Source: Bacillota bacterium (GTDB lineage: Bacteria > Bacillota > Dehalobacteriia > UBA4068 > UBA4997). Taken from it: a stretch of 58,673 bases of DNA. The notes under the pieces were generated by a model. It saw only the letters and a list, made by a program, of their open reading frames with translations, had not been told where the DNA came from and searched no databases. Positions within the stretch are counted from its first letter, which is position 1, and the number at the start of each line of letters is the position of its first letter. This document shows positions 1-58,673 of the stretch, one piece after another. Made by a program: the position numbers and the translations under genes. The stretch is taken from positions 1 to 58,673 of the forward strand of contig JAETTP010000008.1 in NCBI GenBank assembly GCA_021769035.1, in the 5' to 3' direction.

Positions 1-1119
1 CTGATAAACCGCGAGCACACCCTGGCGGCAGATTGGCAGCCGGTCGACCTTTTGGATATTGCCGGGCTGGCACCCAGCACCAAAAGCACGTTGCTGCTGC
101 GCGACCGGGCGGCCAATGCTTATCTGGAAATGTATGCGGCTTACTCTGCCGAAAAGGGCCTGACTATGCGGACAGTTTCCGGCTTCCGTAGCTACAGCAC
201 GCAGAAAGGCTTGTTTAACAGCCGAGTGGCCAGCCGGCAAAAGGCCGGCCAGAGCTATCAAAACGCGTTGAACAACACCGCGCTTTACACGGCCTATCCA
301 GGCGCCAGCGAGCACCAATCCGGCCTGGCGCTTGATTTAAGCACCAGCGGCGGCCTTTCCAACAATTTCCGGGCCACTGAGCAGGGCAAGTGGATGCTTG
401 CTCACTGCTGGGATTTTGGCTTTATTCTGCGCTATGCCTCGGATAAAACGCCTATCACCGGCATTGCCTACGAGCCCTGGCATTATCGCTACGTTGGCCT
501 ACCGCACGCCTGGATTATCCGGGATAAGGGTTGGGCGCTGGAGGAATATATGCACGTTTTGCACTCCTTGGCCGAGGGGCAATATCTGGAATATCCCGAT
601 TTGGCGGACGAGGACATGCTTTATCGAATGTATTACACTAAAGATACGACGCGGGAATTTGCCGATGTTGTCAATATTTCTAGCGATAACTGCGGCGGCT
701 ACATTATCACGACGCACAGCTTAAACGAGCTGCTGCAAAATATGCCGCCGGAAACGGAAATGACTTTGAACGGCCAGCCGGTTCAGCTGACCCAAACGCC
801 CTACGTTTCCGACGGGGTGACGATGGTGCCAATGCGGGTGATTTTTGAAACCTTGGCGGCCGGCGTGGTTTACGATGCGGAAACGCATACGATTGTTGCC
901 AGCCAGGGCGCAGAAACCCTGACCCTGACGGCCGAACAATATGTTGAGGTGAACGACGTGGCAATGGTGCCGCTGCGTTTGGTTTCGGAGGAATTGCAGG
1001 CGGAGGTGGACTGGGACGAAGAAAACCAGACCGTTAGCATCTACCACAGCGGCGACGAGATTAAAATTGTTTTGGGCCGGGACAGCCGGCAGCAGGCCCG
1101 GCAGATGCTGCTTAAATAA
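1..1119 (+). CDS. D-alanyl-D-alanine carboxypeptidase, VanY/M15B family, with stalk domain (5' partial)
   Basis: The frame is open from base 1, so the start lies upstream of the window and 372 residues are visible. The N-terminal part is an M15B/VanY zinc peptidase that trims the terminal D-Ala from peptidoglycan stem peptides outside the membrane. The zinc motif HxxGxxxD is present (His codon 313-315, Asp 334-336), as is the second motif EPWHYRYVG (Glu 472-474, His 481-483). The last third (about 740-1080) is a copper-amine-oxidase N-terminal-like (stalk) domain with two repeats of the form VPMRVIFE and VPLRLVSE, usual in exported clostridial proteins and probably wall-binding. A signal peptide is expected in the missing part. 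Family assignment is firm; physiological role is inferred. Confidence 0.9.
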   Translation: MINREHTLAADWQPVDLLDIAGLAPSTKSTLLLRDRAANAYLEMYAAYSAEKGLTMRTVSGFRSYSTQKGLFNSRVASRQKAGQSYQNALNNTALYTAYPGASEHQSGLALDLSTSGGLSNNFRATEQGKWMLAHCWDFGFILRYASDKTPITGIAYEPWHYRYVGLPHAWIIRDKGWALEEYMHVLHSLAEGQYLEYPDLADEDMLYRMYYTKDTTREFADVVNISSDNCGGYIITTHSLNELLQNMPPETEMTLNGQPVQLTQTPYVSDGVTMVPMRVIFETLAAGVVYDAETHTIVASQGAETLTLTAEQYVEVNDVAMVPLRLVSEELQAEVDWDEENQTVSIYHSGDEIKIVLGRDSRQQARQMLLK

Positions 1120-1201
1120 TTAAAAAATTATGGCGTAACTTGCTGCCAAACCGCTGCATATTATATCGCATTGAGCGTTGGTTGCAAGGGAGCGTTTGGT
1201 T

Positions 1202-1723
1202 ATGAAAGAAACTGAGTTTAAAAATCACGTAGGTTTGTATTTGCCCTCGGTTCTATGTAGCAGAGCCCAGGCGGCGGCTTTTCTTCAGGGTGGTGAAAGC
1301 TTCCCGGATATTGCGGGCACGGTGCTGTTTTATCAAACCGCCGTTGGGGTGGTTGTGTTTGCCGAGGTGAAAGGCCTGCCGGCCGCTTCGGGGCCTTGCA
1401 CTGAGGGGGTTTTTGGTTTTCATATTCATCAGGGAACCGATTGTGGCGGTAGTATGGCGGAGCCTTTTGCCGACGCTATGCAGCATTTTGATTTGGCAGA
1501 TTGCCCGCACCCCTATCATTCCGGCGATTTGCCGCCGTTGTTTGGCAATAACGGGCTGGCGATTGCCGCCTTTTTGACGAATCGCTTTTGCGTTGACGAG
1601 GTGATTGGCCGGACGGTGATTATCCACGACCACCCTGATGATTTTACCAGCCAACCCTCCGGTAATTCCGGCACCAAAATTGCCTGTGGGGTGATTAAAA
1701 GCCTGCTGGGCCCCGGCAGATGA
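1202..1723 (+). CDS. Cu/Zn superoxide dismutase-like protein
   Basis: 173 residues of the SodC fold, which dismutates superoxide in canonical members. The ATG at 1202 is chosen because GGGAG at 1188-1192 lies 9 bases upstream; an in-frame TTG at 1178 would precede that site. Copper ligands are H74, H76, H95 and H142, zinc ligands H95, H103, H106 and D109, and the disulfide pair is C81/C162, so the metal site looks complete. Two oddities: there is no signal peptide although SodC proteins are normally exported, and the active-site arginine before the last Cys (Arg143 in human SOD1) appears as K159 in GNSGTKIACG. Catalytic activity is therefore likely but not assured. It stands alone between the carboxypeptidase and its own terminator. 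Confidence 0.88.
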   Translation: MKETEFKNHVGLYLPSVLCSRAQAAAFLQGGESFPDIAGTVLFYQTAVGVVVFAEVKGLPAASGPCTEGVFGFHIHQGTDCGGSMAEPFADAMQHFDLADCPHPYHSGDLPPLFGNNGLAIAAFLTNRFCVDEVIGRTVIIHDHPDDFTSQPSGNSGTKIACGVIKSLLGPGR

Positions 1724-1753
1724 GCTTGTAGAGTTACGGCCTGAAATGAATGG

Positions 1754-1793
1754 AAAAAGCGTTCACCCTTTGCTTGGAGGGTGGGCGCTTTTT
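1754..1793 (+). terminator. rho-independent terminator after the SodC-like gene
   Basis: The outer arms AAAAAGCG (1754-1761) and CGCTTTTT (1786-1793) enclose an inner stem CACCCT/AGGGTG with an 8-base loop. The A-rich 5' arm and T-rich 3' arm would let it work in either direction. It lies 30 bases after the stop codon. Confidence 0.85.
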
Positions 1794-1822
1794 GTGTATA
1801 CGAAATATTTGCGTATAAAGCA

Positions 1823-1859
1823 TTGCAAAAACATTTATATTATAGTATAATAACAATGT
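1823..1859 (+). promoter_or_regulatory. promoter and palindromic operator of the toxin-antitoxin operon
   Basis: A -35 TTGCAA (1823-1828) and -10 TATAAT (1846-1851) are separated by exactly 17 bases. A 29-base imperfect palindrome (1831-1859) is centred on base 1845: ACATT..TATTATA-G-TATAATA..AATGT, with 12 of 14 arm positions complementary. It covers the -10 box, where a RelB-type antitoxin would be expected to bind for autorepression. The operator role is inferred. Confidence 0.7.
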
Positions 1860-1882
1860 AAAAGCAATGGAGGTGCATTTAT

Positions 1883-2140
1883 ATGGCAACATTACAAATT
1901 CGTGTTGATGATAATTTGAAAAAGGAGGCGGACGCTTTGTTTGCCGGCTTGGGTTTGGATACTTCAACGGCTGTGCGCATTTTTTTAAATGCCGCCATTG
2001 AGCATGCCGGGATTCCTTTTTTCGTTCAGCATAAAACAAATTCGCTCGCTGAAGCAATTTACGATAGCCGTTACCGCCGTAATCTGCATGGCCCGTTTGA
2101 TAGCGCCGAGTCTGCGGTGGCTTCAATGCTGGAGGATTGA
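1883..2140 (+). CDS. RelB/DinJ family antitoxin
   Basis: 85 residues with the ribbon-helix-helix N terminus of RelB/DinJ antitoxins (MATLQIRVDDNLKKEAD, then a helix-turn-helix-like STAVRIFLNAAIEHAGIPF). It should dimerise to bind the palindrome over its own promoter and, through the C-terminal half, mask the toxin encoded 6 bases downstream. GGAGGTG at 1869-1875 precedes the ATG. The pairing with a YafQ-type toxin is the arrangement seen for dinJ-yafQ. Confidence 0.9.
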   Translation: MATLQIRVDDNLKKEADALFAGLGLDTSTAVRIFLNAAIEHAGIPFFVQHKTNSLAEAIYDSRYRRNLHGPFDSAESAVASMLED

Positions 2141-2146
2141 CGTTTT

Positions 2147-2425
2147 ATGTATAAAATTGTTTATACTAATCGCATGAAGAAAGACGCTAAGCTTATGCAG
2201 AAGCGTGGCAAGAATATGAACAAGCTGGTTAAGGCCTTGGCTTTGCTGGCCGAGGGCGAGCCGTTGCCGAGTAACTATAGGGACCACCAGCTTACAGGCA
2301 ATCTGAGTGATTTTAGAGAGTGTCATATTGAGTCGGATTGGCTGCTGATATATCAAATATATGATGATATTTTGATTATCTCAGCTACGGCAACCGGCAG
2401 TCACGCTGATTTGTTGGGTAAATAA
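2147..2425 (+). CDS. YafQ family toxin (mRNA interferase), RelE superfamily
   Basis: 92 residues. YafQ-type toxins cleave mRNA in the ribosomal A site. The catalytic set of E. coli YafQ (H50, H63, D67, W68, H87) aligns with H47, H60, D64, W65 and H86 here, so the toxin looks intact. It is translated 6 bases after the antitoxin stop, consistent with one bicistronic mRNA ending at the strong hairpin at 2466-2505. No sign of decay or frameshift is seen. What triggers the system cannot be told from sequence. Confidence 0.9.
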   Translation: MYKIVYTNRMKKDAKLMQKRGKNMNKLVKALALLAEGEPLPSNYRDHQLTGNLSDFRECHIESDWLLIYQIYDDILIISATATGSHADLLGK

Positions 2426-2465
2426 TAGCTTTTGCGTTCACCTTAATAATATTTTTTAGATAAGC

Positions 2466-2505
2466 AAAACCACCTCTTAACAAGTTCAAGTTAAGAGGTG
2501 GTTTT
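2466..2505. terminator. bidirectional terminator between the TA pair and the ABC operon
   Basis: A perfect 16-base-pair stem AAAACCACCTCTTAAC/GTTAAGAGGTGGTTTT with an 8-base loop. The A-run on one side and T-run on the other let it end both the plus-strand toxin gene and the convergent minus-strand ABC operon. Confidence 0.92.
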
Positions 2506-2524
2506 AGTATAAATTAAAGCTTTA

Positions 2525-3319
2525 TCAGCTCAGCAGCATTCGGTCGTTGGCGAGTTCCTCGCCGGCGGCCATTGCAAATTTAGCCAGCAGATTTTCCACA
2601 GTTAGGTTTTGCTTTTCCGGGCCGGAAATGTCCAAAATAATCTGGCCATCTTTCAGCATAATCAGACGGTTGCCGTGGGCAATAGCGTCGCGCATATTGT
2701 GCGTCACCATCAGGGCGGTCAGATTATGTTCCGCGATAATCCGGTCGGAAATTTCCAACACCTTGGCTGCTGTTTTGGGGTCCAGGGCGGCGGTGTGCTC
2801 GTCCAGCAGCAGCAGTTTGGGCTTGGTCAGGGTGGCCATCAGCAGTGTCAGGGCCTGCCGCTGGCCGCCGGAGAGCAAGCCCACTTTGGAGGTCAGCCGG
2901 TCCTCCAGGCCCAAATCCAGGGTTTTTAACAGCTCCCGGTACTGGGTGCGTTCCTGCTGGGTAATGCGCCAGCGCAGGGTGCGGGCTTTGCCGCGGCGTT
3001 TAGCCAGGGCCAGGTTCTCCTGAATTTCCATATTGGTGGCCGTGCCTAGCATTGGGTCCTGAAACACGCGGCCCAGGTAAGTGGCCCGTTTGAATTCCGG
3101 CAGTTTGGTAACGTCCTGGCCGTCAATCAAAATCTGGCCCTCGTCAATGGGCCAAACGCCGGAGATGGCGTTGAGCATGGTGGATTTACCGGCCCCGTTG
3201 CCGCCGATTACGGTGGCGAAGTCGCCGGCGTTCAGGTGCAGGTTGAGGCCGCACAGGGCGTGTTTTTCATTAACGCTGCCGGCGTTGAAAGTTTTGTGAA
3301 TATTACGCAGCTGGAGCAT
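2525..3319 (-). CDS. ABC transporter ATP-binding protein of the TrpX-type system
   Basis: 264 residues. Energises import by the permease encoded just upstream. Walker A GGNGAGKST is at residues 39-47, followed by signature LSGGQRQ, Walker B LLLLDEHTAALDP and the switch His in MVTHNMRD. The DEHTAALDP form of Walker B is typical of this subfamily. Two ATGs lie close together; AAGGAGG is 2 bases from the first (3325) but 8 from the second (3319), so the second is chosen (MLQLRNIHKTF). The start overlaps the permease 3' end by 17 bases, a sign of translational coupling. Last gene of the operon. Confidence 0.9.
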   Translation of the reverse strand: MLQLRNIHKTFNAGSVNEKHALCGLNLHLNAGDFATVIGGNGAGKSTMLNAISGVWPIDEGQILIDGQDVTKLPEFKRATYLGRVFQDPMLGTATNMEIQENLALAKRRGKARTLRWRITQQERTQYRELLKTLDLGLEDRLTSKVGLLSGGQRQALTLLMATLTKPKLLLLDEHTAALDPKTAAKVLEISDRIIAEHNLTALMVTHNMRDAIAHGNRLIMLKDGQIILDISGPEKQNLTVENLLAKFAMAAGEELANDRMLLS

Positions 3320-4256
3320 CGCCATTGCCTCCTTTCCCCGGCGCTTGCAGGGATTTTTTCAGGGTTTGCCAGTAGGCCTTAAATTGGGGCAGGGCCAGGC
3401 AGATAGCCACGGTGATAGCGGTGAACAGCTTCAAATCGTTAGCGTTCATGCCGGCCTTGAGCACCAGTGCAATGATAATGCGGTAGGTGATAGCGCCCAG
3501 GCTCATTGAAAGCAGGGTACGCCAAAAGGACTTGGTGCCGAACAGCACCTCGCCAATAATCACTGAGGCCAGGCCGATAACAATGGAGCCGGTGCCCATT
3601 TGCACGTCGGAATAAGACTGGTTTTGGGCAATCAGCGCGCCGGACATTGCCACCAGGCCGTTGGAGAGCATCAGGCCCAGCAAAATCATCGTGTCGGTGT
3701 TCACGCCCTGGGCGCGCACCATTTGCTGATTGTTGCCGGTGGCCCGAATGGCCGAGCCCAGCTCCGTGCCGAAAAACCAGTACAGAAACAGGGATACCAC
3801 AGCCACCACCAACAGGCCGCAAAGCAAAATGGCTACGTTTTTGGTGATGATTCCCTGCGCCGCCAGGCTTTGCATAAAGGGCAGACGCTCAATCGGCGAA
3901 AACACTGTTTCCACCTGCAACAGGGTGATGTTGGCCTTGCCCATAATGCGCAGGTTGACAGAGTACAGCGCAATCATGGTCAGAATACCGGAAAGCAGGG
4001 CTGGGATTTTCAGCTTGGTGTGCAGCAAGCCGGTCACCAGCCCGCAGAGCAGGCCGGCAAACAAGGCCATAAAGGTGCCCACCCAGGGGTTGCCGCCGCC
4101 GGTTATCCAAACCGCGCCCACGGCGGCGCCCGTCACCAGAGTGCCTTCCACGGAAAGGTCGGCAATATCCAGCAGCCGGTAGGTGATGTAAACACCCATT
4201 GTCATCACGGCCCAAAGCAGGCCCAGGGCAATCGCGCCCAAAATAATATTTAACAT
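3303..4256 (-). CDS. ABC transporter permease (LivH/BPD_transp_2 type) of the TrpX-type system
   Basis: 317 residues, almost wholly hydrophobic, with about eight to nine membrane segments. The N-terminal signature MGVYITYRLLDIADLSVEGTL is characteristic of the inner-membrane permeases that pair with ABC_sub_bind (TrpX-like) lipoproteins. Only one permease gene is present, so it probably works as a homodimer with two copies of the ATPase. The cytosolic tail is short and charged. It follows the second binding-protein gene after a 51-base gap. Confidence 0.9.
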   Translation of the reverse strand: MLNIILGAIALGLLWAVMTMGVYITYRLLDIADLSVEGTLVTGAAVGAVWITGGGNPWVGTFMALFAGLLCGLVTGLLHTKLKIPALLSGILTMIALYSVNLRIMGKANITLLQVETVFSPIERLPFMQSLAAQGIITKNVAILLCGLLVVAVVSLFLYWFFGTELGSAIRATGNNQQMVRAQGVNTDTMILLGLMLSNGLVAMSGALIAQNQSYSDVQMGTGSIVIGLASVIIGEVLFGTKSFWRTLLSMSLGAITYRIIIALVLKAGMNANDLKLFTAITVAICLALPQFKAYWQTLKKSLQAPGKGGNGDAPAA

Positions 4257-4307
4257 AGAAGCAAAACCCTTCTTTTAACGCTTTAATTTTGAGATTATAA
4301 GGAAAAT

Positions 4308-5324
4308 TTATTCTCCAGTGTTAATTTCATTAATCACATATTGCTGCAATTCCGCCGGCACAGTGATGTTCAAAGCCTGACAGGCCGGGCCGTTAATGCA
4401 ATATTCAAACTCAGTGGGATTTTGAATTGGCATAGTGGCCGGGGTTGCGCCGTTTTCCAGAATATCCAGAGCCATCTCGCCAGCCTGGTGGCCGATGCCG
4501 TAATAGGTTATGCCTTTGGTGAAAGTAGCGCCCCGTTCCACCTGGTGCACCTCGCCGCCCAGGATTGGAATGCCGGCCGGCTGTGCAATGCTGGCCACGG
4601 TGGGCATAGCGGAGGCAAAATTGTTGTCAGTGGGGATATAGATCGCGTCGCATTCTTCCACAATAGCGCTTACGGCCTGCTGAATATCGTTGGTGTTGGT
4701 GATAGTGCGCTCCACATATTTAATATTCAGCGTGTCCAGATACTCTTTGGCAATATTGCATTGCAGGGTGGAGTTATCCTCCGAGGCAGTGTAAAGGAAG
4801 CCGACGGTCTGCACGTCCGGGCAGAGCTGCAACAACAGGTCAATTTGGTCGGTAATCGGGTTCAAATCGCTGGTGCCGGTGATGTTGCCGCCGGGCTGTT
4901 CGTCAGATTCCACCAAGCGCGCAACAGTAAAGCTGGTGACAGCCGTGGCCACAATCGGGATTGAGGTTGTTTTGCTGGCCATAGCCTGCGTGGAGGGGGT
5001 GGCTATAGTAAACGCCAAATCCACGTTTTCAGCCACAAATTTGTCGGCAATGGTAGCCAGGTTGTTGATGTCGCCCTGGGCGTTTTCAATCAGCAGCGTC
5101 AGGTTTTCGCCGGCCTGATAGCCGCCCTCAGCCAGGGCGTCGATAAAGCCTTGCTGGGCCTGGTTCAGCGCTGCGTGGTCCATCAGCTGAATAATGCCGA
5201 TTTTGAACGCCGCGTCCTGGTTGGCGTTGCCTTGCTGGTTTTGGTTATCGCTGCTGCAGCCGGTCAGGCACAGGGCCAGACAAAGAGCCGTCAGCAGCAA
5301 CATAAATATGCTGGATTTTTTCAT
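4308..5324 (-). CDS. ABC transporter substrate-binding lipoprotein (ABC_sub_bind/TrpX-like), copy 2
   Basis: 338 residues. A lipoprotein signal peptide ends in the lipobox LTGC (mature protein begins CSSDNQN), followed by an Asn/Gln linker and a two-lobe periplasmic-binding-protein fold of the ABC_sub_bind family (INQLMDHAALNQAQQGF-like start, NFASAMPTV, TYYGIGHQAG). Family members include proteins linked to tryptophan or tyrosine uptake, but the ligand here is not known. It is a clear paralogue of the gene immediately upstream: both share motifs such as VATAVTSFT, VQTVGFLYT and IPTDNNFASAMPTV. Binding-site residues that differ between the copies could change ligand preference. Confidence 0.9.
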   Translation of the reverse strand: MKKSSIFMLLLTALCLALCLTGCSSDNQNQQGNANQDAAFKIGIIQLMDHAALNQAQQGFIDALAEGGYQAGENLTLLIENAQGDINNLATIADKFVAENVDLAFTIATPSTQAMASKTTSIPIVATAVTSFTVARLVESDEQPGGNITGTSDLNPITDQIDLLLQLCPDVQTVGFLYTASEDNSTLQCNIAKEYLDTLNIKYVERTITNTNDIQQAVSAIVEECDAIYIPTDNNFASAMPTVASIAQPAGIPILGGEVHQVERGATFTKGITYYGIGHQAGEMALDILENGATPATMPIQNPTEFEYCINGPACQALNITVPAELQQYVINEINTGE

Positions 5325-5361
5325 AATATTTTCCTCATTTTTTGTTATAGTAGAATTTCCG

Positions 5362-6354
5362 TTATTCAGCCTGCTCGGCCGCCGGGTCGATTACATACTG
5401 CTGCAATTCCTCCGGCACGGTGATGTTCAGGGCCTGGCAAACCGGGCCGTTAATGCAATATTCAAACTCGCTGGAGCCCTGGATTGGCATAGTGGCCGGG
5501 TTGGCGCCGTTTTCCAAAATATCCAGCGCCATATCTGCCGCTGCCTGGCCAATGCCGTAGTAGGTGATGCCCACGGTGGCGGTGCCGCCGGTCTTAACCA
5601 TATTGGATTCGCCGCAGATTACCGGAATACCGGCCGCCACGGTTACGTCGTTCACGGTGGGCATGGCGGAGGCAAAGTTGTTATCGGTGGGGATGTAGAT
5701 AGCGTCACATTCGCCAACGATAGCGGTTACGGCCTGCTGAATATCGTTGGTGTTGGTGATTGTGCGCTCCACGGTGGCAATGTTCTTGCTTTCCAGATAC
5801 TCCTTGGCAATGCGGCATTGCAGGGTGGAGTTGTCCTCGGAAGATGTGTAGAGGAAGCCGACGGTCTGCACGTCCGGGCACAGCTGAAGCAGCAGGTCAA
5901 TCTGGTCGGTGATGGGGTTCATATCGCTGGTGCCGGTGATGTTGCCGCCGGGCTGCTCGTCAGATTGCACCAGGCCGGCCTCAGTAAAGCTGGTTACAGC
6001 GGTGGCCACAATCGGGATTGTGGTGGTTTTGCTGGCCATAGCCTGCGTGGAGGGGGTGGCGATACAGAACGCCAAATCCACGTTCTCTGACACAAACTTG
6101 TCCGCAATAGTCACCAGGTTGTTTTGGTCGCCCTGGCCATTTTCAATCAACAGGGTAACCTTGTCGCCGTTGGTGTAGCCGCGCGCTGCCAACTCGTCAA
6201 TGAAACCCTGCTGAGCCAGGTTCAACGCCTCATGATCCATCAGCTGCATAATGCCAATAGTGTAAGTTTGCTGGGTTTTTTCGCCGCAGCCGGCCAGGCC
6301 TAAGGTCAGGCACAGGGCCAGCAGAACGGCTAAGATTTTGCTTGTTCTTTTCAT
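5362..6354 (-). CDS. ABC transporter substrate-binding lipoprotein (ABC_sub_bind/TrpX-like), copy 1
   Basis: 330 residues, first gene of the four-gene operon, with AGGAGGA 7 bases before the ATG. The signal peptide ends in the lipobox LAGC, giving a diacylglycerol-linked Cys at the outer face of the membrane. The body is the same two-lobe fold as copy 2. Near-identical blocks run through both proteins and they diverge mainly in the N-terminal linker, around the central segment before TYYGIG (GESNMVKTGGTATVG here, GEVHQVERGATFTKG in copy 2), and at the C terminus. A recent tandem duplication is the simplest explanation. Confidence 0.9.
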   Translation of the reverse strand: MKRTSKILAVLLALCLTLGLAGCGEKTQQTYTIGIMQLMDHEALNLAQQGFIDELAARGYTNGDKVTLLIENGQGDQNNLVTIADKFVSENVDLAFCIATPSTQAMASKTTTIPIVATAVTSFTEAGLVQSDEQPGGNITGTSDMNPITDQIDLLLQLCPDVQTVGFLYTSSEDNSTLQCRIAKEYLESKNIATVERTITNTNDIQQAVTAIVGECDAIYIPTDNNFASAMPTVNDVTVAAGIPVICGESNMVKTGGTATVGITYYGIGQAAADMALDILENGANPATMPIQGSSEFEYCINGPVCQALNITVPEELQQYVIDPAAEQAE

Positions 6355-6414
6355 TGTAAATTCCTCCTGATTTTATAATAACGAAATATAAAGGCAAAAT
6401 CGCCTTTGTTCAAA

Positions 6415-6444
6415 ATTATAGACCAAACATTGCCTTTTTGTCAA
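6415..6444 (-). promoter_or_regulatory. sigma-A promoter of the ABC transporter operon
   Basis: Reading the minus strand, a perfect TTGACA (6444-6439) and perfect TATAAT (6420-6415) are 18 bases apart. A small stem AAAGGC/GCCTTT (6390-6407) lies in the leader. No T-box or known riboswitch motif is seen. The gap 6355-6705 (351 bases) holds this promoter, the phoH promoter, and otherwise AT-rich sequence without a gene. Confidence 0.85.
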
Positions 6445-6639
6445 TGCACTTGCCCACAAAATAAGGTAAAAAATTATAAATATGCAGTTTTCGTTTCACA
6501 TAGCTTTCTTTTGCTTGTGGATTGCTGAAAATGTTCCTTATTTAATATGCTATTTTATTAATATATCATTTTACGCAGGAAAAAGCAATAAAAATCAAAA
6601 TAATATTATTTTATATTGCTAAAAATTTGTAAAATTAAA

Positions 6640-6668
6640 TTGTACTATTTTTTTTTGTGTGATATAAT
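6640..6668 (+). promoter_or_regulatory. sigma-A promoter of the phoH operon
   Basis: TTGTAC (6640-6645), 17-base spacer, TATAAT (6663-6668) preceded by TGA, which gives an extended -10. It places transcription start about 30 bases before the TTG start of phoH, and argues against a longer open frame that would begin at 6616 upstream of this promoter. Confidence 0.75.
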
Positions 6669-6705
6669 AAAAGATAATATAGAAAATTTTAGCGAGGTAC
6701 ACAGC

Positions 6706-7761
6706 TTGACAAATCAAGATATTTTAATGCCCGGCGAAACTGCCGGGCCGGCCAAGTCTGCGGATTTGGTGGGCAAAATGCTGCGGGAGCCGGCGGCGGA
6801 GGCCCGCCACAGCCTGCCTTTGCCCAGCCGGGCGCTGGAGGCGCTGCTGGGCCGGGGCGAGGCCCTGCTGCTGCTTTTGGAGCGCACTCTGCAAGTGCGC
6901 CTGGTGCCGCGGGACGGCCGCCTGCTGCTGCTGGGCGAGCCGCCTCAGGTGGAGCGGGCGGCGGCCATTTTGCGCCATCTTCTGCAAATGGCCGAGGGCG
7001 GCGCGGAAATTGACGAGGTGGCCGTCAATTATCAGCTGGCCCTGTGGGAGCAGCGCCTGCACGGCGGGCGGCAAAACCCGGAGGAGGCGGCCCAGCTCAG
7101 CCAGGTTATCTACACCACGCCCAAGGGCCGGCAAATCCGGCCTAAATCCTACGGTCAATATGCCTATTTGCAGGCGATTGATAAATATGATATTACCTTT
7201 GGCATTGGCCCGGCCGGCACCGGCAAAACCTATCTGGCGGTGGTTAAAGCCGCCGACGCCCTGCGCCGCCATCGGGTGGCCAAAATGGTGCTGGTGCGCC
7301 CGGCCGTGGAGGCCGGCGAGAAGCTGGGCTTTTTGCCGGGCGATTTGCAGGAGAAGGTGAACCCTTATCTGCGGCCGATTTACGATGCTTTGGACGACAC
7401 CCTGGGCGCGGAAACCGCCGCCAAATATATGGAGCGCGGTTTGATTGAGGTGGTGCCGTTGGCTTATATGCGCGGGCGCACGCTGGACGCTTCCTTTATC
7501 ATTTTGGACGAGGCCCAAAACACCACGCCGCCGCAGATGAAAATGTTTTTAACCCGTTTGGGCCAGGGCAGCAAAGCCGTGGTCACCGGCGATATAACCC
7601 AGATTGACCTGCCCGCCGGGCAAAAGTCCGGCTTGCACGACGCTCAGCAGGTGCTGCACGCCGTGCCCGGCTTGGCCTTTTGCTATCTGACGGATTTGGA
7701 CGTGGTGCGTCATCCTCTGGTGCAGAAGATTATTGAAGCATACGCCAGGGCGGAGGGTTGA
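6706..7761 (+). CDS. phoH: PhoH-like NTPase
   Basis: 351 residues from a TTG start. GAGGT at 6694-6698 sits 7 bases upstream, and the frame's more distal start lies before the promoter. A short RNA-binding-like N-terminal region (about 35-95) precedes the PhoH ATPase core: Walker A GPAGTGKT near residue 168 and Walker B FIILDEAQNT near 264, with the family motif TPPQMKMFLTRLG. PhoH proteins are cytosolic, often linked with YbeY in rRNA maturation, and its place two genes upstream of ybeY agrees with that. First gene of a run phoH-yqfF-ybeY-era-recO conserved in Bacillota; dgkA and cdd, often found between ybeY and era, are absent. Confidence 0.92.
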   Translation: MTNQDILMPGETAGPAKSADLVGKMLREPAAEARHSLPLPSRALEALLGRGEALLLLLERTLQVRLVPRDGRLLLLGEPPQVERAAAILRHLLQMAEGGAEIDEVAVNYQLALWEQRLHGGRQNPEEAAQLSQVIYTTPKGRQIRPKSYGQYAYLQAIDKYDITFGIGPAGTGKTYLAVVKAADALRRHRVAKMVLVRPAVEAGEKLGFLPGDLQEKVNPYLRPIYDALDDTLGAETAAKYMERGLIEVVPLAYMRGRTLDASFIILDEAQNTTPPQMKMFLTRLGQGSKAVVTGDITQIDLPAGQKSGLHDAQQVLHAVPGLAFCYLTDLDVVRHPLVQKIIEAYARAEG

Positions 7762-7794
7762 TGGCCCGTTGTGATGAAACCGAGGTGAAATTGA

Positions 7795-10110
7795 TTGAAG
7801 CCGAATAGATTTGCGCTGACTAAAAACCATTTGCAGGTGCGCCTGAGCCGTTTGGGCTATCTTTGGCTGGTGGTTTTGGTGGTGCTGACTTTTCTGCTGC
7901 TGGCCAGTGATTTTTTGAGCGACCGGGTTTCCTTGCAGGAGGGGGATTTGGCGCCGGATAATGTTTATTATTTCGGCACGGCCAAAACCTATGTCAGCCA
8001 GGCTTACACTGCCCAGGCTCAAAATCTGGCGGCCGGCGCGGTGGAGCAGATATATAAATATGACGAAACGGTTTCCGCCGATATGCAGCGGCAGGTGGAT
8101 GAGCTTTTTGACAAATTGCAGAGCACCAAGGCGTTGGTGCCCGACGTGGGCGGCCAGCTGACGGCCCTGAGCGAGCTTTTAACCCCGGCTGGCGATGATG
8201 TGGAGCCGCCGGAGCAGGCGGTGTTGGAATATTTTTTGCAGTTGGACGATTCCGGCGAGTGGCTGCTGCGCAACAGTTTGAAAAACGCCGTGGCCGCGGC
8301 CTACAGCCGGGGCGAGTTTGGCGAGGACGAGCTGCCGCAGGTGATTGAGCAATGTAGCGCCAACATTCAGGCGGCCGCCGTGAACGATGACGCGGAGGCT
8401 TTTATGCTGCAAGCGCAAAAGCTGCTGACTTTCCGGGCCACCCACGTTTTCGACCAGGTGGCGACAATGGACGCTATCACGGCGGCGATTAGCAATGTGC
8501 AGCCGATTTCCCGCACTATTTACCCCGGCCAGCTGATTGTGAAGCGCGGCCAGGAGGTGGGCGCAACCGAGGTGGAGGCCTTGCAAGCGGTGGGTTTGCA
8601 GCAGCCCGTCAGCGATATGCAGGCTTATCTGGGCCTGCTGCTGCTGGTCATTATCTGTTACCTGCTGCTTTGGCTGTACTGCACCAAACTCAGTGGTGAT
8701 AACGATTTAGGCCTGCAAAAGCTGACTCTGATTTCCCTGCTGTTCAGCGGCATTTTGCTGATGGCTAGGGTGATTACGCTGGTTAAGTTCGACGCCAACT
8801 CTGCCACCGACTGGATGTTGGGCCTGGCGGTGCCGGTGCCCGCTTTTGCTATGCTGGTGACGGCCCTGGTGAACCGCCGCACGGCTATCTTTGCCACGGT
8901 GGTGGTGAGCATTTTTGTCGGCCTGATGTGCGGCACCAATATGCTCTATATTTTGGCAGCTTTGGTGGGCGGCTTTGTTGGCGTTTGGCAGCTGAGCAAT
9001 ATGAAGTCCCGCAGCCATTATGCCGTGGCCGTGGCCTATATTTTTGCGGCCTACGCGCTGGTGAGCCTTTCCTGGTGCCTGATGTGGAACTACGGCGCGC
9101 GCTCGGTGGGTATCGCTGTGCTGATGTCGTTTATCAACGGCCTGATTTCCGTAATTTTGACGGTGGGTACGCTGCCCCTGCTGGAAACGGCCTTTTCTAT
9201 CACCACGGAAATTCGCCTGATGGAGCTTTCCAACCTCAATCATCCCTTGCTGAAAAAGCTGATGATCGAGGCGCCCGGCACCTACAACCATAGTATTCTG
9301 GTGGGCAATCTGGCGGAGGCCGCCGCCGACCAAATCGGCGCTAATGGTCTGCTGGTGCGGGTTGCTTCCTACTTCCACGATATTGGCAAAACCAAACGGC
9401 CCAATTTTTACGTAGAAAACCAAAAGCCCGGCGAGAACCCGCATGACAAACTGCAACCCAGCCTGAGCACTTTCATTATTACCTCTCACACCAAGGAGGG
9501 GGCGGATATGGCCCGCAAATACAAGCTGCCGGTGGAGATTATTGATATTATTGAGCAGCACCACGGCACCGGCGTGCTGAAAGGCTTTTACAACAAGGCG
9601 CTGGAGCAAGCTAAAAATGCGGAGGCCAACACGGCCCCGGTGCGTATGGAGGATTTTTGCTATCCCGGCCCGATTCCCCAAACCCGTGAGGCGGCTTTGG
9701 TGATGCTGGCGGATAGCTGCCAGGCGGCGGTGCAGTCTATGAACGCGCCCACGCCAGGCCAGATTGAGGGCATGGTGCGGGATATTGTGAAGGGCAAGCA
9801 CAACGAGGGCCAGCTGAACAACTGCGATTTGACATTCCGCGATTTAGATGTGATTTCCTCCACCTTCGCCACCATTCTGGCCGGGGCCAAGCATTATCGC
9901 CTGGCTTATCCGGAGCAGCTGGCTAAGGAAATGGAGAAGATGCGCCGGCAGGCGGAGAGAGAGGTTTTGGCGGAAAAGGCGGAAAAAGCCGAGAAAACCG
10001 ATAAAGCGGAAAAGCCGGAAAAAGAAGATAAAAACGAAAAAAATGATAAATCAGAAAAATCTGAAAAAACAGAAAAATCAGAAAAAGAGATTAAAGATAA
10101 GAACAAGTGA
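7795..10110 (+). CDS. 7TM-HD family membrane phosphodiesterase (YqfF/PgpH-like)
   Basis: 771 residues from TTG with GAGGTGA 6 bases upstream. Order of parts: one N-terminal membrane helix (about 20-40), a large extracytoplasmic 7TMR-HDED domain (about 45-270), seven membrane helices (about 280-480), then a cytosolic HD domain with YNHS near residue 498, YFHDIGK near 526 and QHHGTG. Characterised relatives (PgpH) hydrolyse cyclic di-AMP. The last 45 or so residues are an unusual lysine/glutamate-rich tail made of EKAEK, EKTDK and EKSEK-like units. The other c-di-AMP phosphodiesterase, GdpP, is missing from its usual place before rplI in this window. Confidence 0.92.
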   Translation: MKPNRFALTKNHLQVRLSRLGYLWLVVLVVLTFLLLASDFLSDRVSLQEGDLAPDNVYYFGTAKTYVSQAYTAQAQNLAAGAVEQIYKYDETVSADMQRQVDELFDKLQSTKALVPDVGGQLTALSELLTPAGDDVEPPEQAVLEYFLQLDDSGEWLLRNSLKNAVAAAYSRGEFGEDELPQVIEQCSANIQAAAVNDDAEAFMLQAQKLLTFRATHVFDQVATMDAITAAISNVQPISRTIYPGQLIVKRGQEVGATEVEALQAVGLQQPVSDMQAYLGLLLLVIICYLLLWLYCTKLSGDNDLGLQKLTLISLLFSGILLMARVITLVKFDANSATDWMLGLAVPVPAFAMLVTALVNRRTAIFATVVVSIFVGLMCGTNMLYILAALVGGFVGVWQLSNMKSRSHYAVAVAYIFAAYALVSLSWCLMWNYGARSVGIAVLMSFINGLISVILTVGTLPLLETAFSITTEIRLMELSNLNHPLLKKLMIEAPGTYNHSILVGNLAEAAADQIGANGLLVRVASYFHDIGKTKRPNFYVENQKPGENPHDKLQPSLSTFIITSHTKEGADMARKYKLPVEIIDIIEQHHGTGVLKGFYNKALEQAKNAEANTAPVRMEDFCYPGPIPQTREAALVMLADSCQAAVQSMNAPTPGQIEGMVRDIVKGKHNEGQLNNCDLTFRDLDVISSTFATILAGAKHYRLAYPEQLAKEMEKMRRQAEREVLAEKAEKAEKTDKAEKPEKEDKNEKNDKSEKSEKTEKSEKEIKDKNK

Positions 10111-10122
10111 GATGAATTTTAA

Positions 10123-10629
10123 ATGAAGCTTTTGTTGACGATTGATTTGCCGCAGCAGGCGGACTGGCTGCTGCCCAAGCCCTGGGCGGCGGCTTTGCTG
10201 GCGGCTTTGCAGCAAACCTTGGCGTTGGAATATCCCACGCCGGGCACGGAGCCGGAGCAGGACCAGCTGCCGGCTTGGTTGCGCGGCTGTGAGGTTTCGC
10301 TGCTGCTGACGGATAACCCAGCCATTCACCGGCTGAACAGCAGCTTCCGCGGGGTGGACAGGCCAACAGACGTGCTTTCCTTTCCGCAGTATCAGGCGGG
10401 CGAGGCCGTGCAGCCGCACAGTAGCCTGGGTGATATTGTGATTTCCTTGCCCAAAATGGCGGCGCAGGCGGCGGAATTTGGCCACAGCCAAAAGCGGGAG
10501 CTGTGTTTCCTGTTTGTGCACGGGCTGCTGCATTTGCTGGGCTACGACCATGAGCTTTCCGCTGCGGAGGAGCGGCGGCAGTTTGCCCGCCAGGACGAGG
10601 TGCTGGCGGCCTTGGGCGTCAACAGATGA
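10123..10629 (+). CDS. ybeY: rRNA maturation factor / endoribonuclease YbeY
   Basis: 168 residues, UPF0054 family. The zinc-binding signature HGLLHLLGYDH is near residues 129-139, with the preceding VDRPTDVLSFPQ and LGDIVIS blocks of the family. YbeY takes part in 16S rRNA 3' processing and ribosome quality control in the cytosol. The N terminus has about 20 residues more than compact homologues. Only a weak GTGAG lies about 11 bases before the ATG, 12 bases after the upstream stop, so translation may be coupled to the HD-domain gene. Confidence 0.92.
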   Translation: MKLLLTIDLPQQADWLLPKPWAAALLAALQQTLALEYPTPGTEPEQDQLPAWLRGCEVSLLLTDNPAIHRLNSSFRGVDRPTDVLSFPQYQAGEAVQPHSSLGDIVISLPKMAAQAAEFGHSQKRELCFLFVHGLLHLLGYDHELSAAEERRQFARQDEVLAALGVNR

Positions 10630-10658
10630 ACATTAACATTAAATTAGGTAGGTAAAAA

Positions 10659-11627
10659 ATGGGAATAGATTTAGACGCATATTTTGGGCACGCGGCCCTG
10701 CCGGCGGATTATCGCTCCGGCTTTGTGGCTTTGATTGGCCGGCCCAACGCCGGCAAAAGCACTCTGCTGAACCGACTTTTGGGGCAGAAGATAGCCATTG
10801 TGTCCGACAAGCCGCAGACGACGCGCACCAAAATCCAAGGCATTTACACCGACGATACTATGCAGGCGGTGTTTTTTGATACGCCCGGTTTGCATAAGTC
10901 CAAGCATAAATTGGGCGATTATATGAACAAGGCGGCGGCGGTGACCTTTGGCGACGTTGATGTGATTTGCTACCTGACCGACGCCAGCCAGCCCTTTGGC
11001 GGCGGCGAGGCGCATATTTGCCAGCAGCTGGCGGACAGCGTCAAGCAGGGCGGGCCGCCGCTGTTTTTGTTGCTGAATAAAATTGATTTGCTGCCGGAGG
11101 GTGCGCGGGAGCCGGCGGCCTTGGCGGAGTTGGCCGCGCCCTTTTGCAGCCGGTTGGATTTTGCGCAGGTGTTGGGCGTTTCCGCCGCCGAGGGGCAAGG
11201 GGTGGAGCAGCTTTTGGCTGCCCTGCGGGAGAGCCTGCCCCGCGGCCCGCGTTACTACGACGAGGAGCAGCTGACCGACCAGCCGGAAAAGCAGATTATG
11301 GCCGAGATTATCCGGGAAAAGATTTTTTTGGCGACGCGTGAGGAAATTCCCCACGCGGTGGCCGTGATTATCAGCCAGTATCAACGCCGTCCCAACGGTA
11401 TGCTTTATTTGGAGGCCCAGATTTTTGTGGAGCGCGACAGCCAAAAGGGTATTATTATCGGCAAGGGCGGCGCAATGCTGCGCAGTATCGGCCAGGCCGC
11501 GCGGGCGGAGATTGAGGGCCTGTTTGACGAGCAGCTTTATCTGGAACTGCGGGTTAAGGTGAAAAAGGATTGGCGTGACGACGCCTGGCTGCTGAAAAGC
11601 TTGGGCTATGACCCGAAAAAACTGTAA
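10659..11627 (+). CDS. era: GTPase Era
   Basis: 322 residues. GTPase domain with G1 GRPNAGKST (residues 27-35), G2 TTRTKIQGI, G3 DTPGLHKSKH and G4 NKID, then a C-terminal KH domain with GIIIGKGG. Era binds the 3' end of 16S rRNA during 30S assembly. It carries an N-terminal extension of about 17 residues before the usual SGFVALIGRPN start. TAGGTAGG lies about 6-13 bases before the ATG. It sits between ybeY and recO as in most Bacillota, which joins two ribosome-maturation genes. Confidence 0.95.
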   Translation: MGIDLDAYFGHAALPADYRSGFVALIGRPNAGKSTLLNRLLGQKIAIVSDKPQTTRTKIQGIYTDDTMQAVFFDTPGLHKSKHKLGDYMNKAAAVTFGDVDVICYLTDASQPFGGGEAHICQQLADSVKQGGPPLFLLLNKIDLLPEGAREPAALAELAAPFCSRLDFAQVLGVSAAEGQGVEQLLAALRESLPRGPRYYDEEQLTDQPEKQIMAEIIREKIFLATREEIPHAVAVIISQYQRRPNGMLYLEAQIFVERDSQKGIIIGKGGAMLRSIGQAARAEIEGLFDEQLYLELRVKVKKDWRDDAWLLKSLGYDPKKL

Positions 11628-11656
11628 ACAAAACCTTTAATAGGCGGTGTTTGGCA

Positions 11657-12502
11657 ATGGATTTGCGTTCCCAAACTGATGAATGTTTGATTTTGCGCAG
11701 CCGGGAGTTTCAGGAGGCCGATCGCCTGCTGACGGTGCTGGGGCGGCGTTTGGGGCGCGTTTCCTGCCTGGCCCGTGGCGTGCGCCGGCCTAACAGCCGC
11801 CTGAAAGCGGCCACCCTGGATTTTAGCTACAGCAGGCTGCAATTTGCGCCGGCCAGCCGCCAGGCGGCCGGTTCCGCCGGCTCTGCCGGCGGCTTACTGC
11901 TGGTGACGCAAGGCGAAGCTCTGGACGGCCTGCCCGGACTTAGGGCGGATTTGAACAAACTTGGCTGCGCCTACTATCTGGGCGAGCTACTGGTTTTAGC
12001 CACGCCGGAAAACAAGCCGCAGGAGAATATCTTCATTTTAGCGGTGACGGCGTTGACCCTGCTGGCAAATTTAGAAAACGAGCAGGAGCAGTTTTTGGTG
12101 CTGAAGTTTTTTGAGCTGCGTTTGCTTGGGGAAATGGGCTGGCGGCCGAATTTGGCGGTTTGCAGCCGCTGCGGCCGGCCGGTGCGTTTGCCGCAGGCCC
12201 CGGGGCGGCCGGATTTTTTTGTGGCTGCGCCGGCCCTGGGCGGCTTGGCCTGCCCGCGCTGCTGCCAGGATTTGCAATGGAGCACCGGCGGCGGCCCGGC
12301 GGAAAAGGCGCGGCTTTCCCGCGGCTGCCTGCGTCTGCTGGACAGCCTGCTGAATTGGGAGCTGCGGCCGCTGTTGAAGCTGCGGATTTCCCCGGAGCTG
12401 CGCCAGGAGCTGAACGCCTGCGTTTGGGCCTTTTTGGATTATCACCTGGGGCCGGCTGCCGGCAAGGCCCGCCGGAATTTGCAGGTTTACTGCGATATTT
12501 AG
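11657..12502 (+). CDS. recO: DNA repair protein RecO
   Basis: 281 residues. ATG at 11657 has AGGCGGTG 7 bases upstream, while the in-frame TTG at 11651 is too close to that site. N-terminal OB fold (TDECLILRSREFQEADRLLTVL) and a C-terminal zinc module CSRCGRP...CPRCC. RecO loads RecA on SSB-coated DNA with RecR, whose gene is at 38.6-39.3 kb. RecO proteins bind the acidic C-terminal tip of SSB, which is relevant to the DnaB tail noted in the findings. Confidence 0.92.
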   Translation: MDLRSQTDECLILRSREFQEADRLLTVLGRRLGRVSCLARGVRRPNSRLKAATLDFSYSRLQFAPASRQAAGSAGSAGGLLLVTQGEALDGLPGLRADLNKLGCAYYLGELLVLATPENKPQENIFILAVTALTLLANLENEQEQFLVLKFFELRLLGEMGWRPNLAVCSRCGRPVRLPQAPGRPDFFVAAPALGGLACPRCCQDLQWSTGGGPAEKARLSRGCLRLLDSLLNWELRPLLKLRISPELRQELNACVWAFLDYHLGPAAGKARRNLQVYCDI

Positions 12503-12512
12503 GAGAAAAGAT

Positions 12513-12541
12513 TTGACAAGCCCTTTGGGACTTGTTATAAT
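12513..12541 (+). promoter_or_regulatory. sigma-A promoter of glyQS
   Basis: Perfect TTGACA (12513-12518), 17-base spacer, perfect TATAAT (12536-12541). The spacer carries an imperfect inverted repeat ACAAG-CCC...GGG-CTTGT (12516-12535), a possible protein-binding site. No glycine riboswitch or T-box motif lies in the leader before the ATG at 12600. Confidence 0.85.
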
Positions 12542-12599
12542 AATATTTTAGGTAATAATGTGAAAAAACGGCAATGTTTTAATATAAGGAGTGACAAGC

Positions 12600-13529
12600 A
12601 TGAATTTTCAGCAGTTGATTTTGAACCTGCAAAAATACTGGGGCGAGCAGGGCTGCGTGATTTTGCAGCCTTATGACCTGGAAAAAGGCGCGGGCACCAT
12701 GAACCCGGCCACCTTTTTGCGGGCCCTGGGGCCGGAGCCCTGGAAGGTGGCTTATGTGGAGCCCTCTCGCCGGCCCACTGACGGCCGCTACGGCGAGAAC
12801 CCCAACCGTTTGCAGCATTACTTTCAGTTTCAGGTGATTTTGAAGCCCTCGCCGGACAATGTGCAGGAGCTTTATCTGGACAGCCTGCGCGCGCTGGGCA
12901 TTGACCCGGCCGAGCACGACATTCGCTTTGTGGAGGACAACTGGGAAAGCCCCACCCTGGGCGCTTGGGGCCTGGGTTGGGAGGTTTGGCTGGACGGTAT
13001 GGAGGTGACGCAGTTTACCTATTTTCAGCAGTGCGGCGGCTTGGATTGCAAGCCCGTCTGCGCGGAAATCACCTACGGCATTGAGCGTTTGGCAATGTTC
13101 ATTCAGGAGGTGGACAGCGTTTTCGACATCAACTGGGTGGACGACGTCAGCTACGGTGATGTTTATCATCAGAATGAGATTGATTACTCTACCTATAATT
13201 TTAAGGTTTCCAATGCGGAAATGTTGTTCCAGCTGTTCGATATGTATGAACAGGAGTGCGGCAGCATTTTGCAGGCCGGGCTGGTGCAGCCGGCCTACGA
13301 CTACGCGCTGAAATGCTCGCACACCTTTAATCTGCTGGACGCCCGCGGCGCTATCAGCGTGACGGAGCGGCAAAGCTTCATCGGCAGGGTGCGCGCGATG
13401 GCCCGCCAATGCGCGGAGGCCTATGTGCAGCAGCGGGAGCGTTTGGGCTTCCCGATGTTGAAAGACGCTGAACAAAGAAAACTGCTGGGGCTGGAGCCGC
13501 TGCCGGCGGGGAAAGAGGGGTTGAAGTAA
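12600..13529 (+). CDS. glyQ: glycyl-tRNA synthetase alpha subunit
   Basis: 309 residues. ATG at 12600 is preceded by AAGGAG at an 8-base gap; a GTG at 12591 lies inside that site. The catalytic alpha subunit of the heterotetrameric bacterial GlyRS, class II, is shown by [55 protein letters not shown] and the motif 3 region YGIERLAMF. It charges tRNA-Gly with glycine in the cytosol. The stop overlaps the start of glyS by one base (TAATG). Confidence 0.97.
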
Positions 13530-15616
13530 TGGCCAAGGATTTGTTGTTTGAAATTGGTATTGAGGAAATCCCGGCCCGTTTTATGGAGCCGGCGTTGAAG
13601 CAGCTGCGGGAGCTGGCAGCCGCCGGCTTGCAGCAGGCCGGGCTGGAATATGCGGATATGCAGGTTTACGGCACGCCGCGCCGCATTGCCCTGCTGGTTA
13701 AGGATTTGGCGGAAATGCAGCCGGATAGCCAGCAGGAGAGCAAGGGCCCGGCTTTGAAAGCGGCCTACGACGCAGACGGCCAGCCCACCAAGGCCCTGCT
13801 GGGCTTTTGTCGCGGCCAGGGCATTGAACCGGACGCGGTTTTGCAAAAGGAAATCAAAGGCGTGCAATATGTTTACGCCGTGAAGCAGATCCAGGGCCGG
13901 CCCACGGCGGAGCTGCTACCTGCGATGCTGGAGGAGATTGTGCATAAGCTGTACTTCCCCAAGCCGATGCGCTGGGGCAGTAATGAAATGCGCTTTGCCC
14001 GGCCCATCCGCTGGCTGGTGCTGCTTTTTGGGCAGGCGGTGCTGCCTTTGGAAATTGCCGGGGTTAAGGCGGGGCGCATCACCCGCGGCCACCGCTTTTT
14101 GGGCAACGGCCAGGCGGAGATTAAGGAGCCGGCGGCTTATCTGCTGACCCTGCAAAATGAATACGTGATTGCTGACCAAAAGGTGCGCCGGGAGAAGATT
14201 TGGGCGCAGATTCAGGCCGTGGCCAAGGTGGCCGGCGGCCGGGTGAAGCCGGACGAGGATTTGCTTTCCGAGCTGGTTTATATTCTGGAATATCCCACCG
14301 CCCTGCTGGGCAGCTTTGACCCTAAATATCTGGAAATCCCGGAGGAGCTGGTGGTGACGCCAATGCGGGAGCACCAGCGTTACTTCCCGGTTTACGACGC
14401 AGCCGGCCAAAAGCTGCTGCCGCATTTTATCACCGTGCGCAACGGTAACAGCGAGCATTTGGATATTGTGCGGGCCGGCAATGAAAAGGTGCTGGCGGCC
14501 CGGTTGGCGGACGCGGAATTTTTCTGGCATGAGGATTGCGCGCACCCGCTGGCGGATAATCTGCCCCGGCTGGCGCATATCGTGTTTCATGAGAAGCTGG
14601 GCACGCTGGACGCCAAGGTGCAGCGGATTAAGACTTTGGCCGGGCATATTGCGGCCAAGCTGGTGTTTAACGACGACGACCGTCGCGATACCGAGCGGGC
14701 GGCCGAACTGCTGAAGTGCGATTTGGTTTCCAATGCGGTTTACGAGTTTACCGAGTTGCAGGGGATTATGGGCGAGTACTATGCCCGGCACGACGGCGAA
14801 ACGCCCCAGGTGGCGGCGGCCATTCGGGAGCATTATCTGCCGCGCTTTGCCGGCGACGTTCTGCCCAAGACCAAAGCGGGCATTGCCCTGGCCCTGGCGG
14901 ATCGCCTGGACAGCTTGGTTGGCTTTTTTGCCCAGGGTATGATTCCCACCGGCTCCCAGGACCCTTACGCACTGCGCCGGGCGGCGATTGGCGTTATGCA
15001 GATTTTGCTGCAAAACAAGCTGGGCCTGAATTTGCACTGGCTGTGCCAAAAGGCCTACGCGCTTTACGAGGGGATTGCTTTGGAGTGCGATGAGCAGACC
15101 ACCTTGTCGGCTTTGGCCGGCTTCTTTGAGCAGCGTTTGGAGAATATTTTGGCGGAGGAGGGCCTGCCCTACGATGTGGTGAATGCGGTGAGTGCGCTGC
15201 CGCTGGTTTGCCCGCTTTACAACTACCAAAAGGCGCATGCGCTGGCAGATTTTCGGGCTGACGAGGAGTTTGCACAGCTGATGGCGGCCTACGGCCGGGC
15301 GGCCAATCTGCTGAAAAACGCCCAGCCGGCGGCCGAGGTGCAGGAGCAGCTTTTGGAGGAGCAGGCGGAGCGTGAGCTTTTTGCGGCGCTTTCGGCGGTG
15401 AGCTCCAAGGTGAAATCGGCCTTGGCTCTGCGGGATTATTTGGCTGCTTTGCGCTCTTTGGCCTCTGTGCGGCCGCAGCTGGACGCCTTTTTTGAGGAGG
15501 TTATGGTGATGGCCGAAAACGAGGCTTTGCGGGGCAACCGGCTGGCCTTGCTGCAATATCTGGTGGCGATGACGGCTGAGCTGGGCGATCTTTCCGCCCT
15601 GGTGAGCAAGGGTTGA
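13529..15616 (+). CDS. glyS: glycyl-tRNA synthetase beta subunit
   Basis: 695 residues, the usual size. Begins LLFEIGIEEIPARFM, contains the RFARPIRWLVLLFG and VTPMREHQRYFPV blocks and the HD-like region, and ends with the tRNA anticodon-binding part (ALRDYLAALRSLASVRPQLDAFFEEVMVMAEN). It binds tRNA-Gly for the alpha subunit. Its translation is coupled to glyQ through the TAATG overlap. No irregularity seen. Confidence 0.97.
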   Translation: MAKDLLFEIGIEEIPARFMEPALKQLRELAAAGLQQAGLEYADMQVYGTPRRIALLVKDLAEMQPDSQQESKGPALKAAYDADGQPTKALLGFCRGQGIEPDAVLQKEIKGVQYVYAVKQIQGRPTAELLPAMLEEIVHKLYFPKPMRWGSNEMRFARPIRWLVLLFGQAVLPLEIAGVKAGRITRGHRFLGNGQAEIKEPAAYLLTLQNEYVIADQKVRREKIWAQIQAVAKVAGGRVKPDEDLLSELVYILEYPTALLGSFDPKYLEIPEELVVTPMREHQRYFPVYDAAGQKLLPHFITVRNGNSEHLDIVRAGNEKVLAARLADAEFFWHEDCAHPLADNLPRLAHIVFHEKLGTLDAKVQRIKTLAGHIAAKLVFNDDDRRDTERAAELLKCDLVSNAVYEFTELQGIMGEYYARHDGETPQVAAAIREHYLPRFAGDVLPKTKAGIALALADRLDSLVGFFAQGMIPTGSQDPYALRRAAIGVMQILLQNKLGLNLHWLCQKAYALYEGIALECDEQTTLSALAGFFEQRLENILAEEGLPYDVVNAVSALPLVCPLYNYQKAHALADFRADEEFAQLMAAYGRAANLLKNAQPAAEVQEQLLEEQAERELFAALSAVSSKVKSALALRDYLAALRSLASVRPQLDAFFEEVMVMAENEALRGNRLALLQYLVAMTAELGDLSALVSKG

Positions 15617-15635
15617 GAGAGATTAAGGAGTTTTT

Positions 15636-16226
15636 ATGCTGCATAATGTTATTGCTATTATCAGCGTTTTTATGGTGCTGCTGACGATGTTTGAGCGGGT
15701 TTTCCGCCAGAAGCGGCGCGGCATTAAGGCCAATTTGCTCTGCCGGCATCATATTATGGAATTTGTTATTTATCCTTATGTGCTACTGCTGGCCTATCAC
15801 GTGCTGGCCTACAGCTTTAATTGGCCGCAGGCCTGGGGCGCGGCCCTGAACACGGTGCTGATTCCCTGGGGCTGGTTGGATTGGGTGGGCGATTTGCTCT
15901 GCATTATTGGTATGGTGATTTTTGTCTGGTGTATTCAGTCCTTTGGCGCGGCCTTTCGGCTGGGCGTGGATTACGAGCACCCGCAGGAGCTGATTACCAC
16001 CGGCATTTACGCCTACACCCGCAACCCTATGTACGTGGCTTACGACTTGATTACGCTAGGGCTTTTCCTGATTTACCCCACGCCGCTGTTCTTTATTTTC
16101 GGTTTGGGCTGCTGGTCAATCTTTTTCCGGCAGACGATTATTGAGGAGGAATTTTTGCGGGAATATCACGGCGAGGCGTTTGCGGCTTATTGCAGCAAGG
16201 TGGGGCGGTTTTTTAAAGAGTTCTGA
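15636..16226 (+). CDS. membrane methyltransferase of the isoprenylcysteine/phospholipid methyltransferase superfamily
   Basis: 196 residues with about five membrane helices. The C-terminal signature TTGIYAYTRNPMYVAYDLI ... IIEEEFLREYHGEAFAAYCSKVGRF is that of the ICMT/PEMT superfamily, where it forms the S-adenosylmethionine site facing the cytosol. The substrate in bacteria of this kind is unknown; a lipid or small hydrophobic thiol or carboxyl compound is possible. It follows glyS by 19 bases with TTAAGGAG before the ATG, so it is probably co-transcribed, and is followed by the structured RNA element. Confidence 0.85.
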   Translation: MLHNVIAIISVFMVLLTMFERVFRQKRRGIKANLLCRHHIMEFVIYPYVLLLAYHVLAYSFNWPQAWGAALNTVLIPWGWLDWVGDLLCIIGMVIFVWCIQSFGAAFRLGVDYEHPQELITTGIYAYTRNPMYVAYDLITLGLFLIYPTPLFFIFGLGCWSIFFRQTIIEEEFLREYHGEAFAAYCSKVGRFFKEF

Positions 16227-16250
16227 AGCTGCTAATTAAATAATAAATTA

Positions 16251-16356
16251 GGTGCTTGAGGTGGAAGATTTCGTACAATCCACACGCTGCTGGTACAGAC
16301 AATACCTATTTATTAGGTATGAGAGATGCAGGAGAATTGTACGACTGTCAGGCACC
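16251..16356 (+). ncRNA. unidentified structured RNA element (four nested helices) ahead of a terminator
   Basis: Four helices nest without crossing: P1 GGTGCTTGA (16251-16259) with TCAGGCACC (16348-16356), one G-U; P2 TCGTACAAT (16271-16279) with ATTGTACGA (16336-16344), perfect; P3 CTGC (16287-16290) with GCAG (16328-16331); P4 ATACCTA (16302-16308) with TAGGTAT (16314-16320), loop TTTAT. Asymmetric internal loops, including TGGTACAGACA opposite GAGAGAT, separate them. Eight bases later comes a strong terminator. The element starts 24 bases after a stop codon and no plus-strand gene follows it. I match it to no RNA family I know. It could be a 3'-UTR-derived small RNA, an orphan aptamer, or on the minus strand a 3' end structure. 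Confidence 0.55.
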
Positions 16357-16364
16357 ATTAAAAA

Positions 16365-16397
16365 GAGGGCTATGCTTTTGGCATGGCCCTCCTTTTT
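16365..16397. terminator. bidirectional terminator after the structured RNA
   Basis: Stem GAGGGCTATGC (16365-16375) with GCATGGCCCTC (16381-16391), one T-G pair, loop TTTTG, then six T's on the plus strand. Five A's precede the stem, so it can also end the convergent minus-strand operon. Confidence 0.9.
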
Positions 16398-16403
16398 TGC
16401 TTT

Positions 16404-16655
16404 TCATCCTTGCAGCCACCTGGCCAGCCTGTCCATATCCTCAATCACAATGTCAAAAATTTCGCCAAGGCTGGCGCAATATTCCAAAACCTGCCAGGGC
16501 TCGTTGGTGTGGAAGTGGATTTTTATCAGCTTGTCGTCGCCCACAGCCAGCAGGCAATCGCCGGCAAAGTGGCTGGCAAAGTGTTCGCTGATGGCTGATT
16601 CATCAAGGCCTGCGCCCTCAATCAGCAGCTGGGTGTCGTATCTAAATTCAGTCAT
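16404..16655 (-). CDS. small stand-alone FakA/YloV-like middle-domain protein
   Basis: 83 residues. The sequence (YDTQLLIEGAGLDESAI, then LLAVGDDKLIKIHFHTNEPWQVLEYCASLGEIFDIVIEDM) resembles the segment just after the DAK2 domain in FakA/YloV fatty-acid kinase-like proteins, where H-x-HTN-P is a conserved element. No kinase domain accompanies it, the frame is intact and AAGGTG precedes the ATG, so it looks like a real small protein rather than debris. Function unknown; it might bind a FakB-like partner or a small ligand. Last gene of a four-gene minus-strand operon, 8 bases after the DUF6440 gene. Confidence 0.65.
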   Translation of the reverse strand: MTEFRYDTQLLIEGAGLDESAISEHFASHFAGDCLLAVGDDKLIKIHFHTNEPWQVLEYCASLGEIFDIVIEDMDRLARWLQG

Positions 16656-16663
16656 ATTGCACC

Positions 16664-16861
16664 TTACCTTTCCGCTTTCGGGGTAATCACCGGTTTGCCC
16701 TCCGCGTCCAAAAGCGGGGTCAGACCGCCGGCGTAGGCGGCTTCTCGGAAAAGATAATTCACACCGGTTTCGGTGTCCAGCCAGATTTGAATTATGGGTG
16801 ATTTAATAATACTGCTGGTTTGCTCGTAAATCACTTTGAAACGATTGTCCTCTTTAGCCAT
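16664..16861 (-). CDS. DUF6440 family small protein
   Basis: 65 residues. Matches my memory of DUF6440 proteins: RFKVIYEQ at the start, then the hallmark DTETGVNYLFREAAYAGGLTPLLDAEGKPV. Family function is unknown; members are small, soluble and common in gut Bacillota. TAGGAG precedes the ATG at about a 9-base gap. It lies 20 bases after the EamA transporter gene and 8 bases before the FakA-like gene, so all are probably one transcript. Confidence 0.75.
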   Translation of the reverse strand: MAKEDNRFKVIYEQTSSIIKSPIIQIWLDTETGVNYLFREAAYAGGLTPLLDAEGKPVITPKAER

Positions 16862-16881
16862 AACATAATCTCCTAAAAAAG

Positions 16882-17904
16882 TTAGTGTGCAAGCGTTGTT
16901 TTATGTTTATGCAAATGTTTGCCGTTGTGCAGCAGATGCGAATGTGGGTGGCAGTGTTCAATGGTTTTGCTGACCATAACGCCGTTTTGCCGGCAGCGTA
17001 TTTGGTGAGTGTGCCGGTGGGTGTGGTTGACGGCCAGGGTGTCCACGGCAATCAGGGCGGAGCCGGCCAGCATTAGCAGCAGGGCTAGCAGATAGTTAAG
17101 GGTTAGGCTTTCTTGCAAAAAGACAAAGGAGAGGAACGCGCCGATAAATGGTGCAATGGCGTAGTAGGCGCTGGTTTTGGCCGCGCCCAGCACATTTTGG
17201 GCCTTTATATAGAAGAAAATGCTGAGGCCGTAAGCCACAAAGCCAAGCGCCAAGGCCAGCAAAATATAAGTAAGGTTGGGCAGGGTCTCGCCTACGGCAA
17301 AGGAGATGAGTAAGGAGCCCAGGCCGGAGCCGAGGCCTTTCAGCGTCACAATTTCGTAGGTGTTTTTGGCGGCAAGCCGCCTGGTGCAGTTGTTTTCCAG
17401 GCCCCAGCAGCAGGTGGCCAGTAGCACCAGCAGGGAACCCCAGGAAAAGGTTAGGCTGGAGAGATCCTCAAAGGAGAGGATAAGGCTGGAAAGGGTGACT
17501 AAAAAGATGGCTCGCCAAAGCCGGGCGGAGATGGACTCTTTGAAGATGAGCAGGGCAATTAGCGAGGTGGCGACAATCTCAAAATTGTTCAGCAATGAGG
17601 CGTTGGCCGACGTGGTGTGCGCCAGGCCGAACATCAGCAAAATCGGCGCGATAATATCCAAAACGATCATGCCCAGCGTGTAAGGCCAATCTTCCTTGGT
17701 GAGGTTCGGCTGGCGGCTGGGCGCGTTTTTTAAGCGGGAAGCCAGGTAAATGCCGCCGATGCCAATGCCGGCGCCAAAATAGAGCAGGGCGGCCAGCAGC
17801 GTGGGCGGCACGGCCTGCAGCAGGGTTTTGGAAAACGGCATATTGACGGCGTAAAAAACGGCAGCCAGAATGGCATAAAAAATGGCAATCAGCTTGTTAG
17901 ACAT
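16882..17904 (-). CDS. EamA/DMT family transporter with histidine-rich C-terminal tail
   Basis: 340 residues with ten membrane helices in two EamA repeats (about 5-145 and 155-290). DMT proteins carry metabolites or amino acids out of or into the cell. After the last helix a cytosolic tail of about 50 residues has roughly 13 His and 2 Cys (NHTHRHTHQIRC, EHCHPHSHLLH, KHLHKHK), a likely metal-binding segment of the kind seen on zinc or nickel transporters. Whether it senses, buffers or moves metal is inference. AAGGAG lies 7 bases before the ATG. It follows the metallo-beta-lactamase-fold gene by 14 bases. Confidence 0.87.
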   Translation of the reverse strand: MSNKLIAIFYAILAAVFYAVNMPFSKTLLQAVPPTLLAALLYFGAGIGIGGIYLASRLKNAPSRQPNLTKEDWPYTLGMIVLDIIAPILLMFGLAHTTSANASLLNNFEIVATSLIALLIFKESISARLWRAIFLVTLSSLILSFEDLSSLTFSWGSLLVLLATCCWGLENNCTRRLAAKNTYEIVTLKGLGSGLGSLLISFAVGETLPNLTYILLALALGFVAYGLSIFFYIKAQNVLGAAKTSAYYAIAPFIGAFLSFVFLQESLTLNYLLALLLMLAGSALIAVDTLAVNHTHRHTHQIRCRQNGVMVSKTIEHCHPHSHLLHNGKHLHKHKTTLAH

Positions 17905-17918
17905 TTGAGCTCCTTTTT

Positions 17919-18728
17919 CTAAAACGTTATTTCCAGGCCAACCCGCAGCTGCTGCACGGTTTGGCCCAATTCCTGCTGCAATATATCAAAGGCGGCTTCG
18001 CCGGTGCAGTGGCCGGTGTGGATAGCGGTCAGGCCGGCTTGCCGTAGTTGGCCGGCCAGCGTTTGCACCTGCTGTGGCGTTTGCTGGTAAAGGTGGAAGC
18101 CGCCAATCAGCCGGCAGACCGGGCGGCCCAGCTGCTCTTCCGCCTCGCGGATAATATTCAGCACGCCGCCGTGGGAGCAGGAGTTGAAAACCACCAGCCC
18201 CTCCGGGCGCTCAAAAACCAGGCTTTGCTCGTGGGCGAAGTCGTCCGGCTGCCATTCGCCGTTGCAGAGCCGATACATATTGGCCTGCTTGCCGGCCTCG
18301 GCCAGCCCCGGCGTGGCGTGGGGCAGCAGCCAAACGCCGTCGGCCAGCTGAAAGGGGCCGTCCACCTGTTGGATACGCGGCGCAAAATCCTGCAAAATAT
18401 GGCTTGGCAGGCCGATATATTTGTACTCGCCCTCTTCAATTTTGTAACAATTTTCGGCGGCGGCGCTTTGCAGATAAAATTTAGCCCGCCGGTTATGCCG
18501 GAAAAAATCCGCCATGCCGTCGGCGTGGTCGTAATGGGCGTGGGATAAAACGGCCATATCCACCGCGGCAATATCCAGCCCCAGGCTTTCGGCGTTTTGC
18601 CGGAACAGGGCGGACGCGCCGCAGTCCAGCAGGATATTCAATTCGCCGGTTTCAATGTAAATGCTGAGCCCCCATTCACCGGGCAGGCTTTCCGTGCCGA
18701 TGTTATCGGTCAAAACTGTTGCTTTCAT
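17919..18728 (-). CDS. metallo-beta-lactamase-fold hydrolase
   Basis: 269 residues with the dinuclear metal motif SHAHYDHADG (HxHxDH) near residues 82-91, a later SHGG block and the C-terminal HTGHCTG. It belongs to the group often annotated as 7,8-dihydropterin-6-yl-methyl-4-(beta-D-ribofuranosyl)aminobenzene 5'-phosphate synthase-like, cytosolic and of uncertain substrate in bacteria. First gene of the operon with the EamA transporter, DUF6440 and FakA-like genes, and divergent from addB. A possible -10 TATAAT lies at 18763-18758 on the minus strand, without a convincing -35. Confidence 0.85.
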   Translation of the reverse strand: MKATVLTDNIGTESLPGEWGLSIYIETGELNILLDCGASALFRQNAESLGLDIAAVDMAVLSHAHYDHADGMADFFRHNRRAKFYLQSAAAENCYKIEEGEYKYIGLPSHILQDFAPRIQQVDGPFQLADGVWLLPHATPGLAEAGKQANMYRLCNGEWQPDDFAHEQSLVFERPEGLVVFNSCSHGGVLNIIREAEEQLGRPVCRLIGGFHLYQQTPQQVQTLAGQLRQAGLTAIHTGHCTGEAAFDILQQELGQTVQQLRVGLEITF

Positions 18729-18793
18729 TTTTTTCGCCTCAATTCTTTTGCTTCCATATTATAATAACATATTTTTTTACGCAAGTAAAGTTT

Positions 18794-18819
18794 GTCAGAC
18801 GAAAAAATGTCGGACGAAA
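18794..18819. repeat. direct repeat in the divergent control region upstream of addB
   Basis: GTCAGACGAAA (18794-18804) and GTCGGACGAAA (18809-18819) differ at one base and are spaced 15 bases start to start. They lie between the divergent metallo-hydrolase and addB genes and could be a regulator site. No regulator is suggested by the motif. Confidence 0.45.
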
Positions 18820-18914
18820 GTTGGAGTATTTAGGGGGATTGTGTTGTTTGGGGCAGGTTTAGGCGGATTTATGCCGAATAATAATGGACATTCAATATAA
18901 AGGGAGAGGTTTTG

Positions 18915-21900
18915 ATGAAGCTGCGTTTAATTGAGGGCGGTGCGGGCAGTGGCAAAAGCCGCCTGTGCCTGACGGAGCTGGCAGCCCGACAAAAGGAGCA
19001 GCCGGTGGGGCCGCCTTTGCTGCTGTTGGTGCCGGAGCAGGCCACCTTTGGCAGCGAGCGGGCCTTTGTGGGCTTTGTGGGCGCCAGCCTGCGCGCGCAA
19101 GCGGTGAGCTTTTCCGGCTTATACCGGCTGCTGGCGGCGGAGCAGACCTTTGCCGCCCTGCCCTGGCTGGACGAGCAAGGCCGGGCTATGCTGCTGGAAG
19201 CCTGCCTGCAACAAAACTGCGGCCAGCTGGAGGTTTTGGATGCAGCGGCCGGTAACGTCAGCTTTGTGGACGCCCTGGCCCGCGCGCTGGTGGAGTTCGA
19301 GCAGTATTCCGTGGCCCCGGCAGATTTGCGCCGGGCGGCGGAAAAGCTGCCCGCCGGCGGCCGTCTGCTGGCCGGCAAGCTGCGGGATTTGGCCCGGCTT
19401 TATGAGGCCTATTTGCGTATGGTGGTGGGCGGCTTCCGCGATCAGGGCCTGATGATGGCCGAGTTGGCCCAGGCTGCGGCGGCCAGCCGGCTTTTGCAGG
19501 ACGCGGAGCTTTGGCTGGATAACTTTCTGGATTTTAACCCCTCTCAGCTGGCGGTGCTGCGGGCCTTGTTTCCCAAGCTGCGGGCCGTCAATTTGTGCCT
19601 GTGCCTGCCGCCCGGCGCGGCGGAGAACCCCGGTTTGGGCCGGATATTCGGCGGGCAGCTGCGCCTGCGCAAGCAATTTTTGCAGCTGGCGGCGCAGTTG
19701 GGGGCGGAGGTGGAAGTAACCAGGCTGACCGCTAACTGGCGGCAGCAGCTTAACCCGGAGCTGGCGGCGGTGGAAGCCTGCTTTGCCTATGGCTGTTTTG
19801 CGGCCAGAATGCAGCCGGGCCGGGATTGGCCGGCTTTGGCGGCGGAGCCGCCGGTCAAAATTGAACTGCTGGCTGCGCCGGACGCGGCGGCGGAAGCGGC
19901 CTATGCCGCGCAGACCATTGTGCGGCTGTGCCGGGAGCAGGGTTATCTTTTCCGGGATATTGCGGTGATTACGCGCAACCTGGCCACTTACCGCACCGAA
20001 TTGGAAAATACTTTTCGGGATTTTGGCATCCCTTACTTTTTTGATATGGGGGCGGAGCTGGGGCGGCACCCTCTGGTGAAGCTGATAAGCACGGTTTTGA
20101 GCGTGCTGGCGGAAAACTGGGCCACCCCGGCGGTGCTGGCCTATCTGAAATCCGGCCTGGCTCCTCTAAGCCTGGAGGAGGCCGACCGGCTGGAAAATTA
20201 CGCCCTGCGCTGCGGTTTGAAAAGCTATATGTGGCGGCAGGCCGGCAAATTTAAGCGCACTGCCGGTTATTTTAGCGCGGCCGAGCTGGCGGAAATCAAT
20301 GTGCTTGCCGAGCGGGCCCTCTCTCCTTTGTTGCAGCTTTGGGAGGGGTTGCGCGGCGCGCAGCCGGATTTGACGGTGGGCAGGCTGGCGGAGGCATTGC
20401 AGGAATTGTTGCAAACCTTGCAGGTGGCGGAAAGTCTGCTGGCCTGGGAACAGGCGGCGATGCAGCGGCAGGAGCTGCGCCTGGCCGACGGCCATCGTCA
20501 GATTTTGCCCAAGGTGGAGCAGCTTTTGGCCCAGCTGGCGGCCTTTTTGGGGCAAATGCCGGTGAGCTTTGCCCAGTTTGCGGAGCTTTGGCAGGAGGGC
20601 ACGGCCCGCTTGCAGCTAAGCTCCATTCCGCCCTCCGGCAACGAGGTGAACGTGGCGGAAATTAGCCGCAGCCGCTTGCCGGAAATTAAGGCGGCCATTG
20701 TGCTGGGCCTGAACGAGGGCGAGCTGCCGGCGGTGCTGGCGGAGGACGGCCTGCTGGGCAGCGCAGACCGAGAGGCCCTGGCCGGCATGGGCATTGAGTT
20801 GGCCGCCGGCCCCAGGGAGAGGCAGGAAAACGAGGAATATTTGGCTTATATCGCGCTGACCCGCAGCAGCGAGCTGCTGTTTTTGAGTTACTCCGAGCGG
20901 GCGGCGGACGGTGCAGAATTGCGACCCTCGACGGCGTTGACGCGCTTGCAGCAGATTTTCCCCAAGCTGGAAGTGAAGCGACCGGCGGATTTGCCGCTGC
21001 CGGATAATTTGGGCGGCGACAGGCATTTGTTGGCTGGACTGGCGGCTCATTTGGCCGGGCTGAGGGACGCGCCGGGCGTGCCAAGCGCGCAAATTGAGCA
21101 AAACGGGCAGAACGCACAAGGAGTGGATTTGGTTGACGCCAACGCTTCTGATGTTGACGCTTTTTGGCGGGGCGTTTGCCAAAGCTTGACGGAGCAGGGC
21201 CGTTTGCAGCCGGAGTTGGCGGCTTTGCGGCAGGGTCTGGCCTATCGGGTGGATAGGGCTCCGCTGGACCGGCGGCGTTTTCAGGCGCTTTACGGCAGCG
21301 GCGGTCTGCGTTCCACCAGCGTTTCTCGGCTAGAGCGCTTCAATAACTGCCCCTGCCGCTACTACGCCACCTACGGCTTGGGTTTGGAGCCGCGGGCGGA
21401 ATTTAAGCTGCAAACGGCGGATATAGGCTCGCTGTATCATTATATTTTGTCCGAGGTTATGCAGCAGCTGGCTGCGGCGGATTGCGATTGGGCGGCCCTC
21501 ACGGCGGCGGAGCTGGAGCCGTTGGTGCGCCAGACTATGCAGGAGTTTGCGGCCCGCGGCCTGGCGGATATTTTGGCGGACAGCGGCAAAAACAGCTATA
21601 TGGCGGAAAAAATGCTGGCAGTGGTGACACAAAGCCTGCTGGATATGGCGGCCAACCTGGCGGCGGGCAGCTTCCGGCCGTTGCGCTTTGAGCTGAAATT
21701 CGGCCTGGATAAGGACGGCTTGCAGCCCCTGGAGCTGGAGCTGGCGGACGGCCGGCGCGTCAGCCTGCGCGGTATGATTGACCGGGTGGACGCCGCCCAG
21801 GGCAGCGATGCCGCATTTGTGCGGATTATTGACTACAAAATGCAGAATAAAACCCTGCGTTTGGCGGATATATATTATGGATTGAACTGGCAACTGCCCT

Positions 21901-22424
21901 TGTATTTGGAGGCGTTGCTGTGCAATGTCAAAGACGGGCGGCAGCTGCGCCCGGCCGGCATGTTTTACGTGCCGGTGCAGGAGATTGTGAAAAATGTGCG
22001 CTCTTTGGCAGAGGAGGGCGCGGCGGTGAAACTGCAAGGCCTGGCCGTGCTGGACACGGAGGCTTTGCTGCTGGCGGAGCGCGGGCTGGAGCCTGGCGCG
22101 CACGCCAAAACTATGCACGTGCAGTGGAAAAAGGACAGCAGCTTCGGCCCGCACACCTTGGGCCTGAGCCCGCAGGAATATGCTTTTATGCAGGATTGCC
22201 TGCAAAAGCAGGCGGCGGAATGCCTGGGGCGGTTGCAAGCCGGCGAAATCCGGCAGCGGCCCCTGGAGCAAAATGGCCGTTTGATTTGTGAATATTGTGA
22301 TTTTTACACCGTCTGTGCGGTGGATTTGGCGGTGGAGCGGGATAGCCGCCCGGTGGAGAATTTGAGCCAGGCGGAGGTGCTGCAACGTTGGCGGCGGCAA
22401 TATCCCCAGGCGGAACAGGAGTAA
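18915..22424 (+). CDS. addB: ATP-dependent helicase-nuclease subunit AddB
   Basis: 1169 residues, full size. AGGGAGAGG is 6 bases before the ATG at 18915; a TTG one codon earlier is less well placed. The N-terminal helicase-like fold has Walker A GGAGSGKS (residues 8-15), and the C-terminal nuclease domain holds RIIDYKMQNK. The four Fe-S cysteines of AddB are present: NCPCRYY before the nuclease domain and CEYCDFYTVC near the C terminus. With AddA it resects double-strand breaks and responds to Chi-like sites, the Bacillota counterpart of RecBCD. The Ala/Leu/Gln-rich composition is shared with AddA. Confidence 0.95.
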   Translation: MKLRLIEGGAGSGKSRLCLTELAARQKEQPVGPPLLLLVPEQATFGSERAFVGFVGASLRAQAVSFSGLYRLLAAEQTFAALPWLDEQGRAMLLEACLQQNCGQLEVLDAAAGNVSFVDALARALVEFEQYSVAPADLRRAAEKLPAGGRLLAGKLRDLARLYEAYLRMVVGGFRDQGLMMAELAQAAAASRLLQDAELWLDNFLDFNPSQLAVLRALFPKLRAVNLCLCLPPGAAENPGLGRIFGGQLRLRKQFLQLAAQLGAEVEVTRLTANWRQQLNPELAAVEACFAYGCFAARMQPGRDWPALAAEPPVKIELLAAPDAAAEAAYAAQTIVRLCREQGYLFRDIAVITRNLATYRTELENTFRDFGIPYFFDMGAELGRHPLVKLISTVLSVLAENWATPAVLAYLKSGLAPLSLEEADRLENYALRCGLKSYMWRQAGKFKRTAGYFSAAELAEINVLAERALSPLLQLWEGLRGAQPDLTVGRLAEALQELLQTLQVAESLLAWEQAAMQRQELRLADGHRQILPKVEQLLAQLAAFLGQMPVSFAQFAELWQEGTARLQLSSIPPSGNEVNVAEISRSRLPEIKAAIVLGLNEGELPAVLAEDGLLGSADREALAGMGIELAAGPRERQENEEYLAYIALTRSSELLFLSYSERAADGAELRPSTALTRLQQIFPKLEVKRPADLPLPDNLGGDRHLLAGLAAHLAGLRDAPGVPSAQIEQNGQNAQGVDLVDANASDVDAFWRGVCQSLTEQGRLQPELAALRQGLAYRVDRAPLDRRRFQALYGSGGLRSTSVSRLERFNNCPCRYYATYGLGLEPRAEFKLQTADIGSLYHYILSEVMQQLAAADCDWAALTAAELEPLVRQTMQEFAARGLADILADSGKNSYMAEKMLAVVTQSLLDMAANLAAGSFRPLRFELKFGLDKDGLQPLELELADGRRVSLRGMIDRVDAAQGSDAAFVRIIDYKMQNKTLRLADIYYGLNWQLPLYLEALLCNVKDGRQLRPAGMFYVPVQEIVKNVRSLAEEGAAVKLQGLAVLDTEALLLAERGLEPGAHAKTMHVQWKKDSSFGPHTLGLSPQEYAFMQDCLQKQAAECLGRLQAGEIRQRPLEQNGRLICEYCDFYTVCAVDLAVERDSRPVENLSQAEVLQRWRRQYPQAEQE

Positions 22425-22433
22425 GGATACAAA

Positions 22434-25400
22434 ATGGCTTGGACGAATGAACAACTGGCGGCTATGCAGAAAAACAGCGGCAATCTGCTGGTGGCGGCCG
22501 GCGCCGGCAGCGGCAAAACCGCGGTGCTGATTGAGCGGATTATGGGAATTATCACCGATTTGGCGCAGCCGGTGGATGTGGACCGCCTGCTGGTGTTGAC
22601 CTATACCAACGCGGCGGCGGCGGAAATGCGCAGCCGGCTGACGGCGGCCCTGCGTCAGCGCTTGGGCGAGGCCGAGCAGGAGGCGGAGGCCGCCCACCTG
22701 ACCCGGCAGCTGGTGCTGCTGCAACGGGCGAAAATTATGACTATCCACGCCTTTTGTCTGGATTTGCTGCGGGAATATGGCTACGTCCTGGAGCTGGACG
22801 CTAAAAGCCATATCGGCAGCGAGGGCGAGTTGAATATGCTACGGGAGCGCACCCTGGAGGAGGTCTTTGAGGCCGCCTACAACGAGCCGGAATCCGGCCT
22901 GCGCCTGCTTTTGCAGCACTATAGCCGCGGCCTGGGCGACGACAACATCAAGGCGTTGGTGCTGCGGTTGGTGGAATTTGGCGAAAGTATGCCGGATATT
23001 GAGGGCTGGCTGGCCGGACTGTCCGCGGTTTACACCCAGGGGCAGGCGGTTGCCTGGCAGGATTACTTTGCGGAGTGTCTGCGGGACGAGCTGGCAGAGC
23101 TGGCCCAGCTTGGCCGGGCGGCGGTGGAGCAGGCGGAATGGGCCGGACTGACCCAATATCTGAGCCTGTTGCAGGCGGAGGCGGCGGAGCTGACTCAAAT
23201 GGCGGCTGTGGTGGCAGCCGGGGATTTGCCGGCCTGCCTGAGGGCGCTGGCGGAGTTGGAGTTTAAGCGTCTGCCGGCCATTCGGGCCAAAGAGGGGTTG
23301 GACACAGCGGCCAAGGAGCGGGTGCAGCTGCTGCGCAAGCAGGTTAAAGACGGCTGCGCGGCCCTGCTGCGGGAGGCAGCCCCGCTGCTTAGCGGTGCGC
23401 TGACCGAGGAGCTGCACAGTCTGGCCCCGCTGGCGGAGGCTTTGGTGAACCTCACTGTGGCTTATTATCAGGCCTGGCAGCAGGCCAAACGGCGGCGCAA
23501 GCTGCTGGAATTTACCGATTTGGAGCATTATGCGCTGACTTTGCTGCGGGACGAGCAGCTGGGCGTGGCGGCCAGCCTGCGCCAGCACTTTTTTGAAATA
23601 CTGGTTGACGAATATCAGGATATTAACGAGGTGCAGGAAAGCCTGCTGGAGCTGTTGAGCAGCGGTGACAACCGTTTTATGGTGGGCGACATCAAGCAGA
23701 GCATTTACCGCTTTCGGCTGGCGGAGCCGAGCCTGTTTTTGCGGCGTTTTGCGGCCTACGGGCGGGGCGAGGGCGGCCGGCGGATTGACCTGAACCGCAA
23801 CTTCCGCAGCCAGGGGACGATTTTGGCCGGCGTGAATTTTATTTTCAGCCGCCTGATGAGCGGCGGCAATTTGGAAATAACCTACGACGAGGCGGCCATG
23901 CTGCATTGCGGCCGGCCGGAGTTGGCGCAGGAGCCGGTGGAGCTGCTGATTATCGACAAAAAATCGGTGCGTCAGAACAACCGCGCCGACGGGGCGTTTG
24001 CCGCCGAGGAGCCGGCGGAACGGGCAGAACCGGCGGAAGCGGATGCGTACGCAGACGTGGAAAGCGGCCTGGGCCGCTGGCTGGAGGATATGCAGGCGGC
24101 GGAGATGGAGGCCAATCTGTTGGCCGGAAAAATCCGGGAGCAGCAGGCCCAGGGCCGCGCCCTGAGCGATATGGTGATTTTGCTGCGGGCGGTGCGGGGT
24201 TGGGCCCCGATATTCAGCCAAATTTTGCGGGCGCAGGATATACCGTGCGTGGCGGACGGCTTTGACGATTTCCTCAGCCTGCCGGAGGTGCAGGTGGTGC
24301 ACAGTCTGCTGGCGGTGTTGGATAATCCTCGGCAGGATATTCCGCTGGCGGCGGTGCTGCACTCGCCGCTGGTGGGGCTGAGCCTGGCGGAGCTGGCGGA
24401 TTTGCGGATCCTTTGCAAAAACCTGCCGCCGGAGTTTGCCCACCCTTGCTTGTATGACGGTCTGCTGCAATCCCACGACGGGCGGCTGTTGGCTTTTGCC
24501 CAGCGTTTGCAGGATTGGCGGCGGCGTAGCCTGGAGTTGGGGGCAGCGGAGCTGTTGGAGTATCTCTACAACGCCACGGCTTTGCCGGAGCTTTTGGGCT
24601 CTCTGCCGGGCGGCGCGCTCCGGCGCGGCAGCCTGCGGGAGCTGCAACGGCTGGCCGGGGAATATGACGCGGCCGGCGGCGTGGGCTTGGGGCGGTTTTT
24701 GCAGTTTTTGGCGGCCGGCAACAAAGCGGCCGGCAGCAAGCGACAGCCGGCGGCCGGCGGCCTGGCGGCGGTGCGCCTGATGAGTATTCACAAAAGCAAG
24801 GGGCTGGAATTTCCGGTGGTGTTTGTGGCAGGTTTGGGCACCGCTTTTAATGAAGAGGATTTTCGGCGGGATATTCTGCTGCACCGCAGCTTGGGCTTGG
24901 GTATGCGGCGGGTGGATTTGCCGGGCCGGCGGAAGTATCCCACCTTTGGTTTTAATATGATAACCCGCAAGGCGCGTTGGGAAAATTTGGCGGAAAGCCT
25001 GCGCCTGCTTTACGTGGCGATGACGCGGGCGGAAAACAAGCTTTATCTGGTGGGCACCGTCGCTTCCTGGGAGGCATTGAGCAGTACCCTGGCCAGCCTG
25101 GCCGGGCCGGAATATGGCGTGGCGGGGCCGGTGACGGCCGGCTTTTTGGCCAAGCACCGCAATTTTTTGTGCTGGCTGTGCGCGGCCCTGTTGCAGCACC
25201 CGCAGGCGGATTTGCTGCGTCAGCTGTCCGGCTTGACGCGAGGGTGGCGGGCAGCCGACGGCGAGGGCGGCGCCTTTCGGCTGGAGCTGGTGCAAAGTTT
25301 GCCGCGGGCGGCCGGTGCGGAGCCGGGCGCGGCAGGCGCTTTCGATTTCGCGGCTTGGCTGGCGGCCGGGCCGGAAGCAGCCCGCGGCCCGATTGAGCGG

Positions 25401-26225
25401 GCTTTGGCCAGGGAATATCCCGGCGCGGAGTTGGCCCGCCTGCCGGTGAAATGGAGCGCGACGGCTTTTAAGCGGCTGTTGCCCCTGCCGGAGGGCGACG
25501 CGGAAGCGGAGCAGGCCGTAGCGGCGGCCCGGCTGGCTGATGAATATGCGGAAAATCTGGCGCAGCCGGAGGGCGGGCGCAGTCTGGAATGGTATGCGGC
25601 CTACGGCAGTTTGCTGCACTCCCTGCTGCAAAAGGCGGATTTGGCGCAGGTGCGGCGGCTTTTGGCCTCGGCAGAGGCTGCCGGGACGGCGGCGGTGGCG
25701 GCCTACTTGCGGGAGCTGTTGGCCGATTTGGCGGCCGGCTGCGCCGACCGGACGGTGCCGGAAGCGGCGGCGGCCAGCCTGCCCCGGCTGGTGGAATTTT
25801 TCAGCGGGCCGTTGGGGCGGCGGCTGTTGGCGGCGGAAGCGGCGCAGACTGACCGAGTGCTGCGGGAGCAGCGTTTTATCGCCGAGCTGAGCCTGGCCGA
25901 GCTGGCGGAGCTGGACGCTCAGGCGGCGGCCGGCCTTTATGCGCAGCTGGCGGCGGGCCGGCCGGCTCAGGAGGCGCAGCAATTCGCTCAGGAAACGGTT
26001 TTTTTGCAGGGCGTGTTGGATTTGGCTTTTTGGGAGGACGACGGCTGGGTGCTGGTGGATTACAAGTCCGGCAGCAACCGGGGCAAAAGCGCCGAGCAGG
26101 TGCGGGAGCAATACGGTTTGCAGCTGGCAATCTATCGTTGGGCTTTGGCAAAGGCCAGCCGGCAGCCGGTTAAGGAAGGATATATTTATTTTACGGCAAA
26201 TGGGCGCAATGTGCGGCTTTTCTGA
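22434..26225 (+). CDS. addA: ATP-dependent helicase-nuclease subunit AddA
   Basis: 1263 residues. UvrD-type superfamily 1 helicase: Walker A AAGAGSGKT (residues 21-29), LLVLTYTNAAAAEMR, VDEYQDINEVQ for motif II, GDIKQSIYRFR, IHKSKGLEFPVVF and LLYVAMTRAENKLYL; then a C-terminal RecB-type nuclease with LQGVLDLAF and LVDYKSG. It is the 3'-5' helicase and one of two nucleases of AddAB. It begins 9 bases after the addB stop with GGAGTAAGG upstream. The antisense strand carries a 1258-codon open frame, a by-product of the GC-rich codon use. Confidence 0.96.
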   Translation: MAWTNEQLAAMQKNSGNLLVAAGAGSGKTAVLIERIMGIITDLAQPVDVDRLLVLTYTNAAAAEMRSRLTAALRQRLGEAEQEAEAAHLTRQLVLLQRAKIMTIHAFCLDLLREYGYVLELDAKSHIGSEGELNMLRERTLEEVFEAAYNEPESGLRLLLQHYSRGLGDDNIKALVLRLVEFGESMPDIEGWLAGLSAVYTQGQAVAWQDYFAECLRDELAELAQLGRAAVEQAEWAGLTQYLSLLQAEAAELTQMAAVVAAGDLPACLRALAELEFKRLPAIRAKEGLDTAAKERVQLLRKQVKDGCAALLREAAPLLSGALTEELHSLAPLAEALVNLTVAYYQAWQQAKRRRKLLEFTDLEHYALTLLRDEQLGVAASLRQHFFEILVDEYQDINEVQESLLELLSSGDNRFMVGDIKQSIYRFRLAEPSLFLRRFAAYGRGEGGRRIDLNRNFRSQGTILAGVNFIFSRLMSGGNLEITYDEAAMLHCGRPELAQEPVELLIIDKKSVRQNNRADGAFAAEEPAERAEPAEADAYADVESGLGRWLEDMQAAEMEANLLAGKIREQQAQGRALSDMVILLRAVRGWAPIFSQILRAQDIPCVADGFDDFLSLPEVQVVHSLLAVLDNPRQDIPLAAVLHSPLVGLSLAELADLRILCKNLPPEFAHPCLYDGLLQSHDGRLLAFAQRLQDWRRRSLELGAAELLEYLYNATALPELLGSLPGGALRRGSLRELQRLAGEYDAAGGVGLGRFLQFLAAGNKAAGSKRQPAAGGLAAVRLMSIHKSKGLEFPVVFVAGLGTAFNEEDFRRDILLHRSLGLGMRRVDLPGRRKYPTFGFNMITRKARWENLAESLRLLYVAMTRAENKLYLVGTVASWEALSSTLASLAGPEYGVAGPVTAGFLAKHRNFLCWLCAALLQHPQADLLRQLSGLTRGWRAADGEGGAFRLELVQSLPRAAGAEPGAAGAFDFAAWLAAGPEAARGPIERALAREYPGAELARLPVKWSATAFKRLLPLPEGDAEAEQAVAAARLADEYAENLAQPEGGRSLEWYAAYGSLLHSLLQKADLAQVRRLLASAEAAGTAAVAAYLRELLADLAAGCADRTVPEAAAASLPRLVEFFSGPLGRRLLAAEAAQTDRVLREQRFIAELSLAELAELDAQAAAGLYAQLAAGRPAQEAQQFAQETVFLQGVLDLAFWEDDGWVLVDYKSGSNRGKSAEQVREQYGLQLAIYRWALAKASRQPVKEGYIYFTANGRNVRLF

Positions 26226-26284
26226 AAATATCGTCCGAATTTGCCTGAAAAACAGGGAATGCCGTTTGGGTCGGCGATATTTTC
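26224..26284. repeat. long inverted repeat at the addA stop codon, possible terminator or regulatory stem
   Basis: GAAAATATCG (26224-26233), overlapping the addA stop, is perfectly complementary to CGATATTTTC (26275-26284). A smaller hairpin CCTG-AAAAA-CAGG lies inside. The structure sits 35 bases before the flagellar promoter; a T-run follows only after 20 further bases, so a classic terminator is doubtful. Confidence 0.5.
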
Positions 26285-26319
26285 CAGCGTGAAAAATTAG
26301 CGTTTTTTTAGGATAACAC

Positions 26320-26348
26320 TTGAAAAAAAGTCGCATATAGTCTATAAT
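26320..26348 (+). promoter_or_regulatory. sigma-A type promoter of the flagellar operon
   Basis: TTGAAA (26320-26325), 17-base spacer, perfect TATAAT (26343-26348), about 50 bases before the fliF start. This is a housekeeping-type promoter, not a sigma-D one, as expected for early flagellar genes. Confidence 0.8.
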
Positions 26349-26400
26349 AGTAGATGTGGCGGTGGGTGCCGCATTTTGATGATGGCGGAGGCTAACATAA

Positions 26401-28002
26401 GTGGAAGAGAAATTGAAGCAAATTTGGCCGCGGATAAAAGAATTCTTCGGCAAAATGACTAAAAAAACTAAGCGGATAATTGCCATTGTGCTTGGCACCC
26501 TTTTGATTGGGGCCATCGTTTTTGGGGCGATTATGATGTCGCGGCCGTATGCAACGCTTTTCACTGGGTTGACTGGCGAGGATATGTCCTCTATTATTAC
26601 ATATTTAAATGACAATGGCGTAAAAAACTATCGAGTGGAAAACAATGATACCATTTTGGTGCCGGAGGCGCAGGAGCCGGCCTTGAAAGCCAGCTTGTTG
26701 CAGGCGGGTTACCCCACCAGCGATTTGGGCTACAAAATGTATCTGGAAAATGTAAACTCAATGTCCACCTCCACCCAAATGCGCACGCTGCAAATTTATG
26801 ACTTGCAAGACCGTTTGGCGGCCGTTATCCGCAATTTTGACGGTGTTAAGGACGCGGTGGTGGATATTGCCGTGGGCTCCGACAACACTTTTGTGCTGAA
26901 CCGCAGCGCGGTGATTGAGGCTAGTGCTTCCGTCTATGTGGAGATGGACAGCCAGCACAACCTTTCACAAAATCAGGCTTCGTCTATTCGCAAGCTGGTG
27001 AGCAATTCCGTCGCCGGCTTGATTATCGACAATGTTAGCATTCATGATAACCGTGGCAACACCTTTGACGGCGACGGCAGCCTGAGCTACACGGATTCCG
27101 CCCGGCTGAAGCTGGCCCTGGAGGAGCAGGTGAATAACAAAATCCGCACGCAGGTTTTGCAGGTGTTGGGCCCGGTTTACGGCGAGGACAACATCAGCAT
27201 TGGCGTGCAGAGCACTGTGGACGTGAGCCGCATATACCAGGAAGAGGTGAACTATACCCAGCCGGAAAATGCGGTGGAGGGCAACGACGGCATCCGCGGC
27301 ATTATCGGCAGCCGGGTTTACAGCTACAGCGTGGGCCGGGACGAGGACCAAGCGCCGGGCGGCGTGGTGGGCACCGGCACCAACGCGGATATTCCTACCT
27401 ATGTGGAAAATGAATATCAAGTGGACGGCCAGGAGCGCAACCTGAGCGCCAGCGGCGAGGATCAATATAATGTGGACACCCTGACAACCCAGCGGGAAAG
27501 CGCCAGCGGCACGGTGACGGACGTGATGGTGAGCGTTTCCATCAACGCGGCCCAGGGCACGGTGCCGATTGAGGAAACCATTGCCGCTGTGGCCAGGGCT
27601 TCTGGCATTACGGTGGAGCAGCAGAACGAAAAGGTGGCCTTGCTGGTGCGCCAGTGGCCGACGGCTCCGCAACAACCGGATGACGAGGGCCCAGACTACA
27701 CCTGGGTACTTTATGCAGCGATTGCCGGCGCAATTTTGTTCCTGTTGATTTTGCTGGTTATTATTTTGCTGGTGCGCCGGGCCCGCCGCAAAAAACGGGA
27801 GGCCTTGGAGGCCGAGCAGGCGGCGGCTTTGGCGGCAATACAGGCCGCGGCGGCCGGCGTGCCGGAGGTCAGCGCGGATATTATGGATATACACACGGAG
27901 CGTAGTATGGAGCTGCGCAAGGATGTGCGCCGGTTTGCTGAAACCAATCCGGAAATTGCCGCTTTGATGGTGAAAAACTGGCTGAAAGAGGATGAAAAAT
28001 AA
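26401..28002 (+). CDS. fliF: flagellar MS-ring protein FliF
   Basis: 533 residues from GTG with GGAGG 9 bases upstream. A membrane helix near residues 21-44, a periplasmic-side ring-building region (YATLFTGLTGEDMSSIITYLNDNGVKNYRVE start) and a second helix near 438-460, then a cytosolic tail ending RRFAETNPEIAALMVKNWLKED, the part that binds FliG. FliF rings nucleate basal-body assembly. It is the first gene here; flgB, flgC and fliE, which usually precede it, are not in this window. Stop overlaps the fliG start (TAATG). Confidence 0.96.
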   Translation: MEEKLKQIWPRIKEFFGKMTKKTKRIIAIVLGTLLIGAIVFGAIMMSRPYATLFTGLTGEDMSSIITYLNDNGVKNYRVENNDTILVPEAQEPALKASLLQAGYPTSDLGYKMYLENVNSMSTSTQMRTLQIYDLQDRLAAVIRNFDGVKDAVVDIAVGSDNTFVLNRSAVIEASASVYVEMDSQHNLSQNQASSIRKLVSNSVAGLIIDNVSIHDNRGNTFDGDGSLSYTDSARLKLALEEQVNNKIRTQVLQVLGPVYGEDNISIGVQSTVDVSRIYQEEVNYTQPENAVEGNDGIRGIIGSRVYSYSVGRDEDQAPGGVVGTGTNADIPTYVENEYQVDGQERNLSASGEDQYNVDTLTTQRESASGTVTDVMVSVSINAAQGTVPIEETIAAVARASGITVEQQNEKVALLVRQWPTAPQQPDDEGPDYTWVLYAAIAGAILFLLILLVIILLVRRARRKKREALEAEQAAALAAIQAAAAGVPEVSADIMDIHTERSMELRKDVRRFAETNPEIAALMVKNWLKEDEK

Positions 28003-29027
28003 TGGCAAATGGCGTTATTACCAAAATGGAAGAGATGACAGGCCCCCAAAAGGCGGCGGCGGTAATCATCGCCTTGGGCGTGGATAAGGCCTCGCTTTTG
28101 TATCAGCATATGGAGGCGGAGGAGATTGAACAGGTGACCTTGGAGGTTGCTAAGCTGGGCTTTTTGGACGCCAGCCTGACTGAAGAGGTGCTGAACGAAT
28201 ACTATCAGATGTGTATGACCAACAAGGCGGTGACGGAGGGCGGCCTGGAATACGCCCGCACCGTTTTGCAAAAGGCCTTTGGTGAGCAAGCGGCGGCTAC
28301 CTTACTGGATAAGGTGACAAAATCGCTGAAGAACCGCGAGTTCTCCTTTATGAACAAGGCCAATGATAAATCGTTGTTTTCCGCTTTGCAGCATGAACGC
28401 CCGCAGACCATTGCTTTGGTGCTTTCCTATGTGGACCCGGACAAGGCGGCGGCGGTGATTTCTCAGCTGGAGGGCCGGCGGCAAATTCAGGTGGTGGAGA
28501 GCATTGCCCAGATGGAAAGCGCCAGCCCTGCAGCCATTAAAATTATTGAGGCGGAAATGACCCGCCGCTTTGCCAATATCTTCGACAGCAGCAACGTGCA
28601 GGTTGGCGGTATTGACTTTGTGGCGGATATTATGAACAATTTGGACCGCACCAACGAGAAGAGCATTTTCGATGGTTTGGAGGCCTCCAACGACGAGTTG
28701 GCCGAGGAAATCCGCAAGCGGATGTTCGTTTTCGAGGATATTATCACGATGGACGACCGCTCCGTGCAGCGTTTTGTGCGCGATTGCGACCCGCGCGATT
28801 TGGTGCTTTCTCTGAAAGCCGCCAATTCCGAGGTGGCCGAAAAGCTGTTCAAAAATATGTCCGGCCGTATGGCGGAAAGTATCAAGGACGATTTGGAGAT
28901 TACCACCAATGTACGTATGAAAGACGTGGAGGACGCGCAGCAGCGTATTGTGAATATTATCCGCAGTTTGGAGGAAAAAGGCGAAGTTATTATTATGAAA
29001 GGCGGAAAGGACGATATAATTGCCTAA
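28002..29027 (+). CDS. fliG: flagellar motor switch protein FliG
   Basis: 341 residues. N-terminal domain (binds FliF), middle armadillo domain with EHRQ-like motif HERPQTIALVLSYVDP, and C-terminal domain with the charged rotor helix and DDRSVQRFVRDCDPRDLVLSLK. Rotor part that meets the MotA/B stator encoded downstream. The start is translationally coupled to fliF by a one-base overlap. The C terminus overlaps the fliH start by 8 bases. Confidence 0.97.
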   Translation: MANGVITKMEEMTGPQKAAAVIIALGVDKASLLYQHMEAEEIEQVTLEVAKLGFLDASLTEEVLNEYYQMCMTNKAVTEGGLEYARTVLQKAFGEQAAATLLDKVTKSLKNREFSFMNKANDKSLFSALQHERPQTIALVLSYVDPDKAAAVISQLEGRRQIQVVESIAQMESASPAAIKIIEAEMTRRFANIFDSSNVQVGGIDFVADIMNNLDRTNEKSIFDGLEASNDELAEEIRKRMFVFEDIITMDDRSVQRFVRDCDPRDLVLSLKAANSEVAEKLFKNMSGRMAESIKDDLEITTNVRMKDVEDAQQRIVNIIRSLEEKGEVIIMKGGKDDIIA

Positions 29028-29931
29028 TATATTTAAGCGTTTTATGAAGCCCGCCGCTGTGGAATATGTTTTTACGGACGCCAAGGATCTGACGGACGGC
29101 GACGAGACCTTGGCGGGCGAGGCGCCGGCTGATGCGACCGCGGACTTTGACGAGGGCTTTGAGGAAGATTTTGGCGCTGATTTTGACGGTGATTTTGAAC
29201 ACGTGGAAAGCGCAGGAGCGGCAGAGCAGGAGCCGACGGCGGAGGCCGCGGAGCCTGCCGCAGACTCTTTGGAGGAACGCCCGGCCACCCCGGTGGATTT
29301 TGCCAGGGTGCAGGCGGAGGCCATTTTGGCTGCCGCCCGGCTGGAAGCGGAGCAAATTAAGGAGCAGGCGGTGAAAGACGCCGAGGCCGAGGTGCACGAG
29401 CTTTATCGTGCGGCGCGGGCCGACGGCTACAACGGCGGCTTCACGGAGGGCATGGCGGCGGCGATGAGCGAGGCCCAGGCCGAAATTGCCTGCCAGGCGG
29501 AGGCCCAGGGGGCTGAGGTTAAACGCTTTTTGGAGGACGCCACCCACCGGCGGGATTTAATCTTGCAGGACACCAAGGAGGATTTGCGGGATTTGGCCCT
29601 GGCCGTGGCGGAAAAGGTAATCCGGATTAGCTTGAAATCCAGCGGCGATATTTTGCTGCGTATGATTGAAAACGCCACGGAAAAACACCGCCGTTGCGAG
29701 TGGGTGCAAATTTACATCGCCGATTGTGATACGAAAAATATCGCTCTTTCCACGCCAGAGCTGACGGCGGCTTTGGGGCACCTTTCTAATCGGATTCGGA
29801 TCATTCCGATGGCGGACGACGAATCTGGCACCTGTATTATTGAAATGCCGGACGAGATTATTGACGCCAGTGTTTCTACCCAAATGGACAACATTCGAGA
29901 AGTTATTCAAAATGCTTCAGGTGAAAATTAA
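29020..29931 (+). CDS. fliH: flagellar export apparatus regulator FliH
   Basis: 303 residues from TTG at 29020, 8 bases inside fliG; AAAGG lies 7 bases upstream. Residues 25-85 are a very acidic linker with repeated Asp-Phe pairs (FDEGFEEDFGADFDGDFE). Then comes the long coiled-coil FliH core (RVQAEAILAAARLEAEQIKEQAVKDAEAE with GNGGF-like YNGGFTEGM) and a C-terminal domain (LALAVAEKVIRISLKSSGDIL). FliH holds FliI as a peripheral stalk of the export ATPase. The acidic segment is not standard. Confidence 0.9.
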   Translation: MPNIFKRFMKPAAVEYVFTDAKDLTDGDETLAGEAPADATADFDEGFEEDFGADFDGDFEHVESAGAAEQEPTAEAAEPAADSLEERPATPVDFARVQAEAILAAARLEAEQIKEQAVKDAEAEVHELYRAARADGYNGGFTEGMAAAMSEAQAEIACQAEAQGAEVKRFLEDATHRRDLILQDTKEDLRDLALAVAEKVIRISLKSSGDILLRMIENATEKHRRCEWVQIYIADCDTKNIALSTPELTAALGHLSNRIRIIPMADDESGTCIIEMPDEIIDASVSTQMDNIREVIQNASGEN

Positions 29932-31239
29932 ATGTTCAAACATATTATCAAGCAAATCCAACAGGCTGAAACAATCGGCCACACCGGGAAAATTGAAAAT
30001 ATTGTGGGCATGTCCATTGAGGCCAGCGGTCTGAAAGCGGCGGTGGGCGACATCTGCCGCATTTACAGCGACGACACCGGCGGCCAGATTAACGCCGAGG
30101 TGGTGGGCTTCCGGGACGACCGGGTGCTGCTGATGCCGTATTCCGAGATGAGCGGCATTTCTGCCGGCAATTTTGTGCGCACCTCCGGCCAACAGCTGCG
30201 CCTGCGGGTGGGGCCTTTCCTGAAAGGGCGCATTATCAACGCGTTGGGCCAGCCGATTGACGACCTGGGCCCTTTTGAGGGCGGCGTTTCCTATTGCATT
30301 GCCGGCAGCCACATCAACCCGCTGACCCGCCCGCCGATTCGGGAAAAAATGGAGTTCGGCGTGAAAGCGATTGACGGCCTGCTGACTATCGGCAAGGGGC
30401 AGCGTATGGGTATTTTCGCCGGCTCTGGCGTGGGCAAAAGCACTCTGATGGGTATGATTGCCAAAAATGTTAAGGCGGACATCAACGTGATTGCCCTGGT
30501 GGGCGAGCGCGGCCGCGAGGTTTTGGAGTTTGTGCAAAAGGATTTGGGCGAGGAGGGCATGCGCCGCTCTATTTTGGTGGTGGCGACTTCCGACCAGCCG
30601 GCTATGCTGCGTATGCGCTGCCCCTCGGTGGCCACGGGCATTGCGGAATATTTCCGCGACCAGGGCTACGACGTGCTGCTGATGATGGATTCCCTGACCC
30701 GTTTTGCGATGGCGCAGCGGGAAATTGGTCTGGCGATTGGTGAGCCGCCGGTGGCCAGAGGCTATACCCCCTCTATTTACGCAGAGCTGCCCAAGCTGCT
30801 GGAGCGCAGCGGCAACTTCCAAAAAGGCTCCATCACCGGGATTTACACCGTGCTGGTGGAGGGCGACGACACCAACGAGCCGATTGCCGACACTGTGCGC
30901 GGCATTTTGGACGGGCATATCGTCCTATCGCGCAGTTTGGCCGCGGCCAACCATTATCCGGCCATTGACATCAGCGCCAGCATTTCCCGTTTGATGATTG
31001 AGCTGGTGCCGGAGGAGCACCAAAAGCTGGCCAGCCGCCTGCGGGATATTCTCAGCGTTTACGAGAAAAATTCCGATTTGGTTTCCATTGGCGCTTACAA
31101 AGCGGGCAGCAACCCGCGGCTGGATTTTGCTTTGACTAAAATTGACGAAATCAATCAGTATTTAATGCAGGGCGTGAATGAGGCGTTCTCATACGAACAA
31201 TGCCTGGCGGAAATGCGTCGGATTTTGGCGAACGCTTAG
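29932..31239 (+). CDS. fliI: flagellum-specific ATPase FliI
   Basis: 435 residues. F1-ATPase-like: Walker A GSGVGKST near residues 163-170, GERGREV, Walker B LLMMDSLTRFAMAQRE and GEPPVARGYTPSIYAELPKLLERSG. Energises type III export of flagellar subunits with FliH and FliJ. Its ATG directly follows the fliH stop. Confidence 0.97.
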   Translation: MFKHIIKQIQQAETIGHTGKIENIVGMSIEASGLKAAVGDICRIYSDDTGGQINAEVVGFRDDRVLLMPYSEMSGISAGNFVRTSGQQLRLRVGPFLKGRIINALGQPIDDLGPFEGGVSYCIAGSHINPLTRPPIREKMEFGVKAIDGLLTIGKGQRMGIFAGSGVGKSTLMGMIAKNVKADINVIALVGERGREVLEFVQKDLGEEGMRRSILVVATSDQPAMLRMRCPSVATGIAEYFRDQGYDVLLMMDSLTRFAMAQREIGLAIGEPPVARGYTPSIYAELPKLLERSGNFQKGSITGIYTVLVEGDDTNEPIADTVRGILDGHIVLSRSLAAANHYPAIDISASISRLMIELVPEEHQKLASRLRDILSVYEKNSDLVSIGAYKAGSNPRLDFALTKIDEINQYLMQGVNEAFSYEQCLAEMRRILANA

Positions 31240-31280
31240 CGCTAATCTTTTAATCCTACAAGCAGGAGAGCGTACATATA

Positions 31281-31733
31281 ATGAAGAAGTTTCAATTTCA
31301 GTTGGATACGGTGATGGATTATAAGCAGCAGGTTTTGGAAAATCGTTTGGTGGAGCATGGCGCCGCCGCTGCTGCTGCTAATGCTCAGCAGGAAGTTTTG
31401 GATGCGGTGCAGAACCGCAGAACTGAATATGAAGAGGAATATCGCCGTAAAAAGGCGGAGGGCCTGAACATTTTGGAGCTTTTGCAGTTTGAGGATTGTT
31501 TGCAGGCCCTGGAGCGCGAGGAACGCCGCGAGGCCGACAAATTGCGCCAACTGCGGCGGGTAGAGGAGGAAAAACGCAGCAAGGTTATTGAGAGCAGGCA
31601 GGAAACGGCCACCCTGGAAAAGCTGCGGGATATTAAGCACAAGGAATATTTGAAGGCGGTGCAAAAGGACGAGGAACGTTTTATCGACGACCTGACGGCG
31701 GCCCGCCGCTACGCTAACGCGAGCAATGTTTGA
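31281..31733 (+). CDS. fliJ: flagellar export protein FliJ
   Basis: 150 residues, nearly all alpha-helical coiled coil rich in Glu, Arg and Lys, starting KKFQFQLDTVMDYKQQVLENRLVE, the usual FliJ opening. It is the central stalk protein of the FliI hexamer and escorts chaperones. Size and place after fliI are canonical. GCAGGAGAG precedes the ATG. Confidence 0.88.
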   Translation: MKKFQFQLDTVMDYKQQVLENRLVEHGAAAAAANAQQEVLDAVQNRRTEYEEEYRRKKAEGLNILELLQFEDCLQALEREERREADKLRQLRRVEEEKRSKVIESRQETATLEKLRDIKHKEYLKAVQKDEERFIDDLTAARRYANASNV

Positions 31734-31799
31734 ACCGCGGCTTTGGCCGGGGCGAGGGCATTTCTCATATATGATTACCATTGAAAGGAGGTGAAAGAG

Positions 31800-33032
31800 A
31801 TGAAAACGAACGGAGTGAACGGAGCGGGCGGCATTGCTCAGCTGATGAATGCGATGTTGGGAGCCAAAGGCCCTGAAGCAGGCAAACCGGCCGGGCCGGA
31901 TTTTGAGAGCCTGTTGCAGCAGGCGGGCGGCAACCAGCAGCCAGAAGCGGACGCAACCACTAGCCACTCTGGTAACGGCCAAACTTCCGGGCAAAGCAAA
32001 CCGGAGGCAGCTGACGGCTCTAAGCCTACAGGCGGACAGCAGGCCAATCAGGGCGAGCAGGACGCAAATGCGGACGCGGAGCGGCAGGCTTTGGCCGCAG
32101 CTTTGGTGACAGCGCAGCCCCAGGTTATGCCGCCGCAGGTGCAGCCGGTGGAAGTGGTTGTGGATGAAAACGGCGCTAATGTGGAGGCCGTGCCAACACT
32201 GGAAACGGAAGAAGCGCCTCCGATGGTGCAGACAGTTCAGGCACAGACCGGCAATGTTGCAGCTCAGACGGCACAGCCGCAGGCAGAGGCCGCAGGCGCA
32301 CAACAGCAAACGCAGGCCCCGGTGCAGGCGGAGCAAAACCAGACTGGTGAGACGGAAGTGGTGCAAAATCAAAACGGGCAGCTTCAGCTGCAAACCGTGG
32401 CGACGGCGGCCCAACCCCAGGCTCAGCAAAACGGCCAGAGCGCAGGCGAGCAGACCGCACAGCAGCCGCAGGTGCAGCAGGGTGAGGAAATGGTGGCGGA
32501 AGAAGCCGCCGGACAAAACCAACCTGTTTTTGCCGAGGCGGACGCAGTGCCGGTTAAGGTGCGGGAGGCGGAGGTTCCGCTGGCCCCTCAAGACGCGGAC
32601 GCGGCCGACAAACTGGCAGCCAAGCTGAACCAGGCCTTAAACCAGGGCGAAAGCCGAGTGACGGTGAACCTTACCCCGGCCAATTTGGGCACCCTGACGG
32701 TAGAGATGACCAGAATGGCGGACGGCACCCTGAACGTGGTTTTGAGCGTGGTGACGGAAAAAGCGGCCAACCTTTTGCAGCAGCACAGCAGCAGCTTGCA
32801 GAACCTTTTGCAGACAGGCGGCCAGGGCCAGGTGCGGGTTGAGGTGGAAAACCGAACCCCGGAGGAAAACGCTCAGCAGTTTTTGAACCCTGACCAGGAG
32901 CAAGGCAAAGAGCAACAGCAGCAGGAACAGCAGCGCAGACAAAACGCGGAAAACCCGGCGGCTGTGCAGGCTGATTTTATGCAGCAGCTGCGGCTTGGTT
33001 TGGTGGATCTGACGGCGGCGCAGGATAGATGA
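31800..33032 (+). CDS. fliK: flagellar hook-length control protein FliK
   Basis: 410 residues. ATG at 31800 has AAGGAGGTGA 7-8 bases upstream. Residues about 30-255 are a long, low-complexity Gln/Ala/Glu-rich ruler region; the C-terminal domain (about 265-355) is the conserved Flg_hook substrate-switching part, ALNQGESRVTVNLTPANLGTLTVEM ... LLQTGGQGQVRVEVE, followed by another Gln-rich tail. FliK measures hook length and makes FlhB switch export substrates. It sits directly before flgD, as usual. Confidence 0.9.
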   Translation: MKTNGVNGAGGIAQLMNAMLGAKGPEAGKPAGPDFESLLQQAGGNQQPEADATTSHSGNGQTSGQSKPEAADGSKPTGGQQANQGEQDANADAERQALAAALVTAQPQVMPPQVQPVEVVVDENGANVEAVPTLETEEAPPMVQTVQAQTGNVAAQTAQPQAEAAGAQQQTQAPVQAEQNQTGETEVVQNQNGQLQLQTVATAAQPQAQQNGQSAGEQTAQQPQVQQGEEMVAEEAAGQNQPVFAEADAVPVKVREAEVPLAPQDADAADKLAAKLNQALNQGESRVTVNLTPANLGTLTVEMTRMADGTLNVVLSVVTEKAANLLQQHSSSLQNLLQTGGQGQVRVEVENRTPEENAQQFLNPDQEQGKEQQQQEQQRRQNAENPAAVQADFMQQLRLGLVDLTAAQDR

Positions 33033-33065
33033 TAGTGTGTGAGCAAGAGAGGAAGTGAAATAAAT

Positions 33066-33761
33066 ATGGCGTATATGACTGACGCGGCTGGTGTTTTGGG
33101 CGCTTTGCAAACTGAATTGGCGACCAAAAACAGTACCAGCAAAAAAGCGGGCCAGGATTTAACCACCGATGATTTTTTGGTTTTGATGTGCGCAATGTTC
33201 CAAAATCAGGACATTGACAACACCGCTTCCACGGCGGATATGATGAACCAGTTTGTGCAAATCTCGGTTATTCAGGCGGTGACGGATATTAGCAATTTGA
33301 TCCACGACACCAGCACCCTTACTTACGCTTCGTCACTGGTGGGCAAAACCGTAACCATTGGCATGTACGAGGGCAAGGAGCTGAAAGAAATTGAGGGCGT
33401 GGTGACCGGCACCGGCACGCTGAACGGCGAGCAGGTTATCTTCATTGGCGACGATATTTACATGCTGACAGATATTATGGCAATCGGCAAGCTGCCTGAG
33501 GTTAAGGAGCCGGAAAAACCGGAGGACGGCGACAAAACCGAGGGTGTTGATAAGCCTGGCGAGGGCGATAAGACGGAAAACACGGATAAAACCGAAAACA
33601 CCGAAAATACTGATAAAACGGAAAATACGGAAAATACGGATAAGCCTGTGGAAGAGGCAGGCAAAACAGATGGAACTGACGCTGGCACGAATAACGAAAA
33701 CCTGGGCAATCCCAACAACACTGTTGAGGACGACAAGGTGACTAAACCGTTGCTGGCATAA
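33066..33761 (+). CDS. flgD: flagellar hook capping protein FlgD with acidic Thr-rich repeat tail
   Basis: 231 residues from ATG 33066 (GAGAGGAAG about 10 bases upstream; a GTG at 33039 is possible). N-terminal FlgD domain (TTDDFLVLMCAMFQNQDIDN ... MMNQFVQISVIQAVTDISN), then a small tudor-like beta domain (SLVGKTVTIGMYEGKELKEIEGVVTG). The Ig-like domain of longer FlgDs is lacking, as in many clostridia. From about residue 145 a disordered acidic tail repeats TEN/TDK units (DKTENTDKTENTEN). FlgD caps the growing hook; the tail's role is unknown and may affect export or surface exposure. Confidence 0.88.
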   Translation: MAYMTDAAGVLGALQTELATKNSTSKKAGQDLTTDDFLVLMCAMFQNQDIDNTASTADMMNQFVQISVIQAVTDISNLIHDTSTLTYASSLVGKTVTIGMYEGKELKEIEGVVTGTGTLNGEQVIFIGDDIYMLTDIMAIGKLPEVKEPEKPEDGDKTEGVDKPGEGDKTENTDKTENTENTDKTENTENTDKPVEEAGKTDGTDAGTNNENLGNPNNTVEDDKVTKPLLA

Positions 33762-33779
33762 GGAGTTAAGGAGGTGCAG

Positions 33780-34217
33780 TTGGCAGTGATTGACAGATTG
33801 AACGGGGTGGCGCAAGCCGCCATGCCGGACGGCGCAAACAAAACCCAACGAGAAGCTGCCAAAACACCGGGCCAGGGTTTTGGTGAGTTGCTTTTGGCGC
33901 AGGCCCAAAAGGCTGCTGGGCCGCAGGCCCCTGCGGCGGCCAATGTGGGCGAGGAGCCGGCCGGCGGCGTGAATTTTTCCAAGCACGCTTTAAGCCGGGT
34001 GGAGGAGCGGGGCATTGAGCTGACCCCGGATTTGATGGATAAGCTGGCGGGCAGCGTGGAGCGGGCCCAGGAAAAAGGCGCAGTGAACATTTTGGCTTTC
34101 GGCGCGGAACAGGCTTTCATCATCAATGTGCCCCACAATCGGGTGATAACCACCATTTCCCAGGCGGAAATGAAAGAAAAAGTATTTACTAATATTGACG
34201 CTGCGATTTTGCTATAA
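33780..34217 (+). CDS. flagellar operon protein, TIGR02530 family
   Basis: 145 residues from TTG at 33780 (AAGGAGG 5 bases upstream); GTG at 33774 or 33786 are alternatives. C-terminal half has the family pattern VNFSKHALSRVEERGIELTPDLMDKLAGSVERAQEKG ... ITTISQAEMKEKVFTNIDAAILL. Found between flgD and flgE in many Bacillota flagellar operons; molecular function not established, a role with hook assembly is suggested only by location. Confidence 0.85.
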   Translation: MAVIDRLNGVAQAAMPDGANKTQREAAKTPGQGFGELLLAQAQKAAGPQAPAAANVGEEPAGGVNFSKHALSRVEERGIELTPDLMDKLAGSVERAQEKGAVNILAFGAEQAFIINVPHNRVITTISQAEMKEKVFTNIDAAILL

Positions 34218-34248
34218 AAACAGCAGGCCCTTTGTTTAAGGATGTTGG

Positions 34249-34273
34249 GGCGGCAGGCAGACGGCTTGCCGCC
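34249..34273 (+). other. intercistronic stem-loop before flgE
   Basis: GGCGGCAGGC (34249-34258) pairs with GCTTGCCGCC (34264-34273), one G-U, loop AGACG. No T-run follows, so it is more likely an mRNA processing or stability element than a terminator. Confidence 0.55.
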
Positions 34274-34307
34274 AAGCAGCGTGAAAAAAGAGAGAGGAGT
34301 TAAGATA

Positions 34308-35438
34308 ATGACAGGAGCAATGTATGCGGCGGTTTCAGGTTTGCGGACGCATATGCAGTTTATGAACGTAATCGGTAACAACATCTCAAACGTGAATACC
34401 AACGGCTACAAAGCAGCGCGTTACATTTTTAATGAAGCGCTTTACACTAATGTTAAATCAGGTTCCAACAGCACAATGACCCGCGGCGGCACCAACCCGG
34501 CCCAGATTGGTTATGGTACTGGCGTTGGCACCATTGATTTGGATATGAGCACCAAAAACTACACGCCGACCGGCCGGCCGGGCGATATTACCATTGACGG
34601 CGACGGCTTTTTGCTGGTGGGCGATAAGGATTTGGGGCCTTTTTCGAGCGCAGAGGACGCTAAAGCTTTGTATTTAACCCGTTTGGGCAACCTGGGCTTT
34701 GACGAAGACGGCTGGCTGGTTGACGGCAACGGCAATTCGGTTTACGGCTGGCTGGAGGTGCAGGTGGAAGGCCAGACCGGCGGCACTCAAAACCCGACGG
34801 ATGAGGACGCTTCCAAACAGAACACGGTGACCTCCCGTGTTTTGACGGCTATCCGTTTGCCGATGGTGGCCAGCGACGGCAGCGCCGTTTTCCCCAAAAT
34901 TGAAAATGGCAAACTGGTGGAAGCCGAAGAGGGTTCCAGTGTTGAACAGGGAACCGGCGCCGGAGGTAACGATGAGGTTAAGGTGCTTGGTCGGCGTATT
35001 TTGCTGGACAGCCTGACCATTGCCAAAAACGGCCAGATTACCGGCGTCAGCAAGGACGATAAATCGGTTATCACGATTGGCTACATTGCGATTGGTCAGG
35101 TGGATAATCCCAACGGCGTAACCCACATGGAGGGCCATTACTATCAGGCGTTGGACGGCTCCGGTAACCTGCATATCGCCTCCATTGGCGGTGTGGTTAA
35201 ACCTACAAATAAAATGACGGAATCAGAAAAGGAAGCGGCCAAAGATTTGTCGGACGGTTTGGAAATTGAAAACTCCGGTAAAACCGAGTTTGTGCCCAAC
35301 GGCTTGGAAAGCTCCGGCACCGAGCTGGCCACGGAAATCTCCAATATGATTATGATGCAGCGCGGCTATCAGGCTAACACACGTATCATCACCGTGACGG
35401 ACTCCATGCTGGAGGAATTGGTGAACATTAAGCGTTAA
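34308..35438 (+). CDS. flgE: flagellar hook protein FlgE
   Basis: 376 residues from ATG 34308, 7 bases after GAGGAGT; an upstream in-frame ATG at 34242 lies in a stem-loop region and is rejected. Rod/hook-family N terminus (MYAAVSGLRTHMQFMNVIGNNISNVNTNGYKAAR), FlgE-type middle domain, and C terminus ELATEISNMIMMQRGYQANTRIITVTDSMLEELVNIKR. It polymerises outside the cell into the flexible hook, under the FlgD cap and with length set by FliK, both encoded just upstream. Exported without a cleaved signal peptide. Confidence 0.93.
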   Translation: MTGAMYAAVSGLRTHMQFMNVIGNNISNVNTNGYKAARYIFNEALYTNVKSGSNSTMTRGGTNPAQIGYGTGVGTIDLDMSTKNYTPTGRPGDITIDGDGFLLVGDKDLGPFSSAEDAKALYLTRLGNLGFDEDGWLVDGNGNSVYGWLEVQVEGQTGGTQNPTDEDASKQNTVTSRVLTAIRLPMVASDGSAVFPKIENGKLVEAEEGSSVEQGTGAGGNDEVKVLGRRILLDSLTIAKNGQITGVSKDDKSVITIGYIAIGQVDNPNGVTHMEGHYYQALDGSGNLHIASIGGVVKPTNKMTESEKEAAKDLSDGLEIENSGKTEFVPNGLESSGTELATEISNMIMMQRGYQANTRIITVTDSMLEELVNIKR

Positions 35439-35476
35439 GCTTAAACAATAAGCAATTTGAATAATTGACGGCTGAG

Positions 35477-35498
35477 GGGCGGCCTATCTGGGCCGCCC
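35477..35498 (+). other. intercistronic stem-loop before flbD
   Basis: GGGCGGCC (35477-35484) and GGCCGCCC (35491-35498) form a perfect 8-base-pair stem with loop TATCTG. No T-run follows. Confidence 0.55.
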
Positions 35499-35539
35499 GC
35501 AAGCCAACCCAGGAAAATGCGGCGCGGAGGAGGCCAGAC

Positions 35540-35758
35540 ATGATTGTTTTAACCAAAATGAACAAGGACCGTTTTTTGGTCAATCACAACCAAATCGAGT
35601 ATATTGAACTGATTCCGGAGTGTAAGGTTGTGATGATGAACCACGATTACTATCTGGTGCGGGAAACAGCGGAGGAAATTATCCAGAAGATTGCTGATTA
35701 CAACGCCAAGGTTATGGATATTCACCGCTCAATTCAGGTTGTGGACAACCGAAATTAA
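35540..35758 (+). CDS. flbD: FlbD/SwrD family flagellar protein
   Basis: 72 residues starting MIVLTKMNKDRFLVNHNQIEYIELIPECKVVMMNHDYYLVRETAEEII, the standard small FlbD (SwrD) sequence. GGAGGAGG is 6 bases before the ATG; a longer frame begins upstream but lacks a site. In B. subtilis SwrD raises flagellar power, probably through the stator; the adjacent motA and motB agree with this. Confidence 0.9.
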   Translation: MIVLTKMNKDRFLVNHNQIEYIELIPECKVVMMNHDYYLVRETAEEIIQKIADYNAKVMDIHRSIQVVDNRN

Positions 35759-35785
35759 AAAGCTAAGTGAAGGTTGGATAATGCT

Positions 35786-36595
35786 ATGAATATAACGTAT
35801 ATTATTGGTGTGCTGGTTGCTATTGCGGTTATGCTTTTGGGCATGGCCAACGGCTTTCCGCCCTATGAATTTAAGAAAATCTTAAACTTTGCCGACGGCC
35901 CCAGCGTAATGATTGTTATTGGTTGTACGCTGGCTATTGTGGTGGCTAGTTTTCCGGCCAGCATGTTGAAATCAATCCCGGCGCATTTTAAAATTATGTT
36001 GAATGCCAAAAAGAACGACCCCACCTACTATATCGACCAACTGGTGGAGCTGGCGCAGGCAGCCAGAAAAGACGGCCTGCTGGCCCTGGAGGGCCTGGCG
36101 AACGACCAGGAGGACCCTTTCTTTAAGCAGGCGATTATGCTGATTGTGGACGCCAACGACCCCGACCGCGTGCGGAGCATTTTGGAAAATGATATTGAGT
36201 GTATGTCGGCCCGGCACGAGGCTGCCGCCGCCCTTTACGACAAAGGCTCCTCCGTGGCCCCGGCCTTTGGTATGATTGGTACGCTGGTTGGTTTGATTAA
36301 TATGTTGAAAAATATGAGCTTGGACGGCGACGGAGCCTCCACCATTGGTCAGGATATGGGCGTGGCTTTGATTACCACGCTTTATGGCTGTATTCTGGCG
36401 CATATGATTTTTGGCCCGATTGCCAACAACTTGCGCACCCGCGACGAGGAAGAGGTGCTCTGCAAGCAGATTATTGTGGAGGGTATCACTTGTATTCAGG
36501 CCGGCGAGAATCCCAAACTGCTGCGGGAAAAACTGCTCACCTTTGTTTCGCAGAATATGCGCGAGGCCAACAGCGGCGGCAAGAAGGAAGACTAA
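35786..36595 (+). CDS. motA: flagellar motor stator protein MotA
   Basis: 269 residues with four membrane helices and a large cytosolic loop between helices 2 and 3 that meets FliG. Family blocks: ILNFADGPSVMIVIGCTLAIVVASFP, ASVAPAFGMIGTLVGLINMLKNM and ALITTLYGCILAHMIFGPIANNLR. ATG at 35786 follows GAAGG by about 9 bases; a TTG at 35774 is less likely. Forms a ring of five around two MotB. Confidence 0.95.
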   Translation: MNITYIIGVLVAIAVMLLGMANGFPPYEFKKILNFADGPSVMIVIGCTLAIVVASFPASMLKSIPAHFKIMLNAKKNDPTYYIDQLVELAQAARKDGLLALEGLANDQEDPFFKQAIMLIVDANDPDRVRSILENDIECMSARHEAAAALYDKGSSVAPAFGMIGTLVGLINMLKNMSLDGDGASTIGQDMGVALITTLYGCILAHMIFGPIANNLRTRDEEEVLCKQIIVEGITCIQAGENPKLLREKLLTFVSQNMREANSGGKKED

Positions 36596-36616
36596 GAAAG
36601 GGAGGTGCCTGCCTTG

Positions 36617-37441
36617 ATGAAAAAAAAGAAAAGCCCCGGCGGCGCCAACTGGATGGACACCTACGGCGATATGGTGACGTTGCTGCTGTGCTTTTTTGTA
36701 CTGCTCTATTCCATATCCGTTATTGACGAGGTTAAATGGCTGGCTTTGGTGAAAAGCTTTAACCCGGACGCTATCGACGACCCGACGGAAATTATTTCAG
36801 GAACCGAGGGCCCGGTGGCTGACCCAACAAAGGGGCAGGGCATGGAGCCCGGTGCGCAGGACGAGCCCACCAGCCAGGAGCAAATTGACGCTGCCATGAA
36901 TGAGCTTTATGAGAAGCTGAAAGAATATTCCGAGCAAAGCGAGTCCGCCCAAAACATTGAAGTGATCCAGGGCGATGGCTACGTTTTTATCTCCCTGGAA
37001 AACGCCGTGATTTTTGACGGCAACAGCTACAACCTGCGCCAGGAGGGCGAAAAGGTGCTGGGCGACGTGGCGACAATTTTAAGCGAGGTTGCCAAGTATA
37101 TTGACGAAATCAGGGTTTTAGGCCACACGGCCCAGGCCAGCCCCAGCCGGCGCAATTATCCGCTGGAGGACCGCATGCTGTCGTCTAATCGGGCTGCCAT
37201 GGCCACCTACTATATTCAGGAAAACTGTAACGGGACCATTGACCCGGCCCGCATAATCAGCGTAGGCTATGGCCAGCACCGGCCTATTGCCCCCAATGAC
37301 GACGAGGCCAGCCGCAGCCATAACCGTCGGGTGGAAATTATCATCACCGGCCGCAATGTGCTGGACGATTTGAGCGATAGCATTAAACGCTACGAGGCCC
37401 TGCGCAGCGGCGAGGGTGACGCAATGGCGGATTCATTGTAA
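36617..37441 (+). CDS. motB: flagellar motor stator protein MotB
   Basis: 274 residues from ATG 36617 (TTG at 36614 is better spaced from GGGAGG and may be used). One helix near residues 16-38 carries the ion-binding aspartate D18 in TYGDMVTLLLCFFVLLYS, followed by a plug/linker and a C-terminal OmpA-like peptidoglycan-binding domain (VLGHTAQASPSRRNYPLEDRMLSSNRAAM, GQHRPIAPNDDEASRSHNRRVEI). A Cys seven residues after the Asp recalls sodium-type PomB, so the coupling ion is not certain. Confidence 0.94.
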   Translation: MKKKKSPGGANWMDTYGDMVTLLLCFFVLLYSISVIDEVKWLALVKSFNPDAIDDPTEIISGTEGPVADPTKGQGMEPGAQDEPTSQEQIDAAMNELYEKLKEYSEQSESAQNIEVIQGDGYVFISLENAVIFDGNSYNLRQEGEKVLGDVATILSEVAKYIDEIRVLGHTAQASPSRRNYPLEDRMLSSNRAAMATYYIQENCNGTIDPARIISVGYGQHRPIAPNDDEASRSHNRRVEIIITGRNVLDDLSDSIKRYEALRSGEGDAMADSL

Positions 37442-37462
37442 GCAAAAATATAAGTAAAATTG

Positions 37463-37487
37463 GCGGCGTTCACGCTATGAGCGCCGC
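37463..37487 (+). other. intercistronic stem-loop before flhB
   Basis: GCGGCGTTCA (37463-37472) pairs with TGAGCGCCGC (37478-37487), one T-G pair, loop CGCTA. No T-run follows. Third hairpin of this type in the flagellar operon. Confidence 0.55.
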
Positions 37488-37518
37488 TAAAATCTTCTTA
37501 ACAAGCGAGGTGGTTTGA

Positions 37519-38598
37519 GTGGCAGGCGAGGCCAAAACCGAAAAAGCAACGCCTAAAAAACGACGCGACGAACGCAAAAAAGGTCATGTCTTCCTCAGCA
37601 AAGACGCGATTGCCGTGGCCAGCTTGTTCAGCAGCGCCCTGGTGATGCGCCTGATGTTTGCTCTGATTGTGGCGGCCATCTACGGCACTTTTCGCTTCAG
37701 CCTGCAATGCATGGCGCAAGCGCCTACCATCTCCAACCCGGAGGATTATTTAATCCGCCCGCTGTTTATGGATTTGCTGCTGACGTTGCTGAAATGTGCC
37801 GGGCCGTTGCTGATTGTTACGGTGTTGGTGACGGTAATCGCCACCTTTGCCCAAACCAAAATGTTGGTATCCTCGGAGCTGATTAAGCCCAAATTTAACC
37901 GTATCAGCCCTTTGCAGGGCTTCAAGCGGCTTTTTTCCCTGCGCAGTCTGGTGGACGCCGCTAAGGGTATTTTGAAAATCAGCGTGCTTTTGTACCTGAT
38001 TTATTCATGTTTGGTGGGTATTTTGGAGGAATCGGCCACTTTTCTATATCTGGATATTAATCAGGCCTGCCAGCATTTCTTTACGGAAATTTTCTTCATG
38101 ATGCTTAAAGTTGGCCTGGCTTTTTTGGTGTTGGCCGCTCTGGATTATCTCTATCAATGGTGGGATTACGAGCGGGAAATGAAGATGTCCAAGCAGGAAA
38201 TCAAAGAGGAATACAAGCAAATTGAGGGCGACCCGCAGATTAAAGGCAAAATCAAGGAAATGCAGCGGCGCATGGCGCAATCGCGTATGATGCAGCAGGT
38301 GCCGCAGGCCGACGTGGTTATTCGTAACCCGAACCATTTTGCCGTGGCCCTGCGCTACAAGCTGGGGCAGGACAACGCCCCGATTGTGTTGGCTAAGGGT
38401 ATGGACGAATTAGCTCTGCGCATTGTGCGCGTGGCGGAGGAACATTCCGTCACGGTGATTGAAAATGTGCCGGTGGCCCGGGCGCTTTATGCCCAGGCGG
38501 AGCTGAATCAGGAAATACCGCCGGAGCTTTACACCGCGGTGGCGGAGGTTATGGTTTACATTTACCGTCTGGACGGCCGGGCCAATCAAATAGCTTAA
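37519..38598 (+). CDS. flhB: flagellar export switch protein FlhB
   Basis: 359 residues from GTG with GAGGTGG 5 bases upstream. Cytosolic N-terminal basic segment EKATPKKRRDERKKGHVFLSKD, four membrane helices, then the cytosolic domain with the autocleavage site. The usual N-P-T-H is N-P-N-H here (residues 270-273, codons 38326-38337); Asn-Pro is kept so cleavage should still occur. FlhB switches export from hook to filament parts in response to FliK. It normally lies next to fliR and flhA, but neither is present: motB is upstream and a terminator downstream. Confidence 0.95.
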   Translation: MAGEAKTEKATPKKRRDERKKGHVFLSKDAIAVASLFSSALVMRLMFALIVAAIYGTFRFSLQCMAQAPTISNPEDYLIRPLFMDLLLTLLKCAGPLLIVTVLVTVIATFAQTKMLVSSELIKPKFNRISPLQGFKRLFSLRSLVDAAKGILKISVLLYLIYSCLVGILEESATFLYLDINQACQHFFTEIFFMMLKVGLAFLVLAALDYLYQWWDYEREMKMSKQEIKEEYKQIEGDPQIKGKIKEMQRRMAQSRMMQQVPQADVVIRNPNHFAVALRYKLGQDNAPIVLAKGMDELALRIVRVAEEHSVTVIENVPVARALYAQAELNQEIPPELYTAVAEVMVYIYRLDGRANQIA

Positions 38599-38603
38599 AG
38601 ATT

Positions 38604-38638
38604 AAAAACCCCTAACCGATAAAAGGTTAGGGGTTTTT
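38604..38638. terminator. bidirectional terminator after flhB and recR
   Basis: Perfect 14-base-pair stem AAAAACCCCTAACC/GGTTAGGGGTTTTT with loop GATAAAA. It ends the flagellar operon on the plus strand and the convergent dnaB-dnaX-recR operon on the minus strand. Confidence 0.93.
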
Positions 38639-38647
38639 CGATTAACA

Positions 38648-39259
38648 TTATAACGCCAGGCGGCCTTGCAGGGCCCGGCTCAGGGTGGCTTCATCGGTAT
38701 ACTCCAAATCGCCGCCCACGGCCACGCCGTAGGCTAGCCGGCTGACCTTGATATGCAACGGTTTAATCTGCCGGGCCAGATAAAGCGCGGTGGCTTCGCC
38801 CTCCACGCCGGTGTTGCAGGCCATAATAACCTCCTGCACCTGGCTTTCGTTGCTTTGCAGCCTTTGCAGCAGGCTGGCAATGTTCAAATCGTCCGGGCCG
38901 ATTCCCTCCATTGGGGAAAGCGCACCGTGTAACACGTGGTAGAGGCCGCGGAACTGGCCGGTTTTTTCCACCACAATGCAGTCGCCGGGCTGTTCCACCA
39001 CGCAAATCAGTTTAGCGTCACGGCTGGGGTCCTGGCAAACGGGACAACATTCCTCGTCGGTCAGGTTGCCGCAAATGCGGCAGCGGCGCACCTTGGCGCG
39101 GGCCTGCTCAATGGCCTGGGCCAGGCCCAGCGCGTCGGCCTCGCGGGTTTGCAGCAGGTGCATGGCCAGGCGTTGGCCGGTTTTGGGGCCTACGCCTGGC
39201 AGTTTGGTCAGCGCGTCAATCAGCCGCTCCACCGAGGGGGGATAAAAATAGGTTGCCAT
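38648..39259 (-). CDS. recR: recombination mediator protein RecR
   Basis: 203 residues. Helix-hairpin-helix KLPGVGPKTGQRLAMHLL, zinc module CRICGNLTDEECCPVC, Toprim domain (CVVEQPGDCIVVEKTG, YHVLHGALSPMEGIGPDDL) and C-terminal Walker-B-like TRLAYGVAVGGDLEYTD-type end. RecR forms a ring and works with RecO at gaps and stalled forks. Last gene of the minus-strand operon; its ATG lies 6 bases after the ybaB stop, so translation is probably coupled. Confidence 0.96.
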   Translation of the reverse strand: MATYFYPPSVERLIDALTKLPGVGPKTGQRLAMHLLQTREADALGLAQAIEQARAKVRRCRICGNLTDEECCPVCQDPSRDAKLICVVEQPGDCIVVEKTGQFRGLYHVLHGALSPMEGIGPDDLNIASLLQRLQSNESQVQEVIMACNTGVEGEATALYLARQIKPLHIKVSRLAYGVAVGGDLEYTDEATLSRALQGRLAL

Positions 39260-39265
39260 TGCTGC

Positions 39266-39574
39266 TTAAAAAGGCATTTTCAGCCCGCCGGTCACAGCGC
39301 CCATGCGCTCGCCGGCAATTTCCGAGGCCTTGCTCATCGCGTCGTTGATGGCGGCCAAAATCAAGTCCTGCAACATCTCCACGTCGTCAGGGTCAACCAC
39401 CTCCGGCGAAATCTCAATGCCGCAAATCTCATTGGCGCAGGTGGCTTTCACCTTAACCACGCCACCGCCGGCTGCGCCCTCCACCTCAGTTTGGCGCAGC
39501 TCCTCCTGCACGCGGGTCATATCGTTTTGCATTTTCTGGGCCTGGCGCATAATCGCCTGCATGTCCATAGCCAT
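39266..39574 (-). CDS. YbaB/EbfC family nucleoid-associated protein
   Basis: 102 residues starting MDMQAIMRQAQKMQNDMTRVQEELRQTEVEGAAGGG, the standard YbaB helix and glycine turn, ending in MSKASEIAGERMGAVTGG. Small dimeric DNA-binding protein. The dnaX-ybaB-recR order is conserved across bacteria. AAAGGATG precedes the ATG. Confidence 0.93.
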   Translation of the reverse strand: MAMDMQAIMRQAQKMQNDMTRVQEELRQTEVEGAAGGGVVKVKATCANEICGIEISPEVVDPDDVEMLQDLILAAINDAMSKASEIAGERMGAVTGGLKMPF

Positions 39575-39641
39575 TTAAATCATCCTTTCTTTCTGATAGG
39601 GTTTATTATATTGTAGTGTAAATATTTAATTAAGTCAAGCT

Positions 39642-40691
39642 TTAATTGTCGGCCAGCTCCAAATGGGCCGCCTGCAACAGGGCCAGCTCCAGCGTCAGCC
39701 GCGGCGTGAGGGAGAAGCGCAGGCGTTGATCGCCGTCCACCAAATCGCGCAGTATTTGCAGGGCTTGGCTGCGATTAAGCAGGGTTTGCTGGCCGCTCAT
39801 ATTCTGCAACAGCTGCTCGCGCACGAATTCCAGCAGCTGCTGCAAAAACAGGCGCATATCCCGGCCCTCGGCGGATAAAAGCTCCACGCCTTTGATAATC
39901 CGCAAACCGTCGTGGCCGGCCACGGCCTCCGCCATAGCCATCACAAAGCGTTCATCCACAATGCCCAAAACCCCGGCAATGGTCTGCTGGCTGAGGTTGC
40001 CCTCCGATGCCACCAGGCATTGGTCCAGCAGGCTGACTGCATCACGCAGGCCGCCCTCCGCCCGCCGGGCAATCAGGCGCAGGGCGGCATCGTCCGCCGT
40101 GCGGCCCTCCAGCTGCACCAGCTTTTGCAGGTGCTCAAACAGCTGCTGCTGCCCAATGCGGTGAAAATCAAACCGCTGGCAGCGGGAGAGAATAGTGGTG
40201 GGCACCTTGTGCGGCTCCGTGGTGGCCAACATAAACATCACGTGCTCGGGGGGCTCCTCCAGCGTTTTCAGCAGGGCGTTGAACGCCTCCGGGGTTAGCA
40301 TATGCACCTCGTCGATGATATAGACCTTGCGCTTTTCCTGGGCCGGCAGATATTTCACACCGTCGCGCAGGTCGCGCATTTCGTTGATACCGCGGTTGCT
40401 GGCTGCGTCGATTTCCAAAACGTCCATCGAAGCGCCGCGGGCAATTCGCCGGCAGGCCTCGCACTGGCCGCAGGGCTCGCCCTCCGGCGTGGGGCTTTGG
40501 CAGTTGACGGCGCGGCTCATAATCAGGGCGGCGCTGGTTTTGCCGGTGCCCCTGGGCCCGGTGAAGATGTAGGCATGGGCCACCCGGTGGTTTTCCAGGG
40601 CGTTCAGCAGGGTTTTGGCCACGTGCTGCTGTCCCACCAAATCGGAAAGACGGGCCGGACGATATTTGCGATATAATGCCATATATTCCAT
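39642..40691 (-). CDS. dnaX: DNA polymerase III clamp-loader subunit DnaX, short form
   Basis: 349 residues. AAA+ domain with Walker A GPRGTGKTS, zinc cysteines C-(9)-C-x2-C-x2-C in NCQSPTPEGEPCGQCEAC, Walker B IIDEVHML and sensor 1 MLATTEPHKVP, then the lid and collar domain ending LTLELALLQAAHLELADN. It stops at the end of domain III. Full-length tau in Bacillota is usually over 500 residues, with domains IV and V that bind DnaB and the polymerase; these are absent, the following 67 bases are non-coding AT-rich DNA, and no A-rich slippery site is seen. A gamma-only product is implied. It lies 24 bases after dnaB. Confidence 0.95.
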   Translation of the reverse strand: MEYMALYRKYRPARLSDLVGQQHVAKTLLNALENHRVAHAYIFTGPRGTGKTSAALIMSRAVNCQSPTPEGEPCGQCEACRRIARGASMDVLEIDAASNRGINEMRDLRDGVKYLPAQEKRKVYIIDEVHMLTPEAFNALLKTLEEPPEHVMFMLATTEPHKVPTTILSRCQRFDFHRIGQQQLFEHLQKLVQLEGRTADDAALRLIARRAEGGLRDAVSLLDQCLVASEGNLSQQTIAGVLGIVDERFVMAMAEAVAGHDGLRIIKGVELLSAEGRDMRLFLQQLLEFVREQLLQNMSGQQTLLNRSQALQILRDLVDGDQRLRFSLTPRLTLELALLQAAHLELADN

Positions 40692-40715
40692 AGCGTTTGC
40701 TTCCTTACATTAAGA

Positions 40716-42227
40716 TTAAAAGGGCGGCAGGTCAAAATCAAAGTCCTCGTCCGGCGGGCTCTGTGCCGGCGGTTCCGGGCCAAAGGGCGGCTGCGTGCTG
40801 TTATGTTGCGGCTCCGGCCCAAAGGGCGCTTCCGGCGGAAAGGCCGGCGCGCCAAAGCCGGCCGGGTCCTCGTCCACAAAATCCTCCACCATATCCGCAA
40901 AGCGGGTGTACTGGCGGAAGAAGAGCAGCTCGTCATTGCCGGTGGGGCCGTTGCGGTTTTTGGCCACAATAATCTCCACCACCTGCCCGTTGATTTGCGG
41001 GTTGCCCTCGCCGTCCTCGTCGTCGCCACCCACGTTGCGTTTGTTGTTGATGAAGATAACCACGTCGGCGTCCTGCTCAATGGCGCCGGATTCCCGCAGG
41101 TGAGAGAGCAGGGGCGCGCCGTCCTTGTTTTGCTCCGAGGTGCGGGCCAGCTGCGAGAGGGCCAGCACCGGCACCTCCAGCTCCTTGGCCAGCGCTTTCA
41201 GGGAGCGGGAAATTTCCGCCACCTCCAGCTGCCGGCTTTCCGTAGGCCGGGCGGAGCGCATCAGCTGCAAGTAATCCACCACGATTAAATCCAGCCCGTG
41301 CTCGGATTTGATCCGGCGGCATTTGGCGCGCATTTCCGGTATGGTTATGCCGGAGGAGTCGTCGAAGAACAGCTTTTTGTTCTGAAAGCGTTTCAGCTGG
41401 TCTTGCAACAAGGCTTTTTCCTTGGCGTTTAGCATGCCGCTGCGCCATTTGCGCTGGTCGATCCGGGCAAAGCTGCACAGGGTACGCTGGGCCAGTTGGC
41501 CGCTGGGCATTTCCAGGCTGAACACCACGGCGGAAAGGCCCTTGTCCATCGCGGCGGAGGCGGCGATGTTCACCGCCATAGAGGTTTTGCCGCAGCCGGG
41601 CCGGGCCGCCAGGATGATTAAATCGCCTTTTTGCAGGCCGGAAAGGTACTTGTCCAAATCCCGAAATGTGGGCACGCCGGTGATGCCGTCGTGGGCTTTG
41701 ATGTCATCCAGCTTGTTAAATTCCTTTTCCATAACGTCGGCCGCAACCTGCACGCCGGCGCCCAGGCGTTGCTCGCCCACCTTGTCCACCACCGCGGCGG
41801 CGTCGCCCAGCAGCTCCAGGGCGTTTTTGTGGCCCTGATAGCCGTCGTCAACCACCTTTTGGGCAGCTTCAATCAGCTGGCGTTGGGCAGCTTTGTCCGC
41901 CACCAGCTTGCTGTAATATTCTGCATTACGCATGCTGGGCACCTCGCCGGTGAGGGTGGCCAGATATTCCGGCCCGCCCACCAGCTCCAGCTGGCCCTGC
42001 TTAGCAAGCCTTTCCGTCACCGATACTATATCGCAGACATAACCGCTGCTGTTCAAATCCAGCATAGCCTGGAAAATGGTCTGGTTTTCCTTTTTGTAAA
42101 AATCTCCGGCCCGCACAAACTCCATAGCGCTGAAAATGGCGTTTTCGTTCAGCAGGCACGCGCCCAGCACGGCCTTTTCGGCCTGCATACTTTGCGGGGG
42201 AACTCTGCCGTTTTGCAATGTGTTCAC
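40716..42227 (-). CDS. dnaB: replicative DNA helicase DnaB with SSB-like acidic tail
   Basis: 503 residues. N-terminal DnaG-interacting domain (PPQSMQAEKAVLGACLLNENAI), linker, and RecA-like helicase domain with Walker A ARPGCGKT (208-215), VVDYLQLM and the loop SQLARTSEQNKDGAPLLSHLRESGAIEQDADVV. Usual DnaB ends about 445; here residues 443-503 form an extra Pro/Gly-rich linker with a repeated (A/P)PFGPEP unit and a final acidic-hydrophobic DEDFDFDLPPF. That end resembles the C-terminal tip of SSB (DDDIPF type). Ring helicase of the replication fork. Gene order rplI-dnaB is common in Bacillota. Confidence 0.95.
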   Translation of the reverse strand: MNTLQNGRVPPQSMQAEKAVLGACLLNENAIFSAMEFVRAGDFYKKENQTIFQAMLDLNSSGYVCDIVSVTERLAKQGQLELVGGPEYLATLTGEVPSMRNAEYYSKLVADKAAQRQLIEAAQKVVDDGYQGHKNALELLGDAAAVVDKVGEQRLGAGVQVAADVMEKEFNKLDDIKAHDGITGVPTFRDLDKYLSGLQKGDLIILAARPGCGKTSMAVNIAASAAMDKGLSAVVFSLEMPSGQLAQRTLCSFARIDQRKWRSGMLNAKEKALLQDQLKRFQNKKLFFDDSSGITIPEMRAKCRRIKSEHGLDLIVVDYLQLMRSARPTESRQLEVAEISRSLKALAKELEVPVLALSQLARTSEQNKDGAPLLSHLRESGAIEQDADVVIFINNKRNVGGDDEDGEGNPQINGQVVEIIVAKNRNGPTGNDELLFFRQYTRFADMVEDFVDEDPAGFGAPAFPPEAPFGPEPQHNSTQPPFGPEPPAQSPPDEDFDFDLPPF

Positions 42228-42241
42228 CTCAAATGAGCAGT

Positions 42242-42691
42242 TTAAAGAGCGATGATGCTCAGCTTAACTTTTTGGTGCACCTCGGTGTGCAGCTTCAGCA
42301 GGGCTTCCGCCGGGCCCAGGTTTTTGATAGGCTCCTTGATTTCCACCTTGCGTTTGTCCAGCTCCTGCCCAACCTGGGCGGAGATAGCCTCCGCCACCTC
42401 CTTGTTGGTGACGGAGCCAAACAGGCGGCCGCCCTCGCCGGTTTTCACCTTGATTTCCACCGTCATACCAGCGATTTTGGCCGCCAGGGCTTTGGCCTCG
42501 GCCAGGTCGGCGGCGGCTTTTTCGGCCTGCTTTTTCTTCTGCGCCTCCAGGTGCTTCAGATTTTGCGGCGTGGCCTCCAGGGCCAGCTTTTTATTCAACA
42601 GAAAATTGCGGGCGTAGCCGTCGGCCACCTCTTTAATATCGCCGGCCTTGCCCTGCGATTTTACATCTTGCAATAAAATAACTTTCATCAA
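42242..42691 (-). CDS. rplI: 50S ribosomal protein L9
   Basis: 149 residues, canonical: [37 protein letters not shown]-terminal domain, long central helix rich in Lys and Ala, and C-terminal domain with [16 protein letters not shown]. Binds 23S rRNA. AAGGAGTG precedes the ATG. A possible promoter (TTGCTA at 42745-42740 and TATAAT at 42724-42719, 15-base gap) lies in the 57-base spacer upstream. gdpP, which often sits between the DUF2232 gene and rplI, is not there. Confidence 0.97.
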
Positions 42692-42748
42692 AAATCACTC
42701 CTTAGCGTGGTATTATATATTATATAGTAAGAATTGGTTTAGCAAAAA

Positions 42749-43780
42749 TTAGGATTGTGGCTGCCGCCGGCGCAGCAGTATTTTGCGAATATCCCAAACG
42801 CTGTCGGTCAGGCCCAGCAAAAGCAGCATTGGGCCGGCCACGCTGAATGCGCCGATGGCCATAAACACCAGCAGCCAAATCAGCCAGGGCATTTGCCAAA
42901 ATTCGGCCAACCAGTAGAACATCGCCAGCCCGGCCAACATCAGCAAGGGCTGATAAATATACATTATGTTGTTGTAAAGCGCCTGGCACCAAGCCAGCTC
43001 GGTCTGGTGGTAAACTACAAAGGCCAGCAGGGCGGCAATCAGCCCCCAAAGGGTGTACCACGGCAAGCGCCATTCCTTAAAACGGGGCAGGCGGGCCAGC
43101 GGATAGCCCAGGCGGCGGAAGATGTAGCCGGTGACGGCGTAGGAAATGCCGGCCTCCAGCATAGCAATGAAAATCATACTGGAGGGGAGCATAGAGGTCA
43201 GATACTCTTTCAGCCAGGCGCTGAACTCCGCAGTGGTCATATTGCCTTGCAGCTGTTGCAGCTGGCCGCTGTTCTGCATGGTGGCAATATAGAAATCGAC
43301 GAACTCATCAATCTGGCGCAGCAAATCGTCAAATTGCAGGCCGGCTAGCCAGGTGGAAAACAGGATCATTAAAACCATTGAAACGGCGGCGATGAACACG
43401 CCGGCAATCACCGAGGCCCAAGGGTTCAGCTCCTTGCGGGCGGCCCAGCCATACCAAAAGCCTACGCCGCCCATATTCAGCAGCATAAACAGCGCGCTCA
43501 GCGGCCCGATGAAGATGGAAAGCAGCACCGCGGTGAGGGCGGTGCCCAGCAAACCGAAGCCGGGGCCAAAGCGGCGCACCAGCAGGGCCAGCGGCACAGG
43601 CCAGAGGAAAAGGGCAATCAGCCAAACCAGCGGCAGGTAATTGGCGGAAAGGCCAAAGATAACGGCCACTGCCACCAGCATTGCGCCCTCCGCCACCCGG
43701 CGGGCCGGGCTGGGGTTGGGTTCAAAAAGCGGCCGCGGCGAGGGACGGTTATTTTGATTCTCATTTTTCATTTCAAACAA
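42749..43780 (-). CDS. DUF2232 (YybS-like) membrane protein
   Basis: 343 residues, about eight membrane helices. N-terminal 30 residues are Pro/Asn-rich and polar (NQNNRPSPRPLFEPNPSPARR), then an ECF-transporter-S-like hydrophobic core starting EGAMLVAVAVIFGLSANYLPL; the second half holds PLARLPRFKEWRLPWYTLWGLIAALL, typical of DUF2232. Function unknown; the gene is widely linked with rplI and dnaB. A TTG start at 43780 is 5 bases after GAGGTG; the ATG at 43771 is a fallback. First gene of the replication operon. Confidence 0.85.
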   Translation of the reverse strand: MFEMKNENQNNRPSPRPLFEPNPSPARRVAEGAMLVAVAVIFGLSANYLPLVWLIALFLWPVPLALLVRRFGPGFGLLGTALTAVLLSIFIGPLSALFMLLNMGGVGFWYGWAARKELNPWASVIAGVFIAAVSMVLMILFSTWLAGLQFDDLLRQIDEFVDFYIATMQNSGQLQQLQGNMTTAEFSAWLKEYLTSMLPSSMIFIAMLEAGISYAVTGYIFRRLGYPLARLPRFKEWRLPWYTLWGLIAALLAFVVYHQTELAWCQALYNNIMYIYQPLLMLAGLAMFYWLAEFWQMPWLIWLLVFMAIGAFSVAGPMLLLLGLTDSVWDIRKILLRRRQPQS

Positions 43781-43930
43781 TTTGGCACCTCAAATAAATA
43801 TATAAGCTGTTATAATATTACTAAATTTTTATTAAATTAATATTAATTGTCCGCTAACCTAACTTAATTCTAGCTAAACGGCTTTTTTTCCTGCCATATG
43901 CAGAAAAATCTTCAATAACAGAAACAGTAA

Positions 43931-43974
43931 CAGAAGCGGCTGCCTGTGGGAGTGAACCAGGGCAGCCGCTTCTG
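43931..43974. other. strong stem-loop in the intergenic region
   Basis: CAGAAGCGGCTGCC (43931-43944) is perfectly complementary to GGCAGCCGCTTCTG (43961-43974), with a 16-base loop that itself contains TGG/CCA. Neither strand has a proper T-run after it, so it is more likely an RNA structural element than a terminator. Confidence 0.65.
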
Positions 43975-44036
43975 CAAAAAATTACAAAACTGAAAGGGAT
44001 GTTGAAAATATAAAAAATAAAGGAAAAGAAATAAAA

Positions 44037-44117
44037 ATGAAGAAATGGTTTTATGTTAAAAGTAACTGCTTCAAAAGCTTGGTTACTTGTTGTTGTTTTA
44101 TCTGTTTATTATTATAA
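44037..44117 (+). CDS. possible 26-residue hydrophobic peptide
   Basis: ATG at 44037 opens a 26-codon frame: basic N terminus (MKKWFYVKSN) and a Cys-rich hydrophobic end (CCCFICLLL). AAGGA lies about 14 bases upstream, rather far. Short basic-hydrophobic peptides of this shape include type I toxins and small membrane regulators, but the frame may be chance. Confidence 0.2.
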   Translation: MKKWFYVKSNCFKSLVTCCCFICLLL

Positions 44118-44177
44118 ACGGCTTTTCTAAATTTTACCTGTAGATAATTTGAACTTTAGCTGAATTTTTAGCGAAGC

Positions 44178-44219
44178 AACAATGCGCCGCCGTTCTCGTT
44201 GAAAACGGCGGTGATTGTT
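44178..44219. other. stem-loop upstream of the TRIC gene
   Basis: Outer arms AACAAT (44178-44183)/ATTGTT (44214-44219) and inner arms CCGCCGTT (44187-44194)/AACGGCGG (44204-44211) with a 9-base loop. It lies just before the TRIC promoter and might be a terminator for a short upstream transcript, although only a loose T-rich stretch (GGATATTTTAG) follows. Confidence 0.5.
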
Positions 44220-44250
44220 AGGATATTTTAGCCAGCCTGAAAATTGGGGC

Positions 44251-44279
44251 TGTACATTTGCCTAATTTTCTTGTAAAAT
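44251..44279 (+). promoter_or_regulatory. probable promoter of the TRIC channel gene
   Basis: TGTACA (44251-44256), 17-base spacer, TAAAAT (44274-44279), 29 bases before the TTG start. The -35 is weak (four of six consensus bases). Confidence 0.5.
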
Positions 44280-44308
44280 AGAAGCGGTGCAAGTAAGGAG
44301 GGAGCGTT

Positions 44309-44971
44309 TTGCTGGCAAGCATTATTTTTGTGGCCGAGGCGATTGGGATTATCGCTTTTGCGGTTTCCGGGGCGATGTTGGCGGCCGAGAAAAATCTGGA
44401 TATTTTTGGGATTCTGGTGTTGGGGATTGTCACCGCTTTTGGCGGCGGCGTTATTCGGGATTTGCTGCTGGGCATTAATCCGCCGGCCATGTTCAGCAGC
44501 TATGTTTTTTTGCTGTTGGCGGTGCTGGCCAGCTGCGCGGTTTTTGGCGTTTATCGGCTGCTGGCGGTGGCCGGGGACCAGCTGCCGGCCGGCCTGCTGC
44601 GCTTTGATTACCACGGGCTGGTGAATTTTTTTGACGCGATTGGTTTGGGCGTTTTCAGCGTGTCCGGCGTTAATGTGGCCCTGGACGGCGGCTTTGCGGA
44701 CAATCCGCTGCTGGCTATCACCGTGGGCGTGCTGACGGGCATTGGCGGCGGCATGGTGCGGGATTTGCTGAACGGGGAAATCCCCTCGGTGCTGCGCAAA
44801 AATGTTTACGCCCTGGCGGCCATTTTGGGCGCAGGCGCGTATTATCTGCTGGCTCATTCGGCACTGCCGGCCTTTGCCAGCGTGCTGCTGGCCTGCTCGC
44901 TCACCATTGGCCTGCGGCTGGCGGCAACCTATTTCCGCTGGCATTTGCCGCGGCCAAACCCTAAGGGGTAA
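44309..44971 (+). CDS. TRIC family trimeric intracellular-type cation channel (YadS/UPF0126)
   Basis: 220 residues from TTG, close behind AAGGAGGGAG. Two UPF0126 repeats with seven helices in all; each repeat has the glycine signature GGG-(V/M)-(I/V)-RDLL (TAFGGGVIRDLL and TGIGGGMVRDLL) that bends the pore helix. Prokaryotic TRIC homologues form trimers that pass potassium or sodium. Monocistronic here. Confidence 0.9.
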   Translation: MLASIIFVAEAIGIIAFAVSGAMLAAEKNLDIFGILVLGIVTAFGGGVIRDLLLGINPPAMFSSYVFLLLAVLASCAVFGVYRLLAVAGDQLPAGLLRFDYHGLVNFFDAIGLGVFSVSGVNVALDGGFADNPLLAITVGVLTGIGGGMVRDLLNGEIPSVLRKNVYALAAILGAGAYYLLAHSALPAFASVLLACSLTIGLRLAATYFRWHLPRPNPKG

Positions 44972-45010
44972 GATTTCACAAAAAACTTGTAAAAATATAC
45001 GCAAAATAAA

Positions 45011-45039
45011 TGGACAACAGCCCAAAAAAATGTTACAAT
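45011..45039 (+). promoter_or_regulatory. promoter of the aromatic amino acid operon
   Basis: TGGACA (45011-45016), 17-base spacer, TACAAT (45034-45039) with an extended -10 TGT. The leader contains a 7-base-pair hairpin TTGCCTT/AAGGCAA (45055-45071) not followed by a T-run. No T-box sequence was seen. Confidence 0.6.
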
Positions 45040-45147
45040 AATATAATATTATATTTGCCTTTTTAAGGCAAGGCTGCTATTTTGCAAGATATTTGCTAAA
45101 GGGCGGTTTATAATAGTTTATAATAATTAAATTAAATGGAGCGGTTT

Positions 45148-46230
45148 ATGAATAAATTAGAAGAAGCCCGCAGCCAAATCAACCGGCTGGATGCGGAGCT
45201 GGCGCGCCTGTTTGAGGAGCGAATGGCGGCGGTGGAGCAGGTGATTGCCTACAAGGCGGAGCATAATTTGCCGATTTTTGACGCTGAGCGGGAGAGGCAG
45301 GTGCTGGAAAAAAATTTGGGATTGCTGCAAAATGAGCAGTTACAGCCTTATTTTCGCCAGTTTTTGCAGGGTTTTATGGATATAAGCAAGGATTACCAGC
45401 GGGCCATATTGCAGGGCAACACGGTGGCCTTTGCCGGAGCGGAGGGGGCCTTTGCCTTTCAGGCGGCCAAGGAGCTTTTCCCAACTTATCGCTACCATTC
45501 CTGCGCGGATTTTGAAAGCGTCTTTCAGGAGGTGCTGGCCGGCCGGGCCGCTTTTGGCGTAATCCCCTTTGAAAATTCCTATACCGGCGAGGTGGGCGAG
45601 GTCTTTGACCTGCTGTTTAAGCATAATTGCTATATCCAGGCAATTTGCGATTTGCCGGTGCGCCAAAATCTGCTGGCGTTGCCGGGCGCCAAGCTGGCCG
45701 GCGTGCAAAAGGTTTATTCTCACCCGCAGGCCCTCAGCCAATGCGCCGCTTTTTTGCAGGAATATGCCTTGCAGCCGGTGGCCTACGCCAACACGGCGTT
45801 GGCGGCCCAGTTTGTGGCGGAAAGCCAAAACCCGGCCCTGGCTGCCATTGCCTCGGCGGAGAGCGCGGAGCTTTACGGTTTGCAGGTTTTGGCCGCCAAC
45901 ATCAACAGCAGCAGCCAAAACACCACCCGTTTTATCGTCATCGGCCAAAGCCTGAATCAGGCCGGCAGCCGCTTTAACCTGCTGTTCACCGTCAACCACA
46001 ACGCTGGGCAGCTGGCGCGGGTGATGTCGTTAATTGGGGATATGGGTTTTAATATGGAGAGTATCAAGTCGCGCCCGCTGAAAAGCCTGCCCTGGCAATA
46101 TTACTTTTACGTGGAAATCGAGGGCTGCCTGGCGGACGAGGCGGCGCAGAATTTGCTGCAAAAGCTGAAAAGCAGCTGCCACTCCCTGAAAATATTGGGC
46201 TCTTACGATTTAAAACAGCTTACTAAATAA
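45148..46230 (+). CDS. pheA: bifunctional chorismate mutase / prephenate dehydratase
   Basis: 360 residues from ATG 45148, 6 bases after GGAG; the ATG at 45136 has no site. AroQ-type chorismate mutase (1-85: LEEARSQINRLDAELARLFEERM, ... YKAEHNLPIFDAERE), prephenate dehydratase (about 90-270: FAGAEGAFAFQAAKELFP, VIPFENSYTGEV, catalytic TTRF motif) and a C-terminal ACT domain (about 280-350: NLLFTVNHNAGQLARVMSLIGDMGFNMESIKSRPLK) for phenylalanine feedback. Turns chorismate into phenylpyruvate. First gene of the operon; mutase activity also supplies prephenate to TyrA encoded last. Confidence 0.95.
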   Translation: MNKLEEARSQINRLDAELARLFEERMAAVEQVIAYKAEHNLPIFDAERERQVLEKNLGLLQNEQLQPYFRQFLQGFMDISKDYQRAILQGNTVAFAGAEGAFAFQAAKELFPTYRYHSCADFESVFQEVLAGRAAFGVIPFENSYTGEVGEVFDLLFKHNCYIQAICDLPVRQNLLALPGAKLAGVQKVYSHPQALSQCAAFLQEYALQPVAYANTALAAQFVAESQNPALAAIASAESAELYGLQVLAANINSSSQNTTRFIVIGQSLNQAGSRFNLLFTVNHNAGQLARVMSLIGDMGFNMESIKSRPLKSLPWQYYFYVEIEGCLADEAAQNLLQKLKSSCHSLKILGSYDLKQLTK

Positions 46231-46265
46231 CCAAAATCTACTATTATATAAAGGAGCAAGCGAAA

Positions 46266-47282
46266 ATGAAAATGACCGTTGAAATTCCTGAGCATAAATA
46301 CAATATCCACATCAAAAAGGGTCTGCTGGCCGATGTGCATAATTATGTGGAGCTGAACCGCAAGGTGCTGATTGTCACTGACGATATGATTCCGACAGAA
46401 TATGTGGAAACCCTGCAAAAGCAGTGCCCGGAGTGCTATCTGGCCACGGTACACGCCGGCGAGGCCTCTAAGTGCTTTATTTATCTGCAATTTATCTGGA
46501 ACGCCCTGCTGGAAAACGGCTTTGGCCGTAAGGATTTGCTGATTGCCCTGGGCGGCGGCGTGGTGGGCGACCTCACCAGCTTTGCGGCGGCCACCTATAT
46601 GCGCGGCGTGGATTACATCAATATCCCCACCTCCACTTTGGCCCAGATTGACAGCAGCATTGGCGGCAAAGGGGCCATCAACCTGGGCGATGTGAAGAAT
46701 ATTGTGGGTGCCTTTCACCAGCCGCGGGCGGTGTTTATCGATACCGACCTGCTGCAAACCCTGGACGACCGCAATTTTTACAACGGCCTGGCGGAGGCGG
46801 TTAAGGCCGGCATGATTGGCGACGCCAGCCTGTTTGAGCTGTTTGAGCAAATGCCGGTGGAGCGGGAGGCCATTCAGCAGGATTACATTGAGCAGATTAT
46901 CAGCAAGGCCTTGGCGGTGAAAAAGGCCGTGGTGGAACAGGACGAAAAGGAAACCGGCCTGCGCCAAATCCTCAACTTTGGTCACACCGTGGGCCACGCC
47001 ATTGAAAGCGCCGGCGAGCTGGAGGGCCTGCTGCACGGCGAGGCCATTGCCGTTGGCATGTTGCAGGTGACGGAGGATGCGGCTATCCGGGAGAGGCTGG
47101 CCGCGGTGCTGAGCAAGCTTAATCTGCCGACCAGCCACAGCTACGCGCCGGAGCAGCTTTTGGAGATTATCAGCCACGATAAGAAAACCAGCGGCAACAA
47201 AATCAACCTGATTCAGGTGAAGCAAATTGGCAAGGCGGAAATTGTCAAGCTGCCGCTGGAAGCCATTAAAAAATATCTGTAA
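46266..47282 (+). CDS. aroB: 3-dehydroquinate synthase
   Basis: 338 residues. NAD+ and metal dependent enzyme of shikimate step 2. Motifs: GGGVVGDLTSFAAATYMRGVDYINIPTSTLAQIDSSIGGKGAINL, GLAEAVKAGMIGD, NFGHTVGHAIE and LLHGEAIAVGM, giving the metal ligands Glu, His, His. AAGGAG lies 9 bases before the ATG. Follows pheA by 35 bases. Confidence 0.97.
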   Translation: MKMTVEIPEHKYNIHIKKGLLADVHNYVELNRKVLIVTDDMIPTEYVETLQKQCPECYLATVHAGEASKCFIYLQFIWNALLENGFGRKDLLIALGGGVVGDLTSFAAATYMRGVDYINIPTSTLAQIDSSIGGKGAINLGDVKNIVGAFHQPRAVFIDTDLLQTLDDRNFYNGLAEAVKAGMIGDASLFELFEQMPVEREAIQQDYIEQIISKALAVKKAVVEQDEKETGLRQILNFGHTVGHAIESAGELEGLLHGEAIAVGMLQVTEDAAIRERLAAVLSKLNLPTSHSYAPEQLLEIISHDKKTSGNKINLIQVKQIGKAEIVKLPLEAIKKYL

Positions 47283-47297
47283 AAAAAGGAGCGGCCA

Positions 47298-48416
47298 ATG
47301 AAAAGCACCTTTGGTAAAAATTTCACAGTATCGCTTTTTGGCGAAAGCCACGGCCCGGCTATCGGCGTTGTGATTGACGGCCTGCAAGCTGGGCTGCCCC
47401 TGGATTTGGCTTATATCCGCAGCCAGCTGGACAAGCGGCGGGCGGTGGGCGCGCTCTCCACGGCCCGGCAGGAGGCGGACGAGTTTGAGATTGTGAGCGG
47501 CTTTTTCAACGGCCGCACCACCGGCACGCCTCTGTGCCTGCTGATTACCAACCAATCCACCCGCAGCCGGGATTATGAAAAGACCAAAAACCTGTTGCGG
47601 CCCGGCCACGCGGATTACACCGCCTTTGTCAAATATCAGGGCTGGCAGGACTATCGCGGCGGCGGCCATTTTTCCGGCCGCCTGACTGCGCCTTTGGTGG
47701 CGGCGGGGGCCGTTTGCCGACAAATTTTGGCCAGCCACGGCATTGTCATCGGCAGCCATTTGGCAAAATGCGGCGGGGTGGCGGACGCCCCCCTGCCTGA
47801 GGAGCCGGCTGCCCTGCTGAATGCACTGGGGCGGCTGAACGAGCTGGATTTTGCGGTGCTGGACGCCGCCCAGGGCCAGGCGATGCAGCAGGCCATTCTG
47901 GCGGCCAAGGCCCAGGCGGACAGCGTGGGCGGCGTGGTGGAAACCGCGGTTTGCGGCCTGCCGGCCGGCGTGGGGGAGCCGTTTTTCAATTCCGTGGAAA
48001 GCGTGCTGGCTCATTTGCTGTTCAGCGTGCCGGCGGTGAAAGGGGTGGAATTCGGCGCGGGCTTTGCTCTGGCTGATATGCGCGGCTCCCAGGCCAACGA
48101 TCCAATGCGCGTCGACGCGGCCGGTCGTATCTACACCACCAGCAACCGCAACGGCGGTATTAACGGTGGTATCAGCAATGGTATGCCGATTGTGTTCCGC
48201 ACGGCGATTAAGCCCACGCCCTCTATTTATCAGCCGCAGCAGACGGTGGATTTTGCAGCCAAAGCCAATGCGGAGCTGCAAATTCAGGGCCGGCACGACC
48301 CAGCCATTGTGCACCGGGCCAGGGTGGTTATCGACGCGGTGACGGCGATTGGTTTGCTGGATTTATTCTGCGAGGCTTATGGTACAAATTGGCAATTAAA
48401 TAACGAGGAAAATTAA
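47298..48416 (+). CDS. aroC: chorismate synthase
   Basis: 372 residues. FMN-dependent last common step, EPSP to chorismate. Signatures GESHGPAIGVVIDGLQAG, GRTTGTPLCL, RPGHADYTAFVKY, GGGHFSGRLTAPLVAAGAV and NRNGGINGGISNGMPI, all present. The GGGHFSGRLTAPLV block differs from the proteobacterial SSARET form and agrees with clostridial enzymes. AAAAGGAG precedes the ATG. Confidence 0.96.
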   Translation: MKSTFGKNFTVSLFGESHGPAIGVVIDGLQAGLPLDLAYIRSQLDKRRAVGALSTARQEADEFEIVSGFFNGRTTGTPLCLLITNQSTRSRDYEKTKNLLRPGHADYTAFVKYQGWQDYRGGGHFSGRLTAPLVAAGAVCRQILASHGIVIGSHLAKCGGVADAPLPEEPAALLNALGRLNELDFAVLDAAQGQAMQQAILAAKAQADSVGGVVETAVCGLPAGVGEPFFNSVESVLAHLLFSVPAVKGVEFGAGFALADMRGSQANDPMRVDAAGRIYTTSNRNGGINGGISNGMPIVFRTAIKPTPSIYQPQQTVDFAAKANAELQIQGRHDPAIVHRARVVIDAVTAIGLLDLFCEAYGTNWQLNNEEN

Positions 48417-49664
48417 ATGCAATACGGATTAATCGGGGAGAAGTTGGGGCACAGCTTTTCCCAGGAGATACACGAGCAGCTGGCGGGTTATCAATATGAG
48501 CTGCGGCCGCTGAGCCGGGCGGAGTTTCCGGCTTTTATGCAGCGGGCTGATTTTGCTGCTATCAACGTGACCATTCCCTATAAAGAGCTGGTTATTCCTT
48601 ATCTGGCCGAGGTGGAGGAGCAGGCGGCCAAAATCGGCGCGGTGAACACCATTGTTAAGCGCGGCGGCCGCCTGTGCGGCTACAACACAGATTTTGCCGG
48701 GGTGCTTTATTTACTGAAAGCCCACGCGATAGATTTGGCCGGCCGTCATGTTTTGATTTTGGGCACCGGCGGCACCAGCAAAACGGCGCGGGCGGTGGCG
48801 GAGAGCCTGGGCGCGGCTTCGATTAAGCTGGTCAGCCGCAGCGGCGGCCCGGCGGCTGATTTGCTGGATTATCAGCAGGCGGCGGCCCGGCCGGAGGCGC
48901 AGGTGATTATCAACACCACGCCGCGGGGAATGTATCCGCAGAACGCGGAGCAGCCCTTGCTGGATTTAGCGGCTTTTCCGCAGCTGGAGGCTGTGGTGGA
49001 CGTGATTTACAACCCGCTGCGCAGCAATTTGGTGCTGCAAGCGCAGGAGTTGGGCCTAAAAGCTTGCGGCGGGCTGGAAATGCTGGTGGCGCAGGCCAAA
49101 TATGCGGCGGAGCTGTTTTGCGGCCAACCTATTGCGGAGGCGGCGATTGACGAAATCTATCGCAAACTGCGCCGGCAAAAGCTGAATCTGGCCTTGATTG
49201 GCATGCCGGGCTGCGGCAAAAGCACGGTGGGCCGCCTGCTGGCGGAAAAGCTGGGCCGGCCTCTGCTGGATTGCGACAAGGAGATTGTACGGCGCAGCGG
49301 CCAGGCCATTGCCGATATTTTTGCGGAGCAGGGCGAGGCGGCCTTTCGGCAGCTGGAGAGCCAAACGCTGGCGGATATTGCCAAAGAGGGCGGGCAGGTG
49401 ATTGCCTGTGGCGGCGGCGTGGTGTTGCGGCCGGAGAATATTCAGGCCCTGCGGCAGAACTCTCTGCTAATCTGGCTGGATAGGCCGCTGGAGCAGCTGG
49501 CGGTGGGCAAAGGCCGGCCGCTTTCCCCGGACGCGGAGGCCAACCGGCGGCTTTATCAGCAGCGCGCGCCGCTTTATCAGCAATACGCGGATTATCGGCA
49601 GCCCTGTGCACAGCTGCCGGCGGAAACGGCGGCCCTGCTGGCGGAATATTGGCAGACGATTTAA
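48417..49664 (+). CDS. fused shikimate dehydrogenase / shikimate kinase (AroE-AroK)
   Basis: 415 residues, two enzymes in one chain. Residues 1-250: AroE, with YGLIGEKLGHSFSQEIHEQL, NVTIPYKELVIPYL (catalytic Lys), GAVNTI, NTDFAGV and the NADP-binding ILGTGGTSKTARA. After a short basic linker (YRKLRRQKLN) residues 258-415 are AroK: Walker A GMPGCGKST, CDKEI, CGGGVV and GRPLSPD lid. It reduces dehydroshikimate and then phosphorylates shikimate. Its ATG abuts the aroC stop. Both active sites look intact, so channelling of shikimate is possible. Confidence 0.94.
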   Translation: MQYGLIGEKLGHSFSQEIHEQLAGYQYELRPLSRAEFPAFMQRADFAAINVTIPYKELVIPYLAEVEEQAAKIGAVNTIVKRGGRLCGYNTDFAGVLYLLKAHAIDLAGRHVLILGTGGTSKTARAVAESLGAASIKLVSRSGGPAADLLDYQQAAARPEAQVIINTTPRGMYPQNAEQPLLDLAAFPQLEAVVDVIYNPLRSNLVLQAQELGLKACGGLEMLVAQAKYAAELFCGQPIAEAAIDEIYRKLRRQKLNLALIGMPGCGKSTVGRLLAEKLGRPLLDCDKEIVRRSGQAIADIFAEQGEAAFRQLESQTLADIAKEGGQVIACGGGVVLRPENIQALRQNSLLIWLDRPLEQLAVGKGRPLSPDAEANRRLYQQRAPLYQQYADYRQPCAQLPAETAALLAEYWQTI

Positions 49665-49685
49665 TTTAAGCCAGGGAGGCAAATA

Positions 49686-50138
49686 ATGTTAAGAATAATG
49701 GTTATTAACGGGCCCAATCTGAACCTACTGGGCCGGAGAGAGCCGGAAATATACGGCCGGGAAAGCTACGCCGATTTGGTGAAGCTGATTTACAAGCACT
49801 GCGAGGAAATGCAGGTGGAGTGCAAGATTATGCAGAGCAATCACGAGGGAGCTTTGGTGGACGCTATCCAGCAGGCTGCCGATTTTTGTGACGGCATAGT
49901 TATCAACCCCGCGGCCTACACCCACACCAGCGTGGCGATTTTGGACGCGCTGAAGGCGGTGCAACTGCCGGCGGTGGAGGTGCACATCAGCGATGTGGAC
50001 AAGCGGGAGGATTTTCGGCAAATTTCCTATCCGGGAATGTATTGCTTCAAAACCGTTAAGGGAGAGGGCCTGCAAGGCTATTGCACGGCTATCGACGCGC
50101 TGTTGCAGCATATTTGGGAGCAGCGGCCGACTATATAA
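49686..50138 (+). CDS. aroQ: 3-dehydroquinate dehydratase, type II
   Basis: 150 residues. MVINGPNLNLLGRREPEIYG with the catalytic Tyr, NHEGALVDAIQQA, INPAAYTHTSVAILDAL with the catalytic His, and VEVHISDVDKREDFR. Dodecameric cytosolic enzyme of shikimate step 3. GGGAGG is close before the ATG. Confidence 0.97.
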   Translation: MLRIMVINGPNLNLLGRREPEIYGRESYADLVKLIYKHCEEMQVECKIMQSNHEGALVDAIQQAADFCDGIVINPAAYTHTSVAILDALKAVQLPAVEVHISDVDKREDFRQISYPGMYCFKTVKGEGLQGYCTAIDALLQHIWEQRPTI

Positions 50139-50164
50139 ATTAGGAAGAAGAGGTATTTTTTGCC

Positions 50165-51184
50165 ATGATTATTACAATGAAGCGCAACGCTTCGCCGGAG
50201 GAAACGCAGCGTCTGATTACCAGCATTGAGAGCAAAGGCCTGGAAATGCACCTGATTTCCGGCACCAGCCTGAACGTTTTCGGCGTGGTGGGCGATACGA
50301 CCATCTTAGATGAAAAGATGATTTACGGTTACTCCTGCGTGCAGGAGGTGACGCGCATTGCCGCGCCCTACAAGCTGGCTAACCGCATTTTTCACCCGGA
50401 CGACACCGTGGTGCAGGTGGGCGGCCTGCGCATTGGCGGGCACGAAAAGGTGGTGGTTATCGCCGGGCCTTGCTCCGTGGAGGAGGAGGACTCTCTGCTG
50501 ACCTCGGCCGAGGCGGTGAAGCGGGCCGGGGCGGATATGCTGCGGGGCGGCGCTTACAAGCCGCGCACCTCGCCCTATGCCTTTCAGGGCCGCGGCGTGG
50601 AGGGGCTGAAAACCCTGTGCCGCGCGCGGGAGCAGTTCCAAATGCCTATCGTCACGGAGCTGATGAGCATTGCCAAGCTGGACGAGTTTTTGGAATATGG
50701 CGTGGATATGATTCAAATTGGGGCGCGCAATATGCAGAATTTCGATTTGCTGAAAGCGGTGGGGCGCACCAAAACGCCGGTTTTGTTGAAGCGCGGCCTC
50801 AGCAACACCATTGAAGAATGGCTGATGGCGGCGGAATATATTATGAGCGAGGGCAACGAGCAGGTGGTGCTTTGCGAGCGCGGTATCCGTACCTTTGAGA
50901 AGTACACCCGCAACACGCTGGATCTCAGCGTTATCCCGATTGTCAAGGAGCACAGCCATCTGCCGATCATTATTGACCCCAGCCACGGCACCGGCCACCG
51001 GCAGCTGGTGGAGGCGATGTCCCTGGCGGCCATCGCGGCCGGGGCGGACGGCCTGATTATCGAGGCGCACCACAGCCCGGAGGCCGCTTGGTCCGACGGC
51101 GCGCAGACGGTGACCCCAGAGCAGCTGCAACAAATCGTGGCCAAGGGCAAAGCCATTGCCCACGTGATTGGCAGGCAGATGTGA
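50165..51184 (+). CDS. aroF: 3-deoxy-7-phosphoheptulonate synthase (DAHP synthase, type Ib)
   Basis: 339 residues. An N-terminal ferredoxin-like regulatory domain (MIITMKRNASPEETQRLITSIESKGLEMHLI, 1-70) precedes the barrel: AGPCSVE, GGAYKPRTSPYAFQG, QIGARNMQNF, LLKRGLSNTIEEWL and DPSHGTGHR. It makes DAHP from PEP and erythrose 4-phosphate, the entry step. The N-terminal domain is where tyrosine or phenylalanine inhibits related enzymes. The stop overlaps the aroA start (TGATG). Confidence 0.96.
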   Translation: MIITMKRNASPEETQRLITSIESKGLEMHLISGTSLNVFGVVGDTTILDEKMIYGYSCVQEVTRIAAPYKLANRIFHPDDTVVQVGGLRIGGHEKVVVIAGPCSVEEEDSLLTSAEAVKRAGADMLRGGAYKPRTSPYAFQGRGVEGLKTLCRAREQFQMPIVTELMSIAKLDEFLEYGVDMIQIGARNMQNFDLLKAVGRTKTPVLLKRGLSNTIEEWLMAAEYIMSEGNEQVVLCERGIRTFEKYTRNTLDLSVIPIVKEHSHLPIIIDPSHGTGHRQLVEAMSLAAIAAGADGLIIEAHHSPEAAWSDGAQTVTPEQLQQIVAKGKAIAHVIGRQM

Positions 51185-52482
51185 TGCGGGCCACGGTTTA
51201 TCCAGGGATGGCCGGCGGCAGCCTGCGCGTGCCGCCCAGCAAAAGCCTGGCCCACCGGGCGGTAATCTGCGCGGCCCTGGCGGCCGGAGAAAGCCGGCTG
51301 CGCGGCCTGGACGAGGCCAACCTCTCCAAGGATATTCAAGCCACCATTGCCGGCATGCGTCGGCTGGGGGCGGAAATTTACTTCGCGGGCGACGAGCTGG
51401 TGGTGCGGGGCGGCTGGCCGCGCCTTTCCGGCGACGAGGCCTGGGAGATTGACTGCGGCGAGAGTGGCTCAACCCTGCGTTTTTTAATCCCGATTGCTGC
51501 CCTGTGCGGCCTGCCGGTGGTGCTTTTTGGCCACGGCCGGCTGCCGGAGCGGCCGCAGACGGTGTATCAGCAAATATTTGCGGAGCAGGGCCTGTGCTTT
51601 AAGCCCACGCCCAACAACAACGGCTGGCTGCTACGGGGGCCTTTGCAGCCGGGGGAATTTACTCTGCGGGGCGACGTTAGCTCTCAGTTTATTTCCGGCC
51701 TGCTGTTTGCCCTGCCGCTGTTGCCCGGCGATTCTACCCTGCATATTCAGCCGCCCTTTGAGTCCCGCTCCTATGTGGAGCTGACGTTGGCGATGTTGCG
51801 CCAATTTGGCGTGCAGGCTGGTTGGCAGGATGAGCTGAACCTGCATATACCGGGCGGCCAGCAATATCAGCCGGCTCAGGCGGCGGTGGAGGGGGATTTT
51901 TCTCAGCTGGCCTTTTTTGCGGTGCTAGGCGCTTTGTGCGCCGGACCGCAGGGTTTGCGCCTGCAAGGAGTCAATCCGCAGTCGGCCCAGGGGGACCGGC
52001 AGATAATTGAGATTATCCGCCGAATGGGCGGCCAAATTGAGGCGGAGCCGGAGGGCTATCTGGTGCGGCGGGCCGCTTTGCAGGCCGGGCATCTGGATTT
52101 GGCCGATTGCCCGGATTTGGGGCCGGTGCTGGCGGTGTTGGCGGCCCACGCCCAGGGCGAAAGCCGACTTTACAATGCCGGCCGCCTGCGCCTGAAAGAG
52201 AGCGACCGCATTGCCGATGTGCAGGCGGAGCTGCTGCGCTGCGGCGTGCAGATGCACAGCACGGCGGAGGAAATGTTTGTCCGCGGCGGCGGGCCTTACG
52301 CTGCGGCGGAGCCTTGCCAGGCGCATAACGACCACCGCATTGTGATGGCGTTGGCGGTGCTGGCGGCGGCTGGCCGGGCCCCTTTGCAGATTGTGGGGGC
52401 GGAGGCGGTGCAAAAATCGTATCCGAATTTTTTTGAGGATTTACAAAGTTTGGGTGTAAAGGTGGAAATTGCCAATGAATAA
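51184..52482 (+). CDS. aroA: 3-phosphoshikimate 1-carboxyvinyltransferase (EPSP synthase)
   Basis: 432 residues from the ATG that overlaps the aroF stop; an in-frame start 96 bases earlier lies inside aroF and is rejected. Motifs: VPPSKSLAHRAVICAALAAGES, the active-site loop DCGESGSTLRFLIPIA, ESRSYVELTL and RLKESDRIADV. Transfers enolpyruvyl from PEP to shikimate 3-phosphate. The SGSTLRF loop is the variant common in Bacillota. The 3' end overlaps tyrA by 8 bases. Confidence 0.96.
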   Translation: MRATVYPGMAGGSLRVPPSKSLAHRAVICAALAAGESRLRGLDEANLSKDIQATIAGMRRLGAEIYFAGDELVVRGGWPRLSGDEAWEIDCGESGSTLRFLIPIAALCGLPVVLFGHGRLPERPQTVYQQIFAEQGLCFKPTPNNNGWLLRGPLQPGEFTLRGDVSSQFISGLLFALPLLPGDSTLHIQPPFESRSYVELTLAMLRQFGVQAGWQDELNLHIPGGQQYQPAQAAVEGDFSQLAFFAVLGALCAGPQGLRLQGVNPQSAQGDRQIIEIIRRMGGQIEAEPEGYLVRRAALQAGHLDLADCPDLGPVLAVLAAHAQGESRLYNAGRLRLKESDRIADVQAELLRCGVQMHSTAEEMFVRGGGPYAAAEPCQAHNDHRIVMALAVLAAAGRAPLQIVGAEAVQKSYPNFFEDLQSLGVKVEIANE

Positions 52483-53389
52483 TGAAAAAACAGCGCCGCA
52501 GCTCAATATTGACCCCAAGCTGCCGCCGGAGAGCACCAATATTTTGATTGTGGGGGCCGGCCTGATTGGAGGCTCCTATGCGCAGGGGCTCAGCCAGCTG
52601 GGCTATCGGGTGCGGGCCATTAACCGCAGCCAGGAGAGCATTGATTTTGGCTTGCAACAGGGCTTTTTTGCGGAGGGCGCTTGCCAGCCACGGCCGGATT
52701 GGCTGGCGGAAACCAATTTCCTGATTATGGGGCTTTATCCGCTGGCGATGTTGGACTGGCTGCGGGCCAATCAGCAGCACCTGCGCCCCGGCGCTTTGAT
52801 AACCGACGTGAGCGGTGTGAAAAGCAATATTGTGGACGTGGCGCAGGGCTTTTTGCGGCCGGATTTGGAGTTTTGCGCCAGCCACCCGATGGCCGGCAAG
52901 GAAAGTAGCGGCATTTACAATGCGGATTGGCGCATTTTTGCCGACGCAAACTTCATCATCACCCCAACGGAGCGCAACACGCCGCAGGGCATTGCCGCTG
53001 TGCAGCGGCTGGCGGAGCTTTTGCGCTTTAAAACCATTCGGCAGCTGGATATTCACGCGCATGACCATATGATTGGCTTCCTCTCCCAGCTGACCCACGC
53101 CATTGCCGTCAGCCTGATGACCTGCAACGACGACGAGGGGCTGAAAGATTTCACCGGCGACTCCTTCCGCGATTTAACCCGGATTGCCCGGATTAACGAT
53201 GTGATGTGGTCGGAGCTGTTTTTGCTGAACCGTGAGATTTTGATTGATAATATCGACTGCTTCAGCGCGGAGCTGCACCGCCTGCGCCAGCTTTTGCAGG
53301 CAAACGACCGGGCCGGTTTGCAGCAGATGTTCCGCAAGTCCTCTGCCCGGCGGGCGGAGTTTGACGCCGGCCATAAATTGAGTAAATAA
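52475..53389 (+). CDS. tyrA: prephenate dehydrogenase
   Basis: 304 residues from ATG 52475 (TTG at 52469 possible). Rossmann domain ILIVGAGLIGGSYAQGLSQLGYRV, then ASHPMAGKESSGIYNADWRIF and the helical dimer domain (HDHMIGFLSQLTHAIAVSLM). Oxidises prephenate to 4-hydroxyphenylpyruvate for tyrosine. It ends after the dimerisation helices, so it lacks a C-terminal ACT domain, and there is no fused mutase. Last gene of the operon, before a terminator. Confidence 0.93.
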   Translation: MNNEKTAPQLNIDPKLPPESTNILIVGAGLIGGSYAQGLSQLGYRVRAINRSQESIDFGLQQGFFAEGACQPRPDWLAETNFLIMGLYPLAMLDWLRANQQHLRPGALITDVSGVKSNIVDVAQGFLRPDLEFCASHPMAGKESSGIYNADWRIFADANFIITPTERNTPQGIAAVQRLAELLRFKTIRQLDIHAHDHMIGFLSQLTHAIAVSLMTCNDDEGLKDFTGDSFRDLTRIARINDVMWSELFLLNREILIDNIDCFSAELHRLRQLLQANDRAGLQQMFRKSSARRAEFDAGHKLSK

Positions 53390-53394
53390 AGCAA

Positions 53395-53427
53395 AAACCC
53401 TTTGCCGGCTGTTTTGGCAAAGGGTTT
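53395..53427. terminator. bidirectional terminator after tyrA and padR
   Basis: AAACCCTTTGCC (53395-53406) pairs perfectly with GGCAAAGGGTTT (53416-53427), 9-base loop. Two further A's before the stem give a T-run on the minus strand, and a T-rich stretch follows on the plus strand. It serves the aro operon and the convergent HAAS/PadR operon. Confidence 0.88.
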
Positions 53428-53432
53428 GTACT

Positions 53433-53735
53433 TTATTTTGGCTCCAACTCTGCCAGGAAATCGCAAAGCTGCTGCCATTCGTCCAGCAGCGCTTGCAGCT
53501 TTTTGCGGCCCAGCGGCGTTAAGCGATAGTATTTGCGGGTGGGGCCGCCGGATATTTGCCCGGCGTAGCTTTCCGTGCAGCCCTGCTGGCAGAGGCCGCG
53601 CAGCTGGGCGTAGATAGCGCTTTCCTGGGTGTCCGGAAAGGTGCTGTGCAGTAGGCGGATAATTTCGTAGCCATATTTATCCCCATTGGCGATGATTTTC
53701 AGCAGGAACAGTTCCAGCATATCTTTTTTAAGCAT
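53433..53735 (-). CDS. PadR family transcriptional regulator
   Basis: 100 residues: winged-helix domain LKKDMLELFLLKIIANGDKYGYEIIRLL, ESAIYAQLRGLCQQGC (recognition helix region, Glu-Ser-Ala where many PadRs have Glu-Gly-Ser/Thr), GGPTRKYYRLTPLGRKKL wing, and a short C-terminal dimer helix. PadR proteins of this size are usually repressors of their own operon. It is last in a three-gene operon, after two HAAS-type membrane proteins with which such PadRs are regularly paired. Confidence 0.92.
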   Translation of the reverse strand: MLKKDMLELFLLKIIANGDKYGYEIIRLLHSTFPDTQESAIYAQLRGLCQQGCTESYAGQISGGPTRKYYRLTPLGRKKLQALLDEWQQLCDFLAELEPK

Positions 53736-53747
53736 AGTGCACCTGCC

Positions 53748-54539
53748 TTAAAACCAGTTGGCCAGGCTGAGAGCAGTTCCGGCCCACATAATTTCCCCGA
53801 TGTATAAAAGGTTCCAGATTAGCTGCCGCGACAAACTGACTTCGCCGGTAAAGCTCATATTTGTTAGGATGCTTATAATCATTATAACGCCGATTATTAG
53901 AGTGAGGGCCATTCCGTAAACTGTCAGCCAGCGGCAGCTGCGCAGGCGGCATTGTAGCAGGCTGTAGGCGCAGACGGCCACGCTGGCCAGGCCGCAGACG
54001 CAGAGAATTATAAGCAGGCTTTGCGGGGCAAAGATGATAACGCCGTGGCAGGCTGCAAACAGCCAATGGACGGAGAGCCAACCCAAAAGGAGAATGAGCG
54101 CTGGATAAAACAGGCCAAGCCACAAGGCCGGGCGCGGACGGGGCGGTTTCTGGCCCAGGCGTTTGGCGAAAAACAAGCTGCCCAGAGGTAGCAGCAGACT
54201 GGGGATAAACAGCAGCTCGGCTGTGCCGCCTAGAAATGTCCAAAGGAAATCTTCAATAGCGAAACCGAAAACGGAGCATAAAAGTTGGTAAAGCAGGAAA
54301 AGTGAGGCAGCTAGCGGCGAGAGCAGCAACAAGCTCATAAACAGCAGCCAGCGGCGGTGCTCCCTGCGGTTGCTCAGGCTGCGGGCAATTTCCTTGGGCT
54401 CCTCTTGCAGCAATGGAAAGTCCGCTTCGGCGCAGACTACCATTTCCTGATAGTCCGCAAACACCTCGTCGGCCTCTTCCAGGGGTAGATACCAGTGCAG
54501 GGCAAAATCGGAATCTCTTAAAAATTTTTGCTTATCCAT
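53748..54539 (-). CDS. HAAS (DUF1700-like) domain membrane protein, copy 2
   Basis: 263 residues. Cytosolic N-terminal domain (FALHWYLPLEEADEVFADYQEM ... PKEIARSLSNRREHRRWLL) with the helical pattern of HAAS/DUF1700 signalling domains, then about six membrane helices. Clearly paralogous to the upstream gene: both have ALHWYLP-x-x-EADEV-x-x-DYQ-M and IARSLS(N/D)RRE-(H/Y)-(H/R)RWLL. Function unknown; HAAS proteins accompany PadR regulators and are thought to signal membrane state. It begins 12 bases after the copy 1 stop, and padR begins 12 bases after its own. Confidence 0.75.
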   Translation of the reverse strand: MDKQKFLRDSDFALHWYLPLEEADEVFADYQEMVVCAEADFPLLQEEPKEIARSLSNRREHRRWLLFMSLLLLSPLAASLFLLYQLLCSVFGFAIEDFLWTFLGGTAELLFIPSLLLPLGSLFFAKRLGQKPPRPRPALWLGLFYPALILLLGWLSVHWLFAACHGVIIFAPQSLLIILCVCGLASVAVCAYSLLQCRLRSCRWLTVYGMALTLIIGVIMIISILTNMSFTGEVSLSRQLIWNLLYIGEIMWAGTALSLANWF

Positions 54540-54551
54540 AAGGCCCTCCTT

Positions 54552-55334
54552 TTAAGATAGTATGCGCAGGTTGACTGCCAGGCCGGCAAGCAGGGGCAGA
54601 ACGAAGCTTTTCAGCCTGTCGATAGCCTCATGCAGCAATTCATAATCAAACACCATAGTGTGGAGATGGTCAAGGTAGAGCATTGCCCCCAGCAACATAG
54701 TTATGCCGATTATGTACAGAGCCAGCCAGCGGCGGTTTTCCAGTCGGCTACGCAGCAGGGCGGCCAGGCAATAGAGGACGTTGGTCAGGCAGACCAGAGC
54801 GATGTAGGTGTTCATCATAGTTCCATTAACCCACATATTATAATAGCTGGGGACTAACCTGATATAGACCGTCCAGGAGATAGCCAGGCCAAGGCTGACG
54901 ATGTCGAACAGCGTCAGGGCGGCGCAGCCGGCCAGCAGGCGGGGCGGGCGGGGGACGGCAGGCTGACGTTGCCGGCAGCGGCGGTTCCAGAGCAGGGCGG
55001 CCAACAGACCAAGCCAAAACAAAAGGTAAATTAGGCCTGAGGCCGTATACCAATCGAGAATGGGGACGTAATAATTTATCAAAAATACTGTCGCCGCCAG
55101 CGGACAGGCCAGCATTGCGCCAAACGCCAGCAGCCAGCGGTGATATTCTCTGCGGTCGCTCAGGCTGCGGGCAATTTTCTGCGGGTCGTCCTCCTTGGGC
55201 GGAAAAACCTCGCCGTCCTCCGCTGCCTGGCGCTGCATATCCTGATAATCCTCCTGCACTTCATCGGCCTCCGGCTGGGGCAGATACCAGTGCAGGGCTA
55301 AATTAAGCTGGGCAAAAAAGGTTTTGTTGTTCAT
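54552..55334 (-). CDS. HAAS (DUF1700-like) domain membrane protein, copy 1
   Basis: 260 residues, first gene of the operon, AAGGAGG 5 bases before the ATG. N-terminal cytosolic HAAS-like domain (about 1-65: LALHWYLPQPEADEVQEDYQDM, DPQKIARSLSDRREYHRWLL) followed by about six membrane helices; an Arg-rich loop (NRRCRQRQPAVPRPPR) separates helices. Same architecture as copy 2 but membrane parts have diverged strongly, so the pair may form a heteromer. Transcription starts from the promoter at 55382-55411, which is flanked by repeated ACTACTG motifs. Confidence 0.75.
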   Translation of the reverse strand: MNNKTFFAQLNLALHWYLPQPEADEVQEDYQDMQRQAAEDGEVFPPKEDDPQKIARSLSDRREYHRWLLAFGAMLACPLAATVFLINYYVPILDWYTASGLIYLLFWLGLLAALLWNRRCRQRQPAVPRPPRLLAGCAALTLFDIVSLGLAISWTVYIRLVPSYYNMWVNGTMMNTYIALVCLTNVLYCLAALLRSRLENRRWLALYIIGITMLLGAMLYLDHLHTMVFDYELLHEAIDRLKSFVLPLLAGLAVNLRILS

Positions 55335-55346
55335 AGCAACCTCCTT

Positions 55347-55416
55347 ACTACTGAAAAAAATATAGTAGCTGACTTGCCTGTATTATAGCATGACTACTGT
55401 AAAAAAGTCAATAGTG
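55347..55416 (-). promoter_or_regulatory. promoter and putative PadR operators of the HAAS/PadR operon
   Basis: On the minus strand, TTGACT (55411-55406) and perfect TATAAT (55387-55382) are 18 bases apart. In plus-strand reading two related blocks flank the core: ACTACTG-A7-TATAGTAG (55347-55368) and ACTACTG-TA6-GTCA-ATAGTG (55393-55416). One covers the -35, the other lies in the leader next to the ribosome site. Likely PadR binding sites; the regulator assignment is inferred. Confidence 0.65.
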
Positions 55417-55438
55417 TGGAGGGAAAAATGCTAACAAA

Positions 55439-55472
55439 AAAACCCCTCTCACTTTTTAGTGAAAGGGGTTTT
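55439..55472 (-). terminator. terminator of the M3 peptidase gene
   Basis: AAAACCCCT (55439-55447)/AGGGGTTTT (55464-55472) with an inner TCACT/AGTGA stem after one mismatch and a short T loop. On the minus strand the stem is followed by a run of seven T's. Confidence 0.9.
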
Positions 55473-55485
55473 GCCGTTTACATTT

Positions 55486-57780
55486 TCACAGTTTATCAAT
55501 ATACTTGCTGATAATCGTCACCATTTCCGCGCGGGTGGCGGGCCGCTGGGGCTGCAAAAGGTTGTTTTCGTCGCCGGCAATCAGGCCGATATGGCAGGCC
55601 CAGGCCATCGCCTCCGTGGCCCAATCGGAAATCGCCGCGCCGTCTGCATATTGGCTCAGGTCAGCAGTTGCTACATCGGGCTGGGTGTTGCTGAGGCGGT
55701 AAAGCACCGTCGCCAGCTCCTCGCGCGTCATTGGCTGGTTGGCGGCAAAACGGTTTCCCTCCAGCCCGGTCACCAGCTCCGCGGCGGCCGCCCAGTTGGC
55801 CGTTTGCTCATACCACACGCCCGGCGCAACGTCGGCAAAGCCGGCGGCGGGCACTTCAATGTTCTTGTTGGCAAAGCGCCGCCACAGCAGGGAGAAAACT
55901 TCCGCTCTGGTGGCCGCGGCGTTTGCTTGCAGGCTGCCGTCGGCATTACCCTGGATTAAACCGAGGCCGGCGGCGTTTAGCAGCTCCTTACGGGCCCAGT
56001 GGTTCTCCAGGGCAGGCAAATCCGCCACATTGCAAATTTCCTGATAGATGTAGGCCTCCAGACCGTCCGCCACCTTGTTAAGCTCGTCTGGATTGAAAAT
56101 ATCCGCAAAGCCGGCCTCCCGGAAAAAGGCCCGGTAGGTATATTTGCGATGATTAGCCACCATTTTCAGATAGTCGTCTGCCGCCTGTTCAAAATCATCG
56201 TAGGAGCGTATCAAAAGCTCAGCGGCGGAAAGGGCGGAGGTGGTGTAGCTGATATAGTAAAAAGGTTGAATAAATGTGTGCGGTGTGGTTATCCAGTTGT
56301 AGGCTTCGTCATCATCGTGGGCGTAGACGTAGCCATATTGCAGGGAAAGGTCATGGAACAGCACATTCAAATCGTGGACGGTTGGTTCCTCCAGCTGATA
56401 AACCTTTTGCTGAAATTCGTCGAAAAGGCAGCCCTCCACAATGCCGCCTAAAAGCTTTGCCAGGGCGTCCAGGCGGTAGGTATCGCCGGACTGCTCAAAC
56501 ATTTCGTCGGCAAAGTTTAAAAACAACATTTCCATTCCCTGAGCATAGAACTCGTTAATATCAAAACCAATATTCTCTTGCTGATACATATAGAAAGAGA
56601 AGTGGCCAAACTCGTGAATAAAGTTATTGAAATCAGAAACTGTGCCGGTGTGAGAGCCATTGAAAATCAGGGCCAGGTTGAAATAGGGGATATAGGTGGT
56701 GAAAGCTACTTTAAGCTTGTTATCGCTCTGGTCGATGTCCAGCAAATCTTTAACCCGCAGATAAGTCAGCACGTCGGCATATTCATCAGATATTTGCGGC
56801 ATATAAGCGGCGGCTGTTTCCAGCACCACCTGCTGTTGCTTAAAATCATATTGCGAGTTCAGCGTTTGTTGGTCAAAAGCCGGGTTGCTTTGCTGAAAAC
56901 GCTGTATTTGCTGATAAAGCGGCACAAGACGCTGCTTCACAACCGTGTGTAGGCGGGCGGCGTCTGCCGGGGTGTAATCCCGGCCGTAAACCGCGGTGTA
57001 GGCATAATCGGCATAGTTGGCAAAGCCCTGGCTGCGGGCAAAAGCGTTGCAGACGGGCACGCTTTCCGCCAGCACCGCCGCCACGGCCTGATTGCGCTTG
57101 CGTACCAGCTGCAAATAGGCCTCCAGATACTGGCTGGGTGGCAGATTGCCCACAGTGTCGAAGTTATAGGTTTGGCCGTCCACCGTCACGGTGTATTCGG
57201 CCTCCATAGCCCGCCAATATTCGTTGTCCATATTGTTGATTTTTTGCAACTGTTCGGTAGTTTCCGCTGAAAGCTCCTGCGTATCCAGCATGTCAGCAAC
57301 CCGCTCTTGGGAAAGCAGACCTTCAAACATTTCCCGATTGTCGGAGCTGAGCATGGTGCGCCAGGTTTCCTCATAGGCCTGACCGGCCTCGGCGGCCAGC
57401 TGCTGCCATTTGGTGTATAAATCCTCGTAGGCGGCCGGGTCGTTGTAGTAGGCAAAGTGGGCCAGGCTGACTTCCGCCTGTACGGCGCTGTATTCCTGAT
57501 TGTAGCGCATTAAGGCCTTTAACAGCTCCGCCTGGTTTTGGATAGCGTTCATTGCCAGCAGCTGCTCTTGGAGTATATAAAAACGGGTCAGATCCGGCTC
57601 CACCAGCGCCAGCTGGTCGCGGCTGAGGCCGTCGTATAATGGTGCAAAGTAATCGGTTTCTCTGGCTTGCGCGGATTGGGCCGGGCCGACCGGCAGCAGG
57701 CCAATGCTTAAAAACAAGGTCAGCAGCAAAAGGCAGGCAGTGCTGCGCAGGCGGCTTTTACTTAATATTTTTTGTATCAC
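55486..57780 (-). CDS. secreted M3 family (oligoendopeptidase F-like) metallopeptidase with C-terminal SLH repeats
   Basis: 764 residues from GTG with AAGGATG upstream. Signal peptide (basic start, LLLLTLFLSIGLLPVG, cut near QSAQA). M3 helical peptidase body with zinc motif HEFGH at residues 389-393 (codons 56616-56602) and the third-ligand Glu in QGMEMLFLNFADEMF. Residues about 598-764 are three S-layer-homology repeats (ATRAEVFSLLWRR ... GFADVAPGVWYEQTANWAAAAELVTG; MTREELATVLYRL; ATRAEMVTIISKYI), which bind pyruvylated wall polymer. Most M3 enzymes are cytosolic, so a wall-anchored one probably digests peptides outside. It follows the AEC transporter by 24 bases. Confidence 0.9.
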   Translation of the reverse strand: MIQKILSKSRLRSTACLLLLTLFLSIGLLPVGPAQSAQARETDYFAPLYDGLSRDQLALVEPDLTRFYILQEQLLAMNAIQNQAELLKALMRYNQEYSAVQAEVSLAHFAYYNDPAAYEDLYTKWQQLAAEAGQAYEETWRTMLSSDNREMFEGLLSQERVADMLDTQELSAETTEQLQKINNMDNEYWRAMEAEYTVTVDGQTYNFDTVGNLPPSQYLEAYLQLVRKRNQAVAAVLAESVPVCNAFARSQGFANYADYAYTAVYGRDYTPADAARLHTVVKQRLVPLYQQIQRFQQSNPAFDQQTLNSQYDFKQQQVVLETAAAYMPQISDEYADVLTYLRVKDLLDIDQSDNKLKVAFTTYIPYFNLALIFNGSHTGTVSDFNNFIHEFGHFSFYMYQQENIGFDINEFYAQGMEMLFLNFADEMFEQSGDTYRLDALAKLLGGIVEGCLFDEFQQKVYQLEEPTVHDLNVLFHDLSLQYGYVYAHDDDEAYNWITTPHTFIQPFYYISYTTSALSAAELLIRSYDDFEQAADDYLKMVANHRKYTYRAFFREAGFADIFNPDELNKVADGLEAYIYQEICNVADLPALENHWARKELLNAAGLGLIQGNADGSLQANAAATRAEVFSLLWRRFANKNIEVPAAGFADVAPGVWYEQTANWAAAAELVTGLEGNRFAANQPMTREELATVLYRLSNTQPDVATADLSQYADGAAISDWATEAMAWACHIGLIAGDENNLLQPQRPATRAEMVTIISKYIDKL

Positions 57781-57804
57781 ACTAGCACATCCTTATTTTT
57801 TATT

Positions 57805-58673
57805 CTAATATAATATGAAAACCAAAAGAGGAATTGTCAGCACAGAAATAACAGTGCTGAAGAAAATACCCTGGGCTACCAGCTTTTGGTTGCCGCCATA
57901 CTCAATGGAGAGCATGGTGGCGTTGGTGGCCACCGGCACGGCGGAGAGCACCACAAAAACCCTGCTCAGCAGGGAGTTAGCGTCGAAGCCGGGCAACAGG
58001 TGCAGCAGGCCGAAAACCAACAGCGGCATAGCCAGCAGCTTCAGGGCCACAAAGATGTAAACCCGCCATTCGTCGAAAAGCTCCCGCAGGGGCATTTCCG
58101 CAATGGTGCAGCCCAAAATCAGCATAGCCATTGGGGTGGTGGCGTCGCCCATTGTATAAAGCCCGGTGTTGATTACCGCCGGCAGCTTGATATGCAGGAA
58201 GAACAGCAGCAAGGCCAGCACCGAGGAGGCCAGCGGCATATTCAGCAACTTGCGCAGCGAGAACTTGCCTGTACCCTCGTTGCCGTCGGTTATCAGCTTA
58301 ATGCCGTAGGAGAACACCAGCAGATTGAACACGATGTTCATAATTACCGCATATACCAAGGCTTTGCCGCCGAAAATGGCGGTGATTACCGGAAAACCCA
58401 TAAAGCCGATGTTGCCGAAAATTATCATATATTCGTAAGTGCCCCAGTCCGCCCTGGGCATACGCATTAGGCGCACAAACAGGGAGGCCAGGATGATGTA
58501 AAACAGGTAAACCAGGCAGGAGAGGCCCAGGGCCGCGCCTACCTCGCCGTTGGTGAGGCCGACGTCGCTCATTGTGAACGAGGTGATAATCTGGGCCGGC
58601 AGGGTGACGTTCAACACCACCTTGGAGAGGCTGGCGTTGACGTGTTCGTCTAACAGGTTGTAGCGCCGGGCCA
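57805..58673 (-). CDS. AEC family transporter (5' end outside the window)
   Basis: The frame runs on past the window end: the codons before an internal GTG at 58620 read RYNLLDEHVNASLSK and continue smoothly into VVLNVTLPAQIITSF, the typical AEC (auxin efflux carrier) opening, so the true start lies beyond 58673. About 289 residues with eight or more helices are visible. AEC members move organic anions such as malate, or related solutes; the substrate cannot be told. Possibly co-transcribed with the SLH peptidase 24 bases downstream. Confidence 0.88.
   Translation of the reverse strand, partial: ARRYNLLDEHVNASLSKVVLNVTLPAQIITSFTMSDVGLTNGEVGAALGLSCLVYLFYIILASLFVRLMRMPRADWGTYEYMIIFGNIGFMGFPVITAIFGGKALVYAVIMNIVFNLLVFSYGIKLITDGNEGTGKFSLRKLLNMPLASSVLALLLFFLHIKLPAVINTGLYTMGDATTPMAMLILGCTIAEMPLRELFDEWRVYIFVALKLLAMPLLVFGLLHLLPGFDANSLLSRVFVVLSAVPVATNATMLSIEYGGNQKLVAQGIFFSTVISVLTIPLLVFILY

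Follow-up and report, generated by a model that had tools for sequence, protein, structure and literature searches.

Skipping-rope RNA is one of hundreds of RNA motifs that were found by computer and have no assigned function, and Weinberg et al. reportedly included it in their motif set of 2017. From the same 2017 set comes abiF RNA, whose role as an RNA antitoxin has been proven for a prophage of C. difficile; it acts by direct binding, both in cis and in trans (PMC12373285). In classical type III toxin-antitoxin systems, RNA repeats lie 5′ of the toxin gene, and the toxins process their own antitoxin (PMC5086642). Passages of two further papers describe PBECR domains as predicted endoribonucleases (phage barnase/colicin-like RNases) whose MuF fusions are presumed to undergo packaging and injection (PMC5512222; PMC5576092), and passages of the latter describe a small ORF, a presumed immunity gene, that usually follows the MuF toxins of temperate phages (PMC5576092); these passages make no mention of an RNA partner. 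For the skipping-rope family itself, a loop-loop pseudoknot has already been shown in Rfam 14 (PMC7779021 Fig. 3), and the open papers that we found give neither a function nor a protein partner.

Here we analysed a window of 58,673 nucleotides, the whole stretch of DNA presented above, which holds one copy of this RNA. We identify the window RNA as an orphan of this family, and our results suggest that skipping-rope RNA probably serves PBECR2/PBECR3 nucleases as RNA partner, most likely in the role of an antitoxin or immunity factor. While the RNA family and its pseudoknot were already known, the neighbourhood link to PBECR genes is a new result; we found no report of it in open papers, a scope outside which the 2017 primary description lies. 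A fixed partner gene turns a function-less motif into a testable two-part system.

The window locus and its RNA family

On the plus strand, genes that we take from their translations to be recO, glyQ and glyS are followed by an ICMT gene, the RNA, a terminator and a convergent ORF:

15636–16226, plus strand: ICMT gene, isoprenylcysteine/phospholipid methyltransferase family (Pfam PEMT 4e-17, ICMT 1e-8)
16251–16356, plus strand: orphan copy of skipping-rope RNA, RF02924 (E 3.9e-7 and 36.7 bits in cmscan over model positions 1–80; alignment)
16251–16258 GGTGCTTG with 16349–16356 CAGGCACC, plus strand: outer stem P1, 8 bp, acceptor-like (pairing)
16261–16283, plus strand: first hairpin, D-arm-like, stem GTGGA 16261–16265 with TCCAC 16279–16283, 13-nt loop
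16272–16277 CGTACA with 16338–16343 TGTACG (in the last-hairpin loop), plus strand: pseudoknot strands (covariation)
16302–16320, plus strand: extra hairpin of the middle arm, ATACCTA 16302–16308 with TAGGTAT 16314–16320
16321–16332, plus strand: conserved GAGAGATGCAGG element at the start of the last arm, invariant in the alignment of the window's subfamily, a count that is biased because the scan that collected window-type copies demanded this element
16328–16348, plus strand: last hairpin, T-arm-like, GCAGG 16328–16332 with ACTGT 16344–16348
16365–16399, plus strand: intrinsic terminator, stem 16365–16391 (12 pairs), then T-tract CTTTTTTG
16404–16655, minus strand: convergent 83-aa ORF with a FakA-like middle domain (Pfam FakA-like_M 1e-17)

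By its Pfam matches, the ICMT gene, which lies 3′ of glyQ-glyS and 5′ of the RNA, is not a nuclease. The middle domain is the sole FakA-like part present in the 83-aa ORF. Since the terminator is A-rich on its opposite side, it may serve the convergent gene as well.

An earlier note on this DNA had placed a structured RNA between a stop codon and a strong terminator, with helices beyond chance, and both points held; the stop codon is that of the ICMT gene (16226). Single-strand folding of 16245–16400, terminator included, gave −56.6 kcal/mol against −37.2 ± 3.8 kcal/mol for 200 dinucleotide shuffles (z −5.2), none of which folded as well. The same note had called the RNA unidentified, which was overturned by the covariance-model search against Rfam that it had proposed: the RNA matches RF02924, skipping-rope, over the full-length model with 36.7 bits, a score equal to the family's gathering cut-off (36.7 bits). 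This match came from a permissive Rfam scan of 400 bases, after which it also passed the cut-off in the family search; when the whole window was scanned against Rfam at the gathering threshold, nothing was listed, RF02924 included. The assignment is therefore marginal on score, but it is secure via relatives, given two stronger copies in the same genome (59.5 and 49 bits, three copies in total) and 81 aligned relatives. The score (just), the loop-loop pseudoknot, and the outer stem with three arms all place the window RNA in this family. Named relatives of the RNA were mostly Clostridia and Negativicutes among the matches listed by the pattern scan. BLASTN on the DNA of 100 relatives gave mostly chance matches.

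Other identities were rejected. A riboswitch is ruled out because the next gene is convergent, as the earlier note had already observed, the terminator lies 3′ of the RNA, and no downstream gene is conserved in the relatives. A dispersed DNA repeat or insertion element is likewise ruled out, as each genome has only a few copies, which are structured, covary and carry promoters.

Fold and pseudoknot

We aligned 82 RNAs of the window's subfamily and scored an outer stem of 8 bp, a first arm of 5 bp, a middle arm with two small hairpins, a last arm of 5 bp, and the pseudoknot. Overall, 99.5% of cells were paired, whereas slid controls of the alignment reached at most 46%. Compensatory changes in homologues, which the earlier note had suggested looking for, were strong, with 236 double-change cells against 60 in shuffles. 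P1 was paired in 98.9% of cells across the 82 RNAs, with both-sided changes in six of its eight pairs, and the first-hairpin stem in 99.8%, its last pair showing an A-U/U-A double change in 36/82. The 6-bp pseudoknot pairs at five of six positions in all 89 relatives and at the sixth in 83 of the 89; its 21 sequence combinations gave 123 of 126 possible pairs, compared to a shuffled mean of 92 and maximum of 106. The extra middle-arm hairpin is variable, with double changes in 3/3 shared pairs, and variants of GAGAGATGCAGG such as GAGACG occur in relatives collected via the protein. The last hairpin of the window copy contains a G-U pair, and in place of its fifth pair stands a G-A mismatch seen only in this copy.

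The four helices of the earlier note are present as sequence complementarity, but they are not nested, forming instead cloverleaf-like arms plus a loop-loop pseudoknot. Its helix 1 (16251–16258/16349–16356) is the family's P1, and its 7-bp helix (16302–16308/16314–16320) is the variable extra hairpin. The pairing in its 9-bp "P2" (about 16271–16279/16336–16344) is real, yet it is a pseudoknot between hairpin loops and not a nested helix: "P2" comprises the 6-bp pseudoknot, extended by two or three pairs that arise by chance or at the edges, and its edges compete with the local hairpins 16261–16265/16279–16283 and 16328–16332/16344–16348.

In the window subfamily, the middle arm is longer than in RF02924 and carries two small hairpins; sequence, secondary structure, pseudoknot and terminator are shared. 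The RF02924 consensus resembles the tRNA cloverleaf in its arm order and linker lengths (outer stem, 2 nt, 5-bp arm, 1 nt, middle arm, 4 nt, 5-bp arm, 0 nt), and its contact between first and last loops mirrors the tRNA elbow, a likeness of topology alone. In contrast to tRNA, skipping-rope RNA lacks CCA and has a 6-bp loop-loop helix. A tRNA relic is ruled out by the absence of ARAGORN calls in 91 RNAs and of any tRNA match in Rfam.

Coupling to PBECR nuclease genes

The two stronger copies in the genome lie beside the only PBECR genes found there. One (the C65 copy) is prophage-borne, flanked by the gene of a MuF-type minor head protein that carries PBECR2 at its C-terminus and by scaffold and capsid genes, and the other (the C8 copy) is directly behind a solo PBECR2 gene of 127 aa; no nuclease is near the window copy. 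With BLASTN, the C65 copy matched no annotated phage. Directly behind the solo PBECR2-RNA module is a PhdYefM-ParE type II toxin-antitoxin pair (L038:2317–2914, G000:C8), and a similar-looking pair lies 5′ of an orphan RNA at L230, such that PBECR2-RNA modules may cluster with other toxin-antitoxin genes.

We drew 398 genomes of the phylum irrespective of whether they had the RNA; in this unbiased sample, a profile search found PBECR2/3 genes in 16 genomes and the covariance model found RF02924 in 27. The RNA was present in all 16 PBECR genomes, 15 by covariance model plus G367, where a variant RNA missed by the filters was read directly 3′ of the nuclease gene. By comparison, 12 of the 382 genomes without PBECR had the RNA, meaning that 12 of the 27 RNA-bearing genomes had no detectable nuclease. 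Coupling of RNA and PBECR was significant with the 15/16 count (Fisher p 4.6e-19), although distant PBECR proteins without RNA could be missed, given that the profile was built from proteins beside the RNA. An independent Pfam PBECR2 search agreed with this: it found nine genomes, and with G367 included each of them has the RNA. The RNA adjoined the nuclease gene in 15 of the 16 PBECR genomes, downstream and on the same strand except for a convergent arrangement in G308; in G400, the RNA was 1.8 kb from a nuclease gene that has an in-frame stop.

A scan of genomes for the RNA pattern gave at least 80 loci, some of the collected loci being near-duplicates. Among the matches listed, PBECR2 was just upstream on the same strand in 61 of 82 copies, typically with a gap of 38–54 nt between nuclease and RNA, and most nucleases were stand-alone proteins of about 125–132 aa, while MuF fusions carried the RNA too. 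Four of the 21 listed copies without upstream PBECR2 were at contig edges, leaving 17 of 78 evaluable copies (∼22%) without a detectable nuclease. Among viral loci collected via the protein, the RNA was behind the gene in 35 of 36 evaluable cases; 12 of these 36 contigs were also in the RNA scan, and 23 of the other 24 had the RNA. L130 was the sole viral PBECR2 locus found without downstream RNA. An intact nuclease without RNA was seen only this once, whereas intact RNA with a broken or absent nuclease was common, including RNAs beside nuclease remnants at L198 and L168.

PBECR3-clade genes, 16–21% identical to PBECR2, hold the same position beside other skipping-rope types. The His and Ser of the nuclease are 100% conserved, in agreement with a published active-site scheme (PMC5512222), and divergence of RNA and nuclease was weakly correlated (Mantel r 0.20). 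Neither Foldseek with the nuclease model nor a PDB sequence search found a significant relative (the best relevant match was a CDI protein, E 0.27), and PADLOC gave no real match.

The RNA is mostly single copy behind the nuclease. Tandem pairs of skipping-rope RNAs follow one PBECR2 gene at L163:834–1208 and L211:5598–5811, and a second-copy remnant lies upstream at L197 and L230. Viral contigs L058, L076, L078 and L117 have skipping-rope RNAs of other subtypes and no PBECR in the record, that of L078 being near an endolysin-like gene, and the RNA at L108:4507–4600, which separates minor capsid from scaffold genes, is encoded on the opposite strand to the head genes.

Promoters, terminators and alternative modes of immunity

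A sigma-70-type promoter with at least 10/12 matches was found inside or just past the end of the nuclease gene in 80% of RNA copies, compared to 2.5% of shuffles, and a terminator was behind 64 of 92 copies, compared to 0.9% of shuffles. Having its own promoter and terminator fits the needs of an antitoxin made in excess. A conserved downstream immunity ORF was not found; the largest homologous cluster covered 4/60 loci and was a phage scaffold protein, and with at most 4/60 sharing an ORF, a conserved downstream immunity protein of the MuF-toxin kind is rejected. The energy of the duplex between RNA and cognate toxin start ranked 0.49, equal to chance, which speaks against a type I (antisense) system. 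Given that the RNA matches toxin starts no better than non-cognate ones, direct binding is likelier than antisense action.

Proposed function and rival readings

Given that most relatives lie directly behind genes of phage-type RNA-cutting toxins, the RNA is suggested to be the toxin's antidote. A PBECR nuclease would be toxic, whether it is encoded on its own or fused to the C-terminus of a phage MuF head protein, in which case injection along with the phage DNA is predicted. The RNA gene within tens of bases 3′ of it, with its own promoter and terminator, would yield a compact, pseudoknotted particle of tRNA-like shape, and this particle would bind and block the nuclease, protecting the lysogen or carrier. 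Orphan copies may protect hosts in trans, and the window copy may be transcribed by read-through from the glyQS-ICMT operon. The broader idea that skipping-rope RNAs are a new class of tRNA-shaped immunity RNAs, possibly tRNA mimics, against head-loaded, injected PBECR nucleases, with orphans such as the window's acting as host-saving antidotes, is tentative and rather doubtful.

The proposed antidote is best read as type-III-like, with a new fold and gene order. Similar to ToxIN, CptIN and TenpIN (PMC5086642), the family has a pseudoknotted RNA beside an endoribonuclease gene, the nuclease class here being predicted from Pfam, while the window copy itself has no adjacent nuclease. Instead of upstream tandem repeats of 34–50 nt with a terminator between repeats and toxin, skipping-rope RNA is downstream with its own promoter, about 100 nt long and mostly single, with tandem copies only at L163 and L211. 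The nuclease also differs, being PBECR (BECR class) and not of the ToxN/MazF fold; Pfam gives PBECR2/PBECR3 and no ToxN match. RCd22-AbiF is likewise a structured, prophage-borne RNA beside a toxic protein, which it neutralises by direct binding (PMC12373285), but RNA and protein (Abi_2/Cas13-like) are unrelated to ours, and abiF RNA lies 5′ of the toxin gene and has two motifs. The MuF protein fused to PBECR2 in prophage C65 resembles polymorphic MuF toxins, and toxins of this kind would be expected to depend on an immunity gene next to them; here, the downstream immunity slot holds an RNA and not a small protein. If true, our reading would put an RNA antidote into a slot in which studies of phage toxins seek small immunity proteins, and the few RNA antitoxins known so far would be joined by one with an unrelated fold and an unrelated class of nuclease.

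Several observations run counter to an antitoxin: ∼22% of window-type copies (17/78) and 12/27 RNA-bearing genomes have no detectable nuclease, several phage contigs have the RNA and no PBECR in the record, gene order and single copy are unlike classical type III systems, RNA and nuclease divergence are correlated only weakly, and Foldseek found no significant solved relative for the nuclease model. The near-obligate adjacency would also be explained if the RNA were a cofactor, guide or substrate of the nuclease, forming an active ribonucleoprotein or being matured by it, and the two roles can overlap, given that type III toxins process their own antitoxin. This reading is unlikely, however, as frequent orphan RNAs with their own promoters are unexplained by a mere cofactor, the strong own promoter indicates that RNA is probably in excess, and no variable guide segment is seen outside the self-paired pseudoknot loops.

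For orphan terminated RNAs, a base-pairing small RNA is the usual guess, and the copies that stand alone in many hosts and bear both promoters and terminators, together with phage contexts lacking PBECR, are consistent with a trans-acting RNA for which the nuclease is merely a mobile companion. We consider this very unlikely given the presence of the RNA in 16/16 PBECR genomes, its retention by two nuclease clades of 16–21% identity, and conserved segments that are structural, with no antisense match to toxin starts. Two mutually complementary loops and a place among phage head genes also recall a structural or packaging RNA like phi29 pRNA, with loops pairing between molecules. That role is highly improbable, since most genome copies are behind stand-alone nucleases outside head operons, orphans are chromosomal, and the coupling tracks the nuclease domain and not the head module.

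Present state of the window copy

Two readings of the window copy are nearly balanced, an early relic and an orphan antidote whose transcription would come from the glyQS-ICMT operon by read-through. A decaying relic, left over from an earlier nuclease-RNA module, would have no present function; this is a serious possibility and compatible with the antitoxin reading of the family. Consistent with decay, the window copy scores lowest of the three copies (36.7 versus 59.5 and 49 bits), lacks a promoter (the best candidate has 7/12 matches, and shuffles average 7.4), and bears its unique G-A mismatch; additionally, the RNA of the sister genome G006 lacks both pseudoknot strands, and other orphans (L169, L182) lack the last arm. 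On the other hand, the window copy has retained its P1, first arm and pseudoknot, its P1 differs from that of G006 by a compensatory change (G-C versus A-T), its terminator is intact, and its fold is far better than that of shuffled sequence.

The stretch between the ICMT gene and the FakA-like ORF varies in content within the genus. No RNA was seen at the orthologous stretch of G007 and G001. In G006, the terminator region of the window RNA is conserved, the orthologous RNA has decayed with deletion of both pseudoknot strands, and a 216-aa ORF of no Pfam family (L312:791–1441) lies directly upstream of it.
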